NCBI RefSeq assembly: GCF_902702915.1 | Contig: NZ_LR738849.1 | Coordinates: forward strand, 62,001 to 126,000 | Source of the DNA: Desulfovibrio sp. 86 | Lineage (GTDB): Bacteria; Desulfobacterota; Desulfovibrionia; Desulfovibrionales; Desulfovibrionaceae | DNA length: 64,000 nt | Direction: 5' to 3' | Shown: piece after piece, positions 1-64,000 of the stretch | Layout: each line of letters begins with the position of its first letter | Numbering within the stretch: position 1 is the first letter of the stretch | Program-made: the position numbers and the translations under genes | The notes under the pieces: model-generated | Database searches by the model: none | Told to the model about the DNA's origin: nothing | Seen by the model: the letters and a program-made list of their open reading frames with translations, nothing else

Positions 1-702
1 AACACAGGACCCCACTGGCCGTCTGACATTTCAACGAGACTTCACTCCTTAATAGAAAGCTGCACCGCCCTGGTCATCGGCCCGGGAATGGGACGTGGCA
101 AAGACGCCGCGAAATTTCTGCATGCCCTGCTGGAAGCGCAACGGCCGCCGACTGTTTTTGATGCCGATGCCCTGGCCCTGCTCTCGTACGAACCCAGGCT
201 GCTGGATAAAATCCGCAAAGAAGATGTTCTTACGCCGCACCCAGGCGAGGCGGGCATGCTTCTTGGCGAATCGGCCCAGTCCGTTCAGGGCGACCGGTGG
301 GCGGCCCTGGATAAACTGTGCGCCGCAAGTTGTGGCGTTACGGTGCTTAAAGGGGCAGGCACCATGGTGCGGCAATTATCTGGCCCCACACTGATTTGCC
401 CATATGATGTCCCTCAGCTGGCTGTGGGCGGGTCGGGCGATGTGCTGGCGGGCTGCATAGGCGGATTGCTGGCTTCACGGGCGGGTATTCTGCGTGAACA
501 CAGCGCCGCTCTGCCCTGGGACTGTCACCCGTCCCTGCTGGCTGCAGGCATGGGCGTAGCCCTGCACGCTCTGGCCGGGCGCAGTCTGGCCGTGCAATGG
601 CCCCTGCGCGGAAACACTCCAACAGCGACAGCAGATGCCCTGCCTCACGTGCTTCACACCATTCAGCAAGACCAGGAAGATACTTTTGCATGGCCCAGAT
701 AA
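1..702 (+). CDS. nnrD: ADP-dependent NAD(P)H-hydrate dehydratase, C-terminal part (5' truncated by window edge)
   Basis: The reading frame is open from base 1, so only the C-terminal ~233 residues are seen. It repairs hydrated NAD(P)H in the cytoplasm. The ribokinase-like fold is recognisable from ALVIGPGMGRG at the ATP site and the late motif GGSGDVLAGCIGGLLA, where the GSGD Asp is the expected catalytic base. An upstream NnrE epimerase half, as in YjeF-type fusions, may lie outside the window. The 3' end overlaps tsaE by 13 bases. In many bacteria the nnr and tsaE genes are neighbours, which supports both calls. An internal ATG at 88 is not the true start, because the conserved GPG motif lies partly upstream of it. 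Confidence 0.9.
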   Translation, partial: NTGPHWPSDISTRLHSLIESCTALVIGPGMGRGKDAAKFLHALLEAQRPPTVFDADALALLSYEPRLLDKIRKEDVLTPHPGEAGMLLGESAQSVQGDRWAALDKLCAASCGVTVLKGAGTMVRQLSGPTLICPYDVPQLAVGGSGDVLAGCIGGLLASRAGILREHSAALPWDCHPSLLAAGMGVALHALAGRSLAVQWPLRGNTPTATADALPHVLHTIQQDQEDTFAWPR

Positions 703-1175
703 TACTCTACAGCCTTGAGGACACAGCCCGCTTTGCCCAAATGCTTGTGGCGACCGTAAGTGCCGATGCAAAAACAAGGACGCTTCTGTTGCATGGCGAC
801 CTTGGCAGCGGAAAAACAACGCTGACACGTTTCATGGTGCTGTCTTTACCGGGAGGATCAGAAGCGGAAGTGGCAAGCCCCTCTTTTACTCTATGCAACC
901 ACTATGCAACAGTACCACCTATTCTGCATTGCGATCTCTACCGTTGTGCCGGATCTTTGCCGGAGGAACTTTTTGACGCGCTGGATAATCCGAAGATTTT
1001 AAATATAATTGAATGGTCTGAATTACTGCCCGAGCAGGACAGACCCGAAGAATATCTGGACATCACATTAAAGGCATGCGAAGAAGGTCGATTACTGACG
1101 CTACAGGCGCACGGCTCCCGGGCCGAAGCTCTGTTGCGTCATTTGCGCGGTCAATGGCCCATGCGCAAAGCCTGA
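690..1175 (+). CDS. tsaE: tRNA threonylcarbamoyladenosine biosynthesis ATPase TsaE
   Basis: This is a 161-residue P-loop protein with Walker A GDLGSGKTTLTR at about residue 32 and a mid-protein FDALDNPKILNIIEWSE stretch typical of TsaE. TsaE drives the TsaB-TsaD complex that makes t6A37 on ANN-decoding tRNAs. I chose ATG 690 because the family begins a few residues before the first beta strand. An in-frame ATG at 597 lies deep inside the upstream gene and would add 31 unrelated residues. An AGGAAGA stretch lies just upstream. The 13-base overlap with the NAD(P)H-hydrate gene implies co-transcription. Confidence 0.92.
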   Translation: MAQIILYSLEDTARFAQMLVATVSADAKTRTLLLHGDLGSGKTTLTRFMVLSLPGGSEAEVASPSFTLCNHYATVPPILHCDLYRCAGSLPEELFDALDNPKILNIIEWSELLPEQDRPEEYLDITLKACEEGRLLTLQAHGSRAEALLRHLRGQWPMRKA

Positions 1176-1233
1176 GGCTGGGGCCCGGCCGTCTATGCGG
1201 CTGGCCTGTTGTACTCTTTAAGGATAGTGGGCA

Positions 1234-2469
1234 ATGGATACAGGCATGAAAATTTTAGTACAAAAGTTCGGCGGCACCTCTGTGGCCAGACTTGAGTGCA
1301 TGAAGCAGGTGCGAGAAAAAGTTCTGCACGGCCTCGCTCAGGGCAACAAGGTTATAGCCGTATTGTCAGCCAGGTCTGGCGAAACCAATCACCTTTTAGC
1401 GCTTGCCGATGAATGGTCGGGCACGCCGGACAAGGCCGAATGCGACGCGCTTGTGGCCACTGGCGAACAGGTTTCCATCAGCCTGTTTACCATGCTGCTC
1501 AAAGATGCGGGAATTCGTGCCCGATCCCTGCTGGGCTGGCAGATACCCATTACGACTGACGAAGACTTCGGCCGCGCGCGTATCCGCTCCATAAACAGCA
1601 AAGCCCTGTACGCTTTTCTTGAAGACTACGATGTGCTTGTGGTGGCGGGTTTTCAGGGTTGCACTGAAGACGGCCGTATAACCACCCTCGGTCGCGGCGG
1701 ATCCGACACTTCGGCTGTGGCTTTGGCTGCGGCTCTGGGATCAGTCGAATGCGAAATTTACACAGATGTTGACGGCGTCTATACCACTGACCCCAATATC
1801 TGCTCGACCGCCCGTAAAATGGACCGCGTCGCCTATGAAGAAATGCTGGAAATGGCTAGCATGGGGGCCAAGGTTCTGCACATACGTTCGGTGGAATTTG
1901 CCAAAAAATACAAAGTTCCCGTGCGGGTGCGCTCCACATTCAGCAGTGATCCCGGCACCCTTGTTACTCAGGAGGATTCCAGCATGGAAGCCGTTCTTGT
2001 TTCCGGCATTGCCTACGATAAAGATCAAGCCCGCGTGACCATGCGCGATCTGCCCGATGTGCCTGGAATGGCCGCTGCCGTGTTCGGGCCGCTCTCTGAA
2101 AAAGGCATTCTGGTTGACATGATTGTGCAGAACACCAGCCTGGACGGTCATACGGACATCACCTTCACCATTTCGCGCAAAGATTTGCAGCAAACACTGG
2201 CGGTGATGAAAGAAGTTGCCGAAAAAACCGGCGCGTCCGAAGTTTTGCACGATGTGAGCGTGGCCAAGGTTTCGGCCATTGGCGTGGGCATGCGCAATCA
2301 TTCGGGCGTGGCGGCCCGCACATTTGCCGCCCTTACCCAGGAAGGCATCAACATTCTCATGATCAGCACTTCTGAAATCAAGATCACCATTTTGATTCAG
2401 GAAAAGTATGTTGAGCTGGCCGTGCGCATATTGCACGACACTTTCGGTCTTGACTGGGATATCGGCTAG
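1234..2469 (+). CDS. lysC: Aspartate kinase
   Basis: A 411-residue aspartokinase, the first step of Lys, Thr, Met and diaminopimelate synthesis. KFGGTSV lies at residues 11-17, the substrate region RGGSDTSAVALAAALG near 150, and two C-terminal ACT domains begin near 265 (GIAYDKDQARVTM, then VSAIGVGMRNHSGVA). The ACT pair makes it a single-function, feedback-regulated enzyme of the LysC-alpha type. The start at 1234 is preceded by AGGATA at 1221-1226 with 7-base spacing. An ATG at 1249 is possible but has no better ribosome site. It follows tsaE by 58 bases. No lysine riboswitch fits in so short a leader. Confidence 0.96.
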   Translation: MDTGMKILVQKFGGTSVARLECMKQVREKVLHGLAQGNKVIAVLSARSGETNHLLALADEWSGTPDKAECDALVATGEQVSISLFTMLLKDAGIRARSLLGWQIPITTDEDFGRARIRSINSKALYAFLEDYDVLVVAGFQGCTEDGRITTLGRGGSDTSAVALAAALGSVECEIYTDVDGVYTTDPNICSTARKMDRVAYEEMLEMASMGAKVLHIRSVEFAKKYKVPVRVRSTFSSDPGTLVTQEDSSMEAVLVSGIAYDKDQARVTMRDLPDVPGMAAAVFGPLSEKGILVDMIVQNTSLDGHTDITFTISRKDLQQTLAVMKEVAEKTGASEVLHDVSVAKVSAIGVGMRNHSGVAARTFAALTQEGINILMISTSEIKITILIQEKYVELAVRILHDTFGLDWDIG

Positions 2470-2475
2470 AGGATA

Positions 2476-2506
2476 TCAGCTTTGAGTACATACCGTTCAA
2501 AGCTGA
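2476..2506. terminator. Hairpin after lysC
   Basis: A perfect 10-bp inverted repeat (TCAGCTTTGA / TCAAAGCTGA) with an 11-base loop begins 7 bases after the lysC stop. No T-run follows, so it is a weak or Rho-assisted terminator, or simply an mRNA 3' hairpin. A similar CTTTGAG...CTCAAAG pair occurs near 44910, so it may belong to a dispersed repeat. Confidence 0.45.
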
Positions 2507-2636
2507 CCACACCCCTGTGTTGGCGACATTATATCTGACAGGCCGAACTTGCGCCTTTAGGGCAGGTCCTGTTCGCGTGGCCGTCAGATTGATTTCACTG
2601 TTAAATAACGCTAGTGAGTCTTTACTCCAGACGTGT

Positions 2637-2668
2637 ATATCCGGGCCATGTCATAGTGGCCCGGATAT
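2637..2668 (+). promoter_or_regulatory. 12-bp hairpin abutting the ribosome site of the HD-GYP gene
   Basis: ATATCCGGGCCA (2637-2648) pairs perfectly with TGGCCCGGATAT (2657-2668) across an 8-base loop. The stem ends three bases before AGAGGCGG, the likely Shine-Dalgarno of the gene starting at 2683. Its position suggests a 5'-UTR structure affecting translation or mRNA stability. It has no T-run, so it is not a standard terminator. Confidence 0.5.
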
Positions 2669-2682
2669 AGAGAGGCGGTTTC

Positions 2683-3915
2683 GTGGCTATGGATCCAGTA
2701 AAAATAATTATTACTGAGCTCAAGCCAGGGATGTTTATTGTTAATCCGGGTATTTCCTGGCTTAAAGCTCCCCTTTTGTATATGCAAGAGGGCCTTATTA
2801 CTTCGCAGGAAGAAATAGATACAATCATCAAGCAGGGCTTTGCAGAAGCGTATCATGACCCCAGCCGTTTCCGTCAAATGGACGGTTTCGCAAAAGACCC
2901 CGATGCTGACCATCCGGGCGGATCGGCAAACGGTGATGATGACTTCTCGGATTGGCCAGATCCCCGTACCCCACAGGTTTCTCTGGATGAGGAAATACCT
3001 CAGGCCAAAGCCATCTATTCGGATTCCTTTGAGCATGTAAAAAGCCTGATGCAGGCCGCCCAGGGCGGCGCTGTGGATGTGGCGGCATCCCAGCCGTATG
3101 TGGAGTCCATCGTCAACAGTCTGAACCGCAATGTTGACGCGCTCATCTCCTTGTCAAAGCTTAAAAGCTCGGACGAATACACATACACGCACTCGGTCAA
3201 TGTGACCATCTTCGCTGTCGCGTACGCCCATTATCTCGGCCTGTCAGAAGACAACCTGCATCTTGTCGGCATGGCTAGCCTTTTACATGACTTTGGCAAA
3301 GCTTTTGTGCCACAGGAAATTCTCAACGCGCCACGTCAGCTTCTGCCAAACGAGCTGGAGATCATGCAATCTCATGTGCTGCTTGGTTACAATCAGCTCA
3401 AAAAAGTGGAAAACGTGCGCCCGGAAGTTCTGCAAGGGGTGGTGCAGCACCATGAAAGACACAATGGCACAGGCTATCCGTATCGTTTGTCCGGAAAAAA
3501 AATAGGCATCTATGGCCGCATTCTTTCCGTGAGCGACAACTACGACGCCCTTTCAGCCCGAAGGGTGTATAAAACGCCCATGCCGGCCAATGTGGCATTG
3601 GCCGTCATGTACAAAATGCGGGGACAGGCCTGGGCCCCCGGATATGTTGAGCGCTTTATCAAAATGATGGGAATCTATCCGGTGGGCACGCCAGTGCAGC
3701 TGTCCAGCGGCGAGCGCGGCGTTGTTTGCCGCTCCAATCCTAACTTCCCCGCGCAGCCATGCATCATGCTGGCATTCGATCCGGTGGGCAGACCCATAAA
3801 GCCCCGCGCTCTGGATTTGAGCAGAGATCCGGAAGTTGAGATTGAGCGTTCTCTGGCAGGCAATGAGGCCGAACAGATGGACATCACGTTGCTCCTGTCG
3901 CAAGCGTTCCAATAA
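2683..3915 (+). CDS. HD-GYP cyclic-di-GMP phosphodiesterase with N-terminal DUF3391
   Basis: 410 residues. The N-terminus (ITELKPGMFI...) matches the DUF3391 domain often fused to HD-GYP enzymes. The catalytic domain has its first metal-site His near 170, LLHDFGK with the HD pair at 202-203, and the second signature HHERHNGTGYP at 256-266, so every hallmark residue of an active HD-GYP phosphodiesterase is present. It would hydrolyse c-di-GMP in the cytoplasm; no membrane segment or receiver domain is seen. A GTG start at 2683 is chosen because AGAGGCGG lies about 7 bases upstream; ATG 2689 is the alternative. It converges on the HAD gene with only six bases between stops. Confidence 0.9.
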   Translation: MAMDPVKIIITELKPGMFIVNPGISWLKAPLLYMQEGLITSQEEIDTIIKQGFAEAYHDPSRFRQMDGFAKDPDADHPGGSANGDDDFSDWPDPRTPQVSLDEEIPQAKAIYSDSFEHVKSLMQAAQGGAVDVAASQPYVESIVNSLNRNVDALISLSKLKSSDEYTYTHSVNVTIFAVAYAHYLGLSEDNLHLVGMASLLHDFGKAFVPQEILNAPRQLLPNELEIMQSHVLLGYNQLKKVENVRPEVLQGVVQHHERHNGTGYPYRLSGKKIGIYGRILSVSDNYDALSARRVYKTPMPANVALAVMYKMRGQAWAPGYVERFIKMMGIYPVGTPVQLSSGERGVVCRSNPNFPAQPCIMLAFDPVGRPIKPRALDLSRDPEVEIERSLAGNEAEQMDITLLLSQAFQ

Positions 3916-3921
3916 AGCCCA

Positions 3922-4572
3922 TCACTCTCCGGTCAATAACTTCCGCAGCGCCTTCACATCGCGGCATATCTGATCCGCGCCAGCCTTTTTCAGCTCCTCT
4001 TCGGACCCATAGCCATATAAAACGGCGGCGCAGGGCATGCCCACTTCATGCGCTCCAAGCACGTCGTACTTGCGATCGCCAACCATCAGGCAGTCTTCTG
4101 ACGGCGTAATGCCGAGAGTCTCGCAGGCGTAACGCAGGACTGCGGGTTTGTCGGTGCGCGTTCCCTTGAGTTGCGCCCCAGCAATGCAGGTAAAATAGTG
4201 CGTCAGGTCAAAGTGCTCTATGATGCGCACGGCAAAGGATTCCGGCTTGGAGGTTGCCAGGGCGAGAATGTGCCCGTTTTCCGCCAGTTGGCGCAAGAGA
4301 TCTGCAACGCCGTCATACAGGCGGGCCTCAAAAAGGCCCTGCTCCCCGTAATATTCTCTGTACTTGGCGACCACCTGTTCAATTTTTTCAGGATCTCCGG
4401 GAAAAAACTGTGCAAACGAATCCCGGAGCGGCGGGCCGATAAAGGGGATCAGGCTTTCTTTTGAGGCGGAGATATTGAAAGACTCCAGCGCGTACTGCAC
4501 AGCGCGAATGATGCCCTGCGCCGAATCGGTGATGGTGCCGTCAAGGTCAAAAAAAATAGGGTTAAATTTCAC
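3922..4572 (-). CDS. HAD-family phosphatase, phosphoglycolate-phosphatase-like
   Basis: 216 residues. Motif I FFDLDGTITDS lies at the N-terminus and motif IV GDRKYDVLGAHEVGM near residue 167. A helical cap between them is typical of the Gph/PpaX subgroup, which dephosphorylates small phospho-acids or pyrophosphate. The substrate cannot be read from sequence. I chose GTG at 4572 because GAGGAG sits 9 bases upstream and the protein then begins directly before motif I. The longer ATG form (to 4692) would add 40 residues and run through the terminator hairpin at 4620-4651, which argues against it. Confidence 0.85.
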   Translation of the reverse strand: MKFNPIFFDLDGTITDSAQGIIRAVQYALESFNISASKESLIPFIGPPLRDSFAQFFPGDPEKIEQVVAKYREYYGEQGLFEARLYDGVADLLRQLAENGHILALATSKPESFAVRIIEHFDLTHYFTCIAGAQLKGTRTDKPAVLRYACETLGITPSEDCLMVGDRKYDVLGAHEVGMPCAAVLYGYGSEEELKKAGADQICRDVKALRKLLTGE

Positions 4573-4619
4573 GTGATTTTGCTCCTCGCTAAACCGTTTA
4601 CGCGCCGTTTCGTGGTTGT

Positions 4620-4651
4620 AAAAGCCGCCCTGCCATGACAGGGCGGCTTTT
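4620..4651 (-). terminator. Intrinsic terminator of the DUF4139 gene
   Basis: A 13-bp perfect stem (AAAAGCCGCCCTG / CAGGGCGGCTTTT) with a 6-base loop, ending in TTTT on the minus strand. It lies 28 bases beyond the DUF4139 stop and before the HAD start, so it separates two co-oriented genes. Confidence 0.85.
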
Positions 4652-4678
4652 CCGTTATGAATTACCCATGCGGAGGCA

Positions 4679-6271
4679 TTAGGGAATATCACTGATCATC
4701 GGTATTTCTTTGGATGAGGTGATGGTCACGGAATGCTTGACCTCGGCCTTGCCGTCGCCGGGCACGTCAACATTCCACAGCAGCATCTGTTCATCCGGCA
4801 CCTGCTGCGAGGGTGGCGCGTCGTTGTAGGTGACCGTGACGCCCTGATCAACGATCATCGGCATGGGCCGCTCAAGACGGACGCTGACCGGATTCTTGTG
4901 CGTATTGGTCAGTACGTATGTCCAGGCCCAGGTCCACGTACGGCTCTTTTCAAGGAAACCGCTTTCGCCGCGACGTCTGCTGTTCACAATGACGTTTATG
5001 TGCACGCGCGGGTCAGGCCCGAAATACAGAGTTGCCTCTCCCCCGCGCGGGGTGAAGAAGCCTTGGCCGACGCCCTGGCCATCCACGCAAAACTCTGCGG
5101 AACCATCAGGCCAGGATTGCTCTGCAGGCAGGGTATACTTGCCCATGAGCCACACGCGACTGTCGCCTGTGGTGGGGCGGGCCAGCCATTGCAGGGAGGT
5201 TTTCCACATGTCTTCAACAATGAGCAGACGGGAGCGCCCTTCGGGCAGGCCGCGCACGGCAAGGCTCCAGCGGGCGAACACGGCGCTGCTGTCGTGCACC
5301 ACAGGGGGCGCCATGGGGGCGGCGTCAGCATCGGCCGCCATCATCATGGCCCGACCGGCGGCCTGACGTGCCACCGGGGCAGGCATGGGAGCAGGCGTGG
5401 CCTGTGAATCAACGACCCATTTTCTCAGCTTTGCAGGTTCGCGCGGCCCTTCACCTCTCGAAATAAGGGTAATCTGGGCGTTTTGCCAATCAATGCCCGA
5501 AAGTTGCCAGATTTCAGCCATCAGGCGAACGGCGGTTTCATTGCTCTTGCCATTGCCGGTTTTTGCGTCAAAAGAATATACAGGCCGCCAGCCACAATTT
5601 TGCAATTGATAGCTGTATGTTACCTTAAGGTTTTTATCCTTGATGGGTTTGCGCAGAGCAATGGTGACGCGCTGTCCCATCTCCGGGCTCAGGGGCAACT
5701 GGTCCAGTTGCTGACGCAGTGTTTCCAGACGGCTTACAAGATTGGCCTGCTCGATGATCAGGCCGGGGATTGCGCCCTCCTGCCGCTTTTCCCGCTGGAC
5801 AAGGTCCTGGTAGGAACTGCTGACAGGCGGACTTTGCCACAGCGCCAACTGGGCCTTGAGCGCGGCAAGCCTGCCGTTGACTTCGTTAATCTCCGTTGTC
5901 AGGTCTTCACGCATGGCGGCAAGATGCCCCTTGCGCTCCAAAGCCTGGGGAAAGGTCGTCCAACGGGCGATGACGTGCCCCGGCACATTGATCTGCAGAT
6001 CTTCAGCGCCGCCCGGCAGCACAAAGCTTAAAACGCCCATATCATCATTCATGACAACGGGCAGGGTTTCTTCAACCTGAACCTGGCCGCCAGAAGGCGA
6101 GAGAATGACGGACACCGGACTTGTCGGCGCGGTGGCGGCAATTTTTCCGGGGACAGCCCAGGCGCCGCCAGTGGCCATAAGAGTTACCAAGAGACTCAAG
6201 ACCAGGATGCGCGCACTGTCTGAAAAATTACAGCGGCGAAAAGGGTCTTGCAGATTTTTCCATTTATGCAT
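4679..6271 (-). CDS. Exported DUF4140/DUF4139 domain protein
   Basis: 530 residues. A hydrophobic stretch near 23-38 ending AWA suggests a cleavable signal peptide, so the product is periplasmic or envelope-bound. The mature N-terminus contains a short beta domain, then a Glu/Leu-rich coiled-coil region around residues 95-190. The C-terminal half has the DUF4139 pattern (VRLMAEIWQLSGIDWQNA, later WTYVLTNTHKNPVSVRLE). The family is widespread and poorly characterised; it is sometimes annotated 'mucoidy inhibitor A-like', which says little about activity. An Ala/Met/Pro-rich linker lies between the halves. It lies 58 bases downstream of ettA, with a GC-rich hairpin between them. Confidence 0.8.
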   Translation of the reverse strand: MHKWKNLQDPFRRCNFSDSARILVLSLLVTLMATGGAWAVPGKIAATAPTSPVSVILSPSGGQVQVEETLPVVMNDDMGVLSFVLPGGAEDLQINVPGHVIARWTTFPQALERKGHLAAMREDLTTEINEVNGRLAALKAQLALWQSPPVSSSYQDLVQREKRQEGAIPGLIIEQANLVSRLETLRQQLDQLPLSPEMGQRVTIALRKPIKDKNLKVTYSYQLQNCGWRPVYSFDAKTGNGKSNETAVRLMAEIWQLSGIDWQNAQITLISRGEGPREPAKLRKWVVDSQATPAPMPAPVARQAAGRAMMMAADADAAPMAPPVVHDSSAVFARWSLAVRGLPEGRSRLLIVEDMWKTSLQWLARPTTGDSRVWLMGKYTLPAEQSWPDGSAEFCVDGQGVGQGFFTPRGGEATLYFGPDPRVHINVIVNSRRRGESGFLEKSRTWTWAWTYVLTNTHKNPVSVRLERPMPMIVDQGVTVTYNDAPPSQQVPDEQMLLWNVDVPGDGKAEVKHSVTITSSKEIPMISDIP

Positions 6272-6291
6272 CTGCCCTCCACAAGAGCCTG

Positions 6292-6323
6292 CCCCCCCGC
6301 GCCGGGCAGCCGACGCGGGGGGG
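6292..6323. terminator. GC-rich hairpin between ettA and the DUF4139 gene
   Basis: CCCCCCCGCG and CGCGGGGGGG form a 10-bp stem with a 12-base loop, just after the ettA stop on the minus strand. No T-run follows, so it may attenuate transcription or protect the upstream mRNA rather than terminate fully. Confidence 0.4.
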
Positions 6324-6329
6324 AGGCGT

Positions 6330-8012
6330 TTATCGTGTCAGTTTACGGAATTTGAGGCGGTGCGGCGTGTCGGCATCTTTGCCGAGCCGCTTTTTGCGGT
6401 CATCATCATAATCTGAATAGTTGCCTTCGACAAAAACCACGTTGGCATCGTCTTCAAAGGCCATAATGTGCGTGGCCACCCTGTCAAGGAACCAGCGATC
6501 ATGGCTGATCACCAGCACGCAGCCCGCAAAGTTGTCCAGCGCGTCTTCAAGGGCGCGCATGGTGTTGACGTCAATATCGTTGGTGGGTTCGTCAAGCAGC
6601 AGCACGTTGGCCCCGGACTTGAGCATGCGCGCCAGATGCAGCCGGTTACGTTCACCGCCGGAGAGCACTTCGACCTTTTTTTGCTGATCCGCCCCGTGGA
6701 AGTTGAAACGGGTGCAGTACGCGCGGGCGTTGACCTCGCGGTTGCCAAGCTTTATGGCCTCCGCCCCGTCGCTGATGAGCTCGTACACGGTTTTTCCGGG
6801 CGTAAGGGATTCACGCCCCTGATCAACGTAGGCGAACTGTACGGTTTCTCCAACCTTGAGCGTGCCGGAATCAGGCTTTTCCTGACCGACCAGCATCTTG
6901 AAAAGCGTTGTTTTACCTGCGCCGTTGGGGCCAACGATGCCCACAATGGCTCCTGGCGGAATGATGGCGTTCACGCCGTCCATCAGCATGCGGTCGCCCA
7001 TGGCCTTGCTGATGCCGTCAATTTCAATAACGCTCTTGCCGAGTCGCGGTCCCGGCGGAATATAGATTTCAAGGTCTGGCGCACGCTTTTCACTCTCGTG
7101 CGAAAGCATGGCCTCATAGGCGTTAAGTCGGGCCTTGCCTTTGGCGTGCCGCCCCTTGGGAGACATCCTCACCCACTCCAACTCGCGTTGCAGGGTTTTC
7201 TGCCGTTCGGCTTCTGATTTTTCTTCGTGGGCAAGGCGTTTTTGCTTTTGCTCAAGCCAGGACGAATAGTTGCCCTTCCAGGGAATGCCCCGCCCGCGAT
7301 CCAGTTCGAGAATCCAGCCCGCCACATTATCAAGGAAGTAACGGTCATGCGTGACGGCGATAACTGTGCCGGGAAAAGTGGAGAGATAGCGTTCAAGCCA
7401 GGCCACGGACTCCGCGTCCAGGTGGTTGGTGGGCTCGTCCAGCAGCAGAATATCAGGATTTTGCAGCAGCAGACGGCACAGTGCGACACGGCGGCGCTCG
7501 CCGCCGGAAATCTGGGGCACGGGCATGTCGCCGGGGGGACACCGCAGGGCATCCATGGCCATTTCAAGCCGGGAATCCAGATCCCAGATATTCTTGGCGT
7601 CCATAAGTTCCTGCACTTCAGCCTGCCGCGTGATCAGCGCGTCCATTTCGTCCGGCTCCATGGGCTCGGAGAACTTGGCGTTGATCTCTTCAAACTGGCG
7701 GGCAATGGCGGTCAGATCGCTGACGCCGTCCTCAACCACCTCGCGCACGGTACGCGTTTCACTGGAAAGGGGCTCCTGCTCCAGATAACCTATGGTGTGG
7801 CCCGGGGCGAGGACAGTCTTGCCGTCGTAGGCCTGGTCCACGCCAGCCAGGATTCGCAGCAGGCTGGATTTGCCCGCGCCGTTCAACCCAAGCACGCCAA
7901 TTTTGGCCCCATAAAAATAGGAGAGGGAAATGTCTTTAAGCACTTCCTTCTGGCCGTGGCGCTTGGTCACGCGGATCATTGAATAAATAATCTTGTCTGG
8001 TTCGTTGCTCAT
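6330..8012 (-). CDS. ettA: Energy-dependent translational throttle protein EttA (ABC-F)
   Basis: 560 residues, close to the usual ~555. Two ABC cassettes are complete. First: GLNGAGKSSLLRI, SGGERRRVAL, LLLDEPTNHLDAESVAWLE. Second: GPNGAGKTTLFKM, LSGGERNRLHLARML, LLLDEPTNDIDVNTMRALED. There are no membrane segments, as expected for ABC-F proteins, which bind the ribosomal E site and gate elongation according to ATP/ADP. ATG 8012 is chosen because GAGGAG lies seven bases upstream (GAGGAGCATCATG). The longer frame to 8078 adds 22 residues with no ribosome site. Confidence 0.95.
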   Translation of the reverse strand: MSNEPDKIIYSMIRVTKRHGQKEVLKDISLSYFYGAKIGVLGLNGAGKSSLLRILAGVDQAYDGKTVLAPGHTIGYLEQEPLSSETRTVREVVEDGVSDLTAIARQFEEINAKFSEPMEPDEMDALITRQAEVQELMDAKNIWDLDSRLEMAMDALRCPPGDMPVPQISGGERRRVALCRLLLQNPDILLLDEPTNHLDAESVAWLERYLSTFPGTVIAVTHDRYFLDNVAGWILELDRGRGIPWKGNYSSWLEQKQKRLAHEEKSEAERQKTLQRELEWVRMSPKGRHAKGKARLNAYEAMLSHESEKRAPDLEIYIPPGPRLGKSVIEIDGISKAMGDRMLMDGVNAIIPPGAIVGIVGPNGAGKTTLFKMLVGQEKPDSGTLKVGETVQFAYVDQGRESLTPGKTVYELISDGAEAIKLGNREVNARAYCTRFNFHGADQQKKVEVLSGGERNRLHLARMLKSGANVLLLDEPTNDIDVNTMRALEDALDNFAGCVLVISHDRWFLDRVATHIMAFEDDANVVFVEGNYSDYDDDRKKRLGKDADTPHRLKFRKLTR

Positions 8013-8137
8013 GATGCTCCTCAAAATTTGGTGACGCTTTCGCCTTGCGCAGAAGTGCGACACGAAAACGCGCGCCAAATGGGCGCGTTCTTAAAGAAAC
8101 AGCCTACCTGCTTGGAAGAGCTTTTACAAGTGAACTT

Positions 8138-8162
8138 CCTGCCGCAAGATAGGTGCGGCAGG
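8138..8162. repeat. Inverted repeat in the ettA / BASS divergent intergenic region
   Basis: CCTGCCGCA and TGCGGCAGG form a perfect 9-bp stem with a 7-base loop in the 270-bp gap between divergent genes. It could be an operator or a 5'-UTR hairpin. I see no clear promoter hexamers to decide. Confidence 0.35.
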
Positions 8163-8282
8163 CATGCCGCTTTGCCCAACCCTTTATTGTCAGTACCTTT
8201 TTTAGGGGGCTATTGCCAAGCCAGCACGACTCTGCCAGTATCCCCCACATGATTTGTGACGCCACAGGCGGAGGAATTTGTC

Positions 8283-9236
8283 TTGCTGCGTTTTGCTACT
8301 AAAATCAGCGCCGCCATCACGCGCTATATGGGTATTGTGGTTATTGCCTGTTCTGGTCTGGCCCTCTGGCGGCCAGAGATTTTTTTATGGGTGGCTCCCC
8401 ACATTACCATCCTGCTGGGTTTCATCATGTTCGGCATGGGCATGACCCTGCGCCTTGACGACTTCAGTCATATTATAGTCAGCCCTGGCCGGATTTTTTG
8501 GGGCATTGCGGCGCAGTTCGTCATAATGGGCCTGCTGGCCTTCATTCTTTGCCACCTGTGTTCCCTGCCGCCGGATATGGCCATGGGGCTCATTCTTGTG
8601 GGCGCTGCTCCCGGGGGCACGGCTTCCAACGTTCTTGCCTATATCGCCAAGGGTGACGTACCCTACGCGGTAACCCTGACATCAGCGGGCACGTTTCTTT
8701 CTCTCATCCTCATGCCCCTGATTACTTGGCTCTTGGGCGGCGTATGGATCCCTGTGGACATATGGGGACTCATGGCCTCCATCAGCAAGATTGTTGTGGT
8801 TCCTGTTCTGCTGGGCATTGTGGCCCACAGCTTTTGCGGAAGACTGACAAAAAGCGCTCTCCCATTTCTTCCCCTGTTTTCAGCGCTGACCATCACCCTT
8901 GTGGTGGCCGGAATCCTGGCCATAAACGCCGAAAATATCCTGCGGGCCGGCTTTGACATTATGGTGGCCGTCATATGCCTCAATCTTGCGGGCCTCGCGG
9001 CAGGAAGCCTTTTGGCCCGGTTCCGGCGCTTTGACACAGGCATGGGACGGACCCTCTGCATTTCTGTGGGCACCAAGAATTCCGGACTTGCCACCGCCCT
9101 GGCGCTGGCGCACTTTTCTCCCACGGCGGCCATTGCCGGCGCTTTGTACAGCGTCTGGCAAAACATTTCGGGCGCGCTGCTCGCAAACTATTTCCACACC
9201 CGCCACCCTCAAATCCCCCCGACCAAGGATACATAA
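8283..9236 (+). CDS. Bile acid:sodium symporter (BASS) family transporter
   Basis: 317 residues with about nine or ten hydrophobic segments. LLGFIMFGMGMTL near residue 40 and GAAPGGTASNVLAYIAKGD near 105 match the BASS family (PanS/YocS-like), which moves organic anions with sodium. The substrate is not predictable; PanS-type members carry ketopantoate. The TTG start at 8283 is chosen because GGAGGA (8270-8275) lies 7 bases upstream. A GTG at 8256 is in frame but has no ribosome site. It lies nine bases before an aromatic amino acid permease, implying one operon. Confidence 0.85.
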   Translation: MLRFATKISAAITRYMGIVVIACSGLALWRPEIFLWVAPHITILLGFIMFGMGMTLRLDDFSHIIVSPGRIFWGIAAQFVIMGLLAFILCHLCSLPPDMAMGLILVGAAPGGTASNVLAYIAKGDVPYAVTLTSAGTFLSLILMPLITWLLGGVWIPVDIWGLMASISKIVVVPVLLGIVAHSFCGRLTKSALPFLPLFSALTITLVVAGILAINAENILRAGFDIMVAVICLNLAGLAAGSLLARFRRFDTGMGRTLCISVGTKNSGLATALALAHFSPTAAIAGALYSVWQNISGALLANYFHTRHPQIPPTKDT

Positions 9237-9245
9237 GGATCAATA

Positions 9246-10475
9246 ATGAATTTTCGCCTTCCCCCCGTGCTTGGCGGCTCGACCCTTGTGGCCGGAACGG
9301 CCATTGGCGCTGGCATGCTGGCCCTGCCAATGGCTTCGGCAGGAATGTGGTTTTTCTGGTCTATTGGCCTCATGCTGCTTTCATGGCTCGTCATGTTGCG
9401 TTCAAGTCAGGCGCTGCTGGAAGTAAGCCTGCACTTTGAACCTGGCCATAGCTTTCACACCATCGTACGGGAGTTGCTCGGGCCACGGTGGAGCCTCGCC
9501 AACGGCTGCGCGGTGGCCTTTGTGCTGTATACCCTGATTTATGCCTATGTCAGCGGCGGCGGCTCAATTATTGAGCAGAGCTTCAATTCCATAACCGGCA
9601 GTGTGCCGTCGCGACCGCTTGCAAGCCTCGCTTTCGCCCTGCTGCTTACTTTCTTCATCTGGTGGAGCTCCAAGGCGGTAGACAGGTTTTCCATTCTGCT
9701 TGTGGGCGGCATGGTCATAACCTATCTTTTTTCCATCAGCGGCATGATGACGCACCTGCGACCGGACGTCCTGACGGACAGCCGGGGCACTGGCGGAGAA
9801 ATGATTTTTCTGTGGGGGGCTGTATCCACCTACCTGACGTCATTCTGTTTTCACGCCTCCGTTCCAAGCCTGGTAAAATATATGGGCAAGGAGCCGCGCA
9901 CCATCAACGCAAGCCTGCGGTATGGAACCATCGTGGCCCTGGTTTGCTATATTTCATGGCTGACAGCGGCGGATGGCAACATTTCGCGTGAAGACTTCAA
10001 GGCCGTCATAGCCGCTGGCGGCAATGTCGGCGACCTCATGGGCGCGGCAGGAGAGAGCATTGGCAGCTTTTTCATCCTGCGGATGCTTGAAAGCTTTTCT
10101 CTGCTGGCTGTGGCCACATCCTTTCTTGGTGCGGGTTTGGGACTTTTTGACTATATGGCTGACCTGTGCAAATTTGATGACAGCCGCTCCGGCCGCTCCA
10201 AGACGCTTCTGGTCACATTTGCTCCGCCCATTGTTGGCGGCATCATATGGCCGGACGGTTTTTTGCCTGCCATTGGCTGGGCCGGGCTGGCGTCGGCGTT
10301 CTGGGCCGTCATTGTGCCAGCTCTTTTACTGGCCGCTGGCCGCAAAAAATTCGCAAGCAGCGGCTACGTCACGCCTGGCGGAAGGCTCACTGCGCCCATG
10401 CTGCTCTTATACGGCTGCTTTGTAGCTATTTGTCATACACTTTTTGTCTTCAATCTTTTACCCATGTATCGCTGA
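9246..10475 (+). CDS. Aromatic amino acid permease (HAAAP family, Mtr/TyrP-like)
   Basis: 409 residues and about eleven transmembrane segments. The N-terminal GTAIGAGMLALPMASAG motif is diagnostic of the hydroxy/aromatic amino acid permease family (Mtr, TnaB, TyrP), inner-membrane proton-coupled importers of Trp or Tyr. GGSIIEQ and SFCFHASVPSLVKYMG also fit. Which aromatic acid it carries cannot be told. An AAGGATCAATAATG start context follows the upstream transporter by nine bases. RidA follows by 13 bases, so importer and reactive-intermediate deaminase probably share a transcript. Confidence 0.88.
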   Translation: MNFRLPPVLGGSTLVAGTAIGAGMLALPMASAGMWFFWSIGLMLLSWLVMLRSSQALLEVSLHFEPGHSFHTIVRELLGPRWSLANGCAVAFVLYTLIYAYVSGGGSIIEQSFNSITGSVPSRPLASLAFALLLTFFIWWSSKAVDRFSILLVGGMVITYLFSISGMMTHLRPDVLTDSRGTGGEMIFLWGAVSTYLTSFCFHASVPSLVKYMGKEPRTINASLRYGTIVALVCYISWLTAADGNISREDFKAVIAAGGNVGDLMGAAGESIGSFFILRMLESFSLLAVATSFLGAGLGLFDYMADLCKFDDSRSGRSKTLLVTFAPPIVGGIIWPDGFLPAIGWAGLASAFWAVIVPALLLAAGRKKFASSGYVTPGGRLTAPMLLLYGCFVAICHTLFVFNLLPMYR

Positions 10476-10488
10476 TAAGGAGCATAAC

Positions 10489-10869
10489 ATGAACAAGCAA
10501 GTCGTCAGCACTCCCAAAGCCCCTGCCGCCGTTGGCCCGTACAGCCAGGCCATCAAAACCGGGAATCTCATGTTTCTTTCCGGCCAGGTGCCCATTGATC
10601 CTGCCACGGGTAAGCTGGTGGAGGGCGATGCTGCGGCACAAGCCGCCCAGAGCTGCAAAAACGTACTGGCCATCCTTGAATCGCAGGGCATGACAGCGGC
10701 CAACCTGGTGAAAGTCACTGTGTTTATCACTGACATCACCACGTTTGGATCTGTCAATGAAGTCTACAAGCAGTATATCACTGACCCCTGCCCGGCGCGC
10801 TCCTGCGTCGAAGTCAGCGCACTTCCCCTTGGCGCTAAAGTGGAAATTGAAGCTATTGCCGCCTTTTAA
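10489..10869 (+). CDS. ridA: RidA family reactive intermediate/imine deaminase
   Basis: 126 residues, the standard family length. GPYSQAIK at the N-terminus and RSCVEVSALPLGAKVEIEAIA at the C-terminus carry the conserved substrate-binding Arg and Glu of the YjgF/RidA fold. It hydrolyses enamine/imine products of PLP enzymes, protecting cofactor-dependent enzymes. ATG 10489 has AAGGAG at 10477-10482. The longer frame from 10444 would overlap the upstream gene and lacks a ribosome site. Its place behind an amino acid permease fits amino acid catabolism. Confidence 0.95.
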   Translation: MNKQVVSTPKAPAAVGPYSQAIKTGNLMFLSGQVPIDPATGKLVEGDAAAQAAQSCKNVLAILESQGMTAANLVKVTVFITDITTFGSVNEVYKQYITDPCPARSCVEVSALPLGAKVEIEAIAAF

Positions 10870-10877
10870 ACTTTTTT

Positions 10878-10942
10878 GCTGAACGGATTTGTGTGGCGGG
10901 GAACGCGGACGCGCCCCGCCATCTTTCATCTTCAGCGTTTTT
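10878..10942 (+). terminator. Probable terminator after ridA
   Basis: An inner 8-bp stem (TGGCGGGG / CCCCGCCA) is framed by a distant GCTGAA / TTCAGC pair that is followed by GTTTTTT. The structure is long and imperfect but ends in a T-run shortly after the ridA stop. Confidence 0.5.
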
Positions 10943-11044
10943 TCCGTAGTGTGTGCTTGAAACGCTTTTTACTGGTTCCTGATGTTTGACAGGTTTTTCT
11001 TGCCATTTTGGCCGCTTTGCAAAATAGTGACCCAATAAACAGTT

Positions 11045-11120
11045 AGAGCAATTTCACTTTGAAATTGCTCTGGCGGTTGCGTGAGCAGACGCCCGCCGCA
11101 AAGGCGCAAGCGCAGCGTCA
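11045..11120 (+). repeat. Dispersed hairpin repeat, family A, copy 1
   Basis: It starts with a perfect 12-bp stem, AGAGCAATTTCA / TGAAATTGCTCT, with a 3-base loop (11045-11071), followed by TGGCGGTTGCGTGAGCAG and a GCG-rich tail. TGCGTGAGCAGACGCCCGC (11078-11096) recurs exactly, reverse-complemented, at 45076-45094. TGAAATTGCTCTGGCGG recurs reverse-complemented at 30198-30214. Confidence 0.7.
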
Positions 11121-11235
11121 GCCGCGAAGACAGCACCGCTGTTTTTTGCGCGGCTACGCGCCGAAGCGGGTGTCTTGTAAGCATTGCTTCAGGCGTTGTG
11201 ACGCAGGAAGCTACGGATGCTTCAACCGTTGTGCC

Positions 11236-11277
11236 GCAGGCTTAAAGCGTTGTGACGCAGGCTTAAAGCGTTGTGAC
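11236..11277. repeat. Two tandem 21-bp repeats
   Basis: Two exact copies of a 21-base unit beginning GCAGGCTTAAAGCG and ending TTGTGAC lie directly before the 141-bp repeats. Degenerate relatives of the GCGTTGTGACGCAGG core occur at about 11190-11235, suggesting repeated slippage expansion. Confidence 0.75.
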
Positions 11278-11281
11278 GCAG

Positions 11282-11704
11282 GAAACTACGCTTGAAGACA
11301 GCATGCGTAACGAGACAGCTTGTTCCATACAATCGCTGTCGCCATCCGTAGCGATGCTGTCCTGCCCCGTAGGGCGGTTCCCGCCAACGGTTCAGGCAAG
11401 CCCTTCGGGCAACGGCTGCCGCGAAACTACGCTTGAAGACAGCATGCGTAACGAGACAGCTTGTTCCATACAATCGCTGTCGCCATCCGTAGCGATGCTG
11501 TCCTGCCCCGTAGGGCGGTTCCCGCCAACGGTTCAGGCAAGCCCTTCGGGCAACGGCTGCCGCGAAACTACGCTTGAAGACAGCATGCGTAACGAGACAG
11601 CATGTTCCATACAATCGCTGTCGCCATCCGTAGCGATGCTGTCCTGCCCCGTAAGGCGGTTCCCGCCAACGGTTCAGGCAAGCCTGCAGAAGTGGGCAAC
11701 GGCT
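11282..11704. repeat. Three tandem 141-bp repeats
   Basis: Units lie at 11282-11422, 11423-11563 and 11564-11704. The first two look identical base for base. The third has a few substitutions and diverges in its last ~30 bases. The period is a multiple of three, so both strands show 47-residue periodic frames. There are no spacers between units, so it is not a CRISPR array. Each unit contains internal inverted pieces (for example ATCGCT...AGCGAT). Near identity of two units points to a recent duplication. Confidence 0.9.
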
Positions 11705-11765
11705 ACCGCGAGAATGGATATTCTCAATGCGAAAATGCTATATTGACACAGAGAAGGCAGGTCGC

Positions 11766-12524
11766 ATGAAGTGGTGGAATGGGAACATCAAGGGCACTTC
11801 TGCCCTGAGCAAGCAGCAAAATCTGTTGCAGCAATGTTTGGCAAGTTGGCCACGCAGAGGAAAAACCCTGCTGGAAATCAACTGCGGCCAAGGGGCATTT
11901 TCGCCCTTGCTGTGGGAATGCGGCTTTGATCTGACCGTCACTGAATTACACCCAGAACAGCGGACGCAAACTGCGGCAGTTATGGGCGCACGTGCAGAAA
12001 TACTGGCTGCGGCCGACGATTATTTGCCATTTGAAGATGATTTTTTTGACTGCGCGGTGCTGCATCTTGCCGCAGGCGACACGAAAAAAATCGACGCTGC
12101 GGTGCATGAGGCTTTGCGCGTTTCCTCCAGAGGCATCGCGGTTACCTTTTGGAACAGCATGTCTTTGGCATACGCTCTGCACCGCCTTCAGGGCAGCAAG
12201 TCGCCCTGGCCCGGCCCGCCCCATAGCTGGTGGCAGGTTTGGCGCATCATCAGAAGCGCCAACATGGGGAAACTCTGCGGCATGAGCACGCTGAACGGAC
12301 CTCGCAAATCCTGGGGCTGCACCTGCCCCTTGAGCTGCTTCACACGCAGGCTGCGTATGCCCTTCGGAGCCTGGGGCATCATACGTGTTGATTTGGAACC
12401 CGCACGCACTGTTACCCCCATGCCGCTCAAGGTTAAGCGTCACCGTTTGCGCAACCCGGAACCGGCACTGGAGTGCGGTTCAAAAAACTCATTGGATTCG
12501 CGTCAGGCGTCCTTGCGTGGGTAA
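11766..12524 (+). CDS. Class I SAM-dependent methyltransferase
   Basis: 252 residues. LLEINCGQGAFSPLLWECG near residue 34 is the SAM-binding motif I (E-x-x-C-G-x-G type). VTELHPEQ is motif II-like, and LPFEDDFFDCAVLHLA matches motifs III-IV of UbiE/Methyltransf_11 proteins. The substrate is unknown. The C-terminal third contains several Cys (CGMS, GCTCPLSCF) that look like a small extra element, possibly metal-binding. ATG 11766 follows GAAGGCAGG; the frame from 11727 starts in repeat-adjacent DNA without a ribosome site. It ends three bases before the next gene, so the two are probably co-translated. Confidence 0.75.
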   Translation: MKWWNGNIKGTSALSKQQNLLQQCLASWPRRGKTLLEINCGQGAFSPLLWECGFDLTVTELHPEQRTQTAAVMGARAEILAAADDYLPFEDDFFDCAVLHLAAGDTKKIDAAVHEALRVSSRGIAVTFWNSMSLAYALHRLQGSKSPWPGPPHSWWQVWRIIRSANMGKLCGMSTLNGPRKSWGCTCPLSCFTRRLRMPFGAWGIIRVDLEPARTVTPMPLKVKRHRLRNPEPALECGSKNSLDSRQASLRG

Positions 12525-12527
12525 CTC

Positions 12528-13586
12528 ATGAATTTTCCATTTATCCCTAAAATAGTGGCCTTTGCCCGACAGCATACGCTGGCGCTGGCCGCCGCCGTGC
12601 TGGTGCTTATTGTCTTTGTGGTAAGCTTCAGCGGATGGCGTTATTACCAATATCGCCAATCCAGCCAATATGCTTATGAGATTTTGCGAGACGCGCTGAA
12701 AACGGGCGACACCGAAACCATTGCTGAGCTGGTGGATTTCAATTCGCTTTCACGCGGCCTGGCCAAGGATCTGGCGCAAAATTACCCTTTCCTTAAAGCG
12801 GGGGCAGATCAGGAACGACAGATCGGCGACATGATCCAAACGGCCTTGCTCAAACAAAGCCGCACCAAGCAAGAACCGGTCAAGGATGAACCTGATCTCA
12901 AGATACGACTGAAAACTGCCCTTTATGCCTTGCCCCCGGATTTTCTCGCACAACTGGCCTCATCCCTCAGCCTGCAACCCCCCAACGACGGCACGGCATT
13001 GCTGACCGCCAAGGTACGGCATCCGCTTTTGGATAAAAATTTCCTGCTTATTCTGCGCATGGATCAAACGCCAACGGGGTGGCGCGTACGCCAACTGGTG
13101 AACAGCCCCGAACTGGTGCGCCAGTTCCGTGAGGCGCAGGTGGAGCGCATGACGGCCCAGCGTCAGATGATACTGGACAAAAATGCCGCCACCGAAAAAC
13201 GCATGAAGGAACTTTTCCCGCTCCAGCCCTGTTCGGCCAGCGCCGGACTTATTTCTGACGGCAGTACCCTGCTCGTCGTTGTGCATGTTCTTGCGCGCGA
13301 CATAGGCACTGTCAGCGTCAACAACATGAATCTTTTTACTGAATTAAGCTCTGCTACAGGTGAGCTTTTACTGACTCGCTATCTGAATGCTGTTCAGCCC
13401 ACCCACCCGGGTGAAGACTTTGAACGCAACTGGACAATAGAACTGGATGGCAACAGTGAACTCGGGCGTCGCGTTTTGAACGGCCAGCCCCTGCAGTGCA
13501 AGGGCGCCTGGAAAACCCTGGGACTTGATAACGGCGAAGTGCTGCATATTTCAGAAGCACCGGCGCCGATTGAAGAATTTCAATAA
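12528..13586 (+). CDS. Membrane-anchored protein resembling DUF2939
   Basis: 352 residues with a single N-terminal transmembrane helix (about residues 18-38, LALAAAVLVLIVFVVSF) and the rest probably periplasmic. The segment just after the helix (YEILRDALKTGDTETIAELV, then DF) resembles DUF2939, a family with no settled function. I do not recognise the remaining ~250 residues. They are mixed alpha/beta in character, with no cysteine-pair motif and no obvious catalytic motif. It starts three bases after the methyltransferase stop, so it shares that transcript. Confidence 0.6.
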   Translation: MNFPFIPKIVAFARQHTLALAAAVLVLIVFVVSFSGWRYYQYRQSSQYAYEILRDALKTGDTETIAELVDFNSLSRGLAKDLAQNYPFLKAGADQERQIGDMIQTALLKQSRTKQEPVKDEPDLKIRLKTALYALPPDFLAQLASSLSLQPPNDGTALLTAKVRHPLLDKNFLLILRMDQTPTGWRVRQLVNSPELVRQFREAQVERMTAQRQMILDKNAATEKRMKELFPLQPCSASAGLISDGSTLLVVVHVLARDIGTVSVNNMNLFTELSSATGELLLTRYLNAVQPTHPGEDFERNWTIELDGNSELGRRVLNGQPLQCKGAWKTLGLDNGEVLHISEAPAPIEEFQ

Positions 13587-13866
13587 TCGCGGCACACTGT
13601 TGACACAAATAGGACTTTTCTCTCCTGTGCTTCTGTGCCATAATAAGAGTTGTTGTTCCGGCCCGTCTGGAACCAGCACCAGGCAATATGAGACTGACGC
13701 GGTCACGAGCGCGTCAGAAATATAGATTTTCTGCCGTACCGCTTCGCCTGCCCGAAAAGCCGGGTTCCCAGCGCTACTGCGGCTACTGTTATGCAGGCAA
13801 ATTCTCGCAGAACGGCCTGGGCACACGCCGGGCCGTTCCCATCGTCAACTTTGAAGGAGCCGCCAC

Positions 13867-14613
13867 ATGTCGGGCCTCAGCCGATCCATCCATCTCACGG
13901 TACATATTCATAAAGATCCGGCCGCCATGGCTGAACGCGCCGCGCATATCCTTGCTGCCGCGTGCGAAGAAGCCGTTGCCGACAGAGGCGTTTTTCGCTT
14001 AGCCCTTTCTGGCGGTCAGACGCCGATTCCACTTTTCCGCCTGCTGGCAGGAGATGACTGGGCTGACCGGCTGCCGTGGGATAAAATGAGTATTTTCTGG
14101 GTGGATGAACGCTGTGTCGGGCCTGAGCATGCCGACAGCAATTACGGCCTGGCCCGTAAGGAATTGTTGAGCTATGTTCCCGCCACGCACTTTTATCGCA
14201 TGCGCGGTGAGGAAGACCCTGTTAAGGCTGCCGCCAAGTATGAAAATCAACTTCGCACAGAATTTGATCTTGGCCCGCAGGAGATGCCCCGCTTTGACTT
14301 TGTGCTGCTCGGCATGGGCGAAGACGGCCATACTGGCTCCATCTTTCCCAATTCTCCGGCCCTGGCCGAAAAAAAACGTCTCGTCATTGACCAGTATGTG
14401 CCCGAACGCAAGGCAGATCGGCTCACATTGACGCTTCCGGTTATCAACAATGCCCGGTGCTGCATGTTTCTTGTGACCGGGGCGGAAAAGCACGCTGTTC
14501 TTTCACGTGCGCTCGACCTTCTGGCCCCCCCCACCTTGCCTGCGCAAATGGTGCGGCCCGGCTTTGGCGATCTTGTGTGGGTTGTTGATGAGGCGGCAGC
14601 CACCGGCGTGTAA
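13867..14613 (+). CDS. pgl: 6-phosphogluconolactonase
   Basis: 248 residues. ALSGGQTPIPLFRLLA, FWVDERCVGPEHADSNYGLA and LGMGEDGHTGSIFP are the three signatures of the DevB/SOL-type lactonase of the oxidative pentose phosphate pathway. AAGGAG lies just upstream of ATG 13867. No glucose-6-phosphate dehydrogenase gene is nearby. The 280 bases upstream contain a TTGACA at 13600 without a well-spaced -10, so the promoter is not assigned. A strong terminator follows. Confidence 0.92.
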   Translation: MSGLSRSIHLTVHIHKDPAAMAERAAHILAAACEEAVADRGVFRLALSGGQTPIPLFRLLAGDDWADRLPWDKMSIFWVDERCVGPEHADSNYGLARKELLSYVPATHFYRMRGEEDPVKAAAKYENQLRTEFDLGPQEMPRFDFVLLGMGEDGHTGSIFPNSPALAEKKRLVIDQYVPERKADRLTLTLPVINNARCCMFLVTGAEKHAVLSRALDLLAPPTLPAQMVRPGFGDLVWVVDEAAATGV

Positions 14614-14676
14614 TGCCAGCCAGCGCGCCTGGGCACTTTTTCGTTACCCCCCTCCAGACCGATCATCTCTGAAAGC

Positions 14677-14714
14677 AAAAACAAGGCCCCTTGCATGCAA
14701 GGGGCCTTGTTTTG
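14677..14714 (+). terminator. Intrinsic terminator after pgl
   Basis: A near-perfect palindrome with arms AACAAGGCCCCTTGC / GCAAGGGGCCTTGTT, A-rich before and TTTTG after, 63 bases beyond the pgl stop. The symmetry would let it act in both directions. Confidence 0.85.
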
Positions 14715-14790
14715 TCATGACAAAGCACGAACACAAACAGCCTGAGCATTGTGACGTTGAAAAGGGGGAGAGGCTTCAGGCATTTCTGCC

Positions 14791-14897
14791 CCCGCTCCAA
14801 ACCTGAAAATTCGTTGTAGTAACTAAAACACAATAAGAGTTTTAGGGGGTGGGGGCGTGGGGGAGGAGACCCTTTTGCAAAAGGGTCCCTCCCCCAC
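14791..14897 (+). repeat. Dispersed hairpin element, family C, copy 1
   Basis: A ~107-bp element ending in the long palindrome 14857-14897 (GTGGGGGAGGAGACCCTTTT, then its complement arm). The flanking AAGAGTTTTAGGGGGTGGGG and a CCCGCTCCA block are shared with the inverted copy at 27558-27664. It fills the convergent gap between pgl and gatB (14614-14933), which otherwise holds only the pgl terminator. Confidence 0.8.
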
Positions 14898-14933
14898 AAA
14901 GCCTTTCCCACAAACATTTCACCGTGGCATGCT

Positions 14934-16370
14934 CTACTGCAGTTTTTTCGCCAGCAGTTCGTTCACAAGGGCGGGGTTGGCCTTGCCCTTGGTGGCGCGC
15001 ATGATCTGGCCCACAAAGAAACTTATGAGTTTGGTCTTGCCGCCCTTGAACGCTTCCACTTCAGAGGGATTGGCGGCAATGACGGCATCCACGGCTTCTT
15101 CAATGGCGGATGTATCGGAAATTTGCACCAGTCCCTTTTCCTTCACATAGGCTTCGGGCATGATTCCGCTTTCAAAGATGTCGCCAAAAATATCACTGGC
15201 GATCTTGGCGCTGATAAGCCCTTGATCCACAATGCGCGCCAGTTCGGCAAGGGCTTCTGGCTTCATGGCCCATTGGGCCGGATCTGCGACATTGACGCCA
15301 CGGGCGTGGCATTCCCGCAGCAAGGGGCCAAGCACAAAATTGGCGGCCTTGCGCGCATCATAAAGCTTGGCGGCGGCCTCAAAAAAGTCCGCCAGACCAC
15401 GGCTCTGCACCAGCACTTCAATCTCGGCCTCGGGCAGGCCCGTCATCTGCGTAAAGCGAGCGGCCCTCGCCTTGGGCAATTCGGACAGTTCTTGCTTCCA
15501 ACGGGCCATTTCGTCGGCAGAAATTTCCACAGGCAGAATGTCCGGGTCCGGAAAATACCGGTAGTCGTGCGCTTCTTCCTTGCTTCGCATGGACGCCGTG
15601 CTGTTCTTGACCGCGTCATAGAGACGGGTTTCCTGTACGACTTTGTCTCCATCATCCAGGACGTCCTGCTGACGGCCAATTTCATACTCAATGGCACGCT
15701 GCACATTGCGGAAGGAATTAAGGTTTTTCAGTTCCGTGCGTGTGCCGAAGGCTTCTGCTCCCACAGGGCGCAAGGAAACGTTGGCATCGCACCGGAAGCT
15801 GCCTTCTTCCATATTGCCGTCGCAGACGCCAAGATAGGTGACAATGCTGTACAGCGCCTTGAGGTAGGCCACAGCTTCGGCGGCGGAGCGCATGTCCGGC
15901 TCGGAAACGATTTCCACCAGAGGCGTGCCGGCCCTGTTGAGATCTACATAGCTGACGTTTTCGCCTTGCGCATGAATGTTCTTGCCCGCATCGTTTTCCA
16001 TATGGATGCGGGTAATCCCTACTCTTTTGGTCACGCCGTCAACGGTGATATCAAGATGGCCGTGCTCGCAGATGGGCAGCTCAAATTGGGAAATCTGATA
16101 CCCGGCGGGCAGATCGGGATAAAAATAATTTTTGCGTGCAAAGACGGACCGCGAATTTATGGTGCAGTCTGTGGCCAGACCTACCAGAGCGGCAAAGTGT
16201 ATGGCCTGCTTGTTGGGTACAGGCAAAGAACCAGGCATGCCAGAGCAGACTTCACATACATTGGAGTTCGGCGGTTGGCCAAACGTGGTCGGGCAGGAAC
16301 AGAACAGTTTGGAGGCCGTGGCCAGTTGCACATGCACTTCCAGGCCAATAACGGCTTCATAAGCGGCCAT
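14934..16370 (-). CDS. gatB: Aspartyl/glutamyl-tRNA amidotransferase subunit B
   Basis: 478 residues. It opens with [13 protein letters not shown] and carries [19 protein letters not shown] (zinc-site cysteines) and ENDAGKNIH, with a C-terminal YqeY-like tail from about residue 330. GatB is the kinase/tRNA-binding part of GatCAB, which amidates Glu-tRNA(Gln) and Asp-tRNA(Asn). gatA and gatC are not in the window. ATG 16370 is preceded by GAGGGAG. It sits 26 bases after the DUF89-like gene, so nadK, the DUF89-like gene and gatB appear to be one leftward operon. Confidence 0.96.
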
Positions 16371-16396
16371 AAGTCAACTTACTCCCTCTTAGGTGA

Positions 16397-18142
16397 TCAG
16401 CTCTGATGAGGAATGCTTGCGTCAAAGTACTTGCCCACGCCATACTCTCCCCTGCGGAAGAAAAGCCTGGCTTCAGGGCCAATGATCTGCATTTCACGGT
16501 TTTTGCCTTGCACATCCAGAGCGATGCGCATTTCCTTGGTGCAGCCGGTGGAGTACGTCGAATCCTTTCCGGACCACTGCGGGGGCACCTTACGCCCCAG
16601 AAGCGCAAAGCTTTCCTCAATATCTTCAAATGTTTGAAAGCGCCACACATCAATGAGACCGCTGCGTTGCACGCGTTCCCACATGTACATGAGGTCATCC
16701 CCGTCCATGCCTTCGATGAAGTGCTCAGCGGGGTTGATTATCAGGATATTATCCATTTTTTTGCGCAAATTGTCCACAAAGGCATGCACCAGGCTGATTG
16801 CGGTGGAGGTTTCACCGGGGATGCTGCCAATGATGCAGCTGTAGAACATAACGGGCCGCCCCTGGTCCTTGGCCTCGCGCATGTTGGCGATGATGTTTTC
16901 CGCCTGAGTGGCAATGGCTTCTTCGCTGAATTTGCGGGCCTCGCGGGCGTGCTTGCGCAGTTTGATGTGAAAACCATTGCCGTCACGCCAGTAGCAGACG
17001 ATGTCGCGCGTGAACTCCTGGCTGGCGCCAAGCAGCATATCGGCGGCACGCCAACCTTTGCCGAGGATAAGGTCTGCCTCTTTCCAGGCGCGGGAAAACG
17101 TCACGGAGACACGGTACAGGTTGAGCCTTTCACGCGTGCCGTCGCCGATCACCACAAGGCGATGCTCTCGCAAATGGCGCAGCAGATCATTCTTGCTCAG
17201 TTTGTCCTGACGCAAAACAATGCCTCCGCGCAACCATGGCTTGAGCGAAGGATCGGTTTCCACATCTTCCAGTGTGGGCGCGTAAAAATAAAATCCGGAT
17301 TTGACGGCAAAAATAACCTTATGCCCCATGCGGATAAGGCTTTGAACCATCACAAGGTCAAAGAGGGTGCCCCCGTCAGCGTCGCAGAGGAAAAGCACGG
17401 TGCCGGATCGCCCGGCGCTGGCCTCAAAATAAAGGCGCAGACTTTCGCAGGCAGTATACGCCTCATCCATGGCCCTGCGAATTTCTTCACTGGACGGTGT
17501 GCTTTCAAGCCAGTCGCGCGACATGGCCGAAAGACAGAGCAGGCGTGTCACTTCCGCATAGTCCATGCTGCGGCGCGCCGCAGAAATGCCGGATGGCGGC
17601 GGCCCCTTGGGCATGGCCTCAAGATTGGCCATAATCTCCGGCAAAGCCAGCACTTCAAGCTGTTGCGCCGTTGATTCCCGCCGCCTGTTTTCCCACGGAT
17701 CGTCCAGCATATGCCCCTGCGCCAGCACAAGACCGGTCATCCTTTTGACCAGCCTCGATGGAATAAGGGTATGCTGCGCTATGTACTGCGAAAATCGATA
17801 GCGGCAAAATTGCAAAATACGTCTGCGTTCCGCCTTGTCGGGTACTGACGAGCGTACCAGCCGCATGATGATGCGCCATGAGCGGTTATATTGATTGCGC
17901 AGTTCCACAGAGGGGTTCTTGGCGCACAGCATGGAAAACGTGGCGTCCGAGCACGGCAGATACACCTGGTCAGGGGCAAGGTGCACCATGAAGGACATCT
18001 GTTCCGGGCTCGCTATGAGGTCAGGGTTCATACGGTACGCGATATTGTTGTCCATCAGCATGCTGTACAGCCATGCGTCAAAACGGACATCATTCCCCAG
18101 ACGGATATCCCGTACCTTCATGGGGACAAGCCCTTTATTCAT
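16397..18142 (-). CDS. Large protein with degenerate DUF89/ARMT1-like domain
   Basis: 581 residues. Residues ~247-400 follow the DUF89 (damage-control phosphatase) pattern: FLCDADGGTLFDLVMVQ at 252-268 corresponds to the family's DNAGE-x-x-FD motif, YAPTLEDV (287-294) to NDATLEDA, and EADLILGKG (355-363) to ADLVIAKGQ. Recalling the family consensus, the metal-ligand Asn is Ala255 and the second metal Asp is Ala288, while Asp254 stays. The ~245-residue N-terminus and the C-terminal ~150 residues (MFYSCIIGSIPGETSTA onward) are not recognised. Its start overlaps the nadK stop by four bases (ATGA), and gatB follows after 26. It could be a redirected enzyme or a binding protein. Confidence is for the domain relationship; function is unknown. 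Confidence 0.6.
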   Translation of the reverse strand: MNKGLVPMKVRDIRLGNDVRFDAWLYSMLMDNNIAYRMNPDLIASPEQMSFMVHLAPDQVYLPCSDATFSMLCAKNPSVELRNQYNRSWRIIMRLVRSSVPDKAERRRILQFCRYRFSQYIAQHTLIPSRLVKRMTGLVLAQGHMLDDPWENRRRESTAQQLEVLALPEIMANLEAMPKGPPPSGISAARRSMDYAEVTRLLCLSAMSRDWLESTPSSEEIRRAMDEAYTACESLRLYFEASAGRSGTVLFLCDADGGTLFDLVMVQSLIRMGHKVIFAVKSGFYFYAPTLEDVETDPSLKPWLRGGIVLRQDKLSKNDLLRHLREHRLVVIGDGTRERLNLYRVSVTFSRAWKEADLILGKGWRAADMLLGASQEFTRDIVCYWRDGNGFHIKLRKHAREARKFSEEAIATQAENIIANMREAKDQGRPVMFYSCIIGSIPGETSTAISLVHAFVDNLRKKMDNILIINPAEHFIEGMDGDDLMYMWERVQRSGLIDVWRFQTFEDIEESFALLGRKVPPQWSGKDSTYSTGCTKEMRIALDVQGKNREMQIIGPEARLFFRRGEYGVGKYFDASIPHQS

Positions 18143-19011
18143 TGATTTTCCCCCACGCAGCTGCCCGCCGACCCCTGTAAGACAAAACCGCGGCTGCGCA
18201 GGCGTTCAAAAAACGAGGCCCCTTCACCGAGGAACTGCACGGCGCCAGACCAGCCCGAAACGCGCAACATGTCGCCCTTTTCAAGCTTCTGCCCCTCTTG
18301 CCCGTCCACCGTCAGGTAGCAGTCGGTGGAGCCGCGCAACACCTGGAGCTGGATATCCGTGTTACCGGGAAAGACCATGGGAGATATGGTATTGAGGAAA
18401 GGACAGACCGGCGTGAAGCCGATGGCATCCATTGAAGGATACAGAAGCGCGCCGCCCGCCGAGACGCTGTAGCCGGAACTGCCGACGGGCGTACACAGAA
18501 TGACGCCGTCACTACGCAGGGAACCCATGCGCTGCCCGTCAGCCCATATGTCAAGACAGACCAGGCGCGACAGGGAACCGCGGCTCACAACAACGTCGTT
18601 GATGGCTGCACCTTCGGCAAGTGCCCTGCCGTTACGGGTAAGGAACCAGCGCAAGGCCATGCAGGAGCGAACGCGCTCTTGGCCTTGCAGGCACTCTTCG
18701 AGCTTTTCACGCCAGTTTTCCGGCTGGGCGTCAGTAAGAAAGCCCACGCGGCCAAAATTGATGCCCAACACAGGCACGTTGCGGCCCACAAGGCGCCGCG
18801 CAACCCCGAGCATGGTGCCGTCGCCGCCAAGCACCACCACAAAATCAAGATCATCGGCAGCATAGAAAGAAGACGCCTGCCCGGCCTCCACAACATCCGC
18901 CTGATGTCCCTGCGTTTTCAGCCATGCGCCAATTTCTTCGCCCAGCTCTGCAGCGCGTTCGTGGCGGGCCTTGCAAACCAAAAGGACGTGGCATTTGTGT
19001 TGATTTTGCAT
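18139..19011 (-). CDS. nadK: NAD kinase
   Basis: 290 residues. VVVLGGDGTMLGVARRL near residue 57 carries the GGDGT motif, followed by INFGRVGFLTD and CTPVGSSGYSVSAGGALLYP, all diagnostic of ATP-NAD kinase. It makes NADP in the cytoplasm. The stop overlaps the start of the DUF89-like gene (ATGA), which implies coupled translation. No clear ribosome site is visible before ATG 19011. The gene diverges from gmhA across 119 bases. Confidence 0.94.
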   Translation of the reverse strand: MQNQHKCHVLLVCKARHERAAELGEEIGAWLKTQGHQADVVEAGQASSFYAADDLDFVVVLGGDGTMLGVARRLVGRNVPVLGINFGRVGFLTDAQPENWREKLEECLQGQERVRSCMALRWFLTRNGRALAEGAAINDVVVSRGSLSRLVCLDIWADGQRMGSLRSDGVILCTPVGSSGYSVSAGGALLYPSMDAIGFTPVCPFLNTISPMVFPGNTDIQLQVLRGSTDCYLTVDGQEGQKLEKGDMLRVSGWSGAVQFLGEGASFFERLRSRGFVLQGSAGSCVGENQ

Positions 19012-19130
19012 AAGTCAACAATTTACGTTATCAAGGCTTTTATCGCAAGCCCGCACCTTGCTTGTCAGGGCAGACGCTTTATCATATGAACAGAGTCTTC
19101 CACGCCACAAATCCAACAGGCCGTAGCACC

Positions 19131-19763
19131 ATGAATGACAACGCACTTGACATCATTGCCGCCCATGCACGCGACGGCGCCAGACTCAGAGAAAGCTTTT
19201 TTTCTGATCAGGCCGTCAATCTGCGCGACACGGCGCTGCAATTTGCGGTCTGCCTGGCCAAAGGCGGAAAAATTTTGCTCTGTGGCAATGGTGGAAGTGC
19301 GGCTGACGCCCAACATCTGGCTGCGGAATTTGTAAACCGTTTTCTGATTGACAGGCCCGCCCTGCCCGCCATTGCGCTCACGACGGATACGTCCGCGCTC
19401 ACGGCCATAGGCAATGACCTGGATTTCAGACAGGTTTTTTCCCGCCAGGTAGAGGCATTGGGCCGCAAGGGCGACATCCTGGTGGGCATCTCCACCTCTG
19501 GCAACAGCCCTAACGTGGTGGCGGCTCTTGAGGCCGCGCGGAACGCGGGCATGCGCACTCTCGGCCTCACGGGTCGCGGAGGAGGAAAAATGGCCCCCCT
19601 GTGCCACATGCTGCTGGATGTGCCCAGTTCGCATACACCACTGATCCAGGAAATTCATATTACGGCCGGGCATCTGCTATGCCAGCTTACAGACCATTAT
19701 CTTTTTGAAAATGTGGCGGCCCTTACGCCCTATCTACACGCGGATACTGTAAAAGAGGATTGA
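19131..19763 (+). CDS. gmhA: Sedoheptulose-7-phosphate isomerase (SIS domain)
   Basis: 210 residues. [30 protein letters not shown] and the C-terminal [16 protein letters not shown] match GmhA, which starts ADP-heptose synthesis for lipopolysaccharide inner core. ATG 19131 is favoured because the SIS family begins about 20 residues before the first conserved helix. The frame from 19062 adds 23 residues with no homology. The ribosome site is weak (AGG at 19118). The FmdB gene starts two bases after its stop. Confidence 0.9.
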
Positions 19764-19765
19764 TC

Positions 19766-19999
19766 ATGCCCATCTTTGAGTACAGTTGCGAAAAATGCGA
19801 CCGAAAATTTGAAGAACTGGTTTACGGCGATGCGGCCCCGGTCTGCCCGTATTGCGGCTCCGACGCAACGCATAAGCTCATGTCTTGCTGCGCTCATCAC
19901 GGCGGCGGCGCTCATGGCGGCGAGTACGCGCCATCTTCTGGCAGTGGCGGCGGCTGCGCTGGCTGTTCCGGCGGCAACTGTGCAAGCTGTGGCCATTAG
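19766..19999 (+). CDS. FmdB-family small zinc-ribbon protein
   Basis: 77 residues. The N-terminal MPIFEYSCEKCDRKFEELV and later CPYCGS form the two CxxC knuckles of the FmdB/CxxC_CXXC_SSSS family. The C-terminal half is Gly-, Cys- and His-rich (CCAHHGGGAHGG, CAGCSGGNCASCGH), which may bind additional metal. ATG 19766 follows AGAGGA. These proteins are called putative regulators, but the activity is unproven. It sits between gmhA and hemC in a tightly packed set. Confidence 0.85.
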   Translation: MPIFEYSCEKCDRKFEELVYGDAAPVCPYCGSDATHKLMSCCAHHGGGAHGGEYAPSSGSGGGCAGCSGGNCASCGH

Positions 20000-20008
20000 G
20001 TGAAAGGC

Positions 20009-20941
20009 ATGCGCAGCACCCTTACTATCGCCACACGCGGCAGCCGCCTGGCCCTCTGGCAGGCTGAACACATCAAAAGCTGTCTCCAGGCCATTGCGCC
20101 AGAGCTTGAGATTCGGTTGAACGTCATCAAGACCAAGGGTGACATCATCCTTGATGTTCCTTTGGCCAAGGTGGGCGGCAAGGGCCTTTTTGTGAAGGAA
20201 ATCGAAGAGGCCCTGCTCAACGGCGAGGCTGACCTTGCCGTGCACAGCATGAAGGACGTGCCCATGGAGCTGCCCCAGGGGCTTCTGCTTGGCTGCGTTC
20301 CTCCGCGTGAAGATCCCACCGATTGTCTGCTTTCCTGCCAGTACGATTCTGTGGCCGCATTGCCGCAAAATGCCTGCGTCGGCACCAGCAGCCTGCGGCG
20401 GCAGGCGCAGCTTCTGGCCCAGAGACCGGATTTGCGCATCGAGAGCCTGCGCGGCAATGTTGACACGCGTCTGCGCAAGCTGCGGGACGGCGTATACGAC
20501 GCCATTGTTCTGGCTTCCGCCGGTCTGAACCGGCTGGAGCTGACTGCCCCCTGCATGCAGTCGCTTGACCCGCAGGTTTTTCTTCCTGCCGTGGGTCAGG
20601 GGGCTCTGGGCATTGAATGCCGTGAAGACGATTACGAACTTTTTGCTCTTCTGGCGCAACTGGAAGACACCCCCACCCGTGTATGCGTCGAAGCCGAGCG
20701 GGGTTTTCTGGCCGGCCTTGAAGGCGGATGTCAGGTGCCCATCGCCGGGCATGCGCGCTTGCTTGATGATGACACGCTCTGCCTGGAGGGCCTGGTGGCC
20801 GAAGTGGACGGAAGCCGCATCCTCAGGGCGCAAAAGCAGGGTCATACGTCTCAGGCCCGCCAATGGGGTTTTGAGCTTGCCAGCGAGATCCTTGATCAGG
20901 GCGGCCGGGCCATTCTTGAAAAACTTTACCGACAGTCATAG
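20009..20941 (+). CDS. hemC: Porphobilinogen deaminase
   Basis: 310 residues. [16 protein letters not shown] at the N-terminus, KDVPMELP, and [18 protein letters not shown] are family signatures. The dipyrromethane cofactor Cys lies in [13 protein letters not shown] near residue 245. It polymerises four porphobilinogens into hydroxymethylbilane for heme, siroheme and cobalamin synthesis; siroheme matters for dissimilatory sulfite reductase. ATG 20009 is chosen with AGGTGA upstream; a GTG at 20000 is possible. Confidence 0.95.
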
Positions 20942-20956
20942 GTATATCAGATAAAT

Positions 20957-23392
20957 ATGTCTAAAATCTCACCTTTGCCCGGTTTCAGACTGCACGCAAC
21001 GCTGGATCCGGCCCGTATCCCCTGGGACGACAGCCGGGGTGTTCCGCCCCAGCGCAATGGCCGGAAAAATCCTTTCCAACCGCGCGCCATGCAGGCCCTG
21101 GATCTTGCTTTACAGATCAAGGCTCGCGGCTACCATGTATACCTCTCTGGCGAAACCGATCTCGGGCGTACGTACATGCTGCTCAACTACCTGCGGCCGC
21201 AGGCGCGCAAAGCGCCCACGCCGCCGGATGTTATTTATGTGCACAATTTCGCCGACCCTGACCGGCCATTACTTTTCGCCCTGCCTGCGGGGCAAGGCAA
21301 AAAGCTCAAGCAAAGCCTTAAAGAATTGGTCGACGCCGTAGTCAAGGAACTGCCCCGCCGCTTTGAAGCCAGCGCCTATGTGAAGCGCCGCGCCAAGCTT
21401 GTGGACAAGTTTCAGACTGCACGCATGGGGCTTTTGCGCAAAATGAACTCCGTTGCCGTGGACAAGGGCTTCAACCTTGACATGGATGAAAACGGCGGGC
21501 TGACCCTTTTTCCTCTGGTTGAGGGCAAGCGCCTGAATGAAGAGGAGTTCGACAATCTTGACAGCGCAATTCGCTTAAAGCTCAAGAGCCGGGGCGACAA
21601 TCTGGTGCAGTCCATGGCTGGCTTCATGCGTCAGTTGAACAAGGCTGAAGAAAGCTTTCAGGACGACGAACGCGGGCTGGAGCGCGAGGCCATGGGGCAG
21701 GTGCTTAACACCCTGCTTGCCCCTCTTGAACAAAGAACCCTCAAGGCATGCGACTGCAAAGGTTTGTCCGACTATTTTGCCAGCCTGCGCGAAGACATGC
21801 TGAAGAATACCGATGCCTTTCTGCAAAGGGAAGGCGTGCCGCCCTCACTTGGCGTTGAAGTCCACGGCGCGTCAGGCGCGGACAGTGTGCTGTACCGCTA
21901 TGCCGTCAACCTTCTCGTTGACAACAGCGAGCAGCAGGGCGCGCCCATTGTGGTGGACGATCACCCCACTGCCGTGAACCTGCTTGGCTGCATAGAGCGG
22001 GAATCGGAAATGGGCGCGCTGGTGACAGATTTTACGCTCATCCGTGCGGGAAGCCTGCATAAAGCCAACGGCGGTTTTCTTGTCCTCCATGTGGAAGATC
22101 TGTTGCAGCACCCCACGGCCTGGGAAGGGCTGTTACGCGCGCTGCGCTCCAATCAGGCCCGCATTGAAGATTCGGGCGAAGCCCCCGATACCGCCATCCG
22201 CACCAAGGGGCTGACCCCCGACTCGCTGCCACTGGATCTCAAAGTCGTGCTCATTGGCGGCGAAGAGCTGTATGAAGGGCTGCTTGTCAACGACGACCGC
22301 TTTCCCAAGCTTTTTCGCATCAAAGCCCATATCGCCGACGAAGCGGATCGCAACGCGACCAACATCCGCCACTATCTCGGCCATGTGGCGCATATCATTC
22401 AAGGTTGCGAACTGCCGCCCTTTGACCGCACGGCCCTTGCCTGGCTTGTGGATCTGGGCTCTCACCTGTGTGAAGACCAGTGCCGCCTTTCGCTCAGGTT
22501 TCCCCTGTTGCGGGAACTGATGATTGAAGCTTCTGCCCTCGCCAACATGCGCGGAGAGGAGATCATCACCGCGCCCATTCTGGAGGAAGCCTATACAGCG
22601 CGCACATACCGCGCCAACCTTGTGGAAGAAATCTTTATGGAGGAATACGACCGTGAAATGATCAAGGTTCGTACCTCCGGTTCCGCCATTGGGCAGGTCA
22701 ACGGTCTTTCAGTCACCCTGCATGGGGACTTTGAATTTGGCCTGCCCCATTGCATATCCTGCACTGTGGGCGTGGGGCACGAGGGCATTATTGACCTTGA
22801 GCGCGAGGCAGAGTTGGGCGGGCCTATTCACACAAAGGCCATGATGATTCTTAAAAGCTGTCTGACCGACCTTTTTGCCCGCAAAAAACCTCTTGTGCTT
22901 TCCGGTTCGCTGTATTTTGAGCAAAGCTACGCGGGTATCGAAGGCGATTCCGCTTCGGGTGCGGAACTTGTGGCCCTGCTCTCGGCGCTGGCTGAGGTGC
23001 CGGTGCGCCTTGACCTGGCCTTTACAGGCGCGGTCAGCCATTCGGGGCAAATAATGGCCGTGGGCGGCGTCACACGAAAAATTGAAGGTTTTTACAAGGT
23101 TTGCGCAAGACATGGGCTTACGGGCACACAGGGCGTCATCATACCCCATGATAATGTTGACCACCTCATGCTGTCGCCCGAAGTGCTCAAGGCTGTCGAA
23201 AATAAACAGTTCAGCATTTATGCGGTGCGGCGCATTGAAGAAGCCCTGTTGCTGCTTACTGGCATTGCCGCCGGACGCCGGCTGAAAAATGGCGGCTTCT
23301 CGCGCGGCAGTCTGTACGACCTTGTGGACAGAAGGCTCGAACGGTTGGGTGACTATGCGCAAAACGCCTTCCGGCGCAGCAAGCGCAACTGA
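20957..23392 (+). CDS. Lon-like ATP-dependent protease (AAA_32/Lon_C type)
   Basis: 811 residues. The N-terminal ATPase part has an unusual P-loop, YLSGETDLGRTYML, with Arg where Lys is standard; I recall this GR form as usual in this Lon-like branch. The mid region contains a coiled segment (about 115-250), then FLVLHVEDLLQHPTAWEGLL (Walker B region). The C-terminal protease domain has EGDSASGAEL with the presumed nucleophile Ser665 and GGVTRKIEG with the partner Lys. Such proteins lack the Lon substrate-binding N-domain, and their substrates are mostly unknown. It starts 15 bases after hemC. A TetR regulator follows after 91 bases. Confidence 0.88.
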   Translation: MSKISPLPGFRLHATLDPARIPWDDSRGVPPQRNGRKNPFQPRAMQALDLALQIKARGYHVYLSGETDLGRTYMLLNYLRPQARKAPTPPDVIYVHNFADPDRPLLFALPAGQGKKLKQSLKELVDAVVKELPRRFEASAYVKRRAKLVDKFQTARMGLLRKMNSVAVDKGFNLDMDENGGLTLFPLVEGKRLNEEEFDNLDSAIRLKLKSRGDNLVQSMAGFMRQLNKAEESFQDDERGLEREAMGQVLNTLLAPLEQRTLKACDCKGLSDYFASLREDMLKNTDAFLQREGVPPSLGVEVHGASGADSVLYRYAVNLLVDNSEQQGAPIVVDDHPTAVNLLGCIERESEMGALVTDFTLIRAGSLHKANGGFLVLHVEDLLQHPTAWEGLLRALRSNQARIEDSGEAPDTAIRTKGLTPDSLPLDLKVVLIGGEELYEGLLVNDDRFPKLFRIKAHIADEADRNATNIRHYLGHVAHIIQGCELPPFDRTALAWLVDLGSHLCEDQCRLSLRFPLLRELMIEASALANMRGEEIITAPILEEAYTARTYRANLVEEIFMEEYDREMIKVRTSGSAIGQVNGLSVTLHGDFEFGLPHCISCTVGVGHEGIIDLEREAELGGPIHTKAMMILKSCLTDLFARKKPLVLSGSLYFEQSYAGIEGDSASGAELVALLSALAEVPVRLDLAFTGAVSHSGQIMAVGGVTRKIEGFYKVCARHGLTGTQGVIIPHDNVDHLMLSPEVLKAVENKQFSIYAVRRIEEALLLLTGIAAGRRLKNGGFSRGSLYDLVDRRLERLGDYAQNAFRRSKRN

Positions 23393-23483
23393 GTACTGAG
23401 ACGCGTGAGCACGGGCGTTCAGTTCAGTATTGACTTTACGCACAATTACAGCTAACTTGATAAAGTAGCAGTAAAATTTATGC

Positions 23484-24092
23484 ATGACCATTCAACCGGT
23501 GCCCGCGAAAACTATGATGAACAAAAGTAAAAAAGAATCATTACTTCAGGCGGCCAAGGATTTGTTTGGCGAATGTGGCTATGTGGAAACCACATTCAAA
23601 AAGATTTCAGACAGAGCCGGTGTTGCGTTGGGTTTGCTAACCCACCATTACGGCAACAAAGAAAAGCTCTTTCTGGCCTGTGGGCTGGATGTACTGGAAC
23701 ATTTTCTAAAAAGGCTACGCCAGGCCACGGCCGAGGCCGATTCGGGCTTTGATGGCGTCATGCGCTTTTGCAAAGCCTATCTTGATTTTTCCATTGACAA
23801 GGACTCCAACTGGCTGGTCCTTGTGCGCTGTTCACCTTACAGCGACATGAAAACCAAGACTGATCGCGATATCATGGATTCCATGTTCTCTCAGGTGCAT
23901 CAGGAACTGGAAAAAGTCATTGCGCGCGGCATCGAGGATGGCAGCCTGGTTACGGTTGACAGCAACTCCACAGCGCAGGTCATCATCTCCTTGATGGTCG
24001 GCGCCAACCGTACACGAGTGCTTACCCCTTATGCCATGCCCTCCCTGTACAAGGATGTGCTTGATTTCGTGGCCAGATCCATAAAAGCCTGA
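23484..24092 (+). CDS. TetR/AcrR family transcriptional regulator
   Basis: 202 residues. The N-terminal helix-turn-helix reads ISDRAGVALGLLTHHYGNKEKLF at about residues 40-62, a clear TetR DNA-binding signature. The C-terminal ligand domain is not assigned to a substrate. The first ATG (23484) and an ATG at 23514 are both possible. It may act on the downstream symporter unit or the Lon-like gene, but no operator is evident. It is separated from the next gene by 238 bases containing a structured leader and terminator. Confidence 0.85.
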   Translation: MTIQPVPAKTMMNKSKKESLLQAAKDLFGECGYVETTFKKISDRAGVALGLLTHHYGNKEKLFLACGLDVLEHFLKRLRQATAEADSGFDGVMRFCKAYLDFSIDKDSNWLVLVRCSPYSDMKTKTDRDIMDSMFSQVHQELEKVIARGIEDGSLVTVDSNSTAQVIISLMVGANRTRVLTPYAMPSLYKDVLDFVARSIKA

Positions 24093-24183
24093 GTCTGGTA
24101 CTGCCACATGCCACGGCATGGCTTTATTGACAGTAGCATGAAGAAAATGTAGATCTCAATTATGAAACTACTAAGCGCCATCC

Positions 24184-24234
24184 GCGACTTTCGATATTAT
24201 TTTACCGGAGTCATACACTGACCCCCGGATCGCG
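24184..24234 (+). promoter_or_regulatory. Candidate structured RNA leader upstream of the symporter unit
   Basis: CGCGAC near 24184 and ATCGCGG near 24230 can form an outer stem (CCGCGA / TCGCGG), enclosing CCGG / CCGG and GTCA / TGAC stems. Just downstream is a complete terminator hairpin (24268-24300), followed by the small membrane ORF. The order (structured region, terminator, transporter) is that of an attenuator or riboswitch, but I recognise no known class. Confidence 0.35.
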
Positions 24235-24267
24235 GAGTTATGGCCTTTTTGCTGATTCAGGCAACAT

Positions 24268-24300
24268 AGCCGCCGACCACAGGGGTCGGCGGCTTTTTTG
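24268..24300 (+). terminator. Intrinsic terminator/attenuator before the symporter unit
   Basis: AGCCGCCGACC and GGTCGGCGGCT form an 11-bp perfect stem with a 5-base loop followed by TTTTTT. It lies 176 bases after the TetR gene and only 31 bases before the small ORF, so it either ends the TetR transcript or attenuates the transporter transcript. Confidence 0.88.
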
Positions 24301-24330
24301 ATTCTGCGCTTTTTATCTGCCGGAGGGCTC

Positions 24331-24450
24331 ATGGACCTGATTTCAACGCTACAGTTGATAGACACCCCAGTACTCATCGCAATGGCGTTACTGGTAGGCT
24401 CCTTTTTTCTGGCGCTCATCAACCTGGTGCGCCAGACGCAAAGGGGATAG
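24331..24450 (+). CDS. 39-residue membrane peptide, symporter small accessory protein
   Basis: This short ORF starts MDLISTLQLIDTPVLI and has one hydrophobic helix (about residues 14-31, IAMALLVGSFFLALIN) ending in a basic tail VRQTQRG. GGAGGG at 24322-24327 serves as the ribosome site. It ends two bases before the symporter ATG. This layout, a tiny single-helix protein directly before a sodium:solute symporter, recurs in Desulfovibrio-type genomes and suggests a stability or assembly subunit. The family link is recalled rather than tested. Confidence 0.75.
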   Translation: MDLISTLQLIDTPVLIAMALLVGSFFLALINLVRQTQRG

Positions 24451-24452
24451 AC

Positions 24453-25904
24453 ATGCTGGGCGACGCTCTCATCTGGTTCGGTTACATTGCGGTCTTCATC
24501 TGGCTCGCGCGCAAGGGCCAAGGGCATGATGCCATGGCTTCAGGCCGTGTGGGTTTCGTCATTCTGGCTTTGGCCTATGTGGCGACCTACATTTCCGCCG
24601 TTGCCCTGGTGGGCTTCGGCGGACTTTCATATATGTACGGCTTGCAGATGCTGTTGGTGGCTGCCGGCAACGTATGGCTTGGAATATGGTTCGTGTACCG
24701 TTATCTGGCGTGGCCTACCAAGATATGCCAACGCAACCTGCAAGCCAGGACGCCCACGCAACTTATTGCCAAGGGACACAAAAGCCCCATGCTCGGCAAG
24801 GCCCTTGCGCTGATATTCGCCATTTTTCTTAGCGTCTACGCTTCGGCGGTTATCAAAGGGGCGGCGCTCATGCTTGCCCAGATATTGCCCATCCCCGTAT
24901 GGATATTGGTCTGGATCGCGGCTACGGTTGTTGGCGTTGTGGTTTTTATCGGCGGGTTGCGCGGGGTTCTCTACACCGAAGCCATGCAGGGCATTGTCGT
25001 GCTGGCGGGCATTGTCCTGCTTATATGGGCAGTGCTCGACAGGGTGGGCGGCCCCCTTGAAGGCATTGCACAACTAGCCCAAATTGCTCCCACGGCACGC
25101 GCCAATGAAGGTTTCCTCGCGCTTTCCACGGGTGAACAGGGCTGGTTTGTTCTTTCTCTTGTCATGGTCACATCTGTGGCGGTGTGGTCGCAACCCCAGA
25201 TGATGCAGCGACACTTTGCGCTCCATTCCCCGCGCCAGATTAAACGCATCGTCCCGCTGGCCATGCTCGTGCTTACCGTACTTGTGGGCGGAACCTATTT
25301 TGTGGCGGCCCTTTCACGCATAATCCTGCCGGAAATTGCCTCGGCCGACGAGGTTATTCCTCATCTTGTAAAAATGCTTCTGCCCAATGCCGGGCTTCAG
25401 GTTTTTGTTCTGGCTATTGTGTCTGCCTCACTGTCGACGTCTACCGCGCTTTTTCATATCGCTGTGTCAGCCATTGCAGAAGACCTGCCCGGCAAACCAG
25501 CCTCCAGATTTTCCTGGTTTCTGGGCATTGTCTTTTGTGTTGTGGTTTCCGGCGGCAGCGCCCAGATCAAGGGCCAGCTTATTGCGCTTTTGTGCACCAC
25601 CAGTTGGAGCATAGTTGGCTCGACCGTGCTTATCAGTTATGTGGCGCTGGTGCGTTTTGGCAAGCGCAGCTCCCTTGCCGCGTGCATGAGCTGCGGCCTT
25701 GGCTTTACCTCATGTCTGCTCTGGTATCTGCTGGCTAACAAGGCCGTCTCCCCCACCCCTGTTTTGGGGATGCAGGCTGCGCTTATTCCGCCCTTCTTTG
25801 TGGGCCTGACTTGTTCGCTGGTGGGCTGGTTCACAGGATGGGCTTTGGACCATGAGGGCCGCAAGGCTTCCACGTTCTGGCCCGCGCCCAACGCCGGTTC
25901 ATAA
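24453..25904 (+). CDS. Sodium:solute symporter (SSS family)
   Basis: 483 residues and about thirteen hydrophobic segments. GGLRGVLYTEAMQGIVVLAG near residue 168 matches the conserved SSS motif around TM5, and a second signature region is VAVWSQPQMMQRHFA near 245. SSS proteins import solutes (organic acids, amino acids, pantothenate) with sodium; the substrate is not deducible. AAGGGG precedes ATG 24453 and overlaps the end of the small accessory ORF, so the two are probably translated together. Confidence 0.88.
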   Translation: MLGDALIWFGYIAVFIWLARKGQGHDAMASGRVGFVILALAYVATYISAVALVGFGGLSYMYGLQMLLVAAGNVWLGIWFVYRYLAWPTKICQRNLQARTPTQLIAKGHKSPMLGKALALIFAIFLSVYASAVIKGAALMLAQILPIPVWILVWIAATVVGVVVFIGGLRGVLYTEAMQGIVVLAGIVLLIWAVLDRVGGPLEGIAQLAQIAPTARANEGFLALSTGEQGWFVLSLVMVTSVAVWSQPQMMQRHFALHSPRQIKRIVPLAMLVLTVLVGGTYFVAALSRIILPEIASADEVIPHLVKMLLPNAGLQVFVLAIVSASLSTSTALFHIAVSAIAEDLPGKPASRFSWFLGIVFCVVVSGGSAQIKGQLIALLCTTSWSIVGSTVLISYVALVRFGKRSSLAACMSCGLGFTSCLLWYLLANKAVSPTPVLGMQAALIPPFFVGLTCSLVGWFTGWALDHEGRKASTFWPAPNAGS

Positions 25905-25930
25905 CAACCTGGCGACCGAAAGCGTGTATA

Positions 25931-25971
25931 GCGCCCGCAGAGCCGTTTTAGGTAACACTGCGGGCGCTTTT
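25931..25971 (+). terminator. Intrinsic terminator after the SSS symporter
   Basis: GCGCCCGCAG pairs with CTGCGGGCGC (10 bp) over a 17-base loop and is followed by TTTT, 27 bases after the stop. Confidence 0.85.
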
Positions 25972-26095
25972 CTACGCCATAAATATGTGCTGGAACCTGC
26001 TTCGTAAAATGAACGCTGGCCTGACGCTGCGACTTCTGCTATCTCTGGCTCTGCCCTTTCCCTGCCTTGCAACGCCGCGCGATGGGCGCGCACAG

Positions 26096-26165
26096 CGCGG
26101 GCAAACCCGCGCTTACGTTGCCGCAGTGAACGCTGTTCTCGCAGCCGCCAGAGCGCTCTCAAAAT
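26096..26165 (-). repeat. Dispersed repeat, family A, diverged copy
   Basis: Read on the minus strand it gives AGAGCGCTCTGGCGGCTGCG, then a GTAAGCGCGG tail. This parallels the order hairpin - GGCGG(T/C)TGC - AGCAG - AAGCGTAAGCGC of the copies at 11045 and 44800. Confidence 0.5.
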
Positions 26166-26249
26166 GAAGTTGCCCAAACCCGTAACCCGAGTCCAGAAGT
26201 GCGCCAGCCCCACGCGCGCCATTTTGGCATAAGCCTGTGAGTACATAGA

Positions 26250-27551
26250 ATGAAGCCATCTCTTGTCCGCGACTCCATAATTGTCGGCGCAGCGCTGTTT
26301 TCAATGCTTTTTGGCGCAGGCAACGTGGTATTCCCCCCGTACATAGGGCTGACGGCAGGGCCGGAATGGTTCCTGGGTTTTCTCTGCTATTACATGGCTG
26401 ATGTGGGGCTGGCCTTTCTGGCCATTTACGCCATGCTGGCTTCTTCCTGCATTGACAAAAAAGAAGGCATCATGCACCGCCTTGGAAGCACGGCGGCAAT
26501 GCTCATGATGTGCGCCATCATCCTTTGCATTGGCCCCCTGCTTGCCATACCCCGCACCGGAGCCACAGCCTTTGCCATCTCCTTTTCACCCCTGGGCTAT
26601 TCCTCCAAGGGTATAAGCTCCGCCAAAGTCATTTATTCTTTGGCTTTTTTTGGCGTATCAACCATGTTGGCATTCAAGGAGTCCAACATGGTTGACGTCA
26701 TTGCCCGCTACCTTTCCCCCATCAAGATCGGGGGTTTTCTGCTTATTGTGGCGGCCGCCCTGTATATGCCCATTGGCCCCGTCAGCGACGTGGTGCGCGA
26801 TGACAACGTGGCGTGGCACAGCATTCTTTCCGGCTATCAGACCCTTGATGTCATGGCGGCGCTGGTCTACGGCCTTATTATTGTCACCGCCCTGAAAAAC
26901 AAAGGCTACGAGACAGGCAGCCAGAAAGCCCTCTCCGTGGGCATCGCCAGTCTGGTTGCCGGCGCTCTGCTTTTTGTCATCTATTTCGGCCTGTGCTATC
27001 TGGGGGCCACGGGCTCAACCTATTATCCCGTGGATATGGAAAAAGGCGCCCTGGTCACCAACCTGGTGGGCAGGCTCTTTGGCCGCGCGAGTACGGTTCT
27101 GCTGGCCGTCATTGTCACGGTTTCCTGCATGGCCACGTCTGTGGCGCTTATCGGGACAACGGGAACCTTCATCTCCCAGTTCAGCAAGGGGCGGCTCAGT
27201 TACAGAACCATCGTGATCGGCACTGGCCTTTTCAGCATGGTTGTCTCCAACTTCGGCCTGGACAACATCATTGCCTTTGCAGCGCCCATCCTGACCTTTC
27301 TCTATCCCGGAACCCTTGTGGTCATTGTGCTTTCACTTTTCGACAAACATATCGCCAATGACAACATTTTCAGGTTCGCCACGGCAGGAGCCCTTCTCGC
27401 CAGCGGTCTCAACGTTCTGGAAGAGTACGGCCTGCCCCTGGCGATCACCCCGCACCTCCCCTTCAGCGCCGCCGGTCTTGGCTGGATAGTGCCAGCCTTC
27501 GCTTTTGGCTTGGTCGGCTACTTTGTGCGCCGCCCAAAGTGCTTGTTGTAA
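26250..27551 (+). CDS. brnQ: Branched-chain amino acid carrier BrnQ (LIVCS family)
   Basis: 433 residues and about twelve membrane segments. The N-terminus SIIVGAALFSMLFGAGNVVF and the following PPYIGLTAG are the classical LIVCS signature, and GALVTNLVGRLFG lies mid-protein. It imports Leu, Ile and Val with sodium. ATG 26250 places the signature helix at the expected distance from the N-terminus. A family C hairpin element follows the stop by only six bases and likely acts as the terminator facing the convergent pbpC. Confidence 0.93.
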   Translation: MKPSLVRDSIIVGAALFSMLFGAGNVVFPPYIGLTAGPEWFLGFLCYYMADVGLAFLAIYAMLASSCIDKKEGIMHRLGSTAAMLMMCAIILCIGPLLAIPRTGATAFAISFSPLGYSSKGISSAKVIYSLAFFGVSTMLAFKESNMVDVIARYLSPIKIGGFLLIVAAALYMPIGPVSDVVRDDNVAWHSILSGYQTLDVMAALVYGLIIVTALKNKGYETGSQKALSVGIASLVAGALLFVIYFGLCYLGATGSTYYPVDMEKGALVTNLVGRLFGRASTVLLAVIVTVSCMATSVALIGTTGTFISQFSKGRLSYRTIVIGTGLFSMVVSNFGLDNIIAFAAPILTFLYPGTLVVIVLSLFDKHIANDNIFRFATAGALLASGLNVLEEYGLPLAITPHLPFSAAGLGWIVPAFAFGLVGYFVRRPKCLL

Positions 27552-27557
27552 TACGTT

Positions 27558-27664
27558 GTGGGGGAGGGACCCTTTTGCAAAAGGGTCTCCTCCCCCACAC
27601 CCCTACCCCCTAAAACTCTTGGTGTATTTTATATAACACAAAGAGTTTTCTGCCCTGGAGCGGG
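27558..27664 (-). repeat. Dispersed hairpin element, family C, inverted copy 2
   Basis: The palindrome 27558-27598 (GTGGGGGAGGGACCCTTTTG plus its complement arm) and the flank CCCCCTAAAACTCTT, then a TGGAGCGGGGC block, repeat the element at 14791-14897 in opposite orientation. It sits in the convergent gap between brnQ and pbpC. The rest of that gap, to 27740, shows nothing further. Confidence 0.8.
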
Positions 27665-27740
27665 GCAGAGACCGCATTTTCCAGCATCACCCCATCTCAA
27701 AAGGCATCAGCTCTCGTCGCAAAAAAGATATTTCTGCCTG

Positions 27741-30122
27741 TCATTGCGAGACGCGGACGCGCAGACGTCTCTGGCTCGCCCGCCCGGCATCATCCACCAC
27801 ACGGACTTCGGCGTCCCCAGGCACCGCCTGCCACAAAAGAATTTCTCCCGGAGCCCTGCTGCCAAGATAACTCCCGTTGACAAACCAGTGCAGGTGCTTG
27901 ACGCCAGCCTCGGCATGAGCAATAAACGCCAGTTTTTCATGTCCCTTGTCACTCAGACTCAGCCTGTACACCAGACCGTCCTTGGGCTGGACAATTCGCG
28001 GGGGATTGCCCGATGCGGCATTTTTATCTCCACATTCGGGTGCAAAAGGCGGTGGCTCAGGTTTGGGCATGCCTGCGCGTGCGAACATCTGCGCAAGATC
28101 CGTGGGCCAGAATTCCCATGTCTGCACTTCCGTGCGGCCTTCCTGCGGCATGCAGGCCCGCAACCCGGTGGTTTTATCAATGAGTATGGAACGAAACACT
28201 CCTGATGGTGCAAGAGGCGAAACACCGGGAATGAACCAGGTTTTTGCCGTGTCCGCGCACAGCGAGGTGTCAAGGTCGCCCGTGGCGGCGCAAACCTCGA
28301 TCTGTTCCACGTTCAAACCGTGCGCCGGTTCGGAAAAATGGTCTTGCATCGGTTCTGAGGCAGCCAGCTCACGAGCAATTTGCGTGAACAGGGGCACAGC
28401 TGAAATGGCCCCCACAAGCAGCGGATTCGGCCTGTTGTCAAAATTTCCCAGCCAGACCACCAGCACATAGGGGCCTACGATGCCTGTGGCCCAGGCATCG
28501 CGAAAGCCGTTGGACGTGCCCGTTTTAAGGCGAAGCGGCAGCGTCGCGCCACGTTGTGAACGAACCTGGCGATCCGGATCGCCGTCTTCCAGCATGGAAA
28601 GGGTGACAAAGGCGGCTTCCGGCGACAGCAAGGGCAAGGCGGTATCTTCACGACCAGTGCCGTGTAAAAACCGCAGGGGCCGCCAGATTCCCTTATTGGC
28701 CAGCATGGCATACAGACCAGCCAATTCGCGCATGCTCACTTCCGCCCCGCCAAGCACGAGGCTGAGTCCGTAATGATTTTCTTCTGACAAAAACGCAACG
28801 CCAGCGCTGCGCAACAACCCGTAAAAATTTGGATTTTTCAGGCGTGCCGCCAGAGCTATGGCGGGCACGTTACGGCTGCTTCTCAGGGCGTTGGCCGCTC
28901 CAATGGGGCCACGAAAGCTTCCGTCATAGTTTTCCGGATCATAGCCCGAAAAACTGCGCGGCGTGTCGGCCAGCAGCGTCAGGGGATGGATCAGCCCCTG
29001 ATCCAGGGCCAAAGCGTAAATAAAGGGTTTGAGCGTGGAACCAGGTGAGCGCCGTGCGCGGGTGCCGTCCATCTGCCCCATGATGCCGTCATCAAAAAAA
29101 TTAGCGGAACCTGCAAGAGCGCGCACTTCCATGCTGGGCCAGTGCACCAGCAGCACTGCGCCGTTGGTAAGACCATACGCGCGCTGCCTGGCCGTAAAAA
29201 GACGCAAATGTCGCTCTATTTTTTTCTGACTGGCAGGGTCAATGGTCGTGCGCAACAGGTTGTCGCCCTGTGGCTGCTGCAAAAGTTCCGTGCTCAGATG
29301 CGGTGCGGCAAAAGGCAGATCCCCCACCCCGTACACGCGCAGCGGAGCGTGTTCTTTACGACCATGCCATGCAGCCTCCAGTCTGTGCAAAGCTGCGGTG
29401 AAATGTTGGTTGTCTTGCGCAGGACGCCGTTGAACGGGATTTTGCGGCACCAGCATGAGGGACATGCTCTCCCCGGGAGTCAATTCCTCTGGCGTCTTGT
29501 GGAAATAGACAATGGAAGCCGCACCAAGGCCCTCAATATTGCCGCCATAAGGGGCAAGGTTGAAATAGGCCTCAAGAATTTCCTCCTTGCTGAACTTCCA
29601 GTTGAGCTGCACTGCCAGAAGGATTTGGCGCAACTTGGCTCCGATTTTTCCTGTTTCCAGCCCATAGGTGAGGCGCGCCACCTGCATGGTGATGGTTGAC
29701 CCTCCCATAAGGCGCTTTCCCGTCAGAAGCCCGTAGCCCGCCCGGACCAGCGCCAGCGCGTTGACGCCGGGATGATGCCAGTAATAGCGGTCTTCATAGC
29801 GCAGCACAGCGTCCACCGCTGCCGGGGGAATATCGGCAAGGCGAGTGTATACGCGATATTTTTGATCTTTTGACAGACTGAGGCGCATAAGCCCGCCCTT
29901 GCTGTCGCGCACCACACGGGAAAAACTGACGTCTTCCAGAGGATGCCGACACGGCGCCAGTTGCAGCCAGAGCATAAACAGAGCCAGCACGACACCTGGC
30001 AGCAGAAACCACCAACGCCTTTTGCGCAGGACAGCACACAGCGTACACCGTGAAAGCGCTTTGCCTGCTCCTTTGCGGCCGGATTCATCCTGCGGGGGGT
30101 CTATTGTTGTTTTTTCTGCCAT
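27741..30122 (-). CDS. pbpC: Penicillin-binding protein 1C (bifunctional peptidoglycan synthase)
   Basis: 793 residues. A membrane anchor lies near residues 35-55 (RRWWFLLPGVVLALFMLWL). The transglycosylase domain has RYEDRYYWHHPGVN with the catalytic Glu, and MGGSTITMQVARL. The transpeptidase has PGSTLKPFIYALAL (SxxK), SSRNVPA (SxN) and LKTGTSNGFRDAW (KTG). A BiPBP_C domain ends the protein. ATG 30122 is chosen because the longer frame (to 30293) is encoded by a dispersed repeat and would add 57 unrelated residues. The alpha-2-macroglobulin gene lies 200 bases upstream on the same strand, a pairing known from E. coli pbpC-yfhM. Confidence 0.94.
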   Translation of the reverse strand: MAEKTTIDPPQDESGRKGAGKALSRCTLCAVLRKRRWWFLLPGVVLALFMLWLQLAPCRHPLEDVSFSRVVRDSKGGLMRLSLSKDQKYRVYTRLADIPPAAVDAVLRYEDRYYWHHPGVNALALVRAGYGLLTGKRLMGGSTITMQVARLTYGLETGKIGAKLRQILLAVQLNWKFSKEEILEAYFNLAPYGGNIEGLGAASIVYFHKTPEELTPGESMSLMLVPQNPVQRRPAQDNQHFTAALHRLEAAWHGRKEHAPLRVYGVGDLPFAAPHLSTELLQQPQGDNLLRTTIDPASQKKIERHLRLFTARQRAYGLTNGAVLLVHWPSMEVRALAGSANFFDDGIMGQMDGTRARRSPGSTLKPFIYALALDQGLIHPLTLLADTPRSFSGYDPENYDGSFRGPIGAANALRSSRNVPAIALAARLKNPNFYGLLRSAGVAFLSEENHYGLSLVLGGAEVSMRELAGLYAMLANKGIWRPLRFLHGTGREDTALPLLSPEAAFVTLSMLEDGDPDRQVRSQRGATLPLRLKTGTSNGFRDAWATGIVGPYVLVVWLGNFDNRPNPLLVGAISAVPLFTQIARELAASEPMQDHFSEPAHGLNVEQIEVCAATGDLDTSLCADTAKTWFIPGVSPLAPSGVFRSILIDKTTGLRACMPQEGRTEVQTWEFWPTDLAQMFARAGMPKPEPPPFAPECGDKNAASGNPPRIVQPKDGLVYRLSLSDKGHEKLAFIAHAEAGVKHLHWFVNGSYLGSRAPGEILLWQAVPGDAEVRVVDDAGRASQRRLRVRVSQ

Positions 30123-30175
30123 ACTGCTAAAATAAATGATTTCTATTGTCTCGTCTGCACGGACAGAGAGGGATG

Positions 30176-30235
30176 TTTTGCGCCGTCGCACACACAGCCG
30201 CCAGAGCAATTTCAGGGTAAAACTGCTTTTTCGGC
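30176..30235 (-). repeat. Dispersed repeat, family A, copy between A2M and pbpC
   Basis: On the minus strand TGAAATTGCTCTGGCGG (30198-30214) is identical to part of the copy at 11045, followed by CTGTGTGTGCGACGGCGC, the diverged tail. It occupies much of the 200-bp gap between the A2M and pbpC genes. Confidence 0.6.
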
Positions 30236-30322
30236 AAACCGGCCAACAGAAAAAGCAGGGCAATGGACCGGGCCGGGTTTCGATCCAGTACATTCCCCCA
30301 CTTTTCTGTTCTGCGGACGTGC

Positions 30323-33300
30323 CTAGTCGATGATCATTTGCCCGCCTCCAAGACGGGCATTGATGGCAGGCTCGTACATGGCTTCCGCCGTTGCCGAAGG
30401 CAACACAAAGCGTCCTCTGGTGGCCGCGCGTACCTTGTAGGTAAATGTGCGCGGGGTAAGGCCGGAGTTTACAAAGAAAATGCCCCGGTCTTCACGCCGT
30501 TCATGACGGATAAGCCCCTGCTGGGCTTCTTTGCCGCTTTTTTCAAGCACAGGCTCAAGACCGCCGGGCAGCAGGTCTACCAGAACCACATTGCTGTATT
30601 CATCGGCAGAGCGCACGGTCAGTTCCACGGTGAGCACCTCGCCAAGTTTGGCGCTGGTGACGGCCTCACCACTGTTGTTGAGATAGCGCCGCTGCAATTC
30701 AAGCCCGTTGGCGGCGGCAGTCAGCGGTTTGCGCTCAAAGCCTTCAGTTGCTGTGTGAAGATTCCAGCCAGAATCGCCCTTGGGCAGTTTCACGTTATAC
30801 GCAAGGCAACCGGGCGCGTTCAGTTCAAGAATGGAGCCAAGCAGTTCGGCCTTGCCAGCGGCAGGCGCAAAGTCCTGACCATAGCGGGTGCAGGTCAGCT
30901 CAATGCCCACAGGCGCAGGCGCTTTTTTTTCAGCCAGCAGTATCAGAGCGCGGGACAAAAGCCCCATATCGACAGTTGTGGCTGTGGTGTTGAATGCGGA
31001 ATCAAGCAGGGCCGCGACGTTGACCTCTTTGCGACGCTCGGGATAATGGCGCAGTATGATTGCGGCATGGAGCGCTCTGGCAGCCCCTTCATCCAGCATG
31101 TTATCAGTGGTGACCGCAGTAAACGTCACAGGCATGCGCTGCTGGGCGCGGCGCTCCATGCGCAGCATTTTGTAGCAGTCTGCCAGAAGCGCAGCCACAA
31201 GCTCTTTGTCCCAGCCATTGGTGTTTTCTCTGAACCATTGCTCAAGCCTTTCAACTTCCTGGGTCATTATGCGCCCGTCGCGCAAAAGAACCCATGCGCC
31301 ATAGACCTTGACGCGGCCATCGTCGATATCTACCGGAGCACTGCGCACAGTGTTTTCCAGCGTATCAAGGATGTTGCGGGCCAGCCCCTCGGGCACGACT
31401 ACCCCGCTTTCGCGCAGCGTCAGCAGAAAGTCCCCGGCATAGGCCGTCACAAAATCATTGGCTGGCGCTGATGGCCAAAGGCTCACCCCCTCGTAGTAGG
31501 AAAAGTTGCTGCGTATGGTGGCAAGAGCGGCACTGATGACAGCATTGCCGCGCTTTGCCAGTGTTTCTGGCGATGCCTTGGGATCAAGCAGAACCTTTTC
31601 ACGCAAAGCGGAATTACCCAGCAGGGCGGCGTAGGGCATTGCCCGGCTGATGAGTTGCTCGGTGCAGCCATAGGGGTAGGTATCCAGCCTGTCCAGCAAG
31701 GAACGCAGACCAAGCAGGGGAAGCGCCGATACGCTTGCCTGCCCCTGCGCTTCATACGGATAGATGTCTCTGTCCACAGACACGTTCATGCTGTCCGTGA
31801 GGGGCACGACCTGCTCGGTGCGCACTCGAGGCGCGGGGGGACGCACAGAAAGACTCTGGTTGCGAACGCTTCCGGGCTTGCCCTTGCCTTCCAGGTTGGC
31901 GGTAAAACGCACGTCCGCCGAACCCAGGCGATCCTGCGCCCGCATGCGAAAACGTAGTACAGCTTCGCCATTTTCATTGATTTCAAGCGGAAGCGGATTC
32001 TGTCCGCTCAGGAACACCAGTTCCGGGCCGCACTCCATCTTTACGGCAACTCTGGCATCCTTGCCGCTGCCCTCCACGGTATTGGCGATAACCAATGCTC
32101 CGTCAAACTCGTCGCCAGGAGCGACAGCCAGGGGCAGAAGGGGTTTCAGGATGAGCGTTCCACGTACTTCGGTGCTGGTTTGCGCATTACCGGCCGTGGA
32201 GGCTCCGTCGCGCGCGGCGCTGCTGCCGACGGCCATTATGCGAATGCGCCCGCTTACATATTCGGGAATGGTAAGGGTAACATCCGTCCCATCCGCATTG
32301 ACGGCCGCCAGTTCTTGCCAGAAGGCAAAAGGAGGCTCGCCGCGCCGCTTGAAGGGATTGAGAAAACGGCCGCCCGCCCCCGCCATGTCGCCGCCAAATC
32401 CGGGGATACGACCCTGCAGGCGCGCATGGTCGGGCATGAGCAAGTCAAAGGCCTGCATGGTGGCCACATCAAGAGCACGGTCGTTCAAAAGATCATTCAG
32501 GGGATCGGGCGTGGTAAAGCCGGTAAGCTGCAACACGCCTTCGTCCACAGCAAAAAGCAGGGCTTTGCCCGGTACCCGCGAACTTACCCGGACAGTGATT
32601 TTTTCACCGGGCAGCACGCGTGCGGGGGCATTGAGCTTCAGCCCCATATTTCTCTGGCTGGCGCCAGCGGTAAAGGGCGCGACGCCAAAAGAATGGGGAT
32701 TCATGTATATGGCTTCGGAACCAAGTGACCGCACGAAGGACACGTTAACGTAGCCACGGCCTTCAAAACCTTCGGGTATGCGTATTTCCTGCACGCTTTC
32801 ACCGGCCTGAGCCGTGAGCCATGCGTGGGTCAGCACATTTTCCCTTTCAATGGTTATGAGCCCTGTACCGGAATACGGCGTGGAAAGGCTCATCTTTATG
32901 GTATCGCCGGGAGCGTACTGCTCCTTTTCAAGCTTCAGGCGCAGGTTGCCCTTGGCCAGAGAGCGGGTGGAAAGGTCAGAAGGTTCGGCAAGGCGCGTGC
33001 CCGCGACGGAAAACGGAACAAGAGCCAGTACGTGGCCGTTGTTCTGGCGCACTGTGACCAGATAGTCTCCCGCTTCGGCTGTGGGCAGGGGCCAGGCCAG
33101 CCCTTTGGCGTCAAGGCTGACGGTTTGGCGCGTAATCTCCGTATCAACAGGAGTGGCGTCATAGCGGTATTCACCGCGAGAATCCGTCACAAGACTGTTC
33201 ACATAGCGTCGGGCGGAAAACACAATCTCGGCGTCACGCAGGGCGGTGGGCGCAAGATCGTTGTTGACGGCCAGAAAACGCAAAGAAGCCTTGGCGTTCT

Positions 33301-36007
33301 GCGGCACGTAGTCAAGATTGTTGGCCTGCCCTTCGGGTTTGTAGCCAAGGGCTACCTCCAGCGGCGAAAACAGGGCTGACACCTGCCGCGTGACGGCCCT
33401 GCCGCCTGTGGGTTCAAAGCCTTCAATCAGTACGGTGCCGTAAAAGGTGCTGCCCTGCAGTTTGCCCAGGGGCAAGGCCAGCTTGGCAAGTCCCTTGGGG
33501 TCGGTGAACACGTCGGGCAAATCCATGTATTGATCCTGCACGCTCCCGGACAAGGCGTCATAGAAGGCATAGTCTTCATACCCCGGAAAGCGCAGCAGTC
33601 CTTTACGCGCGTGGAAGGCGGCATGGATGCGGTGGCTGGCGGCAGGTTCACCATAAAGATTGTCCAGCCGGGCCAGCACCATGGCGGGAGGCATGTTTTC
33701 GCCAGTACGTATCCAACCCTTTGGCGCACTGGATTCAAAACTGGTGGCAAGGGCCAGGGTGTCTGGCTGAAACTCCTCTACCCGCGTGGTCACGCTGCCC
33801 AGAACCGGGCCGCCATAACCGGGCTTGTCCGAAGCGAGGCGGATGTCCATGCGGTATTGCCCAACGGCGGCGTCTTCGGAACTGGCCCAGGTAAAGTTCT
33901 GAAGCCCTTCAGGCCCAACCGTGAAGGATCGGCGCATGACTTCCGTTCCGGCAGGGTTTGTCAGCACGGCTTCCAGCGGCAGGTTTTCAGGCAGGGCCTG
34001 CCAGTCAAACCTGCGTATCACGCAGCCAAAGTGCAGCGTTTCCCCAGGCAGGTATAATCCGCGCTGGCTGAAAACCGAGGCGCTGAGGCCATTGCTGGCG
34101 GCATGACGGCCCGATACGGAAAAATTGCTGTAATCCACGGTACGGGCGCTGTCGTCAAGGGAAAGCCAGGCCATGTCCTGTCCTCCGCCCTGGGCGGGCG
34201 CAAGGGCCACAAGGGCCACGGGGCGTTTTTCCCTTTCAAGTCCAACCGTGGAGGGCAGGTCGGCACGCCCCTGGGCATTGGTCACAGCGCTGCATACTGG
34301 CAAACCATTGGCCCCCAGCAGGCGCACCTCGGCATTGGACACGGGCTTTCCTGTGGCAATGTTCTGCACAAACACCGCCCTAGTTCCGTCAGAGGCGGTT
34401 TTTACACTGAGCCCCATGTCGGTGACCAGCAACAGGCGCGTGGCCTCAGCCACCTGTTTGTCGCCATTGCGCCCTGTGAGCACCATACGCATAAGACCAT
34501 GACGCAGACCACCCTGCCCTTGCAGCAGCGGGGCCAGATCCAACACGCCAAAAAACGCCTGACCAGGGATGTCCCCACGCTCGCCCTTGCGCACATTGAT
34601 ATGGCCCTGAACCGCATCACTCAGAACCGTAAAGTCCGCTTCCGGTTCTTCAAAGCTGCCGTCCTTGGCCAAAAGGGCCATAAAGGGCTCACGCACACGC
34701 TCGGCGCGCCAGTCAATTTCAGTGAGCCCCAGGGCGTAAATATCAAGTTTTTTATCACCGCTGAGCGCAAGAATATTGCCGGGCTGCAAGAAAGACAGTT
34801 CCGCTCCCATGCCGGGAACAGTCAGGATAAAACGGCGCACATCCGACAGTGAAAGACCGCCCGTGGACGTAAGGCCGGGCTTCACGGCGGCCAGCAGGCC
34901 CCGGCCGCTGGCGGCTTTTACGCGCAGGACAACCTGATCTGTAGGCTCATCAGCAGCCTGAACCAGTTTCGGCTGAAGCTTTTCTCCATTTGCGATGTCC
35001 GTGGCGCTGATGGCGGGCATTTTTGCCCAATTGGCTTCCTGCCCTGCCTCAGGCGTTATCGTGCGCGGCAACTGGACCACATCCAGGTAGCGCAGCACCT
35101 CTGAAGGCAGCACGCGCAGGCTGGTTTTGACCACCAGGTGGAATTCCTTGTCCAGCCCGGTATCATACGCAACCCGCACGCCGATATCACTGACGTTCAT
35201 GATGCGGTCACGCCCGGTGACATACAGCAGCGCTTCGGAGCCTCCCTGCCCTTTGCCGCCAGAGCCTTTTACCATGCGCATGTTGTTTTTTTCAATGAAT
35301 CCCGGCAGGCCCTTAACAGATATGACGGCAGCGGCATTATCCTTGGGCAAGCTTGTAACAACGGCAGAAACCACGACCTCGTCGCGACGTTCATTCCATA
35401 CAAAACGCGGCGCGCCAAGAGCCAGGCCACTCTTCGCATCGCTGGGACGCAGGCTTATATTCCCTTCCATACTTTGGGGATTGACCGGCCACATGAAATG
35501 CACCGGAACAGAAAGGGCGTGCGCCCCCTTGGGGGACGGATCAATCCAAAAGGTCTCCTTGCCAATCCTTACGGCCTGCGGCTGCGTAGTATAGCGAACC
35601 TGGCGGTTGACCTCGAACCGTGACGGCAACGGCACCTTGTCAAGGGAAATGGAGTATGTGGTCTGGGGACTCAACGGCTTTTCCGGCAGAAAAGACATGG
35701 TGGAACCATAGCTCCAGCGCCACTGCCCAGGCACAGCCGGAGTCATGTGCACACCTTCCACCAGGCGGCCTTCCTGACCGGCAGGCGGGGCGGAGCACTG
35801 GCGGGACCAGTCCGATCCGTACTGTCTTTTACAGCGTTCAATATCGACTTCAAAGCTTATGGAAAAACCGTCCGACCGTTTCCAGCTGTCGGATTCAGGT
35901 CGACTGGTTTCTGCTATGCGGTATGCCGGCCCTGCAACAGCAGCGGCAGCAAAACTTGTTATAAGCATGCACACTGCAATGCTGTATACAATGAATTTAT
36001 GAATCAT
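30323..36007 (-). CDS. Bacterial alpha-2-macroglobulin with thioester motif
   Basis: 1,894 residues. A signal peptide (residues ~1-27, ending AAAVAG) exports it; no lipobox Cys is seen, unlike E. coli YfhM. MG-type beta domains fill the first 1,100 residues, with the alpha-2-macroglobulin signature in the middle (SVKTASDGTRAVFVQN, later PGETLHFGCVIRR). The thioester motif YGCTEQ has its Cys near residue 1448 and Gln three residues later. A C-terminal receptor-like domain ends the protein. It would trap foreign proteases in the periplasm and work with PBP1C to repair the wall. ATG 36007 has GGAGA upstream; the frame from 36058 adds a non-signal prefix. Confidence 0.94.
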   Translation of the reverse strand: MIHKFIVYSIAVCMLITSFAAAAVAGPAYRIAETSRPESDSWKRSDGFSISFEVDIERCKRQYGSDWSRQCSAPPAGQEGRLVEGVHMTPAVPGQWRWSYGSTMSFLPEKPLSPQTTYSISLDKVPLPSRFEVNRQVRYTTQPQAVRIGKETFWIDPSPKGAHALSVPVHFMWPVNPQSMEGNISLRPSDAKSGLALGAPRFVWNERRDEVVVSAVVTSLPKDNAAAVISVKGLPGFIEKNNMRMVKGSGGKGQGGSEALLYVTGRDRIMNVSDIGVRVAYDTGLDKEFHLVVKTSLRVLPSEVLRYLDVVQLPRTITPEAGQEANWAKMPAISATDIANGEKLQPKLVQAADEPTDQVVLRVKAASGRGLLAAVKPGLTSTGGLSLSDVRRFILTVPGMGAELSFLQPGNILALSGDKKLDIYALGLTEIDWRAERVREPFMALLAKDGSFEEPEADFTVLSDAVQGHINVRKGERGDIPGQAFFGVLDLAPLLQGQGGLRHGLMRMVLTGRNGDKQVAEATRLLLVTDMGLSVKTASDGTRAVFVQNIATGKPVSNAEVRLLGANGLPVCSAVTNAQGRADLPSTVGLEREKRPVALVALAPAQGGGQDMAWLSLDDSARTVDYSNFSVSGRHAASNGLSASVFSQRGLYLPGETLHFGCVIRRFDWQALPENLPLEAVLTNPAGTEVMRRSFTVGPEGLQNFTWASSEDAAVGQYRMDIRLASDKPGYGGPVLGSVTTRVEEFQPDTLALATSFESSAPKGWIRTGENMPPAMVLARLDNLYGEPAASHRIHAAFHARKGLLRFPGYEDYAFYDALSGSVQDQYMDLPDVFTDPKGLAKLALPLGKLQGSTFYGTVLIEGFEPTGGRAVTRQVSALFSPLEVALGYKPEGQANNLDYVPQNAKASLRFLAVNNDLAPTALRDAEIVFSARRYVNSLVTDSRGEYRYDATPVDTEITRQTVSLDAKGLAWPLPTAEAGDYLVTVRQNNGHVLALVPFSVAGTRLAEPSDLSTRSLAKGNLRLKLEKEQYAPGDTIKMSLSTPYSGTGLITIERENVLTHAWLTAQAGESVQEIRIPEGFEGRGYVNVSFVRSLGSEAIYMNPHSFGVAPFTAGASQRNMGLKLNAPARVLPGEKITVRVSSRVPGKALLFAVDEGVLQLTGFTTPDPLNDLLNDRALDVATMQAFDLLMPDHARLQGRIPGFGGDMAGAGGRFLNPFKRRGEPPFAFWQELAAVNADGTDVTLTIPEYVSGRIRIMAVGSSAARDGASTAGNAQTSTEVRGTLILKPLLPLAVAPGDEFDGALVIANTVEGSGKDARVAVKMECGPELVFLSGQNPLPLEINENGEAVLRFRMRAQDRLGSADVRFTANLEGKGKPGSVRNQSLSVRPPAPRVRTEQVVPLTDSMNVSVDRDIYPYEAQGQASVSALPLLGLRSLLDRLDTYPYGCTEQLISRAMPYAALLGNSALREKVLLDPKASPETLAKRGNAVISAALATIRSNFSYYEGVSLWPSAPANDFVTAYAGDFLLTLRESGVVVPEGLARNILDTLENTVRSAPVDIDDGRVKVYGAWVLLRDGRIMTQEVERLEQWFRENTNGWDKELVAALLADCYKMLRMERRAQQRMPVTFTAVTTDNMLDEGAARALHAAIILRHYPERRKEVNVAALLDSAFNTTATTVDMGLLSRALILLAEKKAPAPVGIELTCTRYGQDFAPAAGKAELLGSILELNAPGCLAYNVKLPKGDSGWNLHTATEGFERKPLTAAANGLELQRRYLNNSGEAVTSAKLGEVLTVELTVRSADEYSNVVLVDLLPGGLEPVLEKSGKEAQQGLIRHERREDRGIFFVNSGLTPRTFTYKVRAATRGRFVLPSATAEAMYEPAINARLGGGQMIID

Positions 36008-36045
36008 GGTATCTCCGCGTGTTACAAGGCGGCTGAATATGCATA

Positions 36046-36603
36046 TTACTGTTGCCAATCGCGCAGCGTCCGCACGATAATTTCATCCAAGGCCGCCAGG
36101 CTATGGCCATCGTTGGTTTCATGAATGTATGCGTAATTTTTCCAGTAGGCACGCGCCTCTTCGGGGTCCAGCAGGGTGTCGGCCAGCCCCAGAACCACCA
36201 TGCGCTTGACAGGAGCAGAGCGCGCATCGGCAAAAATGGAATAACTGTCGCACATTTCGTGTGTGAATTCCCAGTGCTGCCCACCGTAAAAAGAGGTGTT
36301 TGGCCCCACAAATTGCCGCAATGCCTGGGCAGGACGAACCACCGGGTTGATAAGAACGCAGTTGCAAAGCAGCAGCGCCGCCAGTTGGGAAGCGTAAAAT
36401 CCGCCAAGAGACGCGCCCACAAGAACAAAGGGGGATGAGGCGTCATTGAGGGCCCGCGCCTGTTTTTGCAGGCGCGCCAGGTTTTCGGGGAAAAAGCCGC
36501 TTGAAGGATAGTTCAGCGCATGCGCATCAGGAAAAAATTTGCGCAACATGCCAAAGGTATGACTCTCGGGGCTGGAATTAAAGCCGTGAATATACGCGAT
36601 CAT
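36046..36603 (-). CDS. YqiA/YcfP-like alpha/beta-fold esterase
   Basis: 185 residues. It begins MIAYIHGFNSSPESHTF, the UPF0227 signature, and carries VLVGASLGGFYASQLA with the GxSxG nucleophile. A late Asp (LGLADTLLDPEEA) and His (ETNDGHSLAAL) complete the triad. The family hydrolyses short acyl esters; the physiological substrate is unknown. ATG 36603 has GGAG nine bases upstream; the frame from 36663 adds 20 residues without a ribosome site. It precedes the A2M gene by 38 bases, so they may be co-transcribed. Confidence 0.85.
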   Translation of the reverse strand: MIAYIHGFNSSPESHTFGMLRKFFPDAHALNYPSSGFFPENLARLQKQARALNDASSPFVLVGASLGGFYASQLAALLLCNCVLINPVVRPAQALRQFVGPNTSFYGGQHWEFTHEMCDSYSIFADARSAPVKRMVVLGLADTLLDPEEARAYWKNYAYIHETNDGHSLAALDEIIVRTLRDWQQ

Positions 36604-36704
36604 GTGCACTTTCTCCAACAAGGGGCTTGGGTTGAAAATATGCATGCAAGGCCTGAGGCACACGCGTTGCGGCGTTTACCAGCGCAATCACCAACGGCGC
36701 TGCC

Positions 36705-36752
36705 ATTGCGATGGTCATTGCGACGGTCATTGTGAAGGTCATTGCGACGCAG
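36705..36752. repeat. Four tandem 12-bp units
   Basis: ATTGCGATGGTC, ATTGCGACGGTC, ATTGTGAAGGTC and ATTGCGACGCAG follow one another. It is a short imperfect minisatellite, a likely source of strain-to-strain length variation. Confidence 0.75.
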
Positions 36753-37285
36753 AAATCTTGCATGGCGCGGCACAGGAACCTGCGGGCAATGACAGGCGTT
36801 TGGACGAAGCCCACAGCAATTGCAGGGAACAGGCCGTGTGGTTGTGCACACGGCTGGAACCCTGCGTGCGCCTTCATGGCGGGCGACTGTGCGGCAGTCG
36901 CCAAAACTTTTCACTGCGAAATTAGTCTGTCTGTCGTCGGGTTGGCGACACAGCAACCATACTGGCACGCGGACAGAAGATTTGCTCTCACGCAAAACAT
37001 TCACGGCTGCGCCAGAAAATTCTTCAGAACTTGCCTGAGCAAAAAACAGCCGGATACAATTGTATGGAAACAAAATGCGTCAAGAAGACATAGATACGGC
37101 AATCAGAGCCGACTTCGACTACACTGCTGACTGATGCTTTTGTGGCATAAGCGCTCAATTTTGTCTGAAAATTCAGTTCTTACTGAACAACGCTATACTC
37201 TGCCTGCATATATGTCAATTTTACGTGCAAGCTTATAAACATACATATGAAAACATGTCCCACGAAATCGAATGGCACTCTGGCA

Positions 37286-37335
37286 AAAAATTTCCGCCGT
37301 TAGCGTACGACTGGCAAGCGGCACGCTAACGGCGG
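37286..37335 (-). terminator. Probable intrinsic terminator of fhs
   Basis: CCGCCGTTAGCGT (37294-37306) pairs perfectly with ACGCTAACGGCGG (37323-37335). On the minus strand the stem is followed by AAATTTTTTG. It lies about 190 bases beyond the fhs stop. Confidence 0.65.
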
Positions 37336-37523
37336 ATCAGGTATGGAGCAAAAACCCCATATTATTTTACCAGGGAAGCACTGATTAAAGAGCCTCCTGG
37401 AAACGCGCTGGTATTTCCTTTGGCAAGGACGATCTTTTTTTGAAGCAGGGGTGGACTCTTCCGCTCCCGACTGTTTCAAAAAAAGTGAAACAACGCCGCC
37501 AAACGAAATAACTCAGCGTTTTC

Positions 37524-39299
37524 CTAGAACAAGCCAGTTACCTTGCCGGTTTCCACATCAACATCAATGTTCCGGAAAGAGGGTTTGGAACCCGTGCCCG
37601 GCATAAGGCTGATATCGCCAGCCACAGGGGCCACAAGTCCCGCGCCGCCGAAAAAGAGGACATCGCGCACGTTCAGCTTCCAGCCTGTAGGCACTCCCTT
37701 GAGTGCGGGCTTGTCAGACAGGGAGTACTGGGTTTTCACCATGCACACGCCAAGATTGTCGGCGTCCGGGCGCTCCTGCAAGCTCTTGAGCCGCTGTAAC
37801 GCAAGAGACTCATATTCCACGCCGTCAGCACCGTAAACCTCACGCGCTATGCTTTCAATACGCGCGGTTATGGGCTGCTTCCAGTCATACAGCGGGTGGA
37901 ATTCATTCTTTTCCCTGCAGGCGTCCATAACCGCATCCGCCAGTTCCAGCGCGCCGTTTCCGCCCTTCTCCCAGTGTTCGGACAGGGCTACGCGGGCTCC
38001 GGCCTGTTCGCATATGCGGCGGATGGCGTCCACTTCAGCCTTGGTGTCAGTATGAAATTTGTTGATGCAGACCACTGCGGGCACACCAGAGCGGCGAACA
38101 ACGCCAAGATGGTGCAGCAGATTGGCGCAGCCAGCCTCAACAAGACCCACATCTTCACGAGTGTAAGCCTCGGGCAAGGGCTGACCGGGTTTGGGCTGCG
38201 GCGCGCCGCCATGATTTTTGAGCGCGCGCACCGTGGCCACGACCACGGCCGCATCCGGAGCAAGACCACTGTAGTGGCACTTGAGGTTCCAGAACTTCTC
38301 ATAGCCCATTTCAGAAGCAAAGCCCGATTCGGTCACATGGTAGTCGCTGAGCTTGAGGGCAACCCTGTCCGCAATGACCGAACTCTGCCCGAGGGCGATA
38401 TTGGCAAAAGGCCCGGTATGCACAAATACCGGCTGCCCTTCAATGGTCTGGATAAGGTTGGGTTTCACCGCTTCCACAAGCCATGCGGTCATGGCTCCGG
38501 CAACGCCCAGATCGCTCGTGGTCACAGGCTTGCCGTTACGGTCGTGCGCAAGGACCATACGCCCCATCCGTTCACGCAAGTCGGCAAGGTCGCGGGCTAT
38601 GGACAGAATGCACATGACTTCAGAAGCCACGGTGATATCAAAATGCGAACGCATCATGAAGCCGTCATTGCGGCGTCCCTCGCCCTCAATGCCAATAATG
38701 ATGTTACGCAGCGCCTGAACGCAAAAATCCATGACCCATCCCGTGTTGACGCGCGTGGGGTCTATATTCAGACGGGCCATTCCTGAGAGTTTTTCAAGCG
38801 TGGCGTCATCATAATTGCGCTCATGCTGCATGCGGGCGGTGAGCGCTGTCATGCCCAGGTTATGGGCAGCGCCCACGGCATGGAGGTCACCCGTAAAATT
38901 GAGGGAATACGGCGTAAGGGGAATGCACTGCGACAGCCCGCCTCCGGCAGCAGACCCCTTCATGCCCATGGTGGGCCCGCCGGAGGGCTGACGAATGGCT
39001 GCCGAAGAGCGCTGCCCACGTCTGGCGAGACCTTGCACCAGACCTATGGTCGTGGTGGATTTTCCCTCTCCAAGAGGGGTGGGCGTGATGGCCGTGACAT
39101 CAATGTATTTGCCATTGGGGCGATTTTCCAGACGATGCAGCACAGCCTGTTGCTCAACCTTGCCCATATAGTGCCCGTAGGGCAGCAGTTCCGGGCCTTC
39201 AAGGCCCAGCTCGGATGCCAGGGCTTCAATGGTTTTCATGCGGCTTTCCGCATCTTGAGCGATTTTCCAGTCTGGGTGCTTGGTGGGATCTAGAGTCAT
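37524..39299 (-). CDS. fhs: Formate--tetrahydrofolate ligase
   Basis: 591 residues. TPTPLGEGKSTTTIGLVQGL (P-loop, about residue 71), RQPSGGPTMGMKGSAAGGG and FVHTGPFANIALG are hallmark motifs. The enzyme joins formate to tetrahydrofolate with ATP, feeding one-carbon metabolism; in sulfate reducers it also handles formate. ATG 39299 lies just after GGAGATGCC. Its upstream region contains a 14-bp palindrome overlapping a possible -10 box. It stands alone, with a large non-coding region downstream. Confidence 0.96.
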   Translation of the reverse strand: MTLDPTKHPDWKIAQDAESRMKTIEALASELGLEGPELLPYGHYMGKVEQQAVLHRLENRPNGKYIDVTAITPTPLGEGKSTTTIGLVQGLARRGQRSSAAIRQPSGGPTMGMKGSAAGGGLSQCIPLTPYSLNFTGDLHAVGAAHNLGMTALTARMQHERNYDDATLEKLSGMARLNIDPTRVNTGWVMDFCVQALRNIIIGIEGEGRRNDGFMMRSHFDITVASEVMCILSIARDLADLRERMGRMVLAHDRNGKPVTTSDLGVAGAMTAWLVEAVKPNLIQTIEGQPVFVHTGPFANIALGQSSVIADRVALKLSDYHVTESGFASEMGYEKFWNLKCHYSGLAPDAAVVVATVRALKNHGGAPQPKPGQPLPEAYTREDVGLVEAGCANLLHHLGVVRRSGVPAVVCINKFHTDTKAEVDAIRRICEQAGARVALSEHWEKGGNGALELADAVMDACREKNEFHPLYDWKQPITARIESIAREVYGADGVEYESLALQRLKSLQERPDADNLGVCMVKTQYSLSDKPALKGVPTGWKLNVRDVLFFGGAGLVAPVAGDISLMPGTGSKPSFRNIDVDVETGKVTGLF

Positions 39300-39655
39300 G
39301 GCATCTCCAACATATGGTTTTCTAAGTTCATAATATTATGATCAGGCACAAAAAGCTTTAAGCCAAAGAAGATGGACAACAGACGCTTTTTTCATCTGCG
39401 TGTCCGGCCATCTTCTATTTTAAATAAAATCACAATACGTTATTTTTGGTAAAAAAACAACGCGACACGCGAGTTTAAACCGCTTAACAAAGACCAGCGC
39501 ACATTGCAGACGCAAACATGCTTTGAACTGAAAAAGTGTGCTGTGGCGCCAAAAACATATTCAACAGATTCCCTGGCGCTGCTTGCAGGGGGCAGCCCCC
39601 CTGCGCTATGTTGACCCCGCCATAAACACGAATGATGCCAGTAACGAGGGAACAC
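39300..39655. other. Divergent intergenic region fhs / LpdD-like gene
   Basis: 356 bases without a gene. It contains the palindrome at 39328-39341, a long imperfect hairpin at 39366-39415 with outer arms AGAAGATGG / CCATCTTCT and a TTTTTT loop, an AT-rich tract near 39420-39460, and a G/C hairpin-like run at 39590-39605 (GGGGGCAGCCCCCC). The two genes' promoters must lie here. Confidence 0.6.
39328..39341 (-). promoter_or_regulatory. Palindrome overlapping a possible fhs -10 box
   Basis: TCATAATATTATGA is a perfect 14-bp palindrome, about 30 bases before the fhs start. On the minus strand TTAAAG, 17 bases, then TAATAT could be a sigma-70 promoter, and the palindrome covers its -10, as an operator would. 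No regulator is identified. Confidence 0.35.
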
Positions 39656-40039
39656 ATGCGCCTGACCGCAAAACACGGCAGACTTTCCGTCACCCTGCGC
39701 GCAGTGCACCAGGGGCAAGACCTGCAGGTCATATGCAGTGGCGGCGAGGCCCATATCGGAGCTGTCGCCCTTGCCAGCCCGCATCCTTCAACTGAAGTTG
39801 CAGGCGGGGAAAAAACGGATGTTCTGCTTGCCGTGCCCGGGCACCGCGAAGACATGTTGGCTGCCCGCATGGCTCGCCGTTTGGCAGATGAACTCAACTG
39901 CGTAGTGTGTGTGACTGCCGGCATTCATTTTGACTCTATCACCAAAAAAGAAATAGAGCGAGTGCTCAACCTGGCTGATATCCTCACAGAACGTTGCCTG
40001 ACCAGACTGAAACAAGCTTCCAAGGAGTGCTCATGCTGA
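39656..40039 (+). CDS. LpdD-like prenylated-flavin-chaperone domain protein
   Basis: 127 residues. The pattern GGEAHIGAVALASP, VPGHREDMLAARMARRLAD and CVVCVTAGIHFDSITKKEIE resembles the LpdD-like domain found with UbiD-type decarboxylases such as gallate decarboxylase. That recollection is moderately firm. LpdD proteins are thought to help load prenyl-FMN, but no UbiD or UbiX gene is visible in this window. ATG 39656 follows CGAGGG. It overlaps the next ORF by seven bases (ATGCTGA), implying coupled translation of the pair. Confidence 0.6.
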   Translation: MRLTAKHGRLSVTLRAVHQGQDLQVICSGGEAHIGAVALASPHPSTEVAGGEKTDVLLAVPGHREDMLAARMARRLADELNCVVCVTAGIHFDSITKKEIERVLNLADILTERCLTRLKQASKECSC

Positions 40040-40275
40040 CTGTCAAAGACCTGGAAAATCTGGAAACCTACATGAATTCAGGCCAACTGGAACAAGACTT
40101 CAAAGACGGTTGCGAGAATGACCGTTTTTACCTTCTTGAACTGCTTGAAAAGCTTATGGACATGGCGGAACTGGCCGACGCCACTGCCACAAGGCTCATA
40201 TTCCGGGGTCTGCCTGTGCCGATGCCGCCGTCCGTGCAGGGCGGGGAAAACGGCGGGCAGCCGCAAGGCTCATAA
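40033..40275 (+). CDS. Small acidic hypothetical protein coupled to the LpdD-like gene
   Basis: 80 residues, acidic and mostly helical (LENLETYMNSGQLEQDFKDG, FYLLELLEKLMDMAELADA), with a Pro/Gly tail. AAGGAG sits six bases before ATG 40033. Its start overlaps the upstream stop. I do not recognise a family. Coupling suggests a partner subunit or regulator of the LpdD-like protein. Its last 80 bases overlap the 3' end of a gene on the opposite strand, so its C-terminal tail is under dual coding constraint. Confidence 0.65.
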   Translation: MLTVKDLENLETYMNSGQLEQDFKDGCENDRFYLLELLEKLMDMAELADATATRLIFRGLPVPMPPSVQGGENGGQPQGS

Positions 40276-41551
40276 CCAGTGAAAACGCCAAACCTGCAAA
40301 GCTCCAGTCGCTGACTCCGGTCAGCGCGGCTGTGAGCCCAAGCCCACCCCCTCCCACAATGGCCAGCGCCATTCCCCAAGGGTGAAAATGCACCTTGCCA
40401 TGCAGGAGCATGCCGGTAAAAACGGGAATAACCACGCCGCACACATAGATGTCATTGGCCATAAGCAGCAGGGAAAGAATGCCCTTGCCCGGCAGCGCCA
40501 GAACAAGCCCCATAATTCCAAGCAGGATCAGGCACAAGCGGCACATTTTTACGCCGGGCTTGCGCAAAATGTCATTGCTGCATACCGAGGCGGCGGTGAT
40601 CAGGCAGGAATCCGCGGCGGAAAAAATGGCGCTGAAAATGCCAAGCAGGATGAGTGTGGCCGCCCATGATGGCAGGTGTGTCAGCAAGGCCGTGGTCAAC
40701 ACCTGTTCGGGCGCTGTTCCGGCAGGTACAAGATCACGGCAGGCAATGCCCAGAGCCACAATCAGGGCGGCGGTGAGCGTAAGTCCTGCCGCTGCCACAA
40801 GCCCGCCGTTGCGTGCCGCTCGCTCGTTGCGTGCCGTGAGCATGCGTCCGAAAAGCATAGGGCAGACCACGTAACTTCCGCCAAGAATGAGAAGAAAATA
40901 GCGTAGCTTTGAAATGGGAAACTGCGCATTGAACACTTCCAGCCGCACGGCAGAAAGCGCCTGCCCACCTCCAAAATGAAGCGCCAGCAAAAGCGCGATG
41001 GCCAGTGAAAGCAGCAAAATGCCGAACTGCCAGATATCAGTCTTCATTACCGACGCCTGACCACCAGCCAGTGTGTGCCCCACCAGCACAGCCGCTCCCA
41101 CGAACATGGCCGTGTTTTTTTCAATATTTGCCAGAGGGGCAATGATTGTGGCCAATGCGCTGAACTGCGCCGCAAGGATGGCCAGCCAGGCCGTTACGAT
41201 GATGACGGAGGCCAGGGAACGGCTGGGAGCCCCCAAAAACGTGGTGAGCATTTCAGGCATGGTCATGGCCCCGCTGCGGCGCACCTTGCGGGCCAGAAAA
41301 AGGCTCAGCAAAACCAGTCCGAGGGAGCCCGACATAAGCCACCAGATGGCCGGAACCCCCACCTGCCACGCCAGCCCGGCCATGCCCATGGTGGCGGAAC
41401 CGCCCACGCAGGAAGCCACAATGGACAAGGCCACCAACGCGGCGGAACTGCGCCGTCCGTTAACGAAATAGGTATCCTTGTCAGGACGGCGCCGCGCCAT
41501 AAACCATGCGTGCAAAAACAGAACGGCAACATACGCCAGCAGAAACATCAC
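40196..41551 (-). CDS. Sodium:solute symporter-like transporter linked to biotin genes
   Basis: 451 residues and about twelve to thirteen membrane helices. MARRRPDKDTYFVNGRRSS near the N-terminus (between TM1 and TM2), VASCVGGSATMGMAGLAW and ADSCLITAASVCSNDI match the SSS family. It starts with GTG 41551, overlapping the bioD/A stop by four bases (GTGA), so it is translated with the biotin enzymes. This suggests import of biotin, a vitamer or a precursor such as pimelate; that is inference from position only. The 3' end overlaps the rightward 80-residue gene by 80 bases. Confidence 0.8.
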   Translation of the reverse strand: MMFLLAYVAVLFLHAWFMARRRPDKDTYFVNGRRSSAALVALSIVASCVGGSATMGMAGLAWQVGVPAIWWLMSGSLGLVLLSLFLARKVRRSGAMTMPEMLTTFLGAPSRSLASVIIVTAWLAILAAQFSALATIIAPLANIEKNTAMFVGAAVLVGHTLAGGQASVMKTDIWQFGILLLSLAIALLLALHFGGGQALSAVRLEVFNAQFPISKLRYFLLILGGSYVVCPMLFGRMLTARNERAARNGGLVAAAGLTLTAALIVALGIACRDLVPAGTAPEQVLTTALLTHLPSWAATLILLGIFSAIFSAADSCLITAASVCSNDILRKPGVKMCRLCLILLGIMGLVLALPGKGILSLLLMANDIYVCGVVIPVFTGMLLHGKVHFHPWGMALAIVGGGGLGLTAALTGVSDWSFAGLAFSLVMSLAAARRFPRPARTAASAQADPGI

Positions 41552-43671
41552 GGCAAATACACTCCCATGTGCAAAGCCTTTTCAACGGCGGCGCACAGCT
41601 GTGCCACATCTTCCACGGGAGTCACATACGGCGGCATGAGGTAAATAAGATGGTTGAAAGGACGCAACCACACCCCGTGCTCCACAAAAAATTGCTGCAA
41701 CGCGCGCGTGTTCACCGGATCGCGCATTTCAACCACACCTATGGCCCCGAGCACCCGCACATCGACGACGTCCGGCAGCCCCTGACAGCCTGCCAATCCT
41801 TCGCGCAACGCAAGTTCAATATCGTCCACCTGCTTTCGCCAGTTGCCCGACGCCAGCATGTCAAGGCTGGCTCCGGCCACGGCGCAAGCCAGGGCATTGG
41901 CCATAAAGGTGGGCCCGTGCATAAAAACGCCGCCATCCCGGCAAATACCTTCCGCAACCTGCCTGCTGCACGCAGTGGCCGCCAGCGTGAGCATCCCCCC
42001 GGTAAGCCCCTTGCCGCAGCAAAGAATATCGGGACTCACTTCGGCCCATTCGGCAGCGAACATCTTGCCCGTGCGGCCAAAGCCAGTCGCAATTTCATCA
42101 AATATCAAAAGCGTGTCTGCTTGCCGGCACAATAGCGCAAGTTCGCGCAGATACTCGGGATGGTAAAACCACATGCCCCCCGCGCCCTGCACCACAGGTT
42201 CAAGGATAACGGCCGCAAGCTCCTTGCCATGCTCCGTGAGCATACGGCGGGCATCATCAAGGCACGTGGGATCAAAGGGCTGGTCGAAGCGGCACGAAGG
42301 ACGCTCCATGAAAAGCTGCTGGGGCAGTACGCCCGAAAAGAGGCTGTGCATGCCTGTAACCGGATCACAGACAGACATGGCCCCGATGGTGTCGCCATGG
42401 TAGCCGCCGCGTGGGGCCAAAAAACGGGTGCGCTGACGCTCTCCCCTGCTCTGCTGATACTGCAAGGCCATTTTCAGGGCCACCTCAACGGCAACCGAAC
42501 CGGAATCCGCAAAAAAAACCCTTTCCAAACCATCCGGCATAAGATCAAGCAAATGCTCTGCCAGGGCCACGGCCGGCTCATGGGTGAGGCCGCCGAACAT
42601 GACGTGGGGCATGCGTCCAGCCTGGGAATGCAGGGCATCAAGCAGGCGCGGATGATTATATCCGTGGATGGCCGCCCACCAGGACGACATGCCGTCAACA
42701 AGCTCTTTTCCGTCAGCAAGCACCATGCGGTTGGCAAAGGTTCGGCTGACGGCGTTAAGGGACGGAACATCCGTGGCCGAGGCATAGGGATGCCAGACCG
42801 TTTTTCCGTCCCGCTGTATGAGGCGTTCTTCTTCCAGAAGCTCCGGAGAGCCCTGGCCTTGTTCAGACCAGCGCAGGTCCATTTGCAGCGCTATGGGCCG
42901 CAGCAGATCTGTCAGCCTTTCCCAGCCGGACCAGTCCAGTTTTTCAAGGCGCGGCAGCTCGACCACAGGCGCATCGCAGTCCATACCTTCAAGCTTTTTA
43001 CGCAGAATACGGGCATTGTCCGTCAGAAGGCCCGCCACATCCACTCCAGGACAGTTCATGGCAGGGTCGGCGGCGGGCGTCAGGGCAACTCCGGCCAGAA
43101 CAAGTCCGTGATGGCGCAGAGCTTCAACTGAAAGCAAAATATGATTGAGTCCGCCAAGATAGTTGCCGCCAGCCAGCAAAACGGGCAAGCCCAGCATGGA
43201 CATCAGATCCAGCATGTCCTCGTCATCATTGAGGGGAACGCGCAATCCTCCCGCGCCTTCCAGCAGAAGCGCCCTGGCCGGGACAGCCCGCCAGTGGGCA
43301 AGAATGTCCTCGCGCAGGCTCCGGCAACTCAGCCGTTTGTTTTCTTTGGCGGCAGCAAGATGCGGCGAGGCCGGCAACTCGAAACAGTGGAGAACCGCCG
43401 ACGGTTGCAGCCCTTGCATGGATTTTATGCCCTGCATGGCCTTTGCGTAAACACAGGCGTCGGACAAGGGCGAAGTCGCAACGTCATCGGCCCGCACGCC
43501 TGTCTGCACAGGCTTGACCGCCTGCGCGGCCACATTTTTCTGTCGCAGGCAACGCAGTAGCGCGCCCGTGCATACTGTCTTGCCCACATCCGTACCTGAT
43601 CCAGCCACAAAAAGACCCCGCAAGGGCCGTGCTTCCTGCGCGGACACATGCGGTTCAGCAATGGGGGACAC
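41548..43671 (-). CDS. bioDA: Fused dethiobiotin synthetase - DAPA aminotransferase (BioD-BioA)
   Basis: 707 residues. The N-terminal BioD domain (about 1-235) has VAGSGTDVGKTVCTGALL (P-loop) and LLLEGAGGLRVPL. The C-terminal BioA domain (about 270-707) has VDGMSSWWAAIHGYNHP, GGYHGDTIGAMSV, LIFDEIATGFGRTGKMFA and CCGKGLTGGMLTLAAT with the PLP Lys. The protein would run two consecutive biotin steps: KAPA to DAPA, then DAPA to dethiobiotin. I chose GTG 43671 because GGAGG lies six bases upstream; the longest frame (43698) begins with TTG inside bioB. It overlaps bioB by 17 bases. Plants have a comparable BIO3-BIO1 fusion. Confidence 0.92.
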   Translation of the reverse strand: MSPIAEPHVSAQEARPLRGLFVAGSGTDVGKTVCTGALLRCLRQKNVAAQAVKPVQTGVRADDVATSPLSDACVYAKAMQGIKSMQGLQPSAVLHCFELPASPHLAAAKENKRLSCRSLREDILAHWRAVPARALLLEGAGGLRVPLNDDEDMLDLMSMLGLPVLLAGGNYLGGLNHILLSVEALRHHGLVLAGVALTPAADPAMNCPGVDVAGLLTDNARILRKKLEGMDCDAPVVELPRLEKLDWSGWERLTDLLRPIALQMDLRWSEQGQGSPELLEEERLIQRDGKTVWHPYASATDVPSLNAVSRTFANRMVLADGKELVDGMSSWWAAIHGYNHPRLLDALHSQAGRMPHVMFGGLTHEPAVALAEHLLDLMPDGLERVFFADSGSVAVEVALKMALQYQQSRGERQRTRFLAPRGGYHGDTIGAMSVCDPVTGMHSLFSGVLPQQLFMERPSCRFDQPFDPTCLDDARRMLTEHGKELAAVILEPVVQGAGGMWFYHPEYLRELALLCRQADTLLIFDEIATGFGRTGKMFAAEWAEVSPDILCCGKGLTGGMLTLAATACSRQVAEGICRDGGVFMHGPTFMANALACAVAGASLDMLASGNWRKQVDDIELALREGLAGCQGLPDVVDVRVLGAIGVVEMRDPVNTRALQQFFVEHGVWLRPFNHLIYLMPPYVTPVEDVAQLCAAVEKALHMGVYLP

Positions 43672-44605
43672 AGTCAACCTCCAACCCAATATCGGCAATC
43701 ATTGCAAGGTCATCAGCCACCCCTCGACCATGTGTGGTGAGATAGTCGCCGGTCATGAGCGCGTTGGCCCCGGCATGAAAAAGTTCTTTCTGCCGCTGGC
43801 CAAGCACCAAGGGCCTGCCGCCGCAGACGCGCAAGGTTGCTTTGGGCAGGATATGCCTGAAAAGGGCAATAATACGCAAGGCTTCACGTGCTGCAAGTGG
43901 CGGCTGCCCGGCAAGAGGCGTCTCGGGATGCGGATGCAGAAAATTTATGGGCACGTTGTTCACACCCATTTCTTTAAGACTGAAGGCAAAATCGATACGG
44001 TCACGCCAGCTTTCCCCAAGGCCGAACAGGCCGCCGGTACAGGCCGTCATACCCGCCTTTTGCACGCGCGCCACAGTATCGCTGCGCTGGCTCCATGTTT
44101 GCGTGGTGCAGATGCTTGGATAAAACTCGCGTGAAGTTTCAAGATTGTGGTGATACCGGTCAAGCCCGATGTCAGCCAACAGAGCCAGCTGGTCAGCATC
44201 AAGTCTGCCAAGCGATGCGCAGACACGTTTGCGCGCAGACTCCGGCAAAGATTGCAGCACGCCCGCCAGGCGCTCAAACTCTTCACCACTCAAAGCGCCG
44301 CCGCTGGTCACAATGCCTATGCGGGCAACAGGCTGTGCCGCCAGCGCCAGGATACGGGCGCGCAATTCCTTATCCGGAAGCAGGGGAAACACATCAATGG
44401 GAGTATGGTTGTGCCTGCTTTGCGAGCAAAACCTGCAATCCATGCCGCAGTTTCCGCTTCGTGCGTTGATAATGGCACAAAGCGTCACCTTGTTGCCGAA
44501 TGTTGCTGTACGAAGATGTGAGGCGCTGGCAAAAAGTTGCTCATCTGAAAGCGATAAAAGCTCCAACGCCTCCGCAGGGGTATTCGCCGTGTAATTTGCA
44601 GTCAT
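43655..44605 (-). CDS. bioB: Biotin synthase
   Basis: 316 residues. SGNCGMDCRFCSQSRHN carries the radical-SAM CxxxCxxC cluster. YHHNLETSREFYP, LFGLGESWRDRIDFA and VPINFLHPHPETPL are BioB signatures binding the second iron-sulfur cluster and substrate. It inserts sulfur into dethiobiotin. ATG 44605 is preferred over the 44710 start, which adds 35 non-homologous residues. It leads the leftward cluster bioB - bioDA - symporter. bioF, bioH or other pimeloyl genes are not in the window, and I see no clear BirA operator upstream. Confidence 0.95.
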   Translation of the reverse strand: MTANYTANTPAEALELLSLSDEQLFASASHLRTATFGNKVTLCAIINARSGNCGMDCRFCSQSRHNHTPIDVFPLLPDKELRARILALAAQPVARIGIVTSGGALSGEEFERLAGVLQSLPESARKRVCASLGRLDADQLALLADIGLDRYHHNLETSREFYPSICTTQTWSQRSDTVARVQKAGMTACTGGLFGLGESWRDRIDFAFSLKEMGVNNVPINFLHPHPETPLAGQPPLAAREALRIIALFRHILPKATLRVCGGRPLVLGQRQKELFHAGANALMTGDYLTTHGRGVADDLAMIADIGLEVDCVPHC

Positions 44606-44799
44606 ACCTTGATCCTGAAACCTGAAAAAAATGACCAGGAAGCTGCTACTCTTCCCCGCCTGCCGTTTCACAAAAAGCAAAGCATCCCGGTGCAGAAGCA
44701 TCTGCGCCACGAGACGTCTGCACTGTTTTATGAAAATGGATTCGTAGCCTCTTCAAAAAAGCACCATTACAAATGGCAGGCATTCCTTTAAGCAGGTTA

Positions 44800-44868
44800 G
44801 GGCAATGTAAATTTACATTGCCCCGACGGCTGCATGAGCAGACGTTCGCTATGAAGCGTAAGCGCAGT
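44800..44868 (+). repeat. Dispersed repeat, family A, copy near bioB
   Basis: A perfect 12-bp stem GGGCAATGTAAA / TTTACATTGCCC with no loop (44800-44823) is followed by GACGGCTGCATGAGCAGACG and AAGCGTAAGCGCAG. The order and tail match the copy at 11045-11120, while the hairpin arms are changed compensatorily. Confidence 0.7.
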
Positions 44869-45063
44869 ATATCTGCGCGATCAAACGCCGTAGTGAGCGT
44901 GCCTTAAACTTTGAGAATGCATGCTCTCAAAGCTGCTCTGCTCTAGCTGTAAAAATGAACAATCACCCAATGCAGATCATGCCCGTTACTGTAAATGCCC
45001 GCGCCAATGACCGGCAATGCGGTTTTCATCCGCAGACCTTGCAGGTCACGGGTGGGCTTGCGT

Positions 45064-45110
45064 CCATAGCGCCTTGCGGGCGTCTGCTCACGCACATGAC
45101 CTGGCGCTTC
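45064..45110 (-). repeat. Dispersed repeat, family A, reverse copy
   Basis: TGCGTGAGCAGACGCCCGC on the minus strand (45076-45094) is a 19-base exact match to 11078-11096, followed by AAGGCGC as in that copy. Confidence 0.65.
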
Positions 45111-45146
45111 ACAAAGCGCTTTAAAGTACAGTTGCGGCGCACAAAT

Positions 45147-45173
45147 GAAAAAAAGCCCGCCTGCGCGGCGGGC
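45147..45173 (-). terminator. Intrinsic terminator of the mucR-like gene
   Basis: GCCCGCC and GGCGGGC form a 7-bp stem with a 5-base loop, followed on the minus strand by seven T. It lies 8 bases beyond the TAA at 45181 but about 113 beyond the premature TGA at 45286, marking the original gene end. Confidence 0.85.
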
Positions 45174-45180
45174 CTGTACA

Positions 45181-45579
45181 TTATTGGACTTTACGTCTTT
45201 TTTCCCACAGCTTCATGTCTTTCATTTTTTTGCGACGTTCGCGCTGAAGGGCCTTGCAGACCAGCGGAGCATCTTTCTTGAAGCCTCATTTTTCGCGGTA
45301 TTCCGCAGTGCTCATGCTGTGGCCAGCGAGGTGACGTTTGGTCAGAATTTTGAAGCTTTTGCCACACTCAAGGCAGGTAACGGACTTTTCCTTGACAGAC
45401 TTACGAGCCTCTTGAGCCATTTCAAGGCTGTCCATTTCAACCGGAGTTTCACCTTCGGCCACGGCGCGAATGCCAAGAGCCACCCTCTGAATGAAAGTAG
45501 CTATTTCTTCTTCGCTCATCACACGCACACCGGCCTGCGCCCTGGTGATTTCCAGAGCTTCTTTCAAATAGTCGTCCAT
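45181..45579 (-). pseudogene. MucR/Ros-family regulator interrupted by an in-frame TGA
   Basis: The intact frame (45579 down to the TGA at 45286-45288) gives 97 residues with the Ros/MucR zinc finger CLECGKSFKILTKRHLAGH, ending STAEYREK. Reading on in the same frame past TGA gives GFKKDAPLVCKALQRERRKK, then a basic tail, to TAA at 45181. MucR proteins normally read EYR-x-K-W-G here, so the TGA replaces the conserved Trp codon (TGG to TGA). The terminator lies just after the second stop. The truncated product keeps the zinc finger but loses 35 C-terminal residues including the Trp and a basic segment. It may be partly functional. A sequencing error is the main alternative. Confidence 0.8.
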
Positions 45580-45915
45580 AGTTACCCCTTATGGTCATCT
45601 TTATGATCCGCCAAACGCGCAACAGTGGGGGGCGCGTTTATATTCAAAACAGATCGAGTTGTTAAATCCACAGTCCCAATTGGCAGAACATACACAGGGC
45701 TTATTATTTCGTCAATGTAGTAATACGTAATAAAAAAATCATTTTACAAACATTAATGTAGGCATTTCGAATATGTTGGCCATTTTGGCGCAGTAAGGGC
45801 AAAAATTCCATACAACTTTGCGGCATTCAATGTGCAACGGCCTTCCAGAACACGAGTTTTGGAAGGCCGTTGCCAGAAGATTTCGAAACAAGGAGGACTG
45901 ATTATTAATAATAAA
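45580..45915. other. 336-bp gene-free gap between mucR-like and lipoprotein genes
   Basis: The mucR promoter should lie in the AT-rich stretch 45690-45780 (ATTATTTCG, TAATACGTAATAAAAAAATC). A 14-bp-class inverted repeat CAACGGCCTTCCA / TTGGAAGGCCGTTG (about 45836-45875) follows the lipoprotein gene and may end its transcript, though no T-run follows. Confidence 0.55.
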
Positions 45916-46659
45916 TCAGTTTACCTTAAAATTATCGGACTGTGATACAGTTCCCAAAAAGCGCTGATCCATGAACTGCCAGCGAACGTTTTTCAGGTAA
46001 GGATCGGCAAGTCCGTTCAAATTTTCGGGTATCCCTCCGACAACAAAGGTATTTCTGGCACGCTGCTCAAATGCCTTCAACTGATCGGTCTGTGCGATAG
46101 TCAGCACGTCAAGAAAAGCCATCTGCTCAGGAAGGGGTTCGCGGTATTCCAGTATAACCTTGTCGAGATTAAAGTTGAACCGGGAAGTAAAGCTGCGCAC
46201 AAGCCAGCGCACCGGAGGCGTGTCAGGCTGCACTCCGGCCAGAAGCGAAAAAGGATCATGCGAACTGTCTACAATAAAAGTACTGGCTGAAAATTCGGTG
46301 TCCCCGATGACCTCGGTTGCGTGATCCACGCTGAAAGGCGGCGTGGAATCGCTATTCCAGTACCAGTGTTGCGGCAGTTCAGCCTGCGCCACAATTGCAA
46401 GCGGTGATTGCAGCGTGCCCTGACCGTAGGCGGCCAGCCATACAGACACGGGCAGTCCGCCCAGAGCGCTTGTCCAGGTGAGGTTGCACTGCCCCTGCCC
46501 GCCTGCAATCAAGGGCATGTCCTTGACCGTCAGGCTGATAGCCGGGCGCGCCGTTGACACATACACAGGCCCAACCAGCCCACGCTGCAGGGCCGCATTG
46601 CAACCGGCAAGAAGCGTCGCCAGAAGCGCCAACAGACAAACGTGACGCATTTTTTTCAT
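45916..46659 (-). CDS. Lipoprotein of the DUF4851 type
   Basis: 247 residues. The N-terminus MKKMRHVCLLALLATLLAGC is a lipoprotein signal with lipobox LLAGC, so the mature protein is anchored through Cys20. The mature domain has no motif I can assign to a function. Its overall pattern (VKDMPLIAGGQGQC...) recalls DUF4851, which I believe is nearly confined to Desulfovibrio. ATG 46659 is preferred over 46677 because it starts the signal directly and follows GGGGGT. Confidence 0.65.
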   Translation of the reverse strand: MKKMRHVCLLALLATLLAGCNAALQRGLVGPVYVSTARPAISLTVKDMPLIAGGQGQCNLTWTSALGGLPVSVWLAAYGQGTLQSPLAIVAQAELPQHWYWNSDSTPPFSVDHATEVIGDTEFSASTFIVDSSHDPFSLLAGVQPDTPPVRWLVRSFTSRFNFNLDKVILEYREPLPEQMAFLDVLTIAQTDQLKAFEQRARNTFVVGGIPENLNGLADPYLKNVRWQFMDQRFLGTVSQSDNFKVN

Positions 46660-46880
46660 ATTTACCCCCGTTAACAACGGTATTTCCCGTCAGAGTTACA
46701 TGGACCAGTGCGCGATAACAATATTTATTACGACACTATGCCATGAACGCAGACAAGGCAACGCATGCAGGTGGTCAAAAACCTTCTGCATGAGGCGTCA
46801 GCTCAAGTATACATCATAATGTTCTGGTATAATTTGTAAAGCTATAAATATCAGTTGCGGCGGGGCCTGCGCAAAATTTC

Positions 46881-49800
46881 TTATTGGCCGGAAGCGCCCT
46901 GCGGCGCAGCGGCGCCCTGAGGCGCAGAGGATCCCTGTGGCGCAGAGGCCGCGCCAGGCAGAAAATTCTGCAGGTCGCGTGAGACCTCAAAAGTTCGCAG
47001 TTCGCTGGCGGCTGCCTGGGCAAATGGCGATCCGGGATAGTTGCGCACGATGTCTTCCAGCAGGGCCTGCGCCCGCGCGGCATCGCCAAGCTTGCGGTAG
47101 AGTCGCGCCTCACGGAATCGCAGGCCGGGGTACTCCGGCGATTGCGGGGGCGCGTAGGCATTATAGCGCTCAACCCATTCCAGCGCCTCAGGAACACGGT
47201 TGGCCACTTCGCTGATGTCCATAAGCGCAGCCAGGGCATCCTTGATGCGCTGCGGGTCAGCCTTGTCCGAACGCTCATCCTGCAACTGGGTAAAAAGCTC
47301 AACAACCTTGCGGTTAAGCATGTAAGCGTTCTTGATGTCCTTTCGTTCCTCAGCGTCACGCGCCAAAAAGTACGTCGCGTAGGCGCGTTGATACAGCGGA
47401 ATATCCTGCCGGTCCGCCAGTTGCGCCCACATGGCCAGCGCAGGGCCGGAAAGGTTGAGATTTTGGGCAGACAGGGCCATGGCGTAGTCAAGCTGGTTGC
47501 GCAACTGCTTGTTCATGGGCCAGGTGGAAACAAGTTTGCCAAGATCAAGCACTTTATCCCATGCGCCAGCTTTGAGATACCGATTGAAAAATTCCGTAAA
47601 AGCCGCTTCGCCGTAGTTGGGATCCATAGGGCTTTTCAAAAAATCCGCCAGCAGAGCCAGGGCGGCTGCCTCATCTCCGCGTTCAAGCAGACCTTGGGCC
47701 AAAACATAACGCATACGCGGATCAGGAGCGCCGTAACGCTCGCGCACAAGTGGAAAACCGTTCCAAAGTATAAGGATACGCCCGTAATTATTCTCGGCCA
47801 GGGAGTTGGCCAGTTCTTTCTGAAACGCTTCCCAGATGAGATCACGGGCTTCGGGGACATTGGCGTTGTCAGGATAGGCGTCTATAAAATCGGCGGCCTT
47901 GCCCATGGCTTCGGTATATTTTTTATCCCAAAACAGCCACATGGCCTCTTTGAGGCGGGCCAGGACAGCTTCTGGCGCGGTTTTGGAACTCGCCGCCAAA
48001 TCATGGTATACCTTCCATAATGTCCCACTGTCAGCCCTGGCAAACACTGCGCTCATCCCGGCATAGGAAATGGGCGAATCGTAAATGCCCTTCTCCGCCA
48101 GGCGGAGCTTGGCCAGGGCCGCAGGTGACGTCCCGGGATATTGGCGCTCCACATAGTGGTAAACAAATTCCGCCGTGGTCCAGACGCCCTGACGGGCATA
48201 GATATCGCCCAGTTCCAGCAAAAGAGCGTCATTACCGGAATTGCCGGGCACAAGATTGTAGTAAAGCCAATACAGGTTGAGGGCTGCGGGCATTTTGTCC
48301 AAAGCCTTGTCAGTGGCTGCCTGCAAAAGCAAAAACGCCGGTTGGTCTATATAGTACCGGGGCCAGCGCTTGCTTATGAAGTCAAGTATAAGCTGGGCAT
48401 TCTGAAATTTTTTCTGATTGCTGAAGGCTTGAGCCAGCCCCACGGACGCTTCCTGCAAATAGGAAGATTCCGGATACTTATCCAAAACGATGGAAAAAGA
48501 CTGCTCTGCGCGCTCATTGAGACCGCGCTTCAACTGGGCCTTGCCCAGCGCCGTGAACCCTTGCGCAACGCCTGGGTAGTCAGGATAACGGCGCAGCAGG
48601 GCCACAATGTAGCCCCCCGCGTCCACCAGGTTGCCCACGTTAACATTTGCCAGGCCCAGGCGCAGCAGAGCTTCGGGCACACGTGGAGACCGCAGATTGG
48701 CGTTCATTGCCTCACTGGTGGCGGACACAATGGCTTCATATCCCGCAAGCGGATTGTCCGCATAGCGCGCCCACGCGCAATCACTGATGTAATAGAGAGT
48801 TTTTTCAAGCATCTCCGGGCTGATTCCGGGGAGGCTCTTGAGCTTTTCAAGCTGCGGCAAAGCCTCGACATACTTGCGCTCGCGAAGAAGCCTCTCGGCT
48901 TCTTCCATCACAACTTCAGGCTTGATGGGCCTGGATACAGGATTGCCCTGCTCGTCCACGTAAATGACGGGGCGCTCTTCCGGCTCTTTGACAGGGGCTT
49001 CGGGCGCATGCTGACCTGAGGGCAGACCCAGAGTTTGCCCGCTTACCTTGCCGGATACCTCGCCAGTGCCGGACGGCTTGTCCTGTTTGGCAGAGCCGGA
49101 CTGCGCCGCGCTTTCCACGGGCTGCACAGCAGGCGAAACGGACGCGGACGAAGCGGGTGCGGGTGCGGGTGCAGCGGGTGCGGCTGGCGACAGAACAGCC
49201 GCCGTTGCCGACGGCGCTCCGCTTGAAGCGCCGGGCTGCGCCTGTTCGTTTTTTTGCGCCTGTTCGCCCTGTTGCTGTTCGGCCTTCTCCTGTCCAACTG
49301 GCGCTACGGATGCTGGCGCAACCCCTGATGGAGTGGCGTCATTGGCGGAAGGCGAGTTGCCTCCTGCCGAAGTATGGGCAGCGGCTTCATTTTGGACAGC
49401 GGGCCCGGCAGTGCCGTTTTCTTGCCGTGTCACAGCGCCGGAACTTTGCGGCGCTGGCGCGTCTGGTTCGCCCTGGGCCTGATCGGCGCGGGCGGACTCT
49501 GCATTGGGCAGAGACCCGGTCACAGTAGAAAGCGCCTTGTCTTCCGGCCAGTTTTCCGGCCCCCCGGTGTTTATCCGGCCGAACACCGTTTGCCGGTCAA
49601 CCATGCTCCCCCGCTCTCCAAGCGTTTGCGGGGAAGCTGGCGCTGCGCCAGCCGGGGCCGCAGCCGTCGGGCTGGCGGATTGCTGCGCCGCCTGCGCTTC
49701 GGAAAAGCCCAGCAAGTCCCAAATCCTGTCAGAAAATCCTTCACTACTGGATGAAGGCGATTGTTTTGAAGACGCTTTTTCACTCGACTGCGCAAACTGC

Positions 49801-50513
49801 GCCAACTGCGAAAACGGCAGGCTCGATTCATGGCCAAGCGTGCGCCGCAAGGTCTCGCCAAGGCCATCCTTGTCATGATCAAAACCGCTTGGCGCTGAGG
49901 GCAGGGCCGCTCCTGTGGCCTGGGAGTTTTTTTCCCCGGCCAGACTGGTGGCTTCCCCCGTCGGGACTGACGCCCCCTTTCCGGCGGCAAAAAATTCTAT
50001 ATCCAGCTTGTCGGGCGCTGTGCGGTGCACAGCATGCCTCACGGTGCGGGAAGAAAGCAGAATGCGCACATGGCCGTCAACAAGACCGGCATGTTCAAGC
50101 AGGGCTCCCTGGGCGGGCATGGGGCCGTCAGGCGTGAATGAAGGCGCAGAGTGCGCATCAGAGTTCAAGTAAAGCGTTAAGGAATTGTTGCCAGAACGGG
50201 CCAGACTGTTGACCTGATCCGGAGCATCCAGTTGCAGGTGCAGCCTTTCAGCGCCATTTTCAGCAGCTGACCAGTTCCACGAAAGGGCGTGAGCGTTCAA
50301 TGGGAACAGCCCGATGCTTCCGACCCCCAGAAGAAAAATACAAAAAGATCGCCCGAACCGGTACAGAACACGGCGCAGACTGACGACAAAACCTTCACAA
50401 AAAGGAAGATGAGGTTGGCATATGCCAGCGGGTATCTTTTTATTCACGTACACTTCGCGGAACGTTTGAAGCACCTGGAACCGCCATGCGTTATGCAAAA
50501 AATGCGCCGTCAT
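46881..50513 (-). CDS. Large exported TPR-repeat protein
   Basis: 1,210 residues. A hydrophobic segment at about 57-75 ([19 protein letters not shown]) looks like a signal sequence preceded by a long basic N-region. Residues ~77-180 form a beta domain ([33 protein letters not shown]) resembling AMIN-like peptidoglycan-binding domains. Residues ~180-520 are Ala/Pro/Ser/Gln-rich linker. The rest, from ~540, is helical TPR-like repeats, ending in a repetitive SAPQG tail. The start at 50513 overlaps the stop of the sigma-54 activator (ATGA), but a later start nearer the signal (GTG 50447) is possible. Envelope assembly or polar organisation is plausible; no enzyme motif is seen. Confidence 0.75.
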
Positions 50514-51590
50514 GTATTGCGTTTCTTCAATTTTTCAATAAGAGTCGTGCGCTTTATGCCAAGCAGTTCAGCGGCCTGGTTTTTGACGCCCTCGGCCCGT
50601 CCCAGGGCTTCATCAATCAAACGACTTTCCACAGCATCAAGGAAATCCTTAAGATTCAAAGCCTGGGCCTCAAGTACAGCCAGATCGGGCCAGGCGAACC
50701 CCCCGGGCTTCTGCGGGGCAGCCACCTGAACAGCATACGAATCTGGAACGCCGCTCTCCACAACAGGCGCGGCAGGGCCTGAGGCGGGCGCGGCAGGGCA
50801 GGATTCTTCATGTATTGGGGGCTCTATTTCCTCAACGCACTCTTCAACTTCAGGCAATGCTGCAATATCGCCGACATGGTCAAGTATTTTTCTGGGCAAA
50901 TCATCCGGATGAACAAAATCGCCATCCACCAGAATGCTCAGGCGCTCCATAAAATTTTCAAGTTCACGCACATTGCCGGGCCAGGTGTATGCAGACAGCA
51001 CCCGACGCGCATCAGGCGAAAGCACAAGGGTAGGACGCTTTTTTTTGGAACAAAAAAAGTTCAGAAAATATTTGGCCAACACAAGCACGTCTCCACCCCT
51101 TTCGCGCAAGGGCGGCAAGTGCAGGGGAATGACGTTAAGCCTATAGTATAGATCTTCGCGAAAGCGTCCGGCGGCCACCTCAACCTCAAGGTCACGGTTG
51201 GTGGCAGCCACAATGCGCACGTCAACTTTCTTGCAGCCGCTGCCGCCAACGCGCTCTATCTCTTTTTCCTGGAGTACGCGCAGAATTTTGACCTGAAGGC
51301 TCAGGTCCATCTCGCCTATTTCGTCAAGAAAAATAGTGCCCCCGTCCGCCACTTCAAAGCGGCCAGGGCGGGAGCGGATCGCATGGGTAAAAGCGCCCTT
51401 TTCATGCCCGAAAAGCTCACTTTCCAGCAATTCTTTGGGAATGGCTCCGCAGTTGATGGGCACAAAGGGTTTATCATGCCGGCAGCTGTTGGAGTGCAGG
51501 GCGCGCACCAGCAACTCCTTGCCTGTTCCCGATTCCCCGGTTACAAGCACGGTGCTGTCTGTGGGCGCAACCTTGCCCAGAACTTTAAAT
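50510..51590 (-). pseudogene. Sigma-54-dependent activator, 3' part, separated by an IS element
   Basis: This piece encodes the AAA+ domain from [19 protein letters not shown] (Walker A), [15 protein letters not shown] (the GAFTGA loop with His for Gly), [17 protein letters not shown] (Walker B), and the C-terminal Fis-type helix-turn-helix [20 protein letters not shown]. Upstream, [13 protein letters not shown] runs directly into the IS at 51591. The missing N-terminus lies at 52802-52863. Joined, they give about 377 residues without a receiver domain, like PspF. GTG 51550 could restart translation but would lack the first AAA+ strands. The stop overlaps the TPR gene start. Confidence 0.9.
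51582..51590. repeat. Target-site duplication, left copy
   Basis: ACTTTAAAT, repeated exactly at 52802-52810 on the far side of the IS. Confidence 0.85.
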
Positions 51591-52801
51591 GTAGTAGTTC
51601 AGACTTGATCTGACAGTCGGTTCCGTTTTGATGGTTCCGATTGTCAGGTTAGTTGAGTTGTCCGACCTTTTCCTTCCAGATCTGTTTTCCGTCAAGGAGT
51701 GTTTGCAATGGCGTTCTGCCGCAACACTTTTTCCCTTGATGTGTCCTTTCGATGTTGTAATGTTCCATCCAGACATCCAGATCGGCCTGCAGTTCCTCCA
51801 GAGAGTTATACAGTTTCCGCCGGAAGGCAACCTGGTAAAACTCGTGCAGGATGGTCTTGTGGAAACGTTCGCAGATGCCGTTTGTCTGCGGATGCCGCGC
51901 CTTGGCCTTGGTGTGTTCTATGTTGTTTATGCCCAGATAAAGCTGGTAGTCATGCGTTTCCAGTCTGCCGCAGTACTCTGTGCCCCTGTCCGTCAGCATG
52001 CGGATAATGCCCATTTCCATTGAAGTGAAGAATGGCAAAACCCGGTCATTGAGCAGGTCGGCTCCGGTGATGGGTGTTTTGGTAGTGTAGAGCTTGGCAG
52101 CCGCCCACTTAGAGTAGGTATCCACAAAGGTTTGCTGATAAATACGGCCGACGCCCTTGATGGTGCCGACGTAAAATGTGTCCTGACTGCCGAGATATCC
52201 GGGATGATGGCTTTCTATTTCGCCGCAAGCCTCATCGTCGTGTTTTTTACGCTCCAGAGCTTGTACCTGGGCTTCGGTGAGCACAATGCCCTCTTCAGCG
52301 GACTTCTTCTCCAGGGCGTTCAGGCGCTGCTTCATTGAGGCCAGGTCATGGCGCAACCAGATGGAACGCACCCCTGACGGCGACACAAATACGCCGGTTT
52401 TGCGCAGTTCGTTGCTGGCCCGCACTTGCCCATGAGCAGGGAAGGCTATCGCAAAATCCAACACCGCCAGTTCCGTGGCCTCTTCCACGCGATTTTTCAG
52501 GTTGGGCTTTTTGCGGCTGACCTCAAACAGCGCTTCAACGCCTCCGGCGTCTCGTGCTGTTTGATACCGGTAGAAGGTATCTCTGGAAAAGCCCATGATG
52601 CGGCAGGCTCTGGAGACATTGCCGAGTTCGGCAGCAAGGTTGAGAAGTCCGGTCTTGTGTTTGATGACGTTTTGATTGAAACTTTCCATGGGGAAACTCC
52701 GTGGGCGCTGTGCCCGGTTGATGGTACGTTTACACTTCCATCAAAACGGAGTTCCCCTCGCTTTTCAAGGGACAACTGTCAGATCAAATCGCGACTACTT
52801 C
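51591..52801 (-). mobile_element. IS481-family insertion sequence, 1,211 bp
   Basis: It is bounded by 9-bp direct repeats ACTTTAAAT. The left end GTAGTAGTTCAGACTTGATC and the complement of the right end GAAGTAGTCGCGATTTGATC, each followed by TGACAG, form imperfect ~26-bp inverted repeats with an exact TTGATCTGACAG core. CCGTTTTGATGG also recurs inside both ends. It contains one transposase gene on the minus strand, same direction as the disrupted gene. A single complete copy with an intact gene and clean duplication suggests recent insertion. Confidence 0.9.
51649..52689 (-). CDS. IS481-family DDE transposase
   Basis: 346 residues. The N-terminal helix-turn-helix is ELGNVSRACRIMGFSRDTFYR. 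The rve-type catalytic core has the first Asp near DTFYVGTIKGVGRIYQQTFVD, the second in MLTDRGTEYCG, and the Glu in KARHPQTNGICERFHKTILHEFY, so the DDE triad is complete. A KCCGRTPLQTLL tail is typical of IS481 members. ATG 52689 follows GGAG. No frameshift is needed for expression. Confidence 0.92.
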   Translation of the reverse strand: MESFNQNVIKHKTGLLNLAAELGNVSRACRIMGFSRDTFYRYQTARDAGGVEALFEVSRKKPNLKNRVEEATELAVLDFAIAFPAHGQVRASNELRKTGVFVSPSGVRSIWLRHDLASMKQRLNALEKKSAEEGIVLTEAQVQALERKKHDDEACGEIESHHPGYLGSQDTFYVGTIKGVGRIYQQTFVDTYSKWAAAKLYTTKTPITGADLLNDRVLPFFTSMEMGIIRMLTDRGTEYCGRLETHDYQLYLGINNIEHTKAKARHPQTNGICERFHKTILHEFYQVAFRRKLYNSLEELQADLDVWMEHYNIERTHQGKKCCGRTPLQTLLDGKQIWKEKVGQLN

Positions 52802-52863
52802 ACTTTAAATACTTCGGCCAGACTTGTACTCTGCCCGATAATGCCGCTTTTGTTTAACTCCAT
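52802..52863 (-). pseudogene. Sigma-54-dependent activator, 5' fragment
   Basis: From ATG 52863 the frame reads MELNKSGIIGQSTSLAEVFK and then enters the IS. GGAGAAG lies before this ATG; another ATG at 52884, after AGGAAAGG, is an alternative start. Joining this piece to the 3' part through one copy of the 9-bp duplication gives [20 protein letters not shown] without a frameshift. It includes the right-hand duplication 52802-52810. Confidence 0.85.
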
Positions 52864-52973
52864 GAGTTCTTCTCCGCCGGTCATCCTTTCCTGTGTCAAT
52901 ACACTGACGCGAGAAGGATTGCCAGTAAAAAAGCTGTTTGAACTTTACGTCCTTATACAGCACGCTGCATCAT

Positions 52974-55721
52974 ATGACTGAACGTACCGCACACGTCGCC
53001 TCCGCAACTGTTCTGCCGCCCTGCCCCCTTGATACAGAGCGCCAGGCTCTTCTTGCCGCGCTGGATGCAGGCTGCAACCTTGTTCTCAGCGCCAGCCCCG
53101 GCGCGGGCAAAAGCAGTCGCGTTCCACTATGGCTTCTTGACGCCCCATGGCTTGAGGGGCGCAGCATCGTCATGCTTGAACCGCGCAGAGTCGCGGCCCG
53201 GGCTCTTGCGCAGTACATGGCCTCTCTTCTTCACGAAGAAATCGGGCACACCGTGGGGCTGCGCATGCGCGATGAAAGCCGTGTTAGCCGCCATACGCGC
53301 ATTGAAGTCGTCACTGAAGGCGTGCTTACCCGCCTGTTACAGAAAAATCCCGATCTGCCGCAGGCTGGCTGCATCATTTTTGACGAATTTCATGAACGCT
53401 CGCTTACAGCAGATACCGGACTGGCGCTTTGTCTTGAAAGTCAGGCGGTTTTGCGTCCTGATCTGCGCATTCTGGTTATGTCCGCCACGCTTGACGTTCA
53501 GGCCGTTTCCGACCTGATGGGACATTGTCCGGCAATTCAATGCCAAACGCGCGCATACCCTGTGGAAATACGGCACATACCCCCGCGCGCCCGATCAGGG
53601 CGGATTGACGGGGCAGCGGCTGGTCTGGCGGGCGCTTTTACCCTGTGGCAGCATATGGCCCATGTGATTCTTGCGCTGCTGCGTGAAGAAAAGGGCAGTC
53701 TGCTGGCATTTCTGCCGGGCGCTGGCGAAATACGGCAGGTCATGAATCTGCTGGAAGATCGCCTGCCGCCGGATGTGCTGCTCTGCCCCCTATACGGAAA
53801 CCTGTCGTCCGCCAGCCAGAATGAAGCCATAGCGCCTGCCCCGGCGCACAAGCGCAAGGTGGTGCTGGCGACCTCCATTGCCGAAACGTCGCTGACCATT
53901 GAGGGCGTCCGCATGGTGGTTGATGCGGGGCTGGCCCGGCTGTCACGGTTTGACCCGTCCAGCGGTCTGTCAAGACTGGTGACGGAGCGCGTATCTCTGG
54001 CAGGGGCGGCCCAACGCGCCGGGCGTGCCGGAAGAACAGAACCCGGCATCTGCTGCCGCCTGTGGCCCGTTGAAGAAGAAAAAGGCATGCGCACGCATAT
54101 CCGGCCGGAAATTCTGGATGCCGACCTTACGGGCCTGCTCCTGCAGTTATCGGCTTGGGGTGCTTCTGACCCGGCCGCAATGGCATGGCTGGATGTGCCG
54201 CCCTCGGCGCATCTCGCCGTGGCGCGCCAGTGCCTTGAATTTCTTGAGGCGCTTGACTGCGCAGGAAAGCCCACGGATATGGGCCGTCGCATGGCAAAGC
54301 TGCCGCTGGCTCCACGAACCGCCCGCATGCTGCTGTGGGGCGCAGCGCACGGGCACGGTCCCCTGGCATGCTGCCTGGCGGCATTGCTTGAAGAAAGGGA
54401 CCCTCTTGCCGTTGCCGCCGCGCCTGGCGGCCAAAAGCACGCTCTTCACAGCAGACAGGATTGCGATCTGACGCGCCGCCTTGATTGGCTGTGCCGCCAG
54501 CCAGACAGCCACCGGACAGACAGCTGGGAGCCGCGCCGGGACAAAGATGACCGGGGGCAGCAGGGACTTCGCCAGCGTATTCGCCGCCAAAGCCTTCGGC
54601 TGACCCGTTACGCAGCCACCGGTGAACCCGGTTCCGCATCCGATGTCCCCGATGATCGCCCGAATGGCGCTACGGATGTGTTATTTGCTGCCTCCCTTTC
54701 GGATATGGAATCAGTGGGCATGCTGGTTGCCGTTGCCTGGCCGGAGCAGGTGGCCATGCTCCAGGCGGGCAGCCTCAACACCGTGAACAGCGCGGGTTCG
54801 CCCATGGCTGCCTACCGCATGCGCAACGGGCGATCGGCCCTTGTTTCGCAAACGGACACACTGGCCCGTCAGGACTTTCTGGCGATTGCGCATGCGGACG
54901 GCGCGTTGCCGCACGGCCGCATCCGTCTGGCTGCGGCCCTGGATTCAGAAACCATCGACAGCCTTTTTGCACAGCAAATCGTTGAGAAAGACACGGTGCG
55001 CGTCAGTGACACAGGCCAGGTATCGGCACGCCATCAGCGAACGCTGGGCGCACTGCTGCTTGAGGATACGCCCCTGCCCCGCCCCAAGCCGGAGCAGGCG
55101 GCAACGGCCCTGTGCGCCTACGTGCGCGATCAGGGGCTGGACTGCCTGCCCTGGGACGACCCAAGCCGTCAGTGGCGAGCCCGAGTGAGCCTGTTGCGGC
55201 AATTGGACGGCGACCCCTGGCCGCTCATGGACGATGCCGCCTTGCTGGACAACCTTGAAGACTGGCTTGCGCCTGCCTTGGGTGGCTGCTCGTCGCTGGC
55301 GGGCCTGACAACTGCCGCATTTTTTGACGCCCTGTGCGCACTGCTGCCGGGGCATCTGCGGCGACAGCTTGAAACACTCGCCCCTACGCACTGGCAGGTT
55401 CCTTCCGGCGCGCAAAAAGCCATAATATATGATGAGGAAGGCGGCCCTGCGCTTGACGTGAAGTTGCAGGAAATGTTCGGCAGCAAGGAGACTCCAACCA
55501 TTGCCCAGGGGCGTGTGCCACTGCTCCTGCGCCTGAATTCTCCCGCAGGGCGGCCATTGCAGATCACGCGCGATCTGGCGCATTTCTGGCGCAACGGCTA
55601 CCCCGCTGTGCGCAGTGAAATGCGCGGCAGATACCCGCGCCATCCCTGGCCTGAAGACCCCTTTACAGCCACGGCCACAGGCCTGACCAAGAAAAAACTG
55701 GCGGCAAAAGGCAAGGGGTAG
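52974..55721 (+). CDS. hrpB: ATP-dependent RNA helicase HrpB
   Basis: 915 residues. SASPGAGKSSRVPLWLL (motif I), LEPRRVAARALAQ, FDEFHERSL (DEFH box), VMSATL (motif III) and AAQRAGRAGRTEPGICCRLW (motif VI) define a DEAH-type helicase, and a C-terminal HrpB_C domain extends the protein. The usual length is ~800-850, so an insertion (about residues 480-560, with KHALHSRQDCDLTRRL) is slightly longer than usual. Its cellular role is poorly known. ATG 52974 is preferred over the TTG at 52938, but neither has a good ribosome site. It diverges from the disrupted sigma-54 activator. Confidence 0.9.
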   Translation: MTERTAHVASATVLPPCPLDTERQALLAALDAGCNLVLSASPGAGKSSRVPLWLLDAPWLEGRSIVMLEPRRVAARALAQYMASLLHEEIGHTVGLRMRDESRVSRHTRIEVVTEGVLTRLLQKNPDLPQAGCIIFDEFHERSLTADTGLALCLESQAVLRPDLRILVMSATLDVQAVSDLMGHCPAIQCQTRAYPVEIRHIPPRARSGRIDGAAAGLAGAFTLWQHMAHVILALLREEKGSLLAFLPGAGEIRQVMNLLEDRLPPDVLLCPLYGNLSSASQNEAIAPAPAHKRKVVLATSIAETSLTIEGVRMVVDAGLARLSRFDPSSGLSRLVTERVSLAGAAQRAGRAGRTEPGICCRLWPVEEEKGMRTHIRPEILDADLTGLLLQLSAWGASDPAAMAWLDVPPSAHLAVARQCLEFLEALDCAGKPTDMGRRMAKLPLAPRTARMLLWGAAHGHGPLACCLAALLEERDPLAVAAAPGGQKHALHSRQDCDLTRRLDWLCRQPDSHRTDSWEPRRDKDDRGQQGLRQRIRRQSLRLTRYAATGEPGSASDVPDDRPNGATDVLFAASLSDMESVGMLVAVAWPEQVAMLQAGSLNTVNSAGSPMAAYRMRNGRSALVSQTDTLARQDFLAIAHADGALPHGRIRLAAALDSETIDSLFAQQIVEKDTVRVSDTGQVSARHQRTLGALLLEDTPLPRPKPEQAATALCAYVRDQGLDCLPWDDPSRQWRARVSLLRQLDGDPWPLMDDAALLDNLEDWLAPALGGCSSLAGLTTAAFFDALCALLPGHLRRQLETLAPTHWQVPSGAQKAIIYDEEGGPALDVKLQEMFGSKETPTIAQGRVPLLLRLNSPAGRPLQITRDLAHFWRNGYPAVRSEMRGRYPRHPWPEDPFTATATGLTKKKLAAKGKG

Positions 55722-55854
55722 CAAAGGTTTTCGATGACACTATACCCTGACGGCTGCTCGATCTGGCATTCACCGTGCTGACGTGGCGCGTTTTATTCAT
55801 GCTGAAACTACCTGGGGCAAGCGCGAGGCACGTTCTGGAACCCCCGGGGTATTT

Positions 55855-56853
55855 TCAGTTGAAAATGCCCTGCTCCATGAGACCACGCACAAAATCCTGC
55901 GCGCGCCGTTCGCTGTGGTACATGCCGCCAGCCTGGACAAAACCCACGTGCCCGCCATGGGCTGAAACTTCAAGAAACAAATGTCGGCTTGAGTGCGCCG
56001 TGTCCCACGGGTAGCAGGAAGGCGCGCAGAAAGGGTCGTCCGCCGACAGCAAAAGATAGGTGGGAACGGTAATGCGCGGTAGGTCGGGCAGTACCGTGTT
56101 TTTTTCCCAATAGTCCTCCGCTGAGGAAAATCCGAATGTCGGGGCGGTAAAACGCCTGTCAAACTCGGCAAACGTGCGGATGGACTCCAGACCCTCCACA
56201 GACGGATATTCAGGAAAACGGGTGGCCTTGTAGCGTACTTTTTCGCGTAGTGTCCGTAAAAAATACCACATATAGATGCGGCAGGCAGGGCCATCCATAA
56301 CCGGTGCGGCAGCAGCGAGATCGCACGGCACCGAGATGACTACAGCCGCCTTGACCTGCGGCGAAGCCGTATTGCCGCCAAGGTAGCGGCATATCTGGTT
56401 GCCCCCCATGCTGAAGCCCGCCAGCAGCAAGGGGCGGTTGAAGGCCTCGGCAAAGCGCACGACCGTGGAAAGGTCTTCGGTTTCGCCCATATGGTACAGA
56501 CGTGACGTGCGATTGGGCTCGCCGGAGCAGGAGCGCATGTTCCAGGCCAGCACGTCAAAATCCAGGGCCCGCAGCGCAGTGGCCATGCCAAGGACGTACT
56601 TGCGGCGGCTGTTGCCTTCAAGACCGTGGGACACAATGGCAATGCCCCGACCCATGCCGAATCTTCCACCTGGCGCGTACGGAGCCGGATGCAGGTCAAT
56701 GTCCAGAAAATCGCCGTCAGGCGTATCAATGCGCTGTCGTGACACCTTGGGCGTAACAGGGGGCTGCAGCCGGAAAAGCGACGGCCACATGGTGTTGACA
56801 TGGGCATTGGTCATAAACCTGGGGCAGGCGTAGGTTGTGGCAAGTACTGGCAT
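55855..56853 (-). CDS. YheT-like alpha/beta hydrolase
   Basis: 332 residues. [42 protein letters not shown] and [17 protein letters not shown] (nucleophile Ser in GFSMGG) are typical of the YheT/ABHD1-3 branch. The late Asp (LLSADDPFC) and His ([10 protein letters not shown]) complete the triad. These are probable esterases/lipases of unknown substrate. GAGAGGATC lies directly before ATG 56853. It converges on hrpB over 133 bases that contain no clear terminator. Confidence 0.85.
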
Positions 56854-56959
56854 GATCCTCTCAATCCGTGAGCATTTTTCTTGTCAGCCCGGGGCACGTC
56901 CTGCCAGGCGCACCATGGGACGCCTTGGCAGACCTTGCGGACTCGTATATTTTTATTCC

Positions 56960-58303
56960 ATGCAGACAACTCATTTACATAACGCTCCACGAAAAGCGCT
57001 GTCAAATTTCAGTGGCGAAACACCGTCCGCGCTTCCCACTTCCCTGCGTCATCCGCACGCCCATGACGGGCGCAGCCGTCACACTGGCAAGGGCGCCACA
57101 GACGTGCTGATCCTGGGGGCAGGAGCCTCCGGGCTCATGTGCGCCAGAGAAGCTGCCGGGCGAGGCCTCAAGGTGGTCGTGCTCGAACGAGGTGCGGCCC
57201 CTGGCCGCAAACTGGCCGTCAGCGGGGGCGGCAAGGCCAATTTTACCAACCGTCGGGTTGACATGGCGAGCTATCGCTGCTGCGGCGCGCCGGACAGCAA
57301 TTTTTGCGCCCCTGCCCTGCGGTCTTTTACCCCGGCACACATGGTGCGCCTTGTGCGCCAATGGCATTTGCCTTTTGAAGAGCGGGAACACGGGCAACTT
57401 TTCTTGACGGTTCCAGCGCAGAAGCTGGTCAATGCCCTGCTGGAAGATTGTCGTCAGCGCGGATGCCGCGTGGAATGCAAAAATCCTGTGGAATCCGTCA
57501 CCATTGTTGACGGCATGTTTGAAGTGCAAACAGCTTCGGGTGTCTGGCAGGTAAAAAATATCGTCCTTGCCATGGGCAGCCCGGCGTGGCCGCAAGTTGG
57601 CGGCAGCGGTCAGGGGTACAGGCTGGCCCAGAGCCTCGGACACAGCCTGGTGCCGCCGCGCCCGGCCTTAAGCCCGCTGATTCTGCCGCAAAGCCACCCT
57701 TTGACGGCCCTGACGGGCATCAGCCTGCCGGTGTGCATTTGCGTGGAGGAACGGCAGTGGCAGGACCACCTTCTTTTCACCCATGAGGGATTGAGCGGGC
57801 CAGCCGCACTCAAGGCATCCCTGTACTGGGAAGAAGGAATGGAGGTGTGCATCGACTTTCTCCCTGATCAACAATTCAAGGCGCTTCTGGACAATCACGA
57901 GTCTGGCAGACAAACCCCACGGGCTTTACTGGCCCGGCTGCTGCCGCAACGACTGGTTGACGCCCTGTTGCCGCAGGAAAGCGCACGACGTAAGGCGGCA
58001 GAACTGTCGCGCGCTGTCCGCGCTTCACTGCAAGAGGCTGTTCACAGGTACAGGATCCTGCCCGCAGGCGTGGCCGGACTGAAAAAAGCTGAGGCATGCC
58101 TTGGCGGCATAGCCGTCAGCGAAGTAGACCCGCAGACCATGGCCAGCCGGTGCTGCCCCAATCTGTATATTACGGGAGAAATCCTTGATGTGGCCGGTCT
58201 GCTGGGGGGGTACAACCTGCATTGGGCCTGGGCCAGCGGTATGGCCGCTGGCAGAGCAGTGGCCGGAGTCGGCCCGCAAACTGCCAGCCTGCATCCAGAA
58301 TAA
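56960..58303 (+). CDS. BaiN/HI0933-like FAD-dependent oxidoreductase
   Basis: 447 residues. A Rossmann motif DVLILGAGASGLMCAREAAG at about residue 48, RKLAVSGGGKANFTN, LAMGSPAWPQVGGSGQGYRLA, and a C-terminal YITGEILDVAGLLGGYNLHWAWASG match the HI0933/BaiN (YhiN) family. BaiN reduces bile acid intermediates in gut clostridia, but most members have unknown substrates. ATG 56960 leaves about 45 residues before the Rossmann strand, longer than usual, so a later start is possible. An upstream frame to 56837 is unlikely. Confidence 0.85.
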   Translation: MQTTHLHNAPRKALSNFSGETPSALPTSLRHPHAHDGRSRHTGKGATDVLILGAGASGLMCAREAAGRGLKVVVLERGAAPGRKLAVSGGGKANFTNRRVDMASYRCCGAPDSNFCAPALRSFTPAHMVRLVRQWHLPFEEREHGQLFLTVPAQKLVNALLEDCRQRGCRVECKNPVESVTIVDGMFEVQTASGVWQVKNIVLAMGSPAWPQVGGSGQGYRLAQSLGHSLVPPRPALSPLILPQSHPLTALTGISLPVCICVEERQWQDHLLFTHEGLSGPAALKASLYWEEGMEVCIDFLPDQQFKALLDNHESGRQTPRALLARLLPQRLVDALLPQESARRKAAELSRAVRASLQEAVHRYRILPAGVAGLKKAEACLGGIAVSEVDPQTMASRCCPNLYITGEILDVAGLLGGYNLHWAWASGMAAGRAVAGVGPQTASLHPE

Positions 58304-58311
58304 AGCTGATT

Positions 58312-58515
58312 TCAGATTCTGTTGCAGTACACGTTTTCCAAAAAGCTTTCCATGGCGTCGTCAGCCTGCTTGATATATTTCTGCAAGGGGAATTCCGCCT
58401 TGCAGGACGGGCAGCGCATGAATACTTCATGGCAAGTGCGCGTGATATGAAGTTTATCAGCGCAGTTGGGGCAGGCAATGGTAGTTTTGGCATCGCGGGA
58501 AGCTGAAAAAGCCAT
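58312..58515 (-). CDS. Small zinc-ribbon protein
   Basis: 67 residues. Two CxxC knuckles (IACPNCADKLHI and MRCPSCKAEFPLQKYI) form a zinc ribbon, followed by a short acidic helix (DDAMESFLENVY). The function is unknown; such proteins are often conserved single-copy genes in related genomes. It converges on the flavoprotein gene with eight bases between stops. Confidence 0.7.
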   Translation of the reverse strand: MAFSASRDAKTTIACPNCADKLHITRTCHEVFMRCPSCKAEFPLQKYIKQADDAMESFLENVYCNRI

Positions 58516-58995
58516 GATGACTCACAAGGTAGCATGGTGAAAAAATGGCGGCAGTGCGCCTGTGCAAATGTGCCTGTGGGCAATGTTCACGAACCGTGGA
58601 ACAACATTGCCCAAACACGCTGACCGAGATGTTTAACCACTGCCTGGTCCTTGTCAAATATGCCGTCTGCCAGTCCGCCACCACGCCAGCGCAATTCCCC
58701 TCCTGAGACCACGCTGGCAGTTGTGTGAAAGGCGTTCGTCATGGAGGCGTTTGCGTGTTTACCTGCGGTGTTACGCGCCGGATTTTACGTGTTAACGGCT
58801 CCAGAGCATTTTACCTTTGATAAAGATTAAATCTTCTAATACCCCTGCAGTGTTGACATCACGGGCCGCAGGTTTGTGTGGTTATGCACTCGGCCCCGCA
58901 GCCTCATGCCCCACCGGGACTTGCTGTTTTGCATGAATTTGCAGTATCATTAAAGAAGTGATGACTTTCCTCAACTTTAATCAGGAGGCCGTGGC
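58516..58995. other. 480-bp divergent gap upstream of the glycine-zipper lipoprotein
   Basis: It contains an inverted repeat GGGCAATGTT / AACATTGCCC (58578-58587 and 58603-58612), a fragment CCAGAGCATTTTACC near 58800 resembling the hairpin of repeat family A, and a likely promoter for the rightward lipoprotein gene. No gene is supported. Confidence 0.6.
58920..58952 (+). promoter_or_regulatory. Possible sigma-70 promoter for the glycine-zipper lipoprotein
   Basis: TTGCTG, 18 bases, then TATCAT, about 45 bases before the AGGAGG ribosome site of the gene at 58996. The match is moderate and no transcript start is known. Confidence 0.35.
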
Positions 58996-59793
58996 ATGCA
59001 GCGGCGCGCATATCTTCCTCTCACCATACTTCTTGTGGGCAGCCTGCTTTTTTCAGGCTGCACCAGCCGCTACGGCGAGCAGAAAACCAAGGTAAATTAC
59101 TACCCCCAGTGCTATGAACCTGTAGCCCAGTTGCGCCAGGACGAAAACAGCACCGGCAAAAGCACGGCGGCTGGCGCTGCTGGCGGCGCGCTGCTAGGCG
59201 CGCTTATCGGCGGGCTCGCCACAGGCAAGGTGCAGGGGGCGCTGGCTGGCGCAGTGGCCGGTGGCGCCGCAGGCGCTGTTGGCGGCAACATCTACGGCAA
59301 GTCGCAGGAAAGACAGCGTGACGCTGACTATCTGGCGCAATACAACCGCCAGATGGGAGCCGATGCTGCCAGCATGAATCGCGCCACAGCCGCCGCCAAG
59401 GTGGCTACCAAGTGCTACGACCAGCAGTTCAAGCTGGCGGTCGATCAGTACAAGGCTGGCCAGCTCACCCGCTTTGACCTTCAGGACCGTTATAATGAAA
59501 TCCGCAGCGGCCTTGAAGAAACGGCTTTCATTCTCAAGGACACGTCGGCTGCCATGGCGCAAAAAGACAGTGAATACGAGCGCGTGCTGGCTGGCGAATC
59601 CGCCAAGGAACAGCCGGTTGCCTCTTCACCCGCGTCTGGCTCAAAAAAGTCCAAACCCGTTGCCAAACAGGCCACTTTGAGCCCGCAGGCGTCAGAATGG
59701 AAGTCCTCACGCAACGATCTTGAAAATACGCGTACCGATGTGGACGCCCGCATGAACAGCTACGAACAAACCGTCAACAACCTGCTTGGTTAG
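58996..59793 (+). CDS. Glycine-zipper lipoprotein
   Basis: 265 residues. A lipoprotein signal ends in LLFSGC (Cys22). Residues ~58-98 form a glycine zipper (GAAGGALLGALIGGLATG and GALAGAVAGGAAGAVGGNI), a segment that inserts in or spans membranes. The remainder is helical and charged, with a Lys/Ser/Pro linker near 215-225. AGGAGG precedes ATG 58996. A GC hairpin after it (59809-59832) separates it from the protease-SrfA-SrfB operon, but the same direction and 78-base gap suggest a functional link. Confidence 0.8.
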   Translation: MQRRAYLPLTILLVGSLLFSGCTSRYGEQKTKVNYYPQCYEPVAQLRQDENSTGKSTAAGAAGGALLGALIGGLATGKVQGALAGAVAGGAAGAVGGNIYGKSQERQRDADYLAQYNRQMGADAASMNRATAAAKVATKCYDQQFKLAVDQYKAGQLTRFDLQDRYNEIRSGLEETAFILKDTSAAMAQKDSEYERVLAGESAKEQPVASSPASGSKKSKPVAKQATLSPQASEWKSSRNDLENTRTDVDARMNSYEQTVNNLLG

Positions 59794-59808
59794 TCGCCCG
59801 TTCGCGTT

Positions 59809-59832
59809 GCCCTGCCCTTTTTCGGGCAGGGC
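59809..59832 (+). terminator. Hairpin after the glycine-zipper gene
   Basis: GCCCTGCCC pairs with GGGCAGGGC (9 bp) over TTTTTC. Six T occur ten bases later (59842-59847), so termination may be partial, leaving read-through into the protease gene. Confidence 0.55.
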
Positions 59833-59871
59833 GCGCGAACATTTTTTGCGGCTGTGCGCCGCGGAGTCACC

Positions 59872-61077
59872 ATGAGTCAAACGCCCAGTCCCGCTGCCCC
59901 GGAGCAGGAAAAGCACAACGGAACGCTGCCAGCCTCCGTAGTGCCCTGGTATCGCCGTCCCCTGTTTTGGGGACTGTTGTTCTTTTTGGCCCTCCTGCTT
60001 CTGGCCGCCTGGCTTTTCTGGAAAGAATGGCAGACGGCGGAGAACCTTAAAGGACAAATAGCGTCCGAAACCGCCGCGTTGCAAAAGCAGAACCAGGCCC
60101 GTGAAGATTTTCTCGCGCGCTTGCGTCAGCTTCTTAAAGAAGAACCCTGCGAAGTGCAGCGCAAGCTGCCCCTTGTCTCGCCACCGCCAGGCATCGCTTG
60201 GCCTCCTCTGGCCAATGACGCGGCAAGATCTGGCGGCGTTCTGCCTGAAGCCTCCGAACCGGCCGCACGCCCCACCCCCGCAAGCCCGCAGGCTTCGCAG
60301 CCTGCCAAGACGCCGCAGGGCTTTGCCGCCCTTATGGAGCAGGCAACTGTTCTTGTGCTGGCCTTGCGTGAAGAAGGACTGTCAATGGGTTCCGGCTTTT
60401 TTGTGTCTCCGGGGCATGTGGTGACCAATGCGCATGTGGTCGGGTCTGCGCAAAAAGCGGTTGTGGTCAACAAGGCCACAGGCGCTCCCCTTTCTGCCCG
60501 CGTCCTGAGAGCCGTGCAAAGCAATGGCCGTGATTTTGCCCTGCTGGAGGTTGAGGGCGGGCCTGCCATCACGCCTCTGACGCTGTCCACTGACGTCTGG
60601 CGTACGGAAAGAGTCAGCGCATGGGGTTTTCCGGGCGCAGTGACCAACGACGATCCCCAGTTTTCGGCCCTGCTCAAAGGCAACGCTGCGGCGGCCCCCG
60701 AAGTGGTATACACCGACGGCGTGGTCAGCGTCATTCTTGAACGCAAGCCAGCCCTTATCGTCCATACGGCGACGGTTTCCCAGGGCAACAGCGGCGGCCC
60801 GCTTGTAAATGACAAGGGCGAGGTTGTGGGCATCAATACCTTCATCAAGCTGGACGACGAGTCCTACAGGCAGTCCAGCCTGGCCATTGTAAGCGCCAGT
60901 CTGGCAGAATTTTTGAAGGCAGCCGGAGTGCCCGTCACCATGGCTGCGCCGTCTGGCCCGGATCAGGGGGCATCACAACCGGCCGTCCAAACCGATGGGG
61001 CAAAGCCCGCGCAAAAGTCCGATCAGGCGCAAACTTCGTCTGACGGGGTCAAGGGCGCGCAAGGAGGCAAGCCATGA
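59872..61077 (+). CDS. Membrane-anchored trypsin-like serine protease
   Basis: 401 residues. One transmembrane helix (31-50) follows a short cytoplasmic tail, then a coiled segment (55-90) and a Pro/Ala linker. The trypsin domain has His188 in VVTNAHVV, Asp221 in GRDFALLEV and Ser307 in QGNSGGPLV, a complete DegP-type triad. No PDZ domain is seen. The C-terminus is a Gln/Ala/Gly-rich tail. GGAG lies eight bases before ATG 59872. The stop overlaps the srfA start (ATGA), so the protease is part of the Srf operon, a less familiar partner. Confidence 0.9.
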   Translation: MSQTPSPAAPEQEKHNGTLPASVVPWYRRPLFWGLLFFLALLLLAAWLFWKEWQTAENLKGQIASETAALQKQNQAREDFLARLRQLLKEEPCEVQRKLPLVSPPPGIAWPPLANDAARSGGVLPEASEPAARPTPASPQASQPAKTPQGFAALMEQATVLVLALREEGLSMGSGFFVSPGHVVTNAHVVGSAQKAVVVNKATGAPLSARVLRAVQSNGRDFALLEVEGGPAITPLTLSTDVWRTERVSAWGFPGAVTNDDPQFSALLKGNAAAAPEVVYTDGVVSVILERKPALIVHTATVSQGNSGGPLVNDKGEVVGINTFIKLDDESYRQSSLAIVSASLAEFLKAAGVPVTMAAPSGPDQGASQPAVQTDGAKPAQKSDQAQTSSDGVKGAQGGKP

Positions 61078-62417
61078 GCATACGCATAGCCGTAAGCCAG
61101 CGCGGGCCCATGCGGGCGCTTGCCAGCCAGGGAATCCTGGCCACTGACTGCCACGCCCAGCTCAAGGCCATTTTGCTGCAAAAACTGGGACCGGAACACG
61201 CGGCCCTGCTGGCCGAGCCACAGCACGATGCCGACGGCAATACGGTAGACTGGTACGCCGAGGGACAGGGGCAGGCGACCCCCCTCAAAGACCTTACGGA
61301 TACCGAAGCCAATGCCCTTCGCCTCAAGGCTGCGGCCCTTGCCCGGGACATCGCCGCCCTGGCGCAGAATCTTACCGCCGATGTCCAGGCCCGACAGGCC
61401 CTTTCTGGGCAGTTGCTGCAACAGGCATTGCAGCATCCCTCGGATGAAGACGTCTGGTCTGTGAACGGCCAGCCTGTGCTGATCAACTGGGGTTTTGCCC
61501 CTGGCAGCCCCGGAGCCCAGCCCCAGGACCTGACGCGACTTGGCGCTGCGCTTCCGCCTCCGCCACCTGCGGCCCCGGTCATTCCGGTCGCTGCCCCTGC
61601 GAGGGGCGGCTGCCTGCCCTGGCTGCTGCCGCTATTGCTGCTTTTACTTTTGCTCTGGCTTCTGGGCGCGGCGCTCGGTTTTCTGCCTTCTCCCCTGCCT
61701 GCGGGCTGCATGCCGGTGGACCGCCAGAAACTCGCTGCTGAAGAGCAGCGTGCCGCCTCTCTGGATGACGAACTGGCCCTTTTGTGGAATCAGCTTCAGG
61801 ATCGGGCCGCGCTGTGCAAGCCCGTGAAACCTGTGATTCCCCCGGTGGAGGAAAAGAAGCCCGAACCGGTGGAACCTGCGCCGGAACCGGAAATGGTGGA
61901 GCCTTTCCTTGGTGAGACCCCGGTGGCTCCGCCGCAGCCCGAAAAGCCCAAGGAACAGCCCAAACAGCAAAAGCCGGAGCCCAAGCCCGAGCCCAAGCCA
62001 GTTGAGCCGCCCAAGGAGCCGGAAAAGCCCAAGAAAAAGAATGAAGATTTGACCATTCCCGAGGACGCGGCCAAAAAGAACGATCTGAGCTTCCTTGAAG
62101 GCTGCTGGACCAGCGAGACGGGTCTGTATTCCCATCCTTCCAATGAGCCCATCATTGCGGAGTACTGCTTTGACAAAAAGGGCAGCGGCCGCCGTTTTGT
62201 GCGAGAGCGCAACGGTCAGGTGTGCAGCGGCCCCGCCTCGGCCCGCTTCCAGGGCAACAGGCTGAATTTTGAATCCGGACAGGCCAAATGTCCTCGCGGC
62301 GGCGTCTATGTTCCCCAGAAGGTGGAATGCACCGGCAGCGAAAACACCACGCAGTGCAAAGGCAGAGAGCAAGGCGCGGGCAACAACAAGTGGGACGCCC
62401 GCTTCAGAAGGAAATAA
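61074..62417 (+). CDS. srfA: SrfA-like membrane protein
   Basis: 447 residues. The N-terminal ~145 residues are soluble. A Pro-rich stretch then leads to one long Leu-rich transmembrane helix (about 182-206, LPWLLPLLLLLLLLWLLGAA), followed by a long Pro/Glu/Lys spacer (about 255-325) and a C-terminal Cys-containing domain (FLEGCWTSETGLYSHPSNEP, QVCSGPASARFQ). The layout and the downstream SrfB neighbour fit the SrfA family, described with virulence-associated srfABC genes of enterobacteria. AAGGAGG lies before ATG 61074, overlapping the protease stop. Confidence 0.75.
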   Translation: MSIRIAVSQRGPMRALASQGILATDCHAQLKAILLQKLGPEHAALLAEPQHDADGNTVDWYAEGQGQATPLKDLTDTEANALRLKAAALARDIAALAQNLTADVQARQALSGQLLQQALQHPSDEDVWSVNGQPVLINWGFAPGSPGAQPQDLTRLGAALPPPPPAAPVIPVAAPARGGCLPWLLPLLLLLLLLWLLGAALGFLPSPLPAGCMPVDRQKLAAEEQRAASLDDELALLWNQLQDRAALCKPVKPVIPPVEEKKPEPVEPAPEPEMVEPFLGETPVAPPQPEKPKEQPKQQKPEPKPEPKPVEPPKEPEKPKKKNEDLTIPEDAAKKNDLSFLEGCWTSETGLYSHPSNEPIIAEYCFDKKGSGRRFVRERNGQVCSGPASARFQGNRLNFESGQAKCPRGGVYVPQKVECTGSENTTQCKGREQGAGNNKWDARFRRK

Positions 62418-62420
62418 GCA

Positions 62421-64000
62421 ATGAATGGCATACCGAGCTACCTTTCCCCTGTAAGCATCATTCCCGGGGGCTGCCCGCAGTTTCTGGACTTTTCCCTGCG
62501 TGAGGAGTCCATCCGTCGGCTGCGGCGGTATTTTCGGGAAGAAAAAAAGAATCAGGGCGATCCCGACGGGCGCTATACCCACTATCTGCGCTGCCTGGCC
62601 GAGACGGAAAACGGATTTATCGACCAGCTGACGGGCCAGCCCTGCGATGAGGACTACAGCGTTGAAGCCCGCCGCGCCGTGACCGCATGGGACGGCCACT
62701 GGTTGCCCATTCCCTTTCTGCGTACCCTTGACCAGGCATGGCCTGACGGCGGCAAGCGCTTTGAATGCGGGCCGTCCAACTGGGCACGTGCGCGCGTCAT
62801 GCAGTCCGAACGGCACCCGGATCAGTTGCGCGTCGTTCTGGCCTTTGACACCAACGTGGAGCGACGTCCGGCCGAAGGGGATCGCTATCACGCCCTGTCG
62901 CCTCAGGACGTGGCCGCCCACGGGCATTTTATGCTGGCCCATCTTGTTCGTGACAATTCATGGTTTCTCAATGAAGCCTGGGTTGACGAATGGCTCTGTG
63001 GCATCTTCGACCTCTGGCGGCAGTCGCAGCACCGGGGCCGGGGTTCCTGGAAGGACGACACTCCCTATGTGCTCGAACATCTCGCCAACTATCTCACCTG
63101 GCTGGATGTGGTCCGCATGGCCCTCAACGATCTTGCGGCGCAGGTCATCAACCCTGACCGCGATACGCCCGTGGATGTGGACCTTGTGCTCGACATCGGC
63201 AATTCACGCACCACGGGCATACTTGTGGAAACCCTGCCGCAGCGTGTGACCAACCTCAACGACAGCTATCTTCTGGAATTGCGCGACCTGAGTAATCCGG
63301 AAAACATTTATTCCGAACCCTTTGAAACAAGGGTGGAATTTGTGGATGCTGCCTTTGGCAACGATGCTCTTTCTCGACGTTCCGGCAGGCAGGCCCCGGC
63401 TTTTGCATGGCCGTCCGCCGTGCGCATCGGCCCCGAGGCCGCGCGTCTGGCGACCCAGGCCGTCTGCGCCGAGGGCACCACGGGCATGTCCAGCCCCAAG
63501 CGCTACCTGTGGGACGAGCGCCCCTGGCAGCAAAGCTGGCGCTACAATACCGGCGGCAAGGCTGAACCCATGGTCAGTCGCGGGCTTTTTCCACGGCAGC
63601 TCAATCCCTTGGGCACGCCGCTGGCCTGCTTTGACGATCCGCTGTTCAAAAAAAGTCCTGCCCTGCAAAAACAGCAGGCTGAACCCATTTTTGAATCCCT
63701 GTTCACGCGCTCGTCGCTCATGCTCTTCATGCTGGGCGAAATTCTCACTCAGGCCCTTGTGACCATAAACTCCCCCGCAACCAGGGCGCGCCGTGAACTG
63801 CCCAACCTGCCCCGCCGCTTGCGCAGGCTCATTTTTACCGTGCCCACGGCCATGCCTGTGGCGGAAAAACGGATATTCCGCCGTTGGGTTGTATGGGCTG
63901 TGCGCGTCGTCTGGACAGCTTTGGGCTGGGGGCAATGGTACACGCCCAAGGCGCTGGCGCGCGGGCAGAGCGGCGACTACCGCCAGAGCCCGCAAGTGCG
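62421..64000 (+). CDS. srfB: SrfB-like protein, N-terminal part (runs off the window)
   Basis: The frame is open from ATG 62421 to the window end (526 residues seen). AAGGAAA precedes it and srfA ends three bases earlier. Residues 254-266 (DLVLDIGNSRTTG) are a phosphate-1 motif of the actin/Hsp70 ATPase fold, and LRRLIFTVPTAMPVAEKRIF near 470 fits the same fold's second region. This matches SrfB (PF07520), a large protein of about 1,000 residues. Early W-rich segments (WDGHWLPIPFLRTLDQAW) form the family's N-terminal domain. Its biochemical role is unknown. A srfC gene is expected beyond the edge. Confidence 0.82.
   Translation, partial: MNGIPSYLSPVSIIPGGCPQFLDFSLREESIRRLRRYFREEKKNQGDPDGRYTHYLRCLAETENGFIDQLTGQPCDEDYSVEARRAVTAWDGHWLPIPFLRTLDQAWPDGGKRFECGPSNWARARVMQSERHPDQLRVVLAFDTNVERRPAEGDRYHALSPQDVAAHGHFMLAHLVRDNSWFLNEAWVDEWLCGIFDLWRQSQHRGRGSWKDDTPYVLEHLANYLTWLDVVRMALNDLAAQVINPDRDTPVDVDLVLDIGNSRTTGILVETLPQRVTNLNDSYLLELRDLSNPENIYSEPFETRVEFVDAAFGNDALSRRSGRQAPAFAWPSAVRIGPEAARLATQAVCAEGTTGMSSPKRYLWDERPWQQSWRYNTGGKAEPMVSRGLFPRQLNPLGTPLACFDDPLFKKSPALQKQQAEPIFESLFTRSSLMLFMLGEILTQALVTINSPATRARRELPNLPRRLRRLIFTVPTAMPVAEKRIFRRWVVWAVRVVWTALGWGQWYTPKALARGQSGDYRQSPQV

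Follow-up and report, generated by a model that had tools for sequence, protein, structure and literature searches.

The window, a stretch of 64,000 nucleotides of DNA from Desulfovibrio sp. 86, carries a gene for a fusion protein that consists of a DUF89/ARMT1-like domain with a broken phosphatase pair and, distinct from it, a C-terminal alpha/beta domain that is strictly conserved (Table 1). As a candidate function, we tentatively propose that the protein may be a nucleotide N-ribosyl enzyme whose DUF89 half is dead or rebuilt. We hold this proposal with somewhat less than even confidence because its basis is a weak rank order among comparisons of predicted structure, together with the placement of a small set of residues.

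The fusion gene lies immediately downstream of nadK, whose product matches the NAD kinase families PF01513 (72.7 bits) and PF20143 (87.4 bits) above their Pfam cut-offs. The original prediction that the two genes are coupled through an ATGA tetranucleotide is confirmed, with positions 18139-18142 forming the overlap between the nadK stop and the fusion-gene start. On the other side, 26 bases separate the stop of the fusion gene from the start of a gatB-like open reading frame. The fusion gene is present in 82 of 101 genomes and, class-wide, in 176 of 199 (its own genome being counted in both surveys), and its dN/dS relative to three close relatives is 0.06-0.08. Both its wide presence and this low ratio therefore indicate that the gene is real and not a chance reading frame. 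Family-wide statistics below refer to 156 loci that yield 128 distinct sequences. The class contributes 112 of these, and the remaining 16 belong to other families of the phylum.

Table 1. Features of the fusion gene and its neighbours, with positions numbered from the first nucleotide of the window.
Feature	Positions	Strand	Basis
nadK (NAD kinase)	18139-19011	minus	PF01513 and PF20143
Fusion protein gene, 581 aa, degenerate DUF89 plus C-terminal domain	16397-18142	minus	ORF, Pfam, model
DUF89 N-terminal helical half, residues 41-245	17408-18022	minus	Model against 1xfi; PF01937 in relatives
DUF89 Rossmann-like half, residues 246-397	16952-17407	minus	PF01937 at 214-363; hhalign 99.5%
Asp254-Ala255, place of canonical Asp-Asn; Asp254 kept, Asn lost	17378-17383	minus	Profile alignments, family counts
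Ala288, place of second catalytic Asp	17279-17281	minus	Profile alignment, family counts
Asp334-Gly-Thr-Arg-Glu338, candidate rebuilt pocket	17129-17143	minus	Asp334, Gly335 and Glu338 identical in all 128 sequences
C-terminal alpha/beta domain, residues 398-581, no known family	16400-16951	minus	Folding, profile searches, conservation
Tyr434, first strand of C-terminal domain	16841-16843	minus	Tyr in 126/128
Glu473-His474, short helix after second strand	16721-16726	minus	Glu in 120/128, His in 115/128
Asp498, just before third strand	16649-16651	minus	Asp in 110/128
Glu537, last helix, before last strand; candidate nucleophile	16532-16534	minus	Glu in 128/128
gatB-like ORF, downstream	14934-16370	minus	Name from the original prediction; ORF and neighbour survey

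Retention of a DUF89 scaffold, as originally predicted, is evident from both profile and fold comparisons. PF01937 (ARMT1-like) is the sole Pfam family found in the fusion protein, matching residues 214-363 with a score of 31.3 bits, where the cut-off is 25. Profile-profile comparison with hhalign likewise finds the relationship, at 99.5% probability, between the fusion family and 22 short DUF89 proteins hand-picked from the same phylum. The set of DUF89/ARMT1-like proteins (PF01937) considered here includes At2g17340 (1xfi), PH1575 (2g8l), AF1104 (2ffj), a yeast protein (5f13) and PANK4. An AlphaFold2 model built from the window protein and 67 relatives (pLDDT 89.3, pTM 0.86) aligns over residues 41-398 with At2g17340 (VIA-align Z 24.1, 301 residues aligned, rmsd 3.0), and it also aligns with PH1575 (Z 22.0) and AF1104 (Z 21.2). 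The top row outside the DUF89 group has a Z of 8.4.

The protein had been described as having long unrecognised regions at both ends. This description stands for the C-terminal region, by which the window protein exceeds other DUF89 proteins by about 180 residues, but not for the N-terminal one. The latter is the helical half of DUF89, as indicated by the alignment of model residues 41-398 to 1xfi and by the PF01937 matches of relatives. Specifically, five of six relatives that were scanned match PF01937 and one does not, and in three of the six the match covers the helical half, running from residue 69-88 to residue 389-404 (the longest from 69 to 404). The idea that the N-terminal 213 residues form a new domain was rejected because the region aligns with DUF89. 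HMMER also matched the N-terminal part weakly with phage late activator C (E 0.006), a result judged to be due to chance.

By alignment, the break in the canonical phosphatase pair of the window protein is solid. The motif series DN...FD...(K/R)...(N/E)D...D is present in all 22 short DUF89 proteins, and hhalign pairs Ala255 with the Asn of their DNAGE segment and Ala288 with the Asp of their ND segment, in keeping with the two Ala replacements that had been predicted. A PDB profile search aligns the same columns with PH1575 and AF1104. Thus, the first catalytic Asp (equivalent to PANK4 D623) is present in the window protein as Asp254, and the second (equivalent to PANK4 D659) is missing. Other canonical residues, namely Asp262, Lys281, Asp293 and Lys362-Gly363, are kept, whereas the ND and KGMGNFE segments are lost. 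Among the 128 distinct relatives, position 254 is Asp in 94 and another residue in 34, and position 288 is Asp in none. At position 255, 57 of the 112 sequences from the class have Ala and none has Asn; outside the class, Asn occurs there in one of 16.

Could this protein nevertheless be an ordinary, active DUF89 damage-control phosphatase that carries an extra domain? Its PF01937 score above the cut-off, the Asp254 of 94 sequences and an Asp at position 287, one column before the lost residue, in 28 of 128 would be compatible with such activity. However, every one of the 128 fusion sequences lacks an Asp at position 288, the window protein has Tyr287-Ala288, and in PANK4 mutation of either catalytic Asp (Asp623 or Asp659) is reported to abolish activity (PMC9352595). 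Judged from these alignments, continued activity of the ordinary kind seems very improbable.

Two observations on variant sequences deserve mention. The Asp at column 287, as seen for example in KEGFYFDCPT of locus L110, is perhaps a shifted or compensating ligand. Furthermore, six loci outside the class (L139 and L150-L154) have DUF89 segments that are more canonical than those of the Desulfovibrio copies (DNAGG, NDAGE, DEAGE), as if these sequences were intermediates in the decay of the DUF89 site.

The DUF89 half may not be dead everywhere, given the Asp287 of 28 sequences and the invariant residues that this half contains. Asp334, Gly335, Glu338, Asn341, Lys354 and Glu355 are identical in 128 of 128 sequences, and Asp262, Lys281 and Asp293 are each kept in 127. 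Asp334 follows a predicted strand and lies in a loop that hhalign aligns with the canonical 'STG' loop. Such a pattern is consistent with a rebuilt pocket, in which Asp334 and Glu338 would combine with Asp262, Asp293 and Lys281 to create a new metal or ligand site, the C-terminal domain would close over it, and the protein would be a new metal-dependent hydrolase. Weighing against this arrangement are the lack of Asp254 in 34 of 128 sequences and the far denser conservation of the C-terminal domain. We therefore consider a rebuilt metal site to be possible but doubtful.

The strictest conservation is in the C-terminal domain, not in the DUF89 half. Among the 128 distinct sequences, 60 of the 145 columns spanning residues 430-574 have one residue in at least 95% of sequences, compared with 14 of 223 columns in the helical half and 20 of 152 in the Rossmann half. 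Comparisons with three close relatives give dN/dS values of 0.019-0.056 for the C-terminal part versus 0.089-0.132 for the helical part. As judged by eye, invariant residues often occur right after the ends of predicted strands.

This domain appears to travel with DUF89. Its profile finds matches in 40 of 395 genomes of the phylum, and 38 of these 40 matches are inside open frames of at least 576 amino acids, with the DUF89 part being judged by frame length alone in five genomes (G534, G568, G573, G586 and G604). The match in G240 is a copy of the fusion that is split over two frames, and that in G512 is weak (E 7e-4). Apart from this weak match, no C-terminal domain lacking DUF89 was found among the 395 genomes, and none was matched in viral contigs or plasmids. 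Beyond the phylum, the survey consisted of a single genome-contig scan, of which the best 80 of 365 relatives were available.

Sequence searches do not place the C-terminal domain in a known family. The window's own domain has no Pfam match, and a PDB profile search with the domain returned one match at chance level (E 2.1). A Pfam search with 68 members of the domain family gave 19 scattered families that were judged incoherent, the best being DUF2415 (17 members, E 0.0019) and FAD_binding_4 (four members, E 0.0027); PF05014, the family of nucleoside 2'-deoxyribosyltransferases, was not among the 19 for any of the 68 members. The entire fusion protein has no match in NCBIfam or PADLOC or in a single-sequence PDB search. 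In the open-licence literature, we found no description of a fusion between DUF89 and this C-terminal domain and no work linking ARMT1 with deoxyribosyltransferases, and a search for Desulfovibrio and DUF89 gave a single listing that, from its listing, was judged unrelated.

Predicted structure offers a more specific suggestion. When folded alone, the C-terminal domain is modeled with a pLDDT of 87.2, and its fold best resembles those of deoxyribosyltransferases, DNPH1 (5-hydroxymethyl-dUMP N-hydrolase) and TIR domains, a likeness that is not decisive with a top Z of 7.6. All of the first 29 VIA-align rows (Z 5.6-7.6, rmsd 2.8-3.6, 88-103 residues aligned) are SPARTA (TIR-APAZ), deoxyribosyltransferase or DNPH1 chains, many of which repeat a few proteins. 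The deoxyribosyltransferase/DNPH1 group provides rows 4, 6 and 8-29, with Z values of 5.6-6.7 that are below Z 8. These values should be read with the understanding that the input comprised Foldseek's 1000 best matches, and that the tool deems Z 7-8 typical in searches without true relatives. In a library of viral structures, the first rank goes to a protein annotated as Blasticidin M (BlsM; probability 0.99, E 0.02), and ranks 9, 11 and 25 are occupied by proteins named as deoxyribosyltransferases (probabilities 0.97, 0.90 and 0.47), interspersed with RecA, AAA and helicase rows. Foldseek found no match to the domain at E 0.001 or better in either the PDB or the viral library.

The rows for SPARTA chains, with Z values of 6.5-7.6, raise the issue of NAD cleavage by TIR-like domains. 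The top row, 8i87, aligns at Z 7.6 over a range (2-113) that we take to be the TIR part, and ThsA appears at Z 4.7 and 4.3. The general fold class of TIR and SLOG domains that cleave NAD or bind cADPR is represented among the structural rows, with residue pairing to TIR not being visible in the VIA-align output. Unlike TIR/SLOG defence systems, however, the fusion protein has no PADLOC match, and the neighbours seen are housekeeping genes.

RecA chains lead the Foldseek PDB list when this is sorted by E-value (E 0.02-0.1), the first having E 0.02, TM 0.27 and rmsd 14. Some relatives also have a Lys after the GSIPG loop, such that the succession of strand, GSIPG(Q/E/K)T loop and helix could represent a degenerate P-loop-like nucleotide-binding domain. 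Yet the RecA rows superpose with a TM of only about 0.2-0.3 and an rmsd of 10-15, and no RecA chain is among the best 50 VIA-align rows, which extend down to Z 4.1 (RecA still being possible). The spacing of the GSIPG loop is unlike that of the Walker A motif. The RecA and KaiC rows were rejected for their poor superposition, and a P-loop-like domain appears highly improbable.

To return to N-ribosyl chemistry, the C-terminal domain is predicted to have an alpha/beta arrangement like that of DNPH1, BlsM and the nucleoside 2'-deoxyribosyltransferases (PF05014). Catalysis by DNPH1 is reported to involve Y24, D80 and E104 as well as E55-H56, a pair located on a helical element (PMC10603095). The C-terminal domain has Tyr434, Glu473-His474, Asp498 and Glu537 at corresponding places, matched by their position relative to secondary structure rather than by superposition. 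All five residues occur together in 99 of 128 sequences; Asp498 is replaced by Asn, Ser or Thr in 18 and His474 by Tyr in 13. Four placement rules, which were set post hoc, are satisfied by a fraction of 7e-5 of 200,000 shuffles of residues 430-564. The spacing differs from that of DNPH1, in that Asp498 and Glu537 are 39 residues apart, with an extra helix, compared with 24 residues from D80 to E104.

Unlike DNPH1 and the PF05014 members, the C-terminal domain is joined to DUF89 in all cases that were checked, and it has no detectable sequence homology to them. Specifically, hhalign gives probabilities of 3.7-14 against 17 PF05014 members and 0.2-0.8 against five DNPH1-like proteins (two overlapping sets), with canonical DUF89 as a control reaching at most 0.1, and in the printed alignments to the PF05014 members the proposed residues are shifted out of step with their supposed counterparts. 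Sequence homology to PF05014 or DNPH1 was therefore rejected. Because hhalign detects no homology, we suggest that the domain may work like DNPH1 and do not claim that it is a member of that family. As a separate observation, a bacterial protein close to animal DNPH1/Rcl is encoded at L182:1369-1800 (best E 1e-33), and six of 297 genomes from the phylum have a match to it, which is weak in one case.

The C-terminal domain is the strongest lead and is probably the part of the protein that works as an enzyme. Its best candidate activity is to cleave or transfer a nucleotide N-ribosyl bond by double displacement, as in DNPH1 and the nucleoside deoxyribosyltransferases. Glu537 would serve as the nucleophile and Asp498 as the proton donor, Tyr434 would lie next to these two, and Glu473-His474 would assist. 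In this reading, the DUF89 half would have been turned into a platform for binding, capping or oligomerisation.

Gene neighbourhoods give a hint about the substrate. Within the class, 98 of 104 distinct sequences have nadK upstream in the same orientation at a distance of at most 800 bases (at most 300 bases for 97). This count requires a flank of at least 1.2 kb, which leaves out eight of the 112 sequences. Outside the class, a search with the window NadK (E 1e-10) found nadK in none of the 16 flanks fetched. Given 98 of 104 versus 0 of 16, the coupling to nadK is specific to one class. The conserved linkage to nadK that was originally predicted thus holds within this lineage and fails as a general link. 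Of the 99 distinct sequences from the class that have flanks of at least 1.2 kb, 64 have a gatB gene within 1 kb downstream; with flanks of 1.8 kb the count is 45 of 79. Conservation of gatB just downstream, also predicted, is thus common but inconstant.

Could the protein instead act on NAD kinase as a partner or regulator, with no catalysis of its own? The upstream nadK of 98 of 104 in-class sequences and the translational overlap in the window fit such a role. In conflict with it are the 16 flanks outside the class, all devoid of nadK, and the 19 nadK-carrying genomes among the 20 searched of 23 class genomes that lack the fusion. The conservation pattern, moreover, is like that of an active site. 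The regulator idea is accordingly weak, and we rate a non-catalytic partnership as improbable.

Several other arrangements were seen near fusion genes. Nine neighbours outside the class, hand-picked from seven of the 16 loci, are CorA, PhoH, YbeY-PdxJ, AcpS, DBI_PRT, QueC, CNNM, FHA and aconitase-C. Gene order around the fusion gene recurs in five loci outside the class, with a CorA-type gene before and a PhoH gene after it in L141, and with L142, L143, L147 and L148 being compared by order and size. One open reading frame, L143:2887-4023, matches YbeY and PdxJ over separate parts and is an apparent fusion of endoribonuclease and pyridoxal-phosphate synthesis functions. Among the six in-class exceptions to the nadK arrangement, one has a GidA-family protein upstream instead (L033:5057-6385).

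The overlap and gene order suggest that the fusion gene is probably co-transcribed with nadK in the class, and therefore that the substrate of a putative N-ribosyl enzyme may come from the pool of NAD(P) or of nucleotides, which is the weakest step of the proposal. In its complete form, this proposal envisions a dead damage-control phosphatase serving as the cap or substrate-handling platform of a new family of N-ribosyl hydrolases or transferases, which would sanitise the NAD(P) or nucleotide pool and whose translation would be coupled to that of NAD kinase in Desulfovibrio and related bacteria. Taken as a whole, we regard this scenario as unlikely, more so than N-ribosyl chemistry by itself.

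DUF89 proteins have been studied as metabolite-repair phosphatases, and yet the fusion described here, which most genomes of the class keep, has lost the catalytic pair. In addition, it carries an extremely constrained domain that is not clearly described by any Pfam model. The candidate residues make the N-ribosyl reading directly testable. If nucleotide cleavage beside NADP synthesis proves to be true, then the fusion would offer both a new pool-sanitising enzyme and an example of a dead enzyme fold that has been reused as a platform.
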